The notes beneath the pieces were generated by a model. The model made no database searches, was not told where the DNA came from, and saw nothing but the letters and a program-made list of their open reading frames with translations. Below, one piece after another: positions 1 through 35,530 of a DNA stretch of 35,530 nt. The stretch is from Bacteroidales bacterium (lineage in GTDB: Bacteria > Bacteroidota > Bacteroidia > Bacteroidales > UBA12077). The stretch is from NCBI GenBank assembly GCA_019038645.1, contig JAHOYT010000056.1:1-35530 (forward strand), given 5' to 3'. The position numbers were made by a program, and so were the translations under genes. The stretch's first letter is position 1; each line of letters begins with the position of its first letter.

Positions 1-57
1 TCACGTACGGTTCTGTGAGAGGTTTAGGGGTGAGATTCCCCTTTACCTACTCGTCAT
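1..57 (+). mobile_element. 3' end of a group II intron (domains V-VI), truncated by window start
   Basis: The first bases read TCACGTACGGTTC, which matches the 3' strand of bacterial group II intron domain V. A domain VI-like hairpin follows, with arms AGGTTTAGGGG and CCCCTTTACCT, and then the familiar CCTACTC end. The intron-encoded reverse transcriptase and the rest of the ribozyme would lie upstream of the window. The 3' splice site is placed near 50-57 but not fixed to the base. The intron ends about 12 bp from the stop codon of the convergent zinc-finger/HhH gene. Recognition is from family knowledge; only the last domains are visible. Confidence 0.7.
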
Positions 58-68
58 ATTGTTAAACT

Positions 69-1076
69 CTAAAGTATATTCTTTTTTATTTTTGCAATCG
101 CTATTCCAAGTTGTTCTACTTTTTGAGGACCAAGTCCATTCACACTTTTAATTTTTTCTAAATCTATTTCTACAATTTTCTGAGGTGTATTATATCCTAA
201 GTCATATAATCTGTCAATAAGAGGAACTCCATAAGAATATAATAATTCTTTTGTCCATTGTTCTCCTGCGGATTCATTTGATTCTCTATCAAAGAATTCG
301 TCAAAAAAGGATTTGTCCGAATTTGCCAATGAATTAATTTCTTCTTGTTTTGTTTCGAATGAGCTGTCACGATCAACTATTTGCCTAAATTTAACCATAG
401 AGTCATAATAGAATGGTCTTTTCTCAAGAGCATTTTCTAACTTATCATCATACACACAATCACCAGTTATTTCTGTCCATTCATAATCTGTTCCACCAAT
501 TTCTTTCCTTATTTTTTCATAATCTTCTGCATTTACAACTTCGTAAGCAAAGTCAAGAATAGATCTAGGTGTATTTAATTCTAATTCAGGAGTAAATTGA
601 TAATAGAAAATTATATCACAGGCTTTATCAAAAGCATCTTGATATATTTCAGAGAGTTTCTCATATCTGGTATTATCATTGTCACTTTCTTGAAATTTAT
701 CCATGTATTTTTCAGATTGACGTTCTAATTTCTTTAAATCCTTTTCATTTTTTACAGATTTCACTAATGATTCTACTGTTACATTTTTCTCGTTAGTGGA
801 AGAAGAAGTTTGTATAGTGCTTTTTCTTTCTTTTGCTTGGATTTGTTTTTTAGCAAAATAATCAGGATTTGCCAAAACTTCTTTTACTCTTGCTGTATCA
901 TATATCTTTTTGGAGTTAAGTCCAAAACCAGTATCAATCTTAGCTAATTTTTGAAAACAGTCTCGACAAACTCTTCCCCCGTCATGTAATTTTCCACCAC
1001 CAAAATTTGGAGTTGTCCTAAAATTTAACTTTGCTTCACAATTAGCGCATAATTTTACTATTTTTTCATTTTTCAT
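69..1076 (-). CDS. DUF4428-like zinc-finger protein with C-terminal helix-hairpin-helix
   Basis: The 335-residue protein starts with two CxxC pairs (Cys10/Cys13 and Cys37/Cys40) separated by a basic, Gly-rich stretch. This looks like the DUF4428 treble-clef zinc-binding module. A charged, helical middle part (about 75-270) has no family I recognise. The C-terminus (about 280-335) contains VNGLGPQKVEQL, a helix-hairpin-helix turn of the kind that binds the DNA backbone non-specifically. No signal peptide or membrane segment is seen. A nucleic-acid-associated role is inferred from the two end domains; substrate and pathway are unknown. The gene points toward the intron end and stands alone. Confidence 0.75.
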   Translation of the reverse strand: MKNEKIVKLCANCEAKLNFRTTPNFGGGKLHDGGRVCRDCFQKLAKIDTGFGLNSKKIYDTARVKEVLANPDYFAKKQIQAKERKSTIQTSSSTNEKNVTVESLVKSVKNEKDLKKLERQSEKYMDKFQESDNDNTRYEKLSEIYQDAFDKACDIIFYYQFTPELELNTPRSILDFAYEVVNAEDYEKIRKEIGGTDYEWTEITGDCVYDDKLENALEKRPFYYDSMVKFRQIVDRDSSFETKQEEINSLANSDKSFFDEFFDRESNESAGEQWTKELLYSYGVPLIDRLYDLGYNTPQKIVEIDLEKIKSVNGLGPQKVEQLGIAIAKIKKNIL

Positions 1077-1440
1077 TTCTATATAGTTTGAATTATGTAT
1101 TGTTATTGCTGCATTATGCCAGTTAACTAGTTCTTAGGTGGTATGTTGTTCCATCTATTTGTTTTATATGTACGGATATTGTGGAATGCTTTGAACCCCC
1201 TTCAATACACGCTTGGATAATAAATAGTGAAAAATATAAAACCACATACTTATATTTTTTTAATATACTTTAAAAATAGCTATTATAAATCAACTTACAA
1301 ATGAAACTGAGGATAGTTTATTTTCTAACAATTCTTTTTGAGTAGATAACTCTATATTTATAATAGAGGAAGTGGGATGAAATACTTTTATTGTATAAAA
1401 ATGTACCATAATTGTATCTAAAAAGTATAAGTAACAGAAA
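1077..1440. other. AT-rich intergenic region, no gene seen
   Basis: There are stop codons in all frames and no recognisable RNA gene. It separates the leftward zinc-finger gene from the small rightward ORF and presumably carries their promoters. I could not identify a clear TAnnTTTG element for either. Confidence 0.5.
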
Positions 1441-1641
1441 ATGAGTAAAAAATACTTTCTGTATCAAATAATTGCTAAGGAAAAAGAACTGGAGTATTGG
1501 TATTATTATGTGAGAAATAATAAATGGCTTCAGGAATATATTGAAACAAACGAGTTAAAAGAGATATTAGAGGGTAAGCCGGATAAACGCAAGTGGACTG
1601 ATTCACAGTGGCAAGCCTATATGATGAGTTTAATTAAATAA
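1441..1641 (+). CDS. small hypothetical protein, 66 aa
   Basis: An ATG-started ORF of 66 residues, rich in Tyr, Trp, Lys and Glu (for example YWYYYVRNNKWLQ). The composition suggests a folded helical cytoplasmic protein rather than a chance ORF. No known domain is recognised and there is no signal peptide. The bases upstream are AT-rich without a clear Shine-Dalgarno sequence, which is normal for Bacteroidota. It sits in accessory DNA between the zinc-finger gene and an IS4 element. Confidence 0.45.
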   Translation: MSKKYFLYQIIAKEKELEYWYYYVRNNKWLQEYIETNELKEILEGKPDKRKWTDSQWQAYMMSLIK

Positions 1642-1796
1642 TGCTCTGGATTTGACTAGGTCCATTCTTAAAATGAAACCCCTTTGAATTTGTTTTAGGA
1701 TACAAAATTCGCTCATTCTAAGTGGCAAAACCAAATTCTGCCAATAGATAAAAACACTTTCTTAATTATTTGTAATTCAGCCATAAAAGTTGTATA

Positions 1797-2060
1797 TTGA
1801 ATCAGGAAAGAGTAGATGTTGATGAGGTTGGAGATTATACCGTTAGGTTTGAAATATTCGAGGAATTTTGGGGTAAATTAAATACGGATCAACTATTAAA
1901 AATAGAGAACTATGTCAAAGAACAAAGTACTAAAAGATCTGACGCCAGAACAGAAGAGGATACGGGGAGGAAGACGGATAGCAAAATGGCTGATAGAGAG
2001 AGCCGAAGAACGGGGAGAACCCAACCCGTTCCAAGTGTTGTTAGACCGAAAAGCTGTTGA
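1797..2060 (+). CDS. questionable ORF, possibly a gene fragment overlapping the next ORF
   Basis: The frame has only a TTG start. Its first ~45 residues (VDVDEVGDYTVRFEIFEEF... through KIENYVKEQ) look like real acidic coding sequence. Its last ~45 residues overlap the better 83-aa ORF at 1912 and have the Arg/Ser/Thr-rich look of an out-of-frame translation. The likeliest reading is an old gene fragment or a frameshift joining it to the 1912 ORF. No family is recognised. Confidence 0.25.
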   Translation: MNQERVDVDEVGDYTVRFEIFEEFWGKLNTDQLLKIENYVKEQSTKRSDARTEEDTGRKTDSKMADRESRRTGRTQPVPSVVRPKSC

Positions 2061-2163
2061 AAAGAAATTAGCAGCAGAAAAGAAAAAACGGGAGAATGAT
2101 TTATGGGAGGAATTTGTTCGAAAAAATGAATGGATTAAACAATATCATGTAAAAAAGGAGTAA
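1912..2163 (+). CDS. small hypothetical charged protein, 83 aa
   Basis: The ATG-started ORF encodes a strongly charged, helical protein: a basic segment (KRIRGGRRIAKWLIERAEERG), then an Ala/Lys/Glu helix, ending LWEEFVRKNEWIKQYHVKKE. The local GC is higher than in flanking DNA. There is no signal peptide or known domain. It lies about 50 bp from the left inverted repeat of the IS4 element. It might be the C-terminal part of a gene whose N-terminus is the frame beginning at 1797. Confidence 0.45.
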   Translation: MSKNKVLKDLTPEQKRIRGGRRIAKWLIERAEERGEPNPFQVLLDRKAVEKKLAAEKKKRENDLWEEFVRKNEWIKQYHVKKE

Positions 2164-2215
2164 AGGCAATAAACTTAGTTTATAAAGAATATACGTTTCT
2201 TAATTTATTTATATA

Positions 2216-3659
2216 ATATCACTATTAACCGACAAAAGTCGAGATCATTAAATTTTATATGTACAACTGCTCTTTTTATGAGCATTTATTTCGTTTTCTA
2301 AAAACAGACCCCTCCAATTTAAACAAAGTTTAGTTGAAATTGTCCTGGCGGCTCACCCACAACCTTTTTGAATTCTCGTTTAGAACTCCTAAGAAGTTCA
2401 AGCATGTCTAACATGCTTATTAAATGAATTCTTACAAGTGTTGCAACAACAGAAAACGCTTTTTTTGTTTCCGCTTTTTTCTGGATTACCGTCATTAATA
2501 ATTGCGCTATCAGGGTACACCAAATTTGAGTTCGTATAGCATTTTCATTCTCCCCATAGAAATAATGCAGCTGAAAATTTTGTTTCATTTTCTTAAAAAG
2601 CAACTCAATTCCCCACCTTTTCTTGTATAGAAAAGCCACTTCTTCATCTGGTATTTCAAAGTTATTTGTTAAAAATTCAAAGTACCGATTCTTTTCATCT
2701 TGATAAGATACTTTACGTAACTTTATTTTTTGCTTATTTTTTGTTTGTCTTTTTCCCGATTCATCCTCTGGAAAATATTCAAGTTCAATAGTCTGATCTT
2801 CCAATACTTTTGCCACATCTTTTTTTCTATATCCTTTTTTGTGGGTTTCTATTACAGTGTATACAGCATTCTTCTTTAGTCTGGTAACAAAGTAAACTTC
2901 CTGTTTTGTCCATAAAGCAAATTGGTGATAGTAGTTGTAAGCTTTGTCGAACACTATCATACTGTGCGATATGAGTTCAAGACTTTTTAGAAAGTTCTTA
3001 TCATGAACTTTTGCTGCTGTTACTTTTACAAACCGACCAACTGATTGTACCGCATCGATAAGCATATGAACCTTCAAGCCACCTTTCTTTTTACCATCTC
3101 CTTTTGGATTTCTTCCAACACCCTTTAACACATCACTAAATAGCCTTATTGTAGTTGAATCTATTAAAAGAACCTCTTTGAAGGTAAGACCGTAAGTTCG
3201 GCTGTCCGACAAAAAGGATTGATATTGTTTTACCAAACGAAAATACAAATCTTCAAAAAATGAATTGTCTCTATTGCGTAATCCATCACTTGCTGTACTT
3301 TTAGCTGGAGCTTTTTCTAAACCTAAATGATTCAACTTGCCTCCTAAAGCACGCATTCCTTCACAGATTTCACCCATAGAATCGCAGCGACTAAAAACTC
3401 CAAACAAAAGAGTAACTAATTGTGTACGTGTCTTAAAAGCCTTATAGTATCTATCACTATTATGTGCTTTAACTATAGCTCCTATGTTAACTACATTTAT
3501 CAAATCTAGTATCTGTTTGAATATCGGCTGTCCGACAAATTTTATTTCCTTATTTTTGCTCATGTTGTATTATGTTTCTGTAAAAACAATATTACAACTT
3601 TGAGGGGAAACCTCTTGGGAGTACCCTCTTTTAAATTTTTAGTCGGTCACTAATGATAT
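2216..3659 (-). mobile_element. IS4-family insertion sequence (complete, ~1.44 kb)
   Basis: The single transposase gene is flanked by imperfect terminal inverted repeats. The left end at 2216-2237 contains ATATCACTATTAACCGAC. The complement of the right end at 3637-3659 contains ATATCATTAGTGACCGAC. These agree at 15 of 18 positions. I could not define a convincing target-site duplication, so the outer borders may be off by a few bases. The copy looks intact and potentially active. Confidence 0.8.
2319..3563 (-). CDS. IS4-family DDE transposase
   Basis: A 414-residue transposase for cut-and-paste movement of the surrounding IS. The N-terminal ~90 residues resemble the DUF4372 domain often fused to IS4 transposases in Bacteroidota. 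The DDE catalytic residues can be placed: Asp135 in LLIDSTTI, Asp206 in IVFDKAYNYY, and Glu320 in the IS4 signature Y-x2-R-x3-E-x6-K (YKKRWGIELLFKKMK, exact match). Length and domain order are typical of full-length members. There are no frameshifts or internal stops. Confidence 0.95.
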   Translation of the reverse strand: MSKNKEIKFVGQPIFKQILDLINVVNIGAIVKAHNSDRYYKAFKTRTQLVTLLFGVFSRCDSMGEICEGMRALGGKLNHLGLEKAPAKSTASDGLRNRDNSFFEDLYFRLVKQYQSFLSDSRTYGLTFKEVLLIDSTTIRLFSDVLKGVGRNPKGDGKKKGGLKVHMLIDAVQSVGRFVKVTAAKVHDKNFLKSLELISHSMIVFDKAYNYYHQFALWTKQEVYFVTRLKKNAVYTVIETHKKGYRKKDVAKVLEDQTIELEYFPEDESGKRQTKNKQKIKLRKVSYQDEKNRYFEFLTNNFEIPDEEVAFLYKKRWGIELLFKKMKQNFQLHYFYGENENAIRTQIWCTLIAQLLMTVIQKKAETKKAFSVVATLVRIHLISMLDMLELLRSSKREFKKVVGEPPGQFQLNFV

Positions 3660-3742
3660 ATTGACAATATTATCTAAACAATAAACACCTAGAAAGGCAT
3701 AGAATTGACGCCTAATTTAAAAGCACAATTGGCTAAAATTGG

Positions 3743-3986
3743 GATTTAGTTTTGACATTAGAAGAGCACATACAAAAAAGTGAAAGAATCATTTGGTGAA
3801 ATGGGTATTGACTTCGAAGAAAAAGCCTTTTATGACAAAACCAAATATGTTAATTGGAACAATAGAGACGACATAAAGGCCGAACTAAAAATGCATTTAA
3901 TTAAACTTCTGGCTAAATTCGGCTAACCACCAATTACTAAGGATGAAGTATATAACGAGATATTGGAACAAACAGAGAATTTTTAA
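3743..3986 (+). pseudogene. hsdR: 3' remnant of type I restriction enzyme subunit R (hsdR)
   Basis: Conceptual translation gives the conserved HsdR C-terminus in pieces. TLEEHIQK is in one frame (to about 3778). The reading shifts by one base to VKESFGEMGIDFEEKAFYD... and RDDIKAELKMHLIKLLAKFG (from 3780). A TAA stop at 3924-3926 stands where the family has Tyr (LAKFGYPP). The same frame then continues with PPITKDEVYNEILEQTENF to a stop at 3984-3986. It therefore carries one frameshift, one nonsense codon and a missing N-terminal ~90%. No hsdM or hsdS is in the window. It lies directly beside the IS4 element and records a lost restriction system. Confidence 0.85.
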
Positions 3987-4018
3987 AAGTATAGTGGGTA
4001 AGTTTCAAATGTCAGGGC

Positions 4019-4444
4019 TTAACAGCCATTATCATTAAATTTTGCACCAAGAATCTTTAATACACTTCTTAAGTCTTCTTTATCCATTGTTAGTTCAACT
4101 ACTTGTTGCTTTAAATCACGTACCTTTTCCACCATTTCTAAAACTTTGAAATCCCTGCATATACATCCTGAGCATATTATATTAAATTCATCAGGTTGCT
4201 CAATTAGGTTTCTCTTGTCAAACGTATTAATAATTGGTTCTCCTGAACCGGTAATTAGCCATTCAGTATTAATATCAACAAATGTTGATGCTATTTTCTC
4301 TATTACATTAAAACTGGGATTTGTTTTTCTACCCGAAATAATATGATGTAAAGTCTGAGGTTTTATGCCAGTTTTGATGCAAAACGAGTTTTTATTATAA
4401 CCTTTTAAATCTATTATATGTAATATTCTTTCACTAATATTCAT
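4019..4444 (-). CDS. XRE-family (phage-repressor-like) transcriptional regulator
   Basis: A 141-residue DNA-binding protein. Residues ~1-70 form an HTH_3/Cro-CI helix-turn-helix (ILHIIDLKGYNKNSFCIKTG then KPQTLHHIISGRKTNPS). INTEWLITGSGEP, typical of Bacteroidota XRE repressors, follows. A CxC pair (CSGCICRDF, ~92-100) and a C-terminal coiled coil (~102-128), probably for dimerisation, come next. It is divergent from the kinase gene at 4756. The intergenic region contains an inverted repeat that could be its operator, so autoregulation is plausible. Targets are not known. Confidence 0.85.
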   Translation of the reverse strand: MNISERILHIIDLKGYNKNSFCIKTGIKPQTLHHIISGRKTNPSFNVIEKIASTFVDINTEWLITGSGEPIINTFDKRNLIEQPDEFNIICSGCICRDFKVLEMVEKVRDLKQQVVELTMDKEDLRSVLKILGAKFNDNGC

Positions 4445-4487
4445 AATTTTAAGCAGGAAAGGGTTTTTAATTATATATACATTTTCT

Positions 4488-4495
4488 TATATTTG
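4488..4495 (+). promoter_or_regulatory. candidate promoter -7 element TATATTTG
   Basis: This matches the Bacteroidota TAnnTTTG consensus exactly. The upstream region (TTTT near 4464) is only a weak -33 match. It would give a leader of roughly 250 nt before the kinase start at 4756. No better promoter was found in the divergent region. Confidence 0.3.
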
Positions 4496-4548
4496 GCTTC
4501 ATGTCTAAATTACAAGATAGTAAATTCCCATGAGTTTTTGAGCTATTC

Positions 4549-4576
4549 TTACAGTAATATTATTATATTTCTGTAA
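4549..4576. promoter_or_regulatory. inverted repeat TTACAG-N16-CTGTAA, candidate repressor operator
   Basis: Perfect 6-bp arms are separated by an AT-only 16-bp spacer, in the divergent region between the XRE regulator and the kinase cluster. Position and symmetry fit a dimeric XRE/CI-type repressor site. Assignment to that regulator is an inference from proximity. Confidence 0.4.
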
Positions 4577-4755
4577 CCTGTTAAATGTAAATGATCTAAT
4601 TGTTCAAAATGTAAATAATCGTTAAATAAAATCTGAAAATTCCTAAATTTAACAAATTTTGATCGGTTTTATTACTTAGTATTATTATAAGAAAATGTTT
4701 CTTTGCATAAGAATAGTTGTATAATAACAAATTATTAATTCTTAAAGTTTCAAAG

Positions 4756-7700
4756 ATGAAGATATTAATAATGAAACTACAGCAATTATGCTTTAGAACA
4801 AGGCTGATAATAGGCTTCAGTACAGTATTGATTATATCAGTTTTGATAATATCATTTTCCATTTTCAATATACAAAGAATAAGCAAACAGACTGATTTAA
4901 TATATCACCATTCTTTTGTGGTAAGTAATTCTGTAAGAGATCTAGATATATACTCAAATGCTATACATCGTACTATGGAGGATATCGTGTTAGCAGAGAA
5001 TTGGGCACAGATTGATAGTTCAATTGTAATTGTTAACGAATATGATAAAAAAATAAATATTGATTTCGATGTTGTATTTGAAAAATTTACAGGAAATAAA
5101 GAAATTGTTGATGAGGCTCATAATGTTTATATTGAGTGGGTGTTAATAAGAAATAAGGTGATTGAATTAATAAGAGATGGTAAAATCGGGGAAGCTATTA
5201 GTGTTGAAAAAAAGAAAGAAGCCGAACATGTAAAATTGCTTTTTGTAAAAAATAAGATATTGATTGATTTTGCAGAAAGCAGAGCTAATGATTTTTTATA
5301 TAATACTAAAAAAACTCAAAAACAAAGTATCGTTATACTTATATTAATATCAATAATCCTTCTTCTTATAAGTTTTATTATTTCATTAATAATTTCAAGA
5401 AGTATTTCCGAGCCAATTAGAAAATTTATTAGCATTATAAAGCAACTTCCAGAGTTTAATTTAATTAATAATTTCAGATCAATCAAAAATGAACAATTAA
5501 TGCTTGAAAAAGTCGGAATTCAACTGGCTGCAATATATAAAAACCTTAAATTCCAAATTGAAGCTAAAGCTAAAACAGAAGAAGAATTAAAAAAATATAG
5601 AGATCATCTGGAAGTACTTGTTGAGATACGTACTCATGAACTGGGTGAAAGAGTTAAAGAATTGAATTGCCTATATTCTATTTCTAAGATTATTGAAAAG
5701 CAGGAAATCAAACTTGACCAGATATTTCAGGAGATTGTTAATATAATTCCATCATCCTTACAGTATCCTGAAATAACCTGTGCACGAATTATTTTTAATG
5801 AGCAGGAGTTTATAACTCAGAATTTTCAGGATACAAAGTGGAAACAAAAAGCTAAAGTAATTATAGATAGTAAACATATTGGCACTCTGGAAGTTTGTTA
5901 TTTAAAAGAAAAACCGGAAATTGATGAGGGTGTATTTCTAAAAGATGAGAAAACACTTATTAATGTTATAGCTAAGCGTTTAGGAAGGGTCATAAAACAA
6001 AAACATACAGAAACTACACTTCAGAAAAACGAGGAAAGATTAAATTTTTTTATGCAATCCGCAACTGAAAGTTTTGCTATTTACGATTCCAATTTAGAAT
6101 TGATTAGTATTAATGATAAGGCATTGGAAGCATTTCCAACCGGAACGACCCGGGAAGATTTATTAAGGAAGAATATTTTAGAGCTATCCCCGGGTCTTAA
6201 AGAAACTGAAAGATATAATAAATATTTAGAAGTTATTGAAACAGGTAAACCAATAACTTTTAAGGAAGTTGGCCCTTATACAAAATTCGGTAATGTAATT
6301 TTGTCAATCAGTGCATTTAAAGTAGGCGAAGGACTTGGTTTAATTTATAATGACATTACAGAACGTGTGCGTGCTGAAGAGGAGATTCGTCTTCAAAGCC
6401 AAATAATGTTAAATATGCCTGAAGGTATTTATATTGTAGGAATTGATGATGAAATAATCAGGTATACAAATGAGAAATTCGAAAAAATGTTCGGCTATAA
6501 TTCGAAAGAGATGATTGGTAAGCATGTATCTGTTGTTAATGCACCTTCCAATAAAACAAGTAAGGAGGTTGCAAAAGAAATTATGTATATTATGAAAAAA
6601 GCGGGTGAATGGCGCGGTGAAATCGAAAATATCAAAAAAGATGGAACTCGTTTCTGGTGTTATGCTATAGTTTCTATATTTAATCATCCGGTATATGGAG
6701 ATGTATATTTATCTGTTCATACAGACATAACTGAGCGTAAACATATGGAAACGAGAATTAAGGAAAGTGAAAAAAAATATCGGGAAGCTGAACGAATTGC
6801 CAGGCTGGGACACTGGGAGTTTGATGTTAAAAATAATAAATTGTATTGGTCGGATGAAATATTTAGACAATTTGGATTAGAACCACAAGAATTTGAACCT
6901 ACATTTGAAATATTATCTCAATATTTTCATCCTGACGATAGAGATTCTGTAAATAAAGCATTTTTTGAATCTGTAAAAAATAATACACCTTATGATTTAG
7001 AACACAGGATATTGCTAAAAACCGGTGAGGTAAAATATGTAAATACAAAGGGTCAGGCAGAATTTAGTGAAACCGGAGAGCTTGTTCGTTCAATAGGAAT
7101 GACTTTAGATATAACAGATAGAAAAATAGCTGAACAAGCACTTAAGGAAAGTGAATACAAATTCAGGGCAATTACAAACCATGCAACAGAGGGTATTACA
7201 GTTGCTGACATGGACGGAAATTATGTTTTTGTAAATCCTTCCTTCTGTAAAATGTCGGGATATACTGAAAAAGAACTTTTAAAAATGACCGTTTTTGACA
7301 CGAAAGCTAAAAATCAAAGACACACAAGTTTTAATGATCGCAAATCTAAAATGGCAGGTTTGCCTGTACATGTTAACCTACAAAGAAAAGACGGAATAGA
7401 ATATATAACAGAGGTAATTGGGAATAAAATAGAAATTAATAAACAGGAATTTGTTCTTAGAACCATAAGAGATATTACAAGGAAAGTAAAAGCCGAACAA
7501 GAACTAATTAAAGCAAAAGAAGATGCAGAAGATGCCAATCAGGCAAAAAGCAAGTTCCTGTCACGTATGAGCCACGAACTACGTACACCATTAAACAGCA
7601 TTTTGGGATATAGCCAAATTCTTAGAGAAGAAAAAAATATAACTAGAAAACAAAAAGATCAGATAGATACGGTGCTAAGCAGTGGACAATACTTGTCGAA

Positions 7701-8493
7701 TTTGATAAATGATATTCTTGATATAGGTATAAATGAAGCCGGAAAACAGGTATTAATTCCAACTGATTTTAATTTACAAGACATATTAAATGATGTTTTG
7801 AACATTACAAAAATTGATACTGAAGAAAAAGGTTTATATTTTCAATATAACACAAATCAAATTCCTAAAATTGTTCGTGGCGATAGAAGAAAAGTAAAAC
7901 AAATACTACTGAATTTACTCAGCAATGCAGTTAAATACACATTTGCCGGTGGCATTGATTTCTTTGTAGGAACCAAAAAGGGTGAAGAAAATATAATTAT
8001 CTTCAAAATTGAAGATACAGGGGTTGGTATCTCAAAAGAAAACATGAAAGTTATCTTTAAACCTTTTAATCAATTTGGGAAAAGATACAATATTGGTACG
8101 GGTTTAGGTTTAACAATAACTAAAAGCCTTATTGAATTAATGCAGGGTAAACTTTCAATTTCAAGTACTCCGGGCAAAGGAAGTTGTTTTACGGTTGAAC
8201 TGCCATTTGATGTAATTTCAAATACTATAAAAAGAAAAGAAATTGATAAAAAAATAATTCAATTATCCGGTAAAAAGCTGCAAAAAGAAAAGAAAATACC
8301 GGCAGTTGATATCCTGAATAAAATTCTTAATGAAACAGAAAAGGGCGATTATAAAAAACTCGAACAAATTATTCATGGATTACGAAAAGAAGATAAAGCT
8401 TACACGATTTTTTGTAACAAATTAAATAATCAGGCCAAAAAATATGATGAGAATTCTATTATTGGATATATCAACAGTTTAAAAAACAATTAA
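4756..8493 (+). CDS. membrane-bound multi-PAS sensor histidine kinase
   Basis: A 1245-residue sensor kinase using the ATG at 4756; a TTG at 4717 would add 13 residues. Order: TM helix ~17-39; periplasmic helical sensor ~40-188, like the 4HB_MCP type; TM ~190-212; coiled coil; GAF-like region ~293-415 opened by HELGERVKELNCLYSISK; four PAS domains (~423-540, 545-661, 672-791, 795-911); HisKA with phospho-acceptor His940 (SRMSHELRTPLN); HATPase with N-box LLNLLSNAVKYT, G1 EDTGVGIS and G2 GTGLGLTI. An 85-residue helical tail after the ATPase has no family I recognise. There is no fused receiver, but the next gene, 11 nt downstream, begins with one, so phosphotransfer to it is likely. Confidence 0.93.
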   Translation: MKILIMKLQQLCFRTRLIIGFSTVLIISVLIISFSIFNIQRISKQTDLIYHHSFVVSNSVRDLDIYSNAIHRTMEDIVLAENWAQIDSSIVIVNEYDKKINIDFDVVFEKFTGNKEIVDEAHNVYIEWVLIRNKVIELIRDGKIGEAISVEKKKEAEHVKLLFVKNKILIDFAESRANDFLYNTKKTQKQSIVILILISIILLLISFIISLIISRSISEPIRKFISIIKQLPEFNLINNFRSIKNEQLMLEKVGIQLAAIYKNLKFQIEAKAKTEEELKKYRDHLEVLVEIRTHELGERVKELNCLYSISKIIEKQEIKLDQIFQEIVNIIPSSLQYPEITCARIIFNEQEFITQNFQDTKWKQKAKVIIDSKHIGTLEVCYLKEKPEIDEGVFLKDEKTLINVIAKRLGRVIKQKHTETTLQKNEERLNFFMQSATESFAIYDSNLELISINDKALEAFPTGTTREDLLRKNILELSPGLKETERYNKYLEVIETGKPITFKEVGPYTKFGNVILSISAFKVGEGLGLIYNDITERVRAEEEIRLQSQIMLNMPEGIYIVGIDDEIIRYTNEKFEKMFGYNSKEMIGKHVSVVNAPSNKTSKEVAKEIMYIMKKAGEWRGEIENIKKDGTRFWCYAIVSIFNHPVYGDVYLSVHTDITERKHMETRIKESEKKYREAERIARLGHWEFDVKNNKLYWSDEIFRQFGLEPQEFEPTFEILSQYFHPDDRDSVNKAFFESVKNNTPYDLEHRILLKTGEVKYVNTKGQAEFSETGELVRSIGMTLDITDRKIAEQALKESEYKFRAITNHATEGITVADMDGNYVFVNPSFCKMSGYTEKELLKMTVFDTKAKNQRHTSFNDRKSKMAGLPVHVNLQRKDGIEYITEVIGNKIEINKQEFVLRTIRDITRKVKAEQELIKAKEDAEDANQAKSKFLSRMSHELRTPLNSILGYSQILREEKNITRKQKDQIDTVLSSGQYLSNLINDILDIGINEAGKQVLIPTDFNLQDILNDVLNITKIDTEEKGLYFQYNTNQIPKIVRGDRRKVKQILLNLLSNAVKYTFAGGIDFFVGTKKGEENIIIFKIEDTGVGISKENMKVIFKPFNQFGKRYNIGTGLGLTITKSLIELMQGKLSISSTPGKGSCFTVELPFDVISNTIKRKEIDKKIIQLSGKKLQKEKKIPAVDILNKILNETEKGDYKKLEQIIHGLRKEDKAYTIFCNKLNNQAKKYDENSIIGYINSLKNN

Positions 8494-8504
8494 CAGAGAA
8501 TGTT

Positions 8505-11500
8505 ATGAGTAAGAAAAAAATACTTCTTATCGAAGATACTATTACAACAATTGATTTTATAACAGAGGTGCTATCCGGTGCTAATTATGATGTATTTATT
8601 TCTACTAATGGCGAACTGGCAATTGATAAAGCAGAAATTAATTTACCCGATTTAATTTTGCTGGATATATTAATGCCGAATATTGATGGATTTGAAATCT
8701 GCAAAAAGCTTAAATCAAATAATAATACAAAGGATATTCCGGTAGTTTTTATTTCGGCACTAACCGAAGCGTTCGACAAAGTGAAAGCTTTTCAATTGGG
8801 TGCTGCCGATTATATTACCAAACCTGTTAATAATGAAGAGCTGTTGGCAAGGGTTAATACACATATAGAATTAAGTAAGGCCAGAAAAAAAATTGAAGAA
8901 AGTGAAAGGGTGCTTAAAGATATAATTAAAAATCAAGGCGAAGGATTTGGAATAACAGATTCTGAAGAAAATTTCACTTTTGTAAATCCGGCTGCTGAAA
9001 AAATTTTTGGTGTACCTGAAAATACGCTTGTGGGCAGAAATCTTCAGGAATTTATTGACACAAAGCAATTCCGAAAAATAAAACAACAAACAGAAATACG
9101 AAAAACCGGAAAAATCAGCACTTATGAAATTACAATAACCAGGCCGGATAAACAAAATAGACAATTATTGATAACAGCAACTCCGGATTATGACAAAAAC
9201 AAAAATTTTCAAGGAGCAATAGGTGTTTTTAGAGATATTACTATGCGGAAAGAAACTGAAGATGCTTTGAAAAATTTAAATATAACATTAGAGCAAAGAA
9301 TTGAAGAACGTACAAAACAGTTGAGTGAATCAGAACAAAAATTCCGTGATTTATTTAATGAAAATCCGGTATCACTTTGGGAAGAAGATATTTCAGAACT
9401 TATAAAACTTTTGGATGCTAAAAAGAAGGATGGAATAACAGATTTTATAAAATATTTTGACAACAACCCCGGCTTTGTTTTTGAGTGTGCTTCGAAAATA
9501 AAAGTACTGAACATTAATCAAGCTTCATTGGATATTCATAAAGCCCCGAGCGAAGAATATTTAATGAAAAATTTAATTAAAACATTTAACGAAAGATCAG
9601 TTGAAACATTTAAAAGAGTATTAATTGCTATAGCTGAAAGGAAAAGTAGTTTTCAGGAAGAAACTGAATATCTTAATCTTAAAGGAGAAGTGTTTTTTGC
9701 TATAATACAATATTCTATAATTGAAAACTCTGAAAAGTTGTTAGTATCAATTACAGATATTAGTCAACTCAAAGAAACTGAACATGCTTTAAAAGAAAGT
9801 GAAGAAAGATTACTTGAAGCTCAGAAAATTGCACACACCGGGCACTGGGAATGGGATATTAAATCGGGTAAATTATTATGGTCGGCTGAAGTGTACAAGA
9901 TCTTTGGTGTTATACCTGAAACATTTAAAGTTTCGGTTGAAAGTTTTGAAAAGGCAATGCATCCCGATGATCTGGAGTTTTTTATTAATGAAAGAGAATT
10001 AGCACTAAATAATAAAGATTTAGTTGATATTGAACATCGAATAATAAGGCCAAACGGGGAAATACGGCATGTTATCGAGCGTTCGGTTATTGGCAGAGAT
10101 AGTTCGGGGAGTGCTATTTTTGTTCGTGGAACTATTCAGGATATTACTGACTATAAACTGGCAGAACAAAAGCTCATAGAATCAAAAAATAAAATAGAGG
10201 CAAATGAAATCAGGTTTCGCAGAATTCTAAATACTTTTTTTCATGGTGTTTATATTTGTTCTCCTGATTATTATGTAGAGTATTTAAATTTGGGTTTGGA
10301 AAAACGAGTTGGAGAAAATTCATTGGGTGAAAAATGTTATAAAGCAATATATAATTTAAATGAGAAATGTAAATGGTGTGTTTTTGATGAATTAACAACC
10401 AAAAATCATGTTACTTATAAATTAAAAAATCCTGTTGATAATAAATATTATCAGGTAAAAAATATGTTACTCGACAATGGTTCAAAACTAACCATGTTCG
10501 AAGATATAAGTAAACAGGAAAAAGCAGAAAAAGAAATACTAAAGCTTATTACTGCTGTTGAACAAAGTGCTAACATGGTAATAATAACTAATCCCGAAGG
10601 TATAATTGAATATGTAAATAAAAAATTTAGCGAAGTAACAGGTTGTACAAAAGAAGAAGTAATCGGGAAAACCCCGGCAATATTAATATCAGGAAAGCAA
10701 TCAAAGAAATTTTTTCAGAATAAGAAGAAAATAATTAAATCCGGGGGCGAATGGAAAGGCGAGTTACAGAACAAAAAAAAGAACGGGGAATTATTTTGGG
10801 TATCTGCTATTATATCTCCGATCCTGGATATTAATGGAGAAATAGTAAACTTTATTGGAATTTTAGAGGACATAACTGAGCGAAAATTACATGAAAGGAG
10901 AATGTTTAATGCAATTATTGAAACTGAAGAAACAGAACGAAAACGTTTTGCAGAAGATTTGCACGATGAGTTAGGGCCTTACCTTTCGGGCATAAAACTG
11001 TATGTAACTCAATTTACAAAAGAAAAATTAACACTAAAAGAAAGATTACAGTTAGTACAGAATTTAGATGAAATGATAGATGAATCTATTTCAATAACCA
11101 AGCTTATTTCAAATAGTCTTATGCCTAATATATTAACAAATTTTGGATATATCAGTGCACTTGAATCTTTTATTAATAAAATAAATAGTACTCAAAACTT
11201 ACATATAGATTTTATTAAACCCAAAGTAATAAAAAAAATTAACCCTACTCATGAAATTGTCATATATCGAATAATAATTGAATTGATTAACAATACTTTA
11301 AAGCATGCATATGCAGAAAAAATTGAAATAAGCATAGTTCACAACAGAAATATAAAAATTGTATATACCGATAATGGCATTGGTTTTAATCTTCAAAATA
11401 TCATGGATGAAAAAAAAGGTAATGGTTTAATTAATATTTTCAACAGGTTAAAATCAATTAATGCTCAATATACATTTAACAGTAATCCGGACATAGGAAT

Positions 11501-11528
11501 ACATTTTGCTTTTGAAATTTCTAATTAG
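8505..11528 (+). CDS. receiver-PAS-HisKA_3 sensor kinase (inverse hybrid)
   Basis: A 1007-residue cytoplasmic kinase. An N-terminal receiver (4-122) has acidic pair Glu10/Asp11, phospho-acceptor Asp54 in LILLDILMP, and the KP motif. PAS-type domains follow at ~134-248, 276-425, 436-552, 569-675 and 679-795. The fourth carries Cys611, Cys622 and Cys625. The kinase core is of the NarX/DesK HisKA_3 class: ERKRFAEDLHDELGPYLSGI with His820, then HATPase with ELINNTLKHA and DNGIGF. Such kinases normally phosphorylate NarL/LuxR regulators, and one starts 18 nt after this stop. The N-terminal receiver suggests input from the kinase just upstream, giving a His-Asp-His-Asp chain (inference). Confidence 0.92.
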   Translation: MSKKKILLIEDTITTIDFITEVLSGANYDVFISTNGELAIDKAEINLPDLILLDILMPNIDGFEICKKLKSNNNTKDIPVVFISALTEAFDKVKAFQLGAADYITKPVNNEELLARVNTHIELSKARKKIEESERVLKDIIKNQGEGFGITDSEENFTFVNPAAEKIFGVPENTLVGRNLQEFIDTKQFRKIKQQTEIRKTGKISTYEITITRPDKQNRQLLITATPDYDKNKNFQGAIGVFRDITMRKETEDALKNLNITLEQRIEERTKQLSESEQKFRDLFNENPVSLWEEDISELIKLLDAKKKDGITDFIKYFDNNPGFVFECASKIKVLNINQASLDIHKAPSEEYLMKNLIKTFNERSVETFKRVLIAIAERKSSFQEETEYLNLKGEVFFAIIQYSIIENSEKLLVSITDISQLKETEHALKESEERLLEAQKIAHTGHWEWDIKSGKLLWSAEVYKIFGVIPETFKVSVESFEKAMHPDDLEFFINERELALNNKDLVDIEHRIIRPNGEIRHVIERSVIGRDSSGSAIFVRGTIQDITDYKLAEQKLIESKNKIEANEIRFRRILNTFFHGVYICSPDYYVEYLNLGLEKRVGENSLGEKCYKAIYNLNEKCKWCVFDELTTKNHVTYKLKNPVDNKYYQVKNMLLDNGSKLTMFEDISKQEKAEKEILKLITAVEQSANMVIITNPEGIIEYVNKKFSEVTGCTKEEVIGKTPAILISGKQSKKFFQNKKKIIKSGGEWKGELQNKKKNGELFWVSAIISPILDINGEIVNFIGILEDITERKLHERRMFNAIIETEETERKRFAEDLHDELGPYLSGIKLYVTQFTKEKLTLKERLQLVQNLDEMIDESISITKLISNSLMPNILTNFGYISALESFINKINSTQNLHIDFIKPKVIKKINPTHEIVIYRIIIELINNTLKHAYAEKIEISIVHNRNIKIVYTDNGIGFNLQNIMDEKKGNGLINIFNRLKSINAQYTFNSNPDIGIHFAFEISN

Positions 11529-11546
11529 TTGAAAAACTGCATTCTA

Positions 11547-12188
11547 ATGAAAAAAATAAATATAATTGTTGCTGAAGATCATGAATTCTTTCGAAAAGGA
11601 CTTATCATGGTTTTAAATGAAATAGACTTTATTAATGTTGCAGGTGAGGCCAGTAATGGTAAAGAATTAATTGATCTATTAAAAACAACTGCTGCAGATA
11701 TAATTCTTACCGATATTAAAATGCCTGTTATGGATGGAATAGAGGCAACAAAAATTATTAAAACTCTTTATCCTGATATTAAAGTCATTGTTCTTTCTTT
11801 ACACGGAGACGAGGAATATCTTAGAAAAATGATTGAGATTGGCGTACATGGATTTATTCTGAAAAACACAAATAAGGAAGGCCTTGAAAGAGCATTAAAT
11901 TTTGTAAAAGAAGGCAAACAGTATTTCTCAGAGGAATTTTTACCGTCTTTCACAAAAAAATATTTACCTAATAGTTCAAACAACGTTGAAGTTATATTAA
12001 CAAAAAGAGAATTAGAAATATTACAACAAGTCTCTTTGGGCTTAAAAAATAAGGATATTGCTGAAAATTTTTTCATTAGTATAAAAACTGTAATTAATCA
12101 TCGAACCAATATCATGTCAAAAACAGGAACAAATAATACAGCAAGTCTTGTTAGATATGCTTTCGAAAATAAATTAGTTAAATTATAA
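11547..12188 (+). CDS. NarL/FixJ-family response regulator (LuxR-type HTH)
   Basis: A 213-residue regulator from the ATG at 11547; an in-frame TTG at 11529 is less likely. The receiver domain (1-~120) has Glu10/Asp11, Asp56 in IILTDIKMPVMDG, Ser in VIVLSLHG and Lys in GFILKNT. The C-terminal GerE/LuxR HTH (~145-210) reads LTKRELEILQQVSLGLKNKDIAENFFISIKTV in three overlapping motifs, with the usual recognition helix IKTVINHRTNIMSKTG. It is the expected partner of the HisKA_3 kinase immediately upstream. The direct repeats at 12518-12585 are candidate target sites, untested. Confidence 0.95.
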   Translation: MKKINIIVAEDHEFFRKGLIMVLNEIDFINVAGEASNGKELIDLLKTTAADIILTDIKMPVMDGIEATKIIKTLYPDIKVIVLSLHGDEEYLRKMIEIGVHGFILKNTNKEGLERALNFVKEGKQYFSEEFLPSFTKKYLPNSSNNVEVILTKRELEILQQVSLGLKNKDIAENFFISIKTVINHRTNIMSKTGTNNTASLVRYAFENKLVKL

Positions 12189-12275
12189 GTATATTTTTGT
12201 TATTAACAACAATATCACAGCATTTTTTTGATATTCTTTGTAATCAAACCTATATCGTAAATACAGTTTCTTTTT

Positions 12276-12293
12276 ATAGGAATAAATTCCTAT
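12276..12293. promoter_or_regulatory. perfect palindrome ATAGGAAT-AA-ATTCCTAT
   Basis: An 18-bp symmetric element in the gap after the NarL-type regulator gene. No T-run follows, so it is not an obvious terminator. It may be a protein-binding site or chance in AT-rich DNA. Confidence 0.25.
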
Positions 12294-12517
12294 CATCATC
12301 AATAATACTTCCTAAGAAATATCAAATTCACCCCACCTCAAAAATGATGTTTTAACCTCTTGTCTCAAGTTTGTTCAGAGTCTACTTTTGATCTTAAGAA
12401 ATTCATATAAAAATTACAAGTTTAATATAAACAAAGAGTATGATTTTAATTGTTAGTTTCCTTTCGGCCAAACAGGGTAGGTGTTTAGTTAATCAAAAAA
12501 AACAATTAACGAATGAA

Positions 12518-12585
12518 ACATTAATGCGCTAACGTACACATAAGGAGATGATTATAACATTAATGCTCTATCGTTCAAATAGGGA
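12518..12585. repeat. pair of 29-bp direct repeats upstream of the receiver/CheW/MCP genes
   Basis: Copy 1 (12518-12546) and copy 2 (12557-12585) both begin ACATTAATGC and agree at 24 of 29 positions, with a 39-bp period. They lie 65-130 bp before the receiver gene at 12650, inside a 460-bp non-coding gap (12189-12649) that otherwise shows nothing recognisable. Two closely spaced similar sites in a promoter region suggest cooperative regulator binding. Confidence 0.5.
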
Positions 12586-12649
12586 TAAACAAAAAATAAA
12601 ATAAAAACTTAACTGGCAGATATGGAGTCAGTTAGTAAATTATAAACTG

Positions 12650-13060
12650 ATGGATACTGTTATTAAAATAATTATTGTTGATGATCATGATTTTTATAGA
12701 GAGGCATTAAAATTACATTTTTCATATACAAAAAAGTATGAAGTAATTGGAGAAGCATCAAATGGGGAAGAATTTTTAAAATTATTAGAAAAAGAACTGC
12801 CGGATGTGGTGTTAATGGATATAAATATGCCTAAAATGAATGGAGAGGAAGCTACAAAACTATCTGTAAATTATTATGGTAAAGCAATGAAAATTATTGC
12901 ATTAACAATGCATGAAGAATTCGAATACCTAAAAGGAATGATTGAGGCAGGAATTTCAGGATATTTATATAAAAATAGTATGGTAGATCAATTGGAACAT
13001 GCTATAGATGTTGTAATAGGAGGGAGTTTATATTTCCAGAAAGGAAAGAATAGCCGCTAA
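12650..13060 (+). CDS. stand-alone receiver protein (NarL-type receiver without HTH)
   Basis: A 136-residue single-domain response regulator. All phosphorylation residues are present: Asp11/Asp12, Asp57 in DVVLMDINMP, Thr in IIALTMHE and Lys in GYLYKNS. The sequence is of the NarL subfamily (IIVDDHDFYREALK). It stops at the inter-domain linker (GGSLYFQKGKNSR), so the DNA-binding half is missing. It may be a CheY-like phosphoprotein derived from a NarL regulator. It opens a run of four closely spaced genes (receiver, degenerate receiver, CheW, MCP). Confidence 0.9.
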   Translation: MDTVIKIIIVDDHDFYREALKLHFSYTKKYEVIGEASNGEEFLKLLEKELPDVVLMDINMPKMNGEEATKLSVNYYGKAMKIIALTMHEEFEYLKGMIEAGISGYLYKNSMVDQLEHAIDVVIGGSLYFQKGKNSR

Positions 13061-13081
13061 CAAATATTAAGACCTAATAAA

Positions 13082-13459
13082 ATGAAAAGAAAAACTAATA
13101 TATTAATTATTGATGATCAGAAAACTCTCTTTTATCTATTACAATCCGTTTTACAAGAGGATGATTTTGATCTGAGGTTTTCAAACAACGTGTCGGGAAT
13201 AATTGATTTGATAGATAAAGACGAATTTAAGACAATCTTACTGAATGTCAAAGTAGATGGAGAAAAGGGAATGAAACTGTTTGAACAACTAAAAAGAGAT
13301 CAAAGGATTAAATCTATACCTATTATTTTGATTTTACCAAAACCTGATGTTAAAGCAATCAAATTATATCTTGAAAAAGGAGCTTGTGATTGTCTTGTAA
13401 AACCTCTCAATATGCAGGATGTCAAAAATAAAATATGTGCAGCTATAAATATGACTTAA
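13082..13459 (+). CDS. degenerate stand-alone receiver (Asp to Asn)
   Basis: A 125-residue receiver-fold protein with Asp11/Asp12 and a KPLN motif. The phospho-acceptor position is Asn55 (ILLNVKVDGEKG), encoded AAT. The usual Thr/Ser position is also hydrophobic (IIILILPKP). It should not be phosphorylated in the normal way; such pseudo-receivers generally act as protein-interaction modules. It is 21 nt after the intact receiver and 19 nt before cheW, consistent with one transcript. Confidence 0.88.
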   Translation: MKRKTNILIIDDQKTLFYLLQSVLQEDDFDLRFSNNVSGIIDLIDKDEFKTILLNVKVDGEKGMKLFEQLKRDQRIKSIPIILILPKPDVKAIKLYLEKGACDCLVKPLNMQDVKNKICAAINMT

Positions 13460-13478
13460 TATGAAAGGAAACTAAATT

Positions 13479-13982
13479 ATGGAAGAAAAATTAACACTAA
13501 ACTCTTACTTATCATTTAAGCTTGGGAAAGAAACTTTTGCATCTAATGTTAGTAAAGTTCTAAACATTTTGGAAATGATGAAAATCACAAAGGTTCCAAA
13601 ATCACCATCTTATATGAAAGGTGTAATAAACCTTAGGGGAGATGTTTTACCACTTGTCGATACAAGGTTAAAATTTGGAATGCCACAAACTGAAATATCT
13701 ACAAATACCTGTATTCTTGTATTAAATGTAGAAGTTGATGGTGAATCTATAAATATTGGAGCCCTGGTTGATTTTGTTCAGGAAGTTCTCGAACTTGGAG
13801 AATCTGACATACAGCCACCTCCCAATATCGGGAGTAAATATAAATCTGAATTCATTTACGGAATGGTTAAATCCGGTGAAGAGTTTATTATGCTACTCGA
13901 TATGGATAAGGTATTTTCTGTTGATGATATAGTTTCATTGAAAGAAGCTAATAATCAAGGCGTAAAAGAAAAAAAGGTTTAA
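13479..13982 (+). CDS. cheW: chemotaxis coupling protein CheW
   Basis: A 167-residue single CheW domain. Typical segments are FKLGKETFASNVSKVLNILE at the start, PKSPSYMKGVINLRGDVLPLVD (residues ~42-63) for the receptor/kinase interface, and FIYGMVKSGEEFIMLLDMDKVF near the end. CheW links chemoreceptors to the CheA P5 domain in membrane-proximal arrays. It lies 38 nt upstream of the chemoreceptor gene, so the two are likely partners. No cheA, cheR, cheB or cheD is present in the window, so its kinase must be elsewhere or replaced. Confidence 0.95.
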   Translation: MEEKLTLNSYLSFKLGKETFASNVSKVLNILEMMKITKVPKSPSYMKGVINLRGDVLPLVDTRLKFGMPQTEISTNTCILVLNVEVDGESINIGALVDFVQEVLELGESDIQPPPNIGSKYKSEFIYGMVKSGEEFIMLLDMDKVFSVDDIVSLKEANNQGVKEKKV

Positions 13983-14020
13983 TGATTAAATAATGAATAT
14001 TAACTTAAAAATATAATATT

Positions 14021-16057
14021 ATGAATTGGAAAAATTTAAAGCTAGGTCGTAAATTCTTTATTTCTTTTGGAACAGTTATTATTCTACTTGTGTTTGTAGC
14101 AGTGATGGCATTAAATGGAATAAACGGATTAATCAATAATACAGACGCAATTATTGAAAGGAATGATTTTCAGGCTGAATTGGATCATAAACATGTTCAG
14201 CATTTACAATGGGCATCAGAACTTAACAAATTATTAACGGATAAGAATGTTACAGAATTATCAGTTGAAACAGATCCAACAAAGTGTGCATTTGGGAAGT
14301 GGTATTATAGTGATGAAAGAAAACATGCCGAAGAAATGACTCCTGAACTTAAGCCACTGTTTGCTGCAATTGAAGAACCTCACAAGCATCTTCATGTATC
14401 GGCCATAAAGATCGGAGACGTATTTCATCAGGCTGATGAGGAAGTTAGTGCCCAGTTGAGAGATGCAAAATCAGCACATTTACTTTGGACACATAAAATT
14501 AAAGATGTACTAATTGAAAGAAGTTCACGCCTGGATGTTCAAACAGATCCTACTCAATGTCAATTTGGGAAATGGATAAATAGTGACTATGTTGAACAAC
14601 TACGAAAAGAAAATCCTGAATTAGATAATTTGTTAACAAAGATAGAAGCTCCACATAGAGAACTTCATGAAAGCGCTATTCACATTGAAGAGTTGCTTAA
14701 GGAAGGTGATTTTTCGGGGGCACACGATTATTATATTGTAAATACTGAAAATTACGCTGTTCAAACTCTTGGAATTGTAGATGAAATGGTTGCATGGAAT
14801 GATAATAACCTGAATGGCATGCATGAGGCTAATAAAATTTATAATACCGAAACATTAGCACATCTCAAAGAGGTAGGTGGCATGTTCGATAATATAATTA
14901 ATATATCTGCAGGAATTGCTTCTAATGTAAATAAATCAATGATTCAGAATGCTTTAACAACCAGAATGGGGGTTATCCTTTTTAGTTTACTAGCTACCGT
15001 TATAGCTATTATATTGGCCTTAATAATTACTAAAGGCATTGTTAATCCCGTTAGAAAAAGCGTTCAACTGGCGAATGATATAGCAAAAGGAGATTTAACT
15101 TCAAACATCGACATTGATCAGAAAGATGAGATAGGACAATTAGCCAGTGCATTGCAAATGATGACAGGTAAATTAATAGAAATTGTAACAAGTATAAAAG
15201 ATGGTTCAGAAAATATTGCAACAGCAAGTCAGCAGATGAGCTCAACATCACAGCAAATGTCGCAAGGGGCAAGTGAACAGGCGTCTTCTGCTGAAGAAGT
15301 ATCATCATCGATGGAAGAAATGGCATCAAATATTCAGCAAAATACCGATAATGCACAACAAACGGAAAAGATTGCAATTAATGCTTCCGAAGGTATAAAT
15401 AAAGGTAATGCATCAACCGAAATTTCAGTTAACGCAATGAAAAAAATTGCAGAAAAAATTACAATTGTTAATGATATTGCATTTCAAACTAATATACTTG
15501 CTTTAAATGCTGCCGTTGAAGCTGCACGTGCAGGTGAACATGGTAAAGGATTTGCCGTGGTTGCTGCTGAAGTAAGAAAGTTAGCCGAAAGAAGTAAGGT
15601 TGCTGCCGATGAAATAGATCAGCTTTCACGCGAAGGAGTGAAGGTTTCGGAAGAGGCCGGAACACAACTGGCAGAAATTGTACCTGAAATTGAGAAAACA
15701 GCAAAATTAGTTCAGGAAATAGCTGCTGCAAGTATGGAACAAAATAGTGGAGCCGATCAGGTAAATAGTGCCATACAACAACTAAACCAGGTAACTCAGC
15801 AAAACGCAGCTGCATCTGAAGAAATGGCTACCGGCTCTGAAGAACTTTCAAGTCAGGCAGAACAACTTCAGGATATAATTTCATATTTTAAAATTGATAA
15901 TGTAGAATCCCGTAAGATGCAAATTAAGGCTGTTAAGAAGAATGTAATTAATACCCATAAACCTGTTGAAAAGAAAGAAGATACATCAAAAGGAAAAGGT
16001 GTTGATTTAGAAATGTATAATGAGGCTTCAACGGATAAAGAGTATGAAAAATATTAA
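14021..16057 (+). CDS. methyl-accepting chemoreceptor with tandem periplasmic CZB zinc-binding domains
   Basis: A 678-residue transmembrane chemoreceptor. TM1 is ~12-31 and TM2 ~317-337. Two CZB-like modules lie between them. Module 1 has His61 (HLQW), Cys89 (CAFGKW), His121 and His125. Module 2 has His153 (HLLW), Cys180 (CQFGKW), His212 and His216. Each gives the 3-His/1-Cys zinc set in the same order and spacing. HAMP follows (~338-390), then the MCP signalling domain with the conserved hairpin ([20 protein letters not shown]) and Gln/Glu-rich methylation helices. There is a basic 50-residue tail. CZB domains are usually cytoplasmic, so two in the periplasmic position are unusual. Zinc, or oxidant attack on the Cys ligand, is the inferred stimulus. 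Confidence 0.95.
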
Positions 16058-16104
16058 TCAACGAAAGAAGGAATAGTTTGTTTGTTATAAAACTATATTT
16101 TAAA

Positions 16105-16171
16105 CAGCTTGAACATTATTGAATGAACTTGCCTTTATAGCCTAAAGACAGGTTTATTCAATATTAAGCTG
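16105..16171. other. long imperfect hairpin in the MCP-kinase gap
   Basis: Arms CAGCTT (16105-16110) and AAGCTG (16166-16171), then ATTGAAT (16118-16124) and ATTCAAT (16156-16162), can pair, with further pairing toward the loop. It follows the MCP stop by ~50 nt. There is no strong T-run, so it may be a processing or stability hairpin, or a weak terminator. The rest of the 280-bp gap (16058-16337) shows nothing else. Confidence 0.4.
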
Positions 16172-16337
16172 GTAATAATAATTCAGAAATAATCAATTAT
16201 TGAACATGTAAACCCAAACTGTACTTGTAAGAATTTGTCTCTTTGGCTAAAATCCTTACATTTTTCGAGAAATAAAGCCGTAAGATTAATAAAGCTAGAA
16301 TAATGATTTACTGTAATTTGATAAAAATCAATTAACT

Positions 16338-19300
16338 ATGAAATCAAAGCCTACCTATGAAGAATTAGAAAAAAAGCTTCAATATTCGGAAGAAAAAAAC
16401 GAGATAATAAATAGCGTTAAAGAGACCTACAATATTATTGAGAGAAGCCCGGTAGTTGTATTTTTATGGAAAAATATTGAAAATTGGCCTGTTGAGTTTG
16501 TATCAAAAAATGTAAAAGATATTTTTGGCTATTCTGCCAAAGATTTCATTAATAGCAAAGTAGTGTATGCCGGAATAATCTATCCTGCAGATCTTCAAAG
16601 AGTATCTGATGAAGTAAGTGAAGCAGGCAAAAGCAATATAGTTTCGTTTAAACATAAACCCTACCGTATTGTGAATAAGTTAGGAGAGATTAAATGGATA
16701 GAAGATATAACCTATATCAGAAGAAATGAAAAAGGTGAAATCATATATTATGAAGGAGTAATATTGGATATTACTGATCGAAAAGGGGGAGAGCAATCCC
16801 TAATGGATAATAAGATATTGCAGGATAAAATTTTGAATACATTTTATAATAGTGTATACTTAAGTTCCTCCGATTATGAAATTCAGTATTTGAATCCTGC
16901 AATGATTAAGAAGATTGGATATAATGCAGTTGGTGAAAAATGCTATAAAGCAATCTATAATAGAAATAAAGTATGTGAAGATTGTTACTTTAATAATCTG
17001 AAAGAAAACAATAAGAAACTATCTATTGAAAAAGTCAGTACTGATAAGTTTTATCTTATTGAATCGATATTGCTTGAGAATAATGCCAAGCTTACTGTTT
17101 ATCACGACATTACAGAGAAGAAGCAAAGCGTATTGTTTAAGCAAAAGAACGAAGAGCTTTCAATACTAAACAAAAAATATCGGGAGCAGAATGACAAACT
17201 TGAAAAAGCACAAAAAGATCTTAAAGCAAGTGAAGAAAGGTATAAAGAAGCACAGAAATTGGCACATCTCGGGAATTGGGAGCAGGATTTTATAAATAAA
17301 AAATTATTTTGGTCTGAAGAAGTTTATAGAATATTTGGACTACAACCTTCTGAATTAGAGCCAATTTATGAAGTTTTCTTAAACTGTGTTCATCCGGATG
17401 ATAGAGCCTTTGTAAATTACGCACTTACTATTTCACTAAAGAATAAATCTACATTTAATTTGGCATATAGGTTATTATTAGAATCAGGAGAATTAAAATA
17501 TGTCGATCAAATTTGCAGGACAGAATATGATTATAAGGGTAATATTGTTAAATCTACAGGAACTATTTTAGATATAACCGAAAGAGAAAAGAATGCAAAA
17601 GTAAAAGATATTCTTTTAACAATTAATCAGGAATCAGCTAAAGCAGATGATGTTGAACAATTAGCTCCTAAAATACAAAATGAATTAAATAAAATATTCA
17701 ATACAGAAAATTTCTATATAGCATTGTATGATAAAAAAACTGAAACTTATTCATTTCCCTATCACAATGATAAATATGATAAAGAATATGATTATAAAAA
17801 TAAGAGTTATAAAATAGAAAAATCATTAACCGACTATGTAAGGGAAGGGAAAAAAGCTAAATTAATTAACTCTGAAATAAAAAAGGAGCTATTTAAAAAG
17901 GGCTTAATTGAAGAATATGGAAAGCATTCACAAGTTTGGATAGGTGCCCCATTAATTAATTCAAAGAAATTTTCGTATGGAGTTATTGCCATTCAAAGCT
18001 ATGATAATGCAAAGGCATATAATTATGATGATCTTTCTATATTGAATTATGTAGCTAAAAATATAAGTAAGTTAATTGAAAAAAAACAAGCTGAAAATTA
18101 TTTAAAAAAAAGTGAAGAAAAATACAGGATGCTTTATGAAACAGCAAATGATGCCTTATTAATTATGAATAATGAAATTTTTATTGATTGTAATAAAAAA
18201 GCACTTGAAATGTTTGCTTGTACAAAAGACCAAATAATAGGAGTTGCTCCATACGAATTTAGTCCGGAGTTTCAGCCGGATGGCAGGAAGTCAAAAGAAA
18301 AAGCCTTGGAAAAAATAAATGATGCAGTAAAAGGTAATCATAAAACCTTTGAATGGGTTCATACAAAATATGATGGAACAGTGTTTTGTGCTGAGATAAG
18401 TTTAAATACATTCGAATTAAATAATATAAATGTAATTCAGACAATAGTTAGAGATGTATCTGAAAGGAAAAAATTTGAAAAAGCACTGAAACAAAAAAAC
18501 GAAGAGCTTAAGGCTGCTGAAGAAGAATTAAGATCTTCAAATGATGAGTTACACTGGGCAAATGTCGAGCTTGAAAAAAATATCCGGGAAATTTTTCTTG
18601 CTAAAGAAAAAGCAGGAGAAAGCAGTAACCTAAAATCTGCATTTCTGACAAATATATCACATGAAATCCGTACACCTATGAATGGTATAAATGGATTTAC
18701 AGAATTAATAGATAGCAATAATCTTAATGAAAAAACCAGAAAACTATACATTGAGATTATTAAACAAAGCAGCAAACAGCTTTTATCAATAATTGATGAT
18801 GTATTAGATATTTCTAAAATTGAAACCGGGCAAATGGTAATTAGAAATAAAGCAGTAGATATAAACAAGATGTTATCAGACCTTTATGAATCTTTCGTGA
18901 GTAATGCAAAAACCAAAAACATAAATCTTATATTTAAAAATGCCTTATCAGAAAAGCAATGTTTAATATTTTCAGATGAAACTAAAACCAAGCAAATATT
19001 ATCAAATCTTATTAATAATGCATTAAAATTTACACAGATAGGATTTGTTGAGTTTGGTTATATTATAAAAAGTAATTTTCTCGAATTTTATGTGAAGGAT
19101 TCAGGAATTGGTATATCTCCCGACAATCATGCTAAAATATTTGACAGATTCAGACAACTGGAACTTACATATTCTAGAAAGTATGGAGGAACAGGTTTGG
19201 GTTTATCTATTTCAAAAGAATTAGTTGAAATGCTGGGAGGAAAAATTTGGTTAAATTCTGAGTTAAATAATGGCTCAACATTTCACTTTACTATTCCTTA

Positions 19301-19757
19301 TAAGACAGTTAAAGAGGGTAATTTAATAAAAGAACAAGACCTAATAACAAAATTTCCTGATTGGAGTAAATTCACAATACTAATTGCAGAAGACGAAAAA
19401 ATGAATCTTTTTTATCTACAAGAAGTATTAAATGCAACAAATGTTAATCTTCTACATGCAGTAAACGGCAAAGAAGCTGTTGATCTTTGTGAAGCTAAAG
19501 ATAATATTGACTTGGTTCTTATGGATATTAAAATGCCAAAAATGAATGGTTTTGAAGCCACAAAGCTAATAAAACAAATGAAGCCTAAGATGCCAATAAT
19601 TGTACAATCAGCTTATGCAATGGTTAAAGACAAAAATAGAGCTTTACAGTTTGGTTGTGACGATTATATTAGTAAACCCATAAATCATTCTGAATTAATA
19701 AGAATTATTGGGGAGAATATTGATAAAGGCTATAACCAGAACAGGAGCATTTTTTAG
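16338..19757 (+). CDS. hybrid sensor histidine kinase with PAS, GAF and receiver domains
   Basis: A 1139-residue soluble hybrid kinase. Domains: PAS (~25-151), Cys-motif PAS (~158-265; Cys202, Cys213, Cys216), coiled coil, PAS_3-type (~302-418, AHLGNWEQDF...HPDDR), GAF (~422-582), PAS (~592-708), coiled coil, HisKA with His775 (TNISHEIRTPMNG), HATPase (SNLINNALKFT, DSGIGIS, GGTGLGLS), and a C-terminal receiver with Asp1063 (LVLMDIKMPKMNG) and intact Thr/Lys equivalents. There is no membrane segment. No DNA-binding output is adjacent. The next gene is another receiver lacking the acceptor Asp, so the route out of this kinase is unclear. It is separated by a 280-bp gap and probably has its own promoter. 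Confidence 0.93.
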   Translation: MKSKPTYEELEKKLQYSEEKNEIINSVKETYNIIERSPVVVFLWKNIENWPVEFVSKNVKDIFGYSAKDFINSKVVYAGIIYPADLQRVSDEVSEAGKSNIVSFKHKPYRIVNKLGEIKWIEDITYIRRNEKGEIIYYEGVILDITDRKGGEQSLMDNKILQDKILNTFYNSVYLSSSDYEIQYLNPAMIKKIGYNAVGEKCYKAIYNRNKVCEDCYFNNLKENNKKLSIEKVSTDKFYLIESILLENNAKLTVYHDITEKKQSVLFKQKNEELSILNKKYREQNDKLEKAQKDLKASEERYKEAQKLAHLGNWEQDFINKKLFWSEEVYRIFGLQPSELEPIYEVFLNCVHPDDRAFVNYALTISLKNKSTFNLAYRLLLESGELKYVDQICRTEYDYKGNIVKSTGTILDITEREKNAKVKDILLTINQESAKADDVEQLAPKIQNELNKIFNTENFYIALYDKKTETYSFPYHNDKYDKEYDYKNKSYKIEKSLTDYVREGKKAKLINSEIKKELFKKGLIEEYGKHSQVWIGAPLINSKKFSYGVIAIQSYDNAKAYNYDDLSILNYVAKNISKLIEKKQAENYLKKSEEKYRMLYETANDALLIMNNEIFIDCNKKALEMFACTKDQIIGVAPYEFSPEFQPDGRKSKEKALEKINDAVKGNHKTFEWVHTKYDGTVFCAEISLNTFELNNINVIQTIVRDVSERKKFEKALKQKNEELKAAEEELRSSNDELHWANVELEKNIREIFLAKEKAGESSNLKSAFLTNISHEIRTPMNGINGFTELIDSNNLNEKTRKLYIEIIKQSSKQLLSIIDDVLDISKIETGQMVIRNKAVDINKMLSDLYESFVSNAKTKNINLIFKNALSEKQCLIFSDETKTKQILSNLINNALKFTQIGFVEFGYIIKSNFLEFYVKDSGIGISPDNHAKIFDRFRQLELTYSRKYGGTGLGLSISKELVEMLGGKIWLNSELNNGSTFHFTIPYKTVKEGNLIKEQDLITKFPDWSKFTILIAEDEKMNLFYLQEVLNATNVNLLHAVNGKEAVDLCEAKDNIDLVLMDIKMPKMNGFEATKLIKQMKPKMPIIVQSAYAMVKDKNRALQFGCDDYISKPINHSELIRIIGENIDKGYNQNRSIF

Positions 19758-19902
19758 AAATTGATGTTTCATATTTCATTTTTGCGATGGAAATCTTGGG
19801 TGTAATTGATGTAGCAAAGAGATAAATAGAAAAGATTAATGCCAATTCATAAATTTGAACAACACAAAACCAACAAGTTCAGATTCAAAGAAATTAAAAC
19901 GA

Positions 19903-20289
19903 ATGAATCAAAAACAAGAGGAATATACAATATTAATTGTTGAAGATAATGATGATTGTTTTCTGTATCTTGAGAAATTATTAGAAGATTTTGAACTTAA
20001 ATTGAATATTTTACATGTCGCAAACGGACAAGAAGCAGTAGAAATATGCAGAAATAATTCAGATATTAAACTTGTTTTAATGAATTTAGGAATGCCAATT
20101 ATGGACGGATACGAAGCAACAAAAAAGATAAGAAAATTTCGTTCAGATTTACCAATAATCGCTCAAACGGCCTATTCATCACCAGAAGCTAAAAATGAAG
20201 CAAAACAAGCGGGTTGCAATGATTTTATTTTAAAACCCATACAAGAATCTGATCTATTTTCGGTATTGAATAAACTCTTTATCTTTTGA
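19903..20289 (+). CDS. degenerate stand-alone receiver (Asp to Asn)
   Basis: A 128-residue receiver from the ATG at 19903; an in-frame TTG at 19855 is possible. The acidic cluster EDNDD, the Thr in IIAQTAYSS and the Lys in FILKPIQ are conserved, but the acceptor is Asn61 (KLVLMNLGMPIMDG), codon AAT. It closely resembles the C-terminal receiver of the upstream hybrid kinase (HVANGQEAVEIC, DGYEATKKI), so it may be a duplicate of that domain that lost the acceptor. It could be a decoy or constitutive-state partner (inference). Confidence 0.88.
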   Translation: MNQKQEEYTILIVEDNDDCFLYLEKLLEDFELKLNILHVANGQEAVEICRNNSDIKLVLMNLGMPIMDGYEATKKIRKFRSDLPIIAQTAYSSPEAKNEAKQAGCNDFILKPIQESDLFSVLNKLFIF

Positions 20290-20304
20290 CCAAATTTAAG
20301 TAGT

Positions 20305-20394
20305 ATGTCTACCCAAAAAGAAGCAAAAATAAAAATACTTTTTTAAATTTTACAACCAAGCAAAGTAGTAATAGCTTCATGGTTGGAAGTCTGA
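20305..20394 (+). pseudogene. 5' fragment of an AbiEi-type antitoxin gene
   Basis: From the ATG at 20305 the reading is MSTQKEAKIKILF-stop-ILQPSKVVIASWLEV-stop. The stops are at 20344-20346 and 20392-20394. This aligns without gaps with the start of the intact AbiEi gene at 21583 (MTIHYETKLKTLFKLLQPNNVVTTSLLDI, given in part), and the bases just before both ATGs (GTAGTATG) are the same. It is a dead second copy of the antitoxin 5' end. Confidence 0.75.
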
Positions 20395-20502
20395 AAGAAA
20401 CATTGGCATTGTAAAAATAGTTATACAGAAAAATGAGAAATAGATAAAGTTTATTATTTCTTATTTCCTTAAATTTCCTATCTTAGCAACGCTGGCCGTC
20501 AA

Positions 20503-20528
20503 GGGTATAATTTGTATAAATTATGCCC
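20503..20528. other. 11-bp stem-loop GGGTATAATTT/AAATTATGCCC
   Basis: The arms pair over 11 bp with one G-T pair and a four-base GTAT loop. No T-run follows on either strand. It may be a recombination or replication structure in the mobile region, or an mRNA leader hairpin. No family is recognised. Confidence 0.35.
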
Positions 20529-20670
20529 AAAATATCGAAATATCCTTTACGAATAAGCCTATATAATGGGCTTAATGCTAGTTACACCCTACTCTTTCTT
20601 AATGCATACTTAAATTTACTTTCTATTTTCGGAAAAGAACTCTGGTATGTCTCATTTTATGCTCTAAGTA

Positions 20671-20799
20671 CCCAAAAGCTTGTAAAATATATTCTTCAAA
20701 ATCGGGTATATTCTCAAAAGCATTCAATATATTCTAGTAAAGTACTCAAAAGCACTCTGAATATTCAAAAAAGCACTCAAAAGCAGTCGAAAAGTACTC
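20671..20799 (+). repeat. degenerate, helically phased repeats of CTCAAAAGCACTC
   Basis: Clear copies are at 20713-20725, 20745-20757, ~20766-20778 and 20776-20788; weaker ones are at 20671-20683 and 20789-20799. Successive ends are 42, 32, 21, 10 and 11 bp apart, close to whole multiples of the DNA helical turn. This is iteron-like and lies just upstream of the DUF4248-like and J-domain genes. Confidence 0.5.
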
Positions 20800-20874
20800 T
20801 TTATACCTGTTTTTTTCAAAGCTTTTTAATGCTGTTTTACATACTCCAGACACTAATTCTGATAACAAAATTCT

Positions 20875-21114
20875 ATGTCTATGATAAACCGAAGAACCAT
20901 ATTAAAACAGGACTTGGTAAAGAAGCTGTATCCGGATAGCATTTCAATTCGCTCTGCATTGGAACAGCTCCGCAAAGAAATAAACCTTAGTCCCGAAATA
21001 AAGCAAAGATTAATTGATGCAGGTAGTACACGTAAGTACTACTATAATAACAGATAACTTGAAATAATACTGGAACATTTTTGTATAAATCAAGAAGAAT
21101 TTGGGCAATTATAA
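20875..21114 (+). pseudogene. DUF4248-like small protein gene with in-frame stop
   Basis: The 60-aa frame (INRRTILKQDLVKKLYPDS, SALEQLRKEINLSPEIKQRL) ends at TAA 21055-21057. The same frame continues as LEIILEHFCINQEEFGQL to TAA 21112-21114. The joined ~79-residue sequence has the layout of DUF4248 proteins from Bacteroidota phages and mobile elements: N-terminal helix, LR-x2-I, then R-x-(T/N)-x-x-Q-(L/V)-x-x-I. A single C-to-T change of a CAA codon would create the stop. The short form may still be made, but the likeliest reading is a broken gene. The J-domain gene follows by 3 nt. Confidence 0.55.
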
Positions 21115-21117
21115 TTA

Positions 21118-21462
21118 ATGATTATGAGATATTTTGATAGTATAACCGATTTTGAACAAACAAAGAAACGCTACCGCAAATTAGCACTGCAACTACATCC
21201 TGATGTTGGTGGTTCTCCTTCCGAGTTTCAACAACTGCAAAAAGAATATCAAGTCGTACTACTTAATTTGCAACAATCAAAAGATATTAAAACACCTAAT
21301 ACAAATAATGAGATTGTAAGTGAACTTGGAAAACTGGCAAAGAGCCTGCTAAAAACTCAAATACCACAACAGTACTTAAAGCATAGAATGGATAAGAGCA
21401 AAACTCCTTTAGAAAGGAATCTTTATTCAGGAATAATCAAGTTTTTGAATGAACTTCAATAA
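21118..21462 (+). CDS. small J-domain protein
   Basis: A 114-residue protein with an N-terminal truncated J-domain: YFDSITDFEQTKKRYRKLAL then the invariant HPD in QLHPDVGGSPSEFQQLQKEY. J-domains stimulate DnaK-type ATPases. The C-terminal ~60 residues are not recognised and lack the DnaJ G/F and zinc regions. Short J-domain proteins of this kind occur in Bacteroidota mobile elements beside DUF4248-like genes, which is the arrangement here. The partner and client are unknown. Confidence 0.8.
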   Translation: MIMRYFDSITDFEQTKKRYRKLALQLHPDVGGSPSEFQQLQKEYQVVLLNLQQSKDIKTPNTNNEIVSELGKLAKSLLKTQIPQQYLKHRMDKSKTPLERNLYSGIIKFLNELQ

Positions 21463-21582
21463 TCTCATCTTTCTTTTAAAAGATTATCATATGCGTAGTG
21501 TAGCTACTCAAAACATGATTTATTTAAAGAAAATGAGACGTATTTCATTTTTATTCTTTTTTTTTGTTAAAAATTGAGTAGT

Positions 21583-22350
21583 ATGACTATACATTACGAA
21601 ACAAAATTAAAGACACTCTTTAAACTATTACAGCCAAACAATGTGGTAACAACTTCATTGTTGGATATTAATGGTGTATCCAGACACTTACGGAAATACT
21701 ATATAGAAAGTGGTTGGTTAGAAGCTTTGGGCAGAGGTGCTTATAAAAAACCTAATGACATAATAGAATGGCAAGGAGCTGTTAATGCAATTCAAAAACA
21801 AACAAAAACAAAAGTTCATGTTGGCGGATTATCAGCTTTGTCGATACAAGGATATGGTCATTATTTTAGGTTGAGTAAAGAAACTTTATATCTGTTTTCT
21901 CCACAAAGAAATAGGTTGCCAAAGTGGTTTACAGATTATAATTGGGATGTTGAATTATTTCACATACCAACTTCATTATTTCCTGATGACACAGGACTTA
22001 AAGAAATACTGATAAAACAAATATCTGTTACCACATCTTCACCTGAAAGAGCAATAATGGAATGCTTGCATTTAGCACCACAAAAAACAGACCTTGTTGA
22101 ATGTTATCAAGTATTTGAAGGATTAGTAAACTTAAAACCAAAGCTTATTACTGAATTATTATCTAATTGTAATTCTGTGAAAGTTAAACGTTTGTTTTTG
22201 TATATGGCAGAAAAAGCAAATCACCAGTGGTATAATTTTCTGAAAACTAAAAATATCAACTTAGGAAGTGGAGACAGAATGATTACAAAGAAGGGTGTTT
22301 ACAACTCAAAATATTTAATAACAATACCAAAAGAATTAGAAGAATTATGA
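21583..22350 (+). CDS. abiEi: type IV toxin-antitoxin AbiEi-family antitoxin
   Basis: A 255-residue protein from the ATG at 21583; the TTG at 21574 is less likely. The N-terminal winged-helix (~8-60: LLQPNNVVTTSLLDINGVSR... then GWLEALGRGAYKK) is the AbiEi DNA-binding domain that represses the operon. The body (VHVGGLSALSIQGYGHY, SPERAIMECL) is the AbiEi_3-type domain. The stop codon overlaps the next start as ATGA (22347-22350), the normal translational coupling of AbiE antitoxin and toxin. The gene looks intact, while its toxin partner is shortened. Confidence 0.9.
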   Translation: MTIHYETKLKTLFKLLQPNNVVTTSLLDINGVSRHLRKYYIESGWLEALGRGAYKKPNDIIEWQGAVNAIQKQTKTKVHVGGLSALSIQGYGHYFRLSKETLYLFSPQRNRLPKWFTDYNWDVELFHIPTSLFPDDTGLKEILIKQISVTTSSPERAIMECLHLAPQKTDLVECYQVFEGLVNLKPKLITELLSNCNSVKVKRLFLYMAEKANHQWYNFLKTKNINLGSGDRMITKKGVYNSKYLITIPKELEEL

Positions 22351-22769
22351 TTTCACTCAAATATAGAGAACAGGTAGATTTATTATTACAAGTTTTACCA
22401 TACGTAGCAAAAGAAAATATTTTTGCTTTGAAAGGCGGTACAGCTATTAATCTTTTTGTTAGAGATATGCCACGTTTATCCGTAGATATTGATTTGACTT
22501 ATTTACCACTTGATTCAAGAAATGATGCTCTAAAGAATATTCAAGATGGGCTAAGTAGAATAAAAGTAGATATTGAAAAGAATATTCAAGGAGTAAAAAT
22601 ACATACAGTTCCATTAAATGGTGGTACAGACGTAAAGTTAAATTGTCAGGGGCTGAATGCACAGATAAAAATAGAAGTAAATACAATTACCAGAGGAAAT
22701 GTATTCGATACAGAATTAATGCAGGTAGTTGAATCGGTACAAGATGGAACAGTTCAAAATTATTATTAA
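22347..22769 (+). CDS. abiEii: AbiEii-family nucleotidyltransferase toxin, C-terminally truncated
   Basis: 140 residues with the nucleotidyltransferase core. ALKGGTAINLF holds the GG(S/T) motif, followed by RLSVDIDLTY with the D-x-D metal ligands. AbiEii toxins are usually about twice this length; the second half, which carries further conserved motifs and helices, is absent. Coding stops at 22767-22769, and the unrelated ASCH gene begins 14 nt later, so the 3' half was deleted or replaced. It is probably inactive as a toxin, although the catalytic core motifs survive. Confidence 0.85.
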   Translation: MISLKYREQVDLLLQVLPYVAKENIFALKGGTAINLFVRDMPRLSVDIDLTYLPLDSRNDALKNIQDGLSRIKVDIEKNIQGVKIHTVPLNGGTDVKLNCQGLNAQIKIEVNTITRGNVFDTELMQVVESVQDGTVQNYY

Positions 22770-22783
22770 AGAGACAAAAACAA

Positions 22784-23167
22784 ATGAAAGTCTTATTATC
22801 GATTAAACCAGAATATGCCGAAAAGATATTTAACGGAACTAAAAAATATGAATTTAGGCGTTCTGTTTTTAAAAATCAGAATGTTAAAACCGTTGTTGTT
22901 TATGCATCATCTCCCGTTCAACGTGTTATTGGAGAATTTGAAATTGAAAAGATTTTAAATTATGAACTTCGTCAACTTTGGGATAAAATAAAAGAATATT
23001 CTGGCATTTCAGAAAACTTTTTCTTTGAATATTTTATTAATAAAGAAAAGGGGTATGCAATAAAAATAAAGCAAACAAAACGGTATGATAAATCATTGTC
23101 TATAAAAGATGATTTTAATGCCACTCCACCTCAATCATTTATGTATTTGGAGGAATGTTTAGTTTAA
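22784..23167 (+). CDS. ASCH-domain (PUA-like) protein
   Basis: A 127-residue ASCH-fold protein, a PUA relative expected to bind RNA or modified nucleotides. Characteristic segments are LLSIKPEYAEKIFNGTKKYE followed by FRR at the start, TVVVYASSPVQRVIGEFEIE in the middle and TPPQSFMYLEE at the end. The length is that of a complete family member. It is 14 nt downstream of the truncated AbiEii and probably shares its transcript. Related small ASCH genes are frequent in bacterial mobile and defence regions; the specific role here is unknown. Confidence 0.85.
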   Translation: MKVLLSIKPEYAEKIFNGTKKYEFRRSVFKNQNVKTVVVYASSPVQRVIGEFEIEKILNYELRQLWDKIKEYSGISENFFFEYFINKEKGYAIKIKQTKRYDKSLSIKDDFNATPPQSFMYLEECLV

Positions 23168-23285
23168 TGCCAACCCAAGCTGCCAAGCACATTTGTAATT
23201 TTTCCAGAATTCTGATATTTTTTGCTGCCATTCTTAAATGAAAAAAGGTGCTTTGCAATTTCTTTTTTCAATAATTCCTGATAAA

Positions 23286-23323
23286 AATGAAAAACTCCTG
23301 CTAACTAATGTTATCAGGAGTTT
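23286..23323 (-). terminator. rho-independent terminator of the tRNA-Leu gene
   Basis: On the minus strand AAACTCCTG-A-TAAC, ATTA loop, GTTA-G-CAGGAGTTT forms a 13-pair stem with one mismatch, then TTTTT. It starts 5 nt past the tRNA 3' end. It could also stop rightward transcription from the ASCH gene. Confidence 0.85.
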
Positions 23324-23327
23324 CTAG

Positions 23328-23411
23328 TGCCCAGAGCGGGACTCGAACCCGCACGCCCTTGCGAGCACCGCCCCCTCAAGGCGGCTTGTCTACCAATTTC
23401 AACACCTGGGC
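23328..23411 (-). tRNA. tRNA-Leu (anticodon GAG)
   Basis: An 84-nt class II tRNA. The acceptor stem is GCCCAGG/TCTGGGC with discriminator A. The D-arm contains AATTGGTAGAC. The anticodon stem is CCGCC/GGCGG with loop TTGAGGG, giving anticodon GAG. There is a long variable arm and T-arm GCGGG-TTCGAGT-CCCGC. CCA is not encoded. A promoter and a terminator frame it on the minus strand. Confidence 0.95.
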
Positions 23412-23425
23412 AAAAATATTTTGTG

Positions 23426-23454
23426 CAAATATATCAAAAAACCAAATAATCAAA
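23426..23454 (-). promoter_or_regulatory. promoter of tRNA-Leu (TTTG-N17-TATATTTG)
   Basis: On the minus strand TTTG (23451-23454) is followed after 17 nt by TATATTTG (23426-23433), an exact match to the Bacteroidota -33/-7 consensus. Initiation would be a few bases before the tRNA 5' end at 23411. Confidence 0.75.
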
Positions 23455-23561
23455 AATGTTTACGAATTGTTTCCGAAATATTCTTTATATTTGGTTTAAG
23501 TTCTTTATAAAATATAGTAATAATCAGCTATTACGGTCATTCTCGATTAAGGATAAGTAAA

Positions 23562-23603
23562 AGCCCCTCAAGCTGGCGTGTCTACCAATTTCACCATCTG
23601 GGC
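23562..23603 (-). pseudogene. 5' half of a second tRNA-Leu gene
   Basis: The minus strand reads GCCCAGATGG then AATTGGTAGACACGCCAGC and TTGAGGGGCT, matching a tRNA-Leu from the acceptor stem through the anticodon loop. It then diverges, with no variable arm or T-arm. It is a direct repeat of the 5' half of the intact gene 192 bp to the left, sharing the core CTTGAGGGG. This suggests a site-specific recombination scar at the anticodon loop. Confidence 0.8.
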
Positions 23604-23638
23604 AATGGACTATTTATTTGCCTTTTGCGTGCCTGCCA

Positions 23639-23656
23639 TCCCGATAGTTATCGGGA
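23639..23656. repeat. palindrome TCCCGATA-GT-TATCGGGA
   Basis: A GC-richer palindrome with 8-bp perfect arms, between the tRNA half and the S9 peptidase gene. Dispersed elements built on CCCGATAnnTATCGGG are common in intergenic regions of Bacteroidota genomes. Only one copy is visible in this window. Confidence 0.4.
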
Positions 23657-23701
23657 CCGCCACCCGGCATTTTTGTAAAGGATTACAAAAGTATGAATAA
23701 A

Positions 23702-25879
23702 TTATAAATTTTCAAGAATGAAATTTGTCATTCTTGAAAATAAATGTAAACGTGTACTATCACCTTTAATGCTATGAGCTTTATCAATATAAAATTGCAT
23801 CTCAAATTGTTTATTTGCTTCCGTGAGCTTTCGGGCTAACTCAACAGAATTCTGAAAATGAACATTGTCATCGCCTGTTCCGTGTATTAATAAATATTTG
23901 CCCTTTAGTTTATTAGTATGAGCTAGCAATCCATTGCTATCATAACCGGTAACATTATCTTTTGGCATTCCCATGTACAATTCTGTATAAATTGAATCAT
24001 AATATCGCCAGTTTGTGACAGGGGCTACAGCTATTGCCATTTCAAATACATCTGATCCCTGCAACAAACATGATGTTGACAAGAAACCACCATAGCTCCA
24101 TCCCCAAATTCCTGTTCTGGTTTCATCGATATAATCCAGCGAGCTTAAATATTCTGCAGCTTCAATCTGATCAATGGTTTCATATTTACCCAACTGGCCA
24201 TAAGTCATCTTTTTAAAATCTTCTCCTCGGCCTCCTGTACCTCTGTTATCTACACAAACTATAATATATCCTTTTTGAGCTAACATTTGATGCCACATAA
24301 AAAACTTTGGCCATGAGTCTATAACCCGTTGCGATCCTGGTCCTCCATATTGAAACATTAACATTGGGTATTTTTTTTCTAAATCAAAATTATTTGGTTT
24401 TATCATATATGCATTTAAATCCCATTTGCTTGACGGAGTATTAATGCATAAGAACTCTACATCTGAAAAATTATATTCACTTGCAGCATCTTGTAAATTA
24501 TTATTTTCTTCTAAAACTCGTATTATTTCCCCTTTTCTGTTGTGTAGTGTAATATATTCAGGCTCATTAGCATTAGAATAATAATTAATATGATATTTAA
24601 AACCGGCACTAAAATTTGCTTCGTTGGTTCCTGATTTAACAGAAAGTTTTTTCTTTTTTGTTCCATCGAGTTTAATTGAATATACAGCTCTTTTTAATGG
24701 CGATTCTTCTGCCGATTGATAAAACAATGTTTTTGTTTTGCAGTCAATTCCAATAAATTCAGTTACGTCCCAATCGCCTTTCGTTATTTGATTTATAAGG
24801 TTTCCGTATATATCAAATAAATATAAATGATTCCAGTCATCATTCTCACTGTTAATAACGAAATGTTTACCATCATCGGTCATTGTCATATACGAGTCAT
24901 CAATTCTTTCAATATAACTCTCATTTTTTTCTTCATATATTACTTCTGAATTTCCATAATCAGTATCAGAAATAAGTATTTCAATATGATTCTGCAACCT
25001 GTTTTCTCTGATTATCGCTAATTTATTATTTTTCGTAGTCCATTTTATTCTGGGAATGTACTGATCTGTAATTTCTCCGATATCCATTGTGTTGGTATTC
25101 TTACTATTGCAGTCATAAACATGAATACTTACAACTGAGTTTTTTTCGCCCGCTTTTGGATATTTGAATGCGTAATTTTCAGGATAAAGATCTTCATTAT
25201 ATTTGGTCATGTTAAATACTTTAACCTCACTTTCATCAAATTTATAATATGCTATCTTATTTCCTTCAGGTGACCAGAAAAATGCACGTGTAAACGAAAA
25301 TTCTTCTTCATATACCCAATCTGTTCCTCCGTTAATAATAAAGTTAAATTTACCATCGCTGGTAATTTGTTTTTCTTCACCTATTGCAAGATCCTTTATA
25401 AAAATATTGTTGTCTCTCACAAAAGCAACTTTTAAAGCATTTGGGGAAAAGGCAGCGTATTTTTGTTTTCCGTTTGCACTTAATTTTACTAAATATTTTG
25501 ATTCTATATCATAAATATAATATTCGGCTTCATAAGCTCTCCTGTATATATATTCTGCATTAACGGCAATAAGAATTTTGGACTCATCGGCAGAGAATTC
25601 ATAATCCTCAATTATGAAATCATCATCTGCTGAGTTAAATAGAATCCGAACAATATTACCTGTTTTGTAGCTGTATTTCACAATCTTTCTGCTTTCTTCC
25701 AGTGTCGTAAAATATTCCCCATCATTCATTGATCTCAATCCGCTAACAGTACTTTCACTAAAAGTGCTATTTGTATGAATTTCTTCAAGAGTAATTTCTT
25801 TATATTGTTCCTGAGAAAAACAAATCGATGTTTTAAATAGAACCAAAACTGCTATTAAAATGTTAGTTATTATTCGCAT
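23702..25879 (-). CDS. dipeptidyl peptidase IV-type S9 serine peptidase, secreted
   Basis: A 725-residue exopeptidase. A signal peptide (~1-22, IITNILIAVLVLFKTSICFS) directs it to the periplasm or cell surface. The DPPIV_N beta-propeller spans ~90-440 and includes YEEEFSFTRAFFWSP, whose paired Glu residues anchor the substrate amino terminus. The alpha/beta-hydrolase domain is C-terminal: nucleophile Ser595 in GIWGWSYGGF, Asp in HGTGDDNVHF, His in KAHSIKGD. It should release X-Pro/X-Ala dipeptides, supporting peptide nutrition. It is divergent from thrS. A 13-bp hairpin overlaps its last codons. Confidence 0.95.
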   Translation of the reverse strand: MRIITNILIAVLVLFKTSICFSQEQYKEITLEEIHTNSTFSESTVSGLRSMNDGEYFTTLEESRKIVKYSYKTGNIVRILFNSADDDFIIEDYEFSADESKILIAVNAEYIYRRAYEAEYYIYDIESKYLVKLSANGKQKYAAFSPNALKVAFVRDNNIFIKDLAIGEEKQITSDGKFNFIINGGTDWVYEEEFSFTRAFFWSPEGNKIAYYKFDESEVKVFNMTKYNEDLYPENYAFKYPKAGEKNSVVSIHVYDCNSKNTNTMDIGEITDQYIPRIKWTTKNNKLAIIRENRLQNHIEILISDTDYGNSEVIYEEKNESYIERIDDSYMTMTDDGKHFVINSENDDWNHLYLFDIYGNLINQITKGDWDVTEFIGIDCKTKTLFYQSAEESPLKRAVYSIKLDGTKKKKLSVKSGTNEANFSAGFKYHINYYSNANEPEYITLHNRKGEIIRVLEENNNLQDAASEYNFSDVEFLCINTPSSKWDLNAYMIKPNNFDLEKKYPMLMFQYGGPGSQRVIDSWPKFFMWHQMLAQKGYIIVCVDNRGTGGRGEDFKKMTYGQLGKYETIDQIEAAEYLSSLDYIDETRTGIWGWSYGGFLSTSCLLQGSDVFEMAIAVAPVTNWRYYDSIYTELYMGMPKDNVTGYDSNGLLAHTNKLKGKYLLIHGTGDDNVHFQNSVELARKLTEANKQFEMQFYIDKAHSIKGDSTRLHLFSRMTNFILENL
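23709..23740 (-). terminator. hairpin overlapping the 3' end of the S9 peptidase gene
   Basis: TTTTCAAGAATGA and TCATTCTTGAAAA form a perfect 13-bp stem with a 6-nt loop. On the minus strand the stem ends two codons before the TAA stop at 23702 and is followed by the U-rich TTTATAAT. A terminator built into the coding end is the simplest reading. Confidence 0.55.
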
Positions 25880-25990
25880 GATAGAAATTTTTATAATTTG
25901 ATATAAAATGAAAATGAAATTTAATTTTTGAGGGAATAAAAATAGTATTAATTCTTAAAGATTTGATTAATAAGTTAAGCAAAGAATTTA

Positions 25991-25998
25991 TATCTTTG
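25991..25998 (+). promoter_or_regulatory. thrS promoter -7 element TATCTTTG
   Basis: An exact TAnnTTTG match 27 nt before the thrS ATG. An upstream TTTG exists but is about 25 nt away, so the -33 element is poor. The implied leader is about 20 nt. Confidence 0.55.
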
Positions 25999-26024
25999 CA
26001 ATCCGAAAATGAAAACTATTAAGA

Positions 26025-27977
26025 ATGATTAAAATAATATTCCCCGATAATTCTATACGTGAATATAATGAAGCTGTTTCAGGATATGAAATAGCAAAAG
26101 ATATAAGTCCTCGTTTGGCAAAAGAAGTTTTATCAATTACAGTTAATGATGAAGTCCGTGATTTGCAGCGTTCGGTTGAAAGTGGTGCTAAAATTAAGTT
26201 ACATAAATGGGATGATTCAGAAGGCAAACAGGCATTTTGGCATTCATCAGCACATTTAATGGCAGAAGCTCTTGAAGCTCTGTATCCTGGCATCAAATTA
26301 GGTATTGGACCTTCCATTGAAAATGGATTTTATTATGATGTTGATTTACCTGAAGGTGAAGTTATCACTGATGCTGATTTTCCAAAGATTGAGTCAAAAA
26401 TGAAAGAACTTGCACAACAGAAAAGTGAATATATGCGAAGTGAAATTTCCAGGCAGGAAGCTCTTAATTTTTATACTAAAAAGGGAGATGAATATAAAGT
26501 TGAACTTATAAATGATCTTGAAGATGGTACAATTACATTATATAAACATGGTAATTTTACTGATTTATGTAAAGGTCCACATTTACCTGATACAGGGTAT
26601 ATTAAAGCAATAAAAATATTAAGTGTTGCAGGTGCATACTGGCGTGGCGATGAAAAACGGAAGCAGTTAACCAGAGTTTACGGTATTACTTTTCCTAAAC
26701 AAAAAATGCTGGAAGAGTATCTTGTTTTACTTGAAGAAGCTAAAAAGAGGGATCACCGTAAAATTGGTAAAGAATTAGAATTATTCACATTCTCCCAAAG
26801 AGTTGGACAAGGTTTGCCTATGTGGTTGCCAAAAGGTGCTGAGCTTCGTGAGCGATTAGAGAATTTTTTAAAGAAAATTCAAAAGAGGTATGGATATCAA
26901 CAAGTAATTTCTCCACATATTGGATTAAAAGAATTATGGGTAACATCAGGGCATTACGAAAAATATGGTAAGGATTCGTTTCAGCCTATTAATACACCGG
27001 CCGATGGCGAAGAATTTTTATTAAAACCAATGAACTGTCCGCATCATTGCGAAATTTATAAGCACAAACCACATTCATACAAAGATTTACCGGTTCGTTA
27101 TGCGGAGTTTGGTACTGTTTACCGTTACGAGCAAAGTGGTGAATTACATGGATTAACACGTGTTCGTGGTTTTACACAAGATGATGCTCATATCTTTTGT
27201 CGTCCGGATCAGCTAAAAGATGAGTTTAAGAAAGTAATGGATATAGTGTTTATTATTTTTAATGCTCTTGATTTTAAGAATTTTACTGCACAAGTTTCCT
27301 TACGTGATCCTAACGATAAAGTAAAATATATTGGTAGCGATGAAAATTGGGAGAAATCGGAAGCGGCAATATTGGAAGCAGTAAAAGAAAAGGATTTGAA
27401 TTGTGTTATTGAATACGGTGAAGCTGCATTTTATGGTCCTAAATTAGACTTTATGGTAAAAGATGCTCTTGGGCGTCAGTGGCAGTTAGGAACAATTCAG
27501 GTTGATTATAATTTACCGGAAAGATTTGAACTGGAATATACAGGAGCCGATAATCAAAAGCACCGTCCGGTTATGATTCATAGAGCACCGTTTGGATCAA
27601 TGGAAAGATTTGTTGCAGTACTAATTGAACATACAGCCGGAAAGTTTCCTTTATGGTTAACTCCCGATCAGGTTGTTGTACTTCCGGTAAGCGAAAAATT
27701 CAATGATTATGCCGAAAAAGTTTTGAATTTCCTAAATAATTACGATATTCGCACATTAATTGATGATCGTAACGAGAAGGTAGGTAAAAAGATACGGGAT
27801 AATGAAATGAAAAAAATACCTTATCTTCTAATTGTTGGTGAAAAAGAATTTGATAATGAGACTGTTTCTGTAAGAAAACAGGGTGATGGAGACAAAGGAA
27901 TTATGAAATTGGAAGAATTTGCAGAATTAATTAATAAAGAAGTTAAAACTCAAACAGAATCATATAAAATAAATTAA
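26025..27977 (+). CDS. thrS: threonyl-tRNA synthetase
   Basis: A 650-residue class II synthetase that charges tRNA-Thr. TGS domain 1-~62; editing domain with [11 protein letters not shown] and KGPHLPDTG; catalytic core with [10 protein letters not shown] (zinc Cys), motif 2 around [20 protein letters not shown], and motif 3 [12 protein letters not shown]-terminal anticodon-binding domain ([10 protein letters not shown] to the end). Full length. It heads the conserved thrS-infC-rpmI-rplT block. A 7-codon frame (26009-26032) overlaps its start codon. Confidence 0.98.
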
Positions 27978-28005
27978 TTATTAACTAAATCAGGAGGACC
28001 AAGTC

Positions 28006-28569
28006 ATAGCAGGACCAAGACCAAGAAACAGAAGGCCATTTAAAAAGGAAGAACCGGCACATAAGATCAATAATAATATACGTGCCAGAGCTGTCAGATT
28101 AGTTGGGGAAAATATCGAAAATCCCGAAGTTTATTCTATTCAGGATGCCTTAAAACTTGCAGATGAGATGGAACTTGATTTGGTTGAAATATCGCCTAAT
28201 GCAGATCCACCGGTATGTAAGATAATTGATTATCAAAAATTCCTTTATCAGCAAAAAAAGAAACAAAAGGAGTTAAAGTCAAAAACTCAGAAAGTGGTGC
28301 TTAAAGAAATAAGGTTCGGTCCTAATACTGATGAGCACGATTATCTGTTTAAACTTAAACATGCAGAAAAATTTCTCGAAGATGGTGCTAAAGTAAAAGC
28401 TTTTGTATTTTTTAAGGGAAGAACAATTCTTTTTAAAGAAAAAGGTGAAATTTTATTACTTAGGTTAGCACAGGATTTGGAGGATTTTGGAAAGGTTGAG
28501 CAATTGCCTAAGCTGGAAGGAAAAAGAATGATTATGTTCATAGCACCTAAAACTGCTAAGAAAAAATAA
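28006..28569 (+). CDS. infC: translation initiation factor IF-3 with AUA start codon
   Basis: A 187-residue IF-3 that binds the 30S subunit and proofreads start codons. N-domain ([40 protein letters not shown]), lysine linker ([16 protein letters not shown]), C-domain ([13 protein letters not shown] to the end). In-frame stops upstream and the absence of ATG/GTG/TTG before residue ~55 leave ATA at 28006 as the only start giving a full protein (AGPRPRNRR...). AGGAGG lies 8 nt before it, a strong Shine-Dalgarno sequence. infC is known for poor start codons (AUU in E. coli) that allow IF-3 to repress its own synthesis; AUA fits that scheme. The first methionine, at 28168, would remove most of the N-domain. 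Confidence 0.93.
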
Positions 28570-28596
28570 TATATTTTAATTTAAATTATAGTAGAA

Positions 28597-28794
28597 ATGC
28601 CAAAGATGAAGACAAATGCTGGGGCTAAAAAAAGATTTAGCTTAACAGGTTCAGGGAAGATTAAAAGAAAACATGCTTTTAAAAGTCATATCTTGACTAA
28701 GAAGTCCACAAAAAGAAAGAGAAATCTTACTGCTACAGGACATGTAGATAAGGCAGACGAAAACAACATTAAGTTGTGTTTAGCAATGAAGTAA
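28597..28794 (+). CDS. rpmI: ribosomal protein bL35
   Basis: 65 residues with the bL35 signature: [20 protein letters not shown] then [20 protein letters not shown]. Full length, 27 nt after infC and 99 nt before rplT, in the canonical order. It is part of the 50S subunit. Confidence 0.97.
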
Positions 28795-28893
28795 TCTTTT
28801 AATTAAATTATTTATCAAGTTTTTAACCAGGATGAATTAGCCGAAATAAGTGCCGAAAAGAGCGGCCGCTAATCGTTCACAAAAAGAAAAATT

Positions 28894-29241
28894 ATGCCAA
28901 GATCAGTAAACTCAGTTGCTTCAAGAGCAAGAAGGAAGAAAATTTTAAAGCACACAAAAGGCTATTTCGGAAGAAGAAGTAATGTTTGGACCGTAGCTAA
29001 AAACGCATATGAAAAAGGTTTATCATATGCTTACAGAGACAGAAAAACAAAGAAGAGAAATTTCAGAGCTTTATGGATTCAAAGAATTAATGCAGGTGTT
29101 AGAGAACACGGAATGTCATATTCTGATTTCATGGGAAAATTAAACAAAAAAGGTATAGCACTTAACAGAAAAGTATTAGCTGATTTAGCAATGAATCACC
29201 CAAAAGCTTTTGCTGAAGTTGTTAAGGTTGTTAAGAAATAA
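28894..29241 (+). CDS. rplT: ribosomal protein bL20
   Basis: 115 residues, basic, with [35 protein letters not shown] and [18 protein letters not shown]. It binds 23S rRNA early in 50S assembly and in several bacteria represses its own operon. The 99-nt rpmI-rplT spacer holds a 10-bp palindrome AGCGGCCGCT at 28861-28870, GC-rich for this genome. The operon ends at the terminator 23 nt downstream. Confidence 0.97.
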
Positions 29242-29263
29242 TTATTTCTTCAATAATTCAAAG

Positions 29264-29294
29264 AAGGGAAGCGTTTATGCTTCCCTTTTTTTAT
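29264..29294 (+). terminator. rho-independent terminator after rplT
   Basis: AAGGGAAGC, loop GTTTAT, GCTTCCCTT, then a T-run. A 9-bp perfect stem closing the thrS-infC-rpmI-rplT transcript. Confidence 0.92.
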
Positions 29295-29382
29295 ATTTAC
29301 AAATCCTTTTTACTGAATTAACATTTTTTAAGAAAAATTTATAAATCTTTAATTTGGTTTTCAATATCTTGCGAGGAATTAA

Positions 29383-30108
29383 ATGTACTCTATGAATATA
29401 GCAATTTTTGGATATGGAAAAATGGGCAGGGAAATTGAAAAACTTGCATTGGATCGTAAACATGAAGTTGTTTTACGAATCGATGAAAATAATATAAGTT
29501 CCATAAGCAAAAATGATTTCAAAAAAGTAGATGTTGTTATAGAATTTTCAACTCCTGAGAGTGCATTTTCAAATATTAATCTGTGTTTCGATAATAATAT
29601 GCCTGTTGTAAGTGGAACAACGGGCTGGATAGGTAAAATAGACGAAATCATAAATAGATGTAAAACTGAGAATAAAACATTTTTTTATGCGTCTAATTTT
29701 AGTCTGGGAGTAAATTTATTTTTTAAGCTAAATAAATATCTGGCTAAGTTAACGAATAATTTCTCCGATTATAATGTGAAAATTGAAGAAACACATCATT
29801 CACAAAAGCTTGATGCGCCAAGCGGAACAGCAATTACAATTGCCGAAGGCATTATTGAAAATATGGATCGAAAGAATAATTGGGAAAAGGAGAAATCAGA
29901 TTCAAAAAATACAATTCCAATTAAATCTTTTAGAGAAGGAACAATGCCGGGTAATCATAAAGTAATTTACGATTCACTGTTTGATAAAATTAGTATTGAA
30001 CACGATTCAAAAAGCCGAAAGGCATTTGCTCTTGGAGCAGTCTTAGCAGCAGAATTTATAGTTGATAAAAAAGGCTATTTTACAATGGACGATTTATTAA
30101 AATTTTAA
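29383..30108 (+). CDS. dapB: 4-hydroxy-tetrahydrodipicolinate reductase
   Basis: A 241-residue NAD(P)H-dependent enzyme of the diaminopimelate/lysine pathway. The Rossmann motif FGYGKMG is at the N-terminus, VSGTTGW and FYASNFSLGVNLFF in the middle, and the catalytic His pair and substrate loop in EETHHSQKLDAPSGTA. Full length for the short Bacteroidota form. The first ATG is preferred because GAGGA lies just before it; the ATG three codons later (29392) is possible. lepB follows by 18 nt. Confidence 0.96.
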   Translation: MYSMNIAIFGYGKMGREIEKLALDRKHEVVLRIDENNISSISKNDFKKVDVVIEFSTPESAFSNINLCFDNNMPVVSGTTGWIGKIDEIINRCKTENKTFFYASNFSLGVNLFFKLNKYLAKLTNNFSDYNVKIEETHHSQKLDAPSGTAITIAEGIIENMDRKNNWEKEKSDSKNTIPIKSFREGTMPGNHKVIYDSLFDKISIEHDSKSRKAFALGAVLAAEFIVDKKGYFTMDDLLKF

Positions 30109-30126
30109 TTTATATATTAGAATAAA

Positions 30127-31536
30127 ATGACACTAAAAGAATTATTAAAAAATAAGTATTTCAAGTTTGCTATTGCTGCAATAGCCTATTTGTTATGGGT
30201 AATCTGGATTAAGAATTTTTGGTTTTTATTCGGTTTGTTTGTAATTATTGATATGCATTTAAGCCATATTGTTAACTGGACTTTCTGGAAAAAGAGAGGT
30301 GAATCAAAAGCGAAAAATGCTGTTGTTGAATGGCTTGACGCTTTGATTTTTGCAGTTATAGCAGCAACACTTATCAGAATGTTTTTAATCGAGGCATATA
30401 CTATTCCAACATCATCAATGGAGAAAACATTACTCGTTGGCGATTACCTTTTTGTAAGCAAAGTCAGTTATGGCCCAAAGTTACCAAATACACCATTATC
30501 GTTTCCGTTTGCACACCATACCTTGCCGTTAACAAAGTATAAAAAATCTTATGTTGAATGGATTAAAAAACCTTATAAGCGCATTGCAGGTTTTAGTGAT
30601 ATAAAACGAGATGATATTGTTGTTTTTAACTTTCCGGCGGGTGATACTGTGGTTCTTGAAATGCAGGAGCAGGATTATTACTCAATTATGCGACAGTATG
30701 CCGATGAATTGAAAAGAAGAGATATTCAGCTTGGTAATGCAATTAAAACATTCGACACTTATAAAAGTACGGCAAGAAAATATTTATGGGATCAGTTTAA
30801 CGTAACTGTACGGCCTGTTGATAAAAGAGAAAACTATATTAAGAGATGCGTTGCAATTCCTGGTGATTCAATAAAAATTGAACATAGTCAGGTATTTATT
30901 AACGGAAACAAACAAGAGTATTTTTCTGATATGCAATATGATTATTTTGTAAAAACCAATGGCAAACAAATTAATTCAAAGCATTTGGAGCGTATGAATA
31001 TTGCTGTTGATGACAGAAGATTTATTTCTTCAAATTCAATGTATGAACTTCCGCTTACAAATGAGAATGTTGTAAATTTAAAGAATATGCAGGCAGTTTC
31101 TTCTGTATCCAAATATGAAAATACAAATATAAATATGGCAAATATTTCTATATTTCCTTTTAATGCAGATTACCCGTGGACAGAAGATAATTTTGGACCA
31201 CTTTATATCCCCGAAAAAGGAGTAACTATAGATTTAACAAAAGAAAATCTGCCTTTATATCAACGCATTATTGAAACTTATGAAGGAAATGAATTAAATG
31301 TAGATGGAAACGGAATTTATATTAACGGGGAATTGGCTAAAACATATACTTTTAAAATGGATTATTATTTTATGATGGGAGATAACCGCCATAACTCTGC
31401 CGATTCAAGATACTGGGGATTTGTACCCGAAGATCATGTTGTAGGAAAAGCAGTTTTTATATGGTTATCGTTGGATAAGGATCAACAATTTTTGAATAAA
31501 ATTCGATGGAAGAGAATGTTTTCTTTAATTCATTAA
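30127..31536 (+). CDS. lepB: signal peptidase I
   Basis: A 469-residue membrane peptidase that removes signal peptides after Sec export. N-terminal helices lie at ~14-50 and ~70-90. The catalytic Ser97 is in [18 protein letters not shown], the general-base Lys in [13 protein letters not shown], and the C-terminal box is [20 protein letters not shown]. The long insertion between boxes (about 250-400) is the usual Bacteroidota form. It is in an operon with dapB and ends at a strong terminator. Confidence 0.96.
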
Positions 31537-31560
31537 TAGAAAATATTAAGATATATTTAC

Positions 31561-31590
31561 ACCGGATAGTTAGCTATCCGGTATTTTTTT
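31561..31590 (+). terminator. rho-independent terminator after lepB
   Basis: ACCGGATAG, loop TTAG, CTATCCGGT, then ATTTTTTT. A 9-bp perfect stem with a strong T-run, ending only 3 nt before the next start codon. Confidence 0.9.
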
Positions 31591-31593
31591 AAT

Positions 31594-32214
31594 ATGAGCA
31601 ATATAATATTATTATCAACCGCATATCTGGCTCCGGTTCAGTATTATACAAAATTTCTAGTGTATGATAAAGTCATTATTGAAGCTCATGAAAATTTTAT
31701 AAAACAGACGTATAGAAACAGATGTAAAATATACGGAGCTAACGGCGAACTAACTTTAACAATTCCGGTTAAAAAAATCAATACAAAAACAAAAATTAAG
31801 GAGTTGTTAATTGATTACGATACGAACTGGCGTAAGTTACACTGGAAATCAATAGAATCTGCTTATAATTCTTCTCCGTTTTTCGAATATTACGCCGATG
31901 ATTTTCTTCCTTTGTTTACAAAAAAATTTAATTTTTTATTTGACTTGAATACTGAACTGCTCAGTATGATTCTGAGTATTCTGGATGTTAATCATAAGCT
32001 TAATTTCACTGATAAATATGTTAATAGTGACGGCGATATTGATGATATGAGGGAAAGTATTCATCCGAAAAAGAAAATTGAGGATCAACAATTTAAAATA
32101 ATTAAGTACACTCAGGTTTTTCAACAAAAAACCGGATTTATTCCAAATTTGAGTATCATCGATTTATTATTTAACGAGGGACCAAACGCAACTGAAATTT
32201 TAAATCTTTCATAA
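31594..32214 (+). CDS. wbqC: WbqC-family protein
   Basis: 206 residues of the WbqC-like family. The opening LLSTAYLAPVQYYTKFLVYD, YRNRCKIYGANGELTLTIPV in the first third and DTNWRKLHWKSIESAYNSSP followed by FFEYY are typical. Members are linked to polysaccharide or glycolipid sugar modification, but their reaction is not settled for this clade. In Bacteroidota it commonly follows lepB. The start codon comes right after the lepB terminator with no Shine-Dalgarno sequence, so expression probably relies on readthrough or a promoter inside the lepB end. Confidence 0.9.
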   Translation: MSNIILLSTAYLAPVQYYTKFLVYDKVIIEAHENFIKQTYRNRCKIYGANGELTLTIPVKKINTKTKIKELLIDYDTNWRKLHWKSIESAYNSSPFFEYYADDFLPLFTKKFNFLFDLNTELLSMILSILDVNHKLNFTDKYVNSDGDIDDMRESIHPKKKIEDQQFKIIKYTQVFQQKTGFIPNLSIIDLLFNEGPNATEILNLS

Positions 32215-32300
32215 AGGATTGGTTTTTAATAAAAAAAGTTTCGAAAAAGAATATTTTAATTAACTTTGGCTTCAGTTTAAAACAAAACCTAAAATTATAA

Positions 32301-32675
32301 ATGAATAGCTTAGTAATTCAAAAAACGGATTCTTCTCCTGAGATTTCTTTTTTAGCAAACGGTCAGTTAAAAATTTACGGACGTTCATTACCCGAAGATG
32401 TTCATAAATTCTATGACCCGATTATTGACTGGGTTAAATATCTTGAAACAAATGAAGTAAAAGTTGATTTAAAACTTGAATATTTAAATACTTCATCTAC
32501 AAAAAAAATATTAAACCTGTTAATTGCACTGGACGAGAATGATAAGATCGCAGAAATTAATGTTAACTGGTACTATGAATTTGATGATCTTGAAATGGAA
32601 GACCTTGGAGGTATATATAAAGATGAGTTAAGTAGGATTAAGTTTCATTTTATCGAAGGCGTAGATATTTTTTAA
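32301..32675 (+). CDS. SiaC/DUF1987 regulatory phosphoprotein
   Basis: 124 residues of the DUF1987 family, named SiaC from Pseudomonas, where the unphosphorylated protein activates a diguanylate cyclase and is controlled by the SiaB kinase and SiaA phosphatase. Family marks are SSPEISFLANGQLKIYGRS, the acidic YDPIIDWVKYLE, and the phospho-site region LEYLNTSSTKKI (Thr67 the likely residue). No siaA, siaB or cyclase is nearby, so the partner is unknown here. It is a single gene with its own short upstream region. Confidence 0.88.
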   Translation: MNSLVIQKTDSSPEISFLANGQLKIYGRSLPEDVHKFYDPIIDWVKYLETNEVKVDLKLEYLNTSSTKKILNLLIALDENDKIAEINVNWYYEFDDLEMEDLGGIYKDELSRIKFHFIEGVDIF

Positions 32676-32710
32676 ACCAGGTTATAACACTCAAAAATAA
32701 AATTAATCAG

Positions 32711-32732
32711 GAGCTGCTCTTATGGGCAGTTC
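32711..32732 (+). terminator. stem-loop after the SiaC-like gene
   Basis: GAGCTGC and GCAGTTC pair over 7 bp with one G-T pair, followed by only TTT. A weak terminator at best. Confidence 0.5.
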
Positions 32733-32979
32733 TTTGTTAATTAAAGCTTTAATTAATAACTTTAATTTCATCGTATAAACCCGGATGTTAATCAAAATAG
32801 GAATTTTGCTGAATTTGGTACGTTTTAACTGCCAGGTAATACAATATGTCTGATAATCAGCATTGTGACTGACTAACTTAGAGTTTATTAACAACCAGGG
32901 GTACATTTACTAAATGTAATATTAATAACATCAGTTCAACATATTACGTAAATTTATAATGTATTTTATATATTCGTAA

Positions 32980-32987
32980 TAATTTTG
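32980..32987 (+). promoter_or_regulatory. candidate -7 element TAATTTTG
   Basis: A TAnnTTTG match 15 nt before the ATG at 33003, with TTTA near 32953 as a weak -33. GGGAG at 32996-33000 may be the ribosome binding site; the leader would be very short. Confidence 0.4.
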
Positions 32988-33002
32988 TAAAAATCGGGAG
33001 AG

Positions 33003-35530
33003 ATGAGGAATATTATATTATTTGTTTTCATAACTTTTACAATTGGTGTAAAAGCTCAGGAAGGTACTAAACAATTAATGCCAAATTCAACAGACAGGTT
33101 ATGGCTCGAGTTTAATACTTTTACTGGCAAGGAATTCGGAACATATGACGCAACTGATAAAGAGCGAATATATATATTTCTTAATGCTGGTGATAAACTG
33201 CATTTCGGGATGCAGATGCACACAGCAACAAATTATGGTGGAAATGTACTACAAGACCCGGATTATGTTTCATTCAGAATAATAGACCCGGATGGAATAG
33301 TTACTACAGAATTTCCGGAACAAACGATTGTCCAATCAGGCGAAACTGGTTTTATCGATACATATACAGAAGCAGTTAATGGCCCGAATGGAGTTTTAAT
33401 AAATGGAACTACTATAACAAGTGGTTATGATGCATTGTCATTTACAGCAGCAAAAACAGGTAATTATTGGATAGAATTTGAAACCTGGAGATTCAGCTAT
33501 GAGTTATTCGGTCCTGTTCAGCAGAGAAACAGGAGATTTGCATTAGAGTTTTTTGACGTTACAGTTACGGACGCAAGTGATAATTTATTAACAAATCCTG
33601 GAGACCCAAATACATCTGCCGGAAGGTTATGGTCAAAAGGTTGGGGTTTTACAAATACCAGCTTTGATGTATATCCTGTGAAAGCAGAATTTTATGTTTT
33701 TACAGCTGATGAATTTGTTAACAAAGTACAGTATGAAATGAAGCCTTATTCATTTAGTTTTGTATCCAATTCCTACGGTGTACAAAATTCTACTGCATTA
33801 ACATATATAGAGAAAGCCCAAAGTCAGGACGGCGATTATACAAGCTCATCAGATATTTCTGAATACAGAATATTTTTAAATGATCCTGACAGATTTGTTT
33901 GGACAAATACAACTCTTCCTCCACCTGTCCTAAAAGTATGGATAGAGGGATCTTTAATATACGATTATGATTATAATAGAAATCCTCAGTTGTCAGAAAT
34001 ATCAATTGATACTATTGATCTTGAAAAAAATGCAGTGACATGCCCATATTCTGATATCACTCTTTTTAAAATTGAAACTAACGTAGATGGTTTTGCCGCA
34101 ATTTTATTGGATATTGATGGAGGAGGTTATTCTGCCGATGGAGGAAAAGACAGAGTGCTGTATCTTGATTTGGGGAAAAGACTGAATTATGTTTTATGGA
34201 ATTTCCGGGATGATAACGGTGATCTCGTTCCGAATGGTACAATTTCAGCTTCTGCAACTTTTCTTGGAAGAGGACCAGCCAATTTTCCCCTGTATGATGT
34301 TGAATCTTTAAGTGGTATTTCCACATCTTCAATTCGACCGTTTAATAAGCTAGGACCTACCCTTTATTGGGATGATTCTCAGATTACTGACTGGGGTGAT
34401 TCAGGTGGTTCTATGACCGAAACAAGCCAGACCCAGCTTACAATTGATAATCATATACCACGTGTTTGGGTTTTTGATCCTGCAAAAGTTGGTGATCAAC
34501 ATAATGGAAACCTTGCCACAATGAATTCATGGTTTAATGCCATTGATCTGGGAGTTCCTGAAATTAACTTCAGGGTATCGCAAAGTGCTACAAAATGTAT
34601 TAATGGATATGCTCCTTATGTTGGAAACATATATAAGTATGGCCCGTTAAATACTGATATAAGTTTTACGGAAGCAGATTTTACAGATAGATATTTTGAT
34701 GCTTACAACGATGATTTGGATAGTATTGCAATTCTCTCATTACCACCAAACGGAGTTTTAAAACTAAATGGAACGGCTGTTGCAGTTAATGATTCAATTG
34801 CAAATTATGATTTAACTTTATTAAGCTTTACACCTGATAACGGATGGTATGGAATTAATTCATTCGAATGGAAAGCGACGAATGGATTATTCTGGTCATT
34901 AAATCAGGATTCGGTATTTTTGGTTGTTAATACAGATCCTACTATTTCAGCAATTGAAGATTCTTCAATTTGCACAAATACTAGTCTTGTGGATTTGCCA
35001 TTCACAGTTGATGATGCCGAAATGGCGGCAGCAGATTTAAATGTGGTTGCATATTCTCATGATCCAGGTGTAGTTCCTAATGAAAACATAACACTTGGTG
35101 GCTCAGGAGCGGATAGAACAATTACTATTACACCAAAAGCAAATACTTCGGGTTACTCTATTATATATGTTAAAGTTGATGATGGGCTTACAGAAGTCAT
35201 TGAAGAGTTTTCTTTATATATTGGACCATCAATAACTTTTCAGGGAGATACTACTGTTTGTGATGGAAGCCCGTTAGAATTAACTGCTGTTGAATTTGGT
35301 GCCGATTCTTATTTATGGGAATTTGGAGCTGGTACAGTGAGCACAACAAGGGATTTGACCATTGATCCGTTTACAATTGCAGAAACCGGAGTTTATTCTC
35401 TTACTGTTGAAAAAGACGGATGTTCTGCTACAAGAGACATTAATATTGCTATTGCTCCTTTAACAACCTTTACTGGTGATGCAGAAGTATGTGTTGGAGA
35501 GGATATTTCTCTTAGTGCAGATGAAACAGT
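33003..35530 (+). CDS. large secreted multi-domain protein, 5' part only
   Basis: The frame is open from ATG 33003 to the window end (842 codons seen). A signal peptide (IILFVFITFTIGVKAQE) is followed by a beta-rich region. Regions seen: ~30-190 with a YWIEFETW-type beta-sandwich; ~250-420 with WVFDPAKVGD-like text; a Big_9/cadherin-like repeat around LPPNGVLKLNGTAVAVND to INSFEWKATNG (~575-620); then Ig/PKD-like repeats with VCDGSPLELTA and VCVGEDISLSA, each with a Cys pair. This pattern is usual for surface or adhesin-like proteins exported by the type IX system, but the C-terminal sorting signal would lie outside the window, so export route and function stay open. Confidence 0.85.
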   Translation, partial: MRNIILFVFITFTIGVKAQEGTKQLMPNSTDRLWLEFNTFTGKEFGTYDATDKERIYIFLNAGDKLHFGMQMHTATNYGGNVLQDPDYVSFRIIDPDGIVTTEFPEQTIVQSGETGFIDTYTEAVNGPNGVLINGTTITSGYDALSFTAAKTGNYWIEFETWRFSYELFGPVQQRNRRFALEFFDVTVTDASDNLLTNPGDPNTSAGRLWSKGWGFTNTSFDVYPVKAEFYVFTADEFVNKVQYEMKPYSFSFVSNSYGVQNSTALTYIEKAQSQDGDYTSSSDISEYRIFLNDPDRFVWTNTTLPPPVLKVWIEGSLIYDYDYNRNPQLSEISIDTIDLEKNAVTCPYSDITLFKIETNVDGFAAILLDIDGGGYSADGGKDRVLYLDLGKRLNYVLWNFRDDNGDLVPNGTISASATFLGRGPANFPLYDVESLSGISTSSIRPFNKLGPTLYWDDSQITDWGDSGGSMTETSQTQLTIDNHIPRVWVFDPAKVGDQHNGNLATMNSWFNAIDLGVPEINFRVSQSATKCINGYAPYVGNIYKYGPLNTDISFTEADFTDRYFDAYNDDLDSIAILSLPPNGVLKLNGTAVAVNDSIANYDLTLLSFTPDNGWYGINSFEWKATNGLFWSLNQDSVFLVVNTDPTISAIEDSSICTNTSLVDLPFTVDDAEMAAADLNVVAYSHDPGVVPNENITLGGSGADRTITITPKANTSGYSIIYVKVDDGLTEVIEEFSLYIGPSITFQGDTTVCDGSPLELTAVEFGADSYLWEFGAGTVSTTRDLTIDPFTIAETGVYSLTVEKDGCSATRDINIAIAPLTTFTGDAEVCVGEDISLSADET

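Follow-up and report, generated by a model that had tools for sequence, protein, structure and literature searches.

A gene at 14021..16057 of the window (the whole 35,530-nucleotide stretch of Bacteroidales DNA analysed here) had been described from its letters as a chemoreceptor with two tandem CZB zinc-binding modules on the periplasmic side, which raises the question of how such a pair is built and what it could report across the membrane. The encoded protein has the complete layout of a chemoreceptor, with TM1, a periplasmic LBD, TM2, HAMP and an MCP signalling domain, as judged from Pfam, hydropathy and a structural model:

14021..16057, + strand: tandem-CZB chemoreceptor (MCP), 678 residues; ORF and translation, coordinates exact
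14054..14113, + strand: TM1, residues 12–31, by hydropathy; in the model it belongs to one continuous helix (8–73) with the first helix of CZB1
14201..14413, + strand: CZB1, the membrane-proximal module, with ligands His61, Cys89, His121 and His125; Pfam match
14477..14686, + strand: CZB2, the membrane-distal module, with ligands His153, Cys180, His212 and His216; Pfam match and 3T9O superposition
14723..14830, + strand: return repeat R-first, residues ~235–270, last helix of CZB2; 36-residue repeat and 3T9O superposition, borders placed by eye on the motif
14831..14938, + strand: return repeat R-last, residues ~271–306, putative last helix of CZB1; 36-residue repeat and couplings
14969..15031, + strand: TM2, residues 317–337, by hydropathy
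15026..15175, + strand: HAMP domain, residues 336–385; Pfam
15347..15796, + strand: MCP signalling domain (MCPsignal), residues 443–592; Pfam

Both modules match the Pfam CZB family (PF13682), the first (14201–14413) with 60.9 bits (E 4.7e-16) and the second (14477–14686) with 51.5 bits (E 4.0e-13). The whole protein scores 101.1 bits over these two stretches, and each alone exceeds the curated cut-off of 29.4 bits. Both matches lie far beyond chance, which rules out a chance motif, and the predicted structure has the CZB fold. A search of NCBIfam gave only partial matches with scores far under their cut-offs, a PDB sequence search with the 326-residue sensor yielded no match at E up to 1, and a profile search against the PDB returned 27 sequences, nearly all aligned on TM2/HAMP and none of them a CZB. 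Hydropathy peaks centred on residues 15–30 and 320–336 place the two membrane helices where the preliminary description had put them (~12–31 and ~317–337). The first 11 residues contain four Lys/Arg and no Asp/Glu, and the HAMP domain directly follows TM2. By this charge distribution and HAMP position, the CZB pair is assigned to the periplasm, and a cytoplasmic location is rejected. Pfam, sequence topology and the AlphaFold2 model all support the earlier claim that a CZB pair occupies the sensor position outside the cytoplasm.

The predicted 3His/1Cys ligand sets are complete in both modules and lie at the very residues named beforehand (His61/Cys89/His121/His125 and His153/Cys180/His212/His216); Cys89 and Cys180 are the sole cysteines of the protein. 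Conservation was assessed over 72 tandem LBDs, comprising the window protein and 71 ORFs from 70 loci. His61, Cys89, His121, His125, His212 and His216 are kept in 72 of 72, His153 and Cys180 each in 70 of 72, and all eight ligands in 10 of 10 tandem LBDs of the source genus and family. This ligand pattern suggests that both sites would bind zinc. The exceptions are L082 (His153 to Gln), L054 (Cys180 to Ser) and L106 (both). In L106, a Cys exists further along and is misaligned because an insert splits module 2, while the Gln at the His153 position looks real. The insert, about 150 residues long, lies inside module 2 of the 866-residue L106 ORF (~4752–7349) and also of L150, between the first helix of this module and the Cys helix; in L106 it looks Cache-like by eye. 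At a further locus (L088), a 361-residue ORF on the minus strand adjoins a tandem-CZB receptor gene and encodes a double CZB-like protein without the MCP motif, in which the zinc ligands are absent by eye.

The source genome contains two tandem-CZB receptors, the window gene and a paralogue on contig C10. A third MCP is truncated at a contig end, which leaves its sensor out of view. CZB matches occur in 13 of 59 near genomes, the source included, and close pairs in one frame in 9 of the 59, all in the source family (one of these nine, G002, is truncated at a contig end). Across the phylum of the source, 44 of 395 genomes have a CZB, and a close pair in one frame is found only in the source genome. 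A survey of tandem periplasmic architectures drew on a scan of named genomes, in which 231 stretches matched and 206 were related. The best 80 of these 206 loci, which by construction are those most resembling a double, comprise 71 with a two-CZB ORF (the insert-bearing L106 included), four with a three-CZB ORF (L087, L090, L092 and L095) and four with a single CZB only (L103, L107, L108 and L110, with L108 cut by a contig end). In the remaining locus (L084, ~4809–6782), the tandem-CZB receptor of Thermophagus xiamenensis changes frame within CZB2, through a frameshift or a sequencing error. Related loci are labelled as Bacteroidales, Marinilabiliaceae, Latescibacterota, Planctomycetota, Spirochaetes, Zixibacteriota, Gemmatimonadales, Pseudodesulfovibrio, Magnetococcales, Omnitrophota, Hydrogenedentota and others. 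Across the phylum to which the Pseudodesulfovibrio genome (G460, L063) belongs, 96 of 297 genomes have a CZB and at least 16 of 297 have close pairs or triples; in that of a Phycisphaerales genome (G454, L042), 19 of 246 have a CZB and three have doubles. The class of a Magnetococcales genome (G465, L071) is CZB-rich, with 2 to 18 matches in each of 48 out of 48 genomes. Magnetococcales live at redox borders. The doubles in the source family, in the related loci and in the phylum of G460 rule out the tandem arrangement as an oddity of the source genome.

The AlphaFold2 model of the monomer (pLDDT 92.5, pTM 0.71) consists of helices at residues 8–73, 108–134, 140–166 and 199–227, followed by an unbroken helix at 231–355. 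The CZB of E. coli DgcZ (3T9O_B) superposes on residues 138–262 with its last helix included, which identifies the opening part of the return helix as the last helix of CZB2; the same superposition served to check the convergence of the ligands, for module 2. The next part, R-last, would serve CZB1, as indicated by its position and by the couplings, of which, among the top 100, 15 and 15 are matched versus 7 and 5 crossed. Since the return helix serves CZB2 first and then, by our inference, CZB1, the modules in the model look nested in the order CZB1–CZB2–R2–R1 (1-2-2'-1'). The tandem modules of the preliminary description stand, whereas the two self-contained four-helix bundles that it implied give way to one long shared return helix (231–355) that passes through TM2. 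Foldseek by itself placed long coiled coils on top, with no hit at E < 0.001. McpS (HBM sensor, 2YFA/2YFB), TorS and PilJ show a comparable plan of two helical modules stacked on long helices. Since their best superpositions spanning both modules have an rmsd of 7.1–8.9, the likeness is one of plan only; the window protein has no Pfam match to the HBM family up to E 0.001. We know of no zinc sites in McpS, TorS or PilJ.

The spacing of the modules follows a length rule. Repeated CZB stretches and any containing X were removed to leave 135 distinct CZB ORFs. The set examined consists of the 111 that are closely flanked by TM helices on either side. The ORFs left out for want of such helices are 18 of the 38 singles and 6 of the 89 doubles; most of them are of the cytosolic type, truncated at contig ends or masked. 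The return segment from the last CZB to TM2 measures 53–65 residues in 18 of 20 singles, 82–99 in 83 of 83 doubles and 129–133 in 8 of 8 triples. The two outlying singles (L188 and L183), with 92 and 95 residues, both carry a Gly/Pro-rich insert. Successive CZBs start 87–95 residues apart, except in the two insert-bearing proteins L106 and L150, where the period is 241 and 244 residues and the return is still 95. In a later survey that took in loci from the phylum of G454, the doubles L201 and L191 have returns of 92 and 89 residues and the singles L198 and L196 of 59 and 69, the last falling beyond the earlier single range. Nine one-CZB proteins (L153, L154, L156, L159, L200, L204, L205, L207 and L212) position the CZB 106–147 residues past TM1 with a return of 89–103 residues; in these the CZB seems to rest on a first storey of another kind, which gives the sensor the height of two storeys. 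L193 departs from this pattern (148 and 174 residues), and most remaining singles in the two surveys of one-CZB proteins have no TM helix after the CZB. Relatives with one, two and three storeys mostly obey a single size rule, which suggests a modular tower.

The two modules of one protein are not recent copies of each other. Within a protein, CZB1 and CZB2 share only 34% identity (80 pairs). In the tree, 72 of 83 CZB1 and 72 of 80 CZB2 domains of doubles have as their closest neighbour a domain that matches them in position and copy number; together these results rule out a recent in-gene duplication. CZB1 of doubles is 44% identical to single CZBs and 55% to CZB1 of triples, versus 33.5% to CZB2 of doubles, and conservation within doubles is 52% for CZB1 versus 35% for CZB2. 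Both query motifs lie in CZB1. Loci obtained by family search and region fetch repeat the contrast (53% over 24 domains versus 32% over 22), which rules out the query motifs as its sole cause, with the control being partial in that some control genomes were themselves reached via the motif scan. Because CZB1 is nearer to singles and to CZB1 of triples and is more conserved, the membrane-proximal module is probably the old one, with storeys added on the far side.

Whether each added CZB brings its own return helix was addressed with a 30-column profile built from 18 single-CZB proteins only and slid over the return segments. The two best offsets from TM2 in doubles are −47 and −83, and the three best in triples are −47, −119 and −83, in steps of 36. 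Of 500 column shuffles that keep the heptad phase, 0 and 0 reached these scores in doubles, and 0, 0 and 1 in triples. The scores are 2.3 and −17.0 for doubles at −47 and −83 (mean over all offsets, about −30), and 5.8, −4.2 and −10.2 for triples at −47, −119 and −83 (mean, about −28), the absolute scores being lower away from TM2. A weaker HMMER scan at 2 bits gave two hits in 20 of 83 doubles, spaced 35–37 residues in 18 of those 20, and three hits in 5 of 8 triples. The offsets, shuffles and HMMER hits therefore favour one 36-residue return repeat per CZB, the extra copies being diverged in sequence. The length rule could also reflect coiled-coil packing, in which a taller sensor needs a longer return helix without a helix for each module; a length of 35–36 residues amounts to about five heptads, and the additional repeat sites give only a weak signal in sequence. 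This explanation is improbable, as a profile derived from singles puts exactly one site per CZB first and withstands heptad-preserving shuffles, and the last helix of 3T9O itself falls on R-first.

These results lead us to read the protein, with a probability of roughly two in three, as a two-storey periplasmic CZB tower in which zinc occupancy signals through the return helix. Zinc binding, the signal, the helix motion, the direction of the response and the output are what we infer beyond the architecture. The chain would ascend through TM1, the first helices of CZB1 and then those of CZB2, and descend as one long helix whose two 36-residue repeats supply the last helix of CZB2 and then that of CZB1, before continuing into TM2 and HAMP. 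Zinc occupancy of the two periplasmic sites would depend on free zinc, or on redox chemistry through which zinc is released or trapped or the Cys is oxidised. A change in occupancy would make the long return helix pack differently and shift TM2, then HAMP, the MCP domain and the state of CheA, to which the receptor would report the zinc occupancy of its periplasmic sites. Periplasmic zinc or oxidants would be plausible signals for such a sensor. In extracts of the literature, CZBs are interpreted as zinc/HOCl sensors (PMC8262984), the zinc site of TlpD is tied to kinase state (PMC12871147), and a 2026 preprint makes the case for zinc availability as the messenger of the outside redox state (PMC13370339). 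A periplasmic site would read that zinc pool more directly. Zinc might instead be structural, with the CZB sites stapling a helical tower whose true ligand is a small molecule bound elsewhere in the bundles, as in MCP2201 or McpS. We regard this as unlikely, since CZB2 of doubles averages 35% identity but retains its His and Cys ligands in almost every case, and known CZBs respond to zinc state in the extracts of PMC12871147 and PMC13370339. A somewhat stronger, though still doubtful, alternative is a direct oxidant sensor in which HOCl, peroxide or oxygen species hit the zinc-bound Cys in the periplasm, their point of arrival. Both cysteines of the protein are predicted zinc ligands, and direct Cys oxidation has been proposed for CZBs (extracts of PMC8262984); by contrast, the 2026 preprint argues that a CZB reads zinc availability, not direct oxidation, at low oxidant (extracts of PMC13370339), and the named relatives, largely environmental MAGs, sulfate reducers and magnetotactic taxa, argue slightly against it.

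The genes around the receptor are as follows:

12650..13060, + strand: single-domain response regulator (CheY-like); Pfam PF00072
13082..13459, + strand: single-domain response regulator; Pfam PF00072
13479..13982, + strand: CheW, directly upstream of the receptor; Pfam PF01584
16338..19757, + strand: PAS hybrid histidine kinase downstream of the receptor, at most a candidate member of the same unit

The upstream CheW is likely the coupling protein. Partner CheA and CheW are both present in the source genome, where the contig C10 paralogue is preceded by a CheY-like regulator, CheA, CheW, CheR, a kinase, CheD, two regulators and CheW. Among the 80 related loci, many of them short, phmmer found CheW nearby in 21 and CheA in 13. 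The source genome has a GldL match and no match to FliG_C or the PilT family, and the output may therefore be gliding, or no motility at all; with the assembly 96.9% complete, the missing matches are no proof of absence. A literature search on chemotaxis in gliding, flagella-less Bacteroidota returned no paper directly on the subject. The window also contains an AbiEi/AbiEii type IV toxin-antitoxin pair (21574–22769), in which the AbiEii match spans only profile positions 2–126 of 238, so this gene may be short, and a DDE transposase gene (2319–3563, PF01609) upstream of the sensor-kinase cluster.

TlpD of H. pylori and McpA of S. Typhimurium, which are among the closest known systems, carry a single CZB that likewise feeds an MCP signalling domain. 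Both are soluble with a C-terminal CZB (extracts of PMC8262984), whereas the window protein is membrane-bound with N-terminal CZBs. DgcZ shares the 3His/1Cys ligands and differs in that its one CZB, which lies on the N-terminal side of a diguanylate cyclase, is completed by a last helix that comes next in sequence (PMC8262984). Putative periplasmic CZBs, less common than cytosolic ones, have already been published as 384 sequences (Perkins et al. 2021, PMC8262984); the CZB of this subgroup likewise forms the N-terminal, putatively extracytoplasmic part of a membrane chemoreceptor, which is where the window protein carries its pair, and CZB1 (CAFGKWY) has the Ala after Cys reported for the subgroup. 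The extracts of PMC8262984 do not mention proteins with two or more CZBs; the word 'tandem' appears in them a single time, for PAS/dCache, and 'two CZB' is absent. No account of tandem, double or paired CZBs was found in the literature searched, mostly open-access main texts, and domain databases may well list the architecture. Periplasmic CZBs themselves being known, the new part looks to be the construction, that is, the length and repeat rule of the tower.

A broader proposal, which we offer tentatively and consider possible more than probable, is that the tower is extendable. Equal additions of a CZB and a 36-residue return helix would be nested at the membrane-distal end to give quantised heights of one, two and three storeys, and stacked zinc sites that differ in affinity would allow bacteria at oxic–sulfidic borders to read free zinc as a wide-range proxy for redox position. 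Sulfide precipitates zinc, and this chemistry would link the sensor to such habitats. A zinc/redox sensor that is familiar mainly from the cytoplasm is placed here outside the membrane in several copies, with a simple rule, open to testing, by which the sensor of a chemoreceptor gains height. The natural one-, two- and three-module variants may reveal how a signal from far above the membrane gets to TM2, and whether stacked zinc sites broaden the range of sensing.
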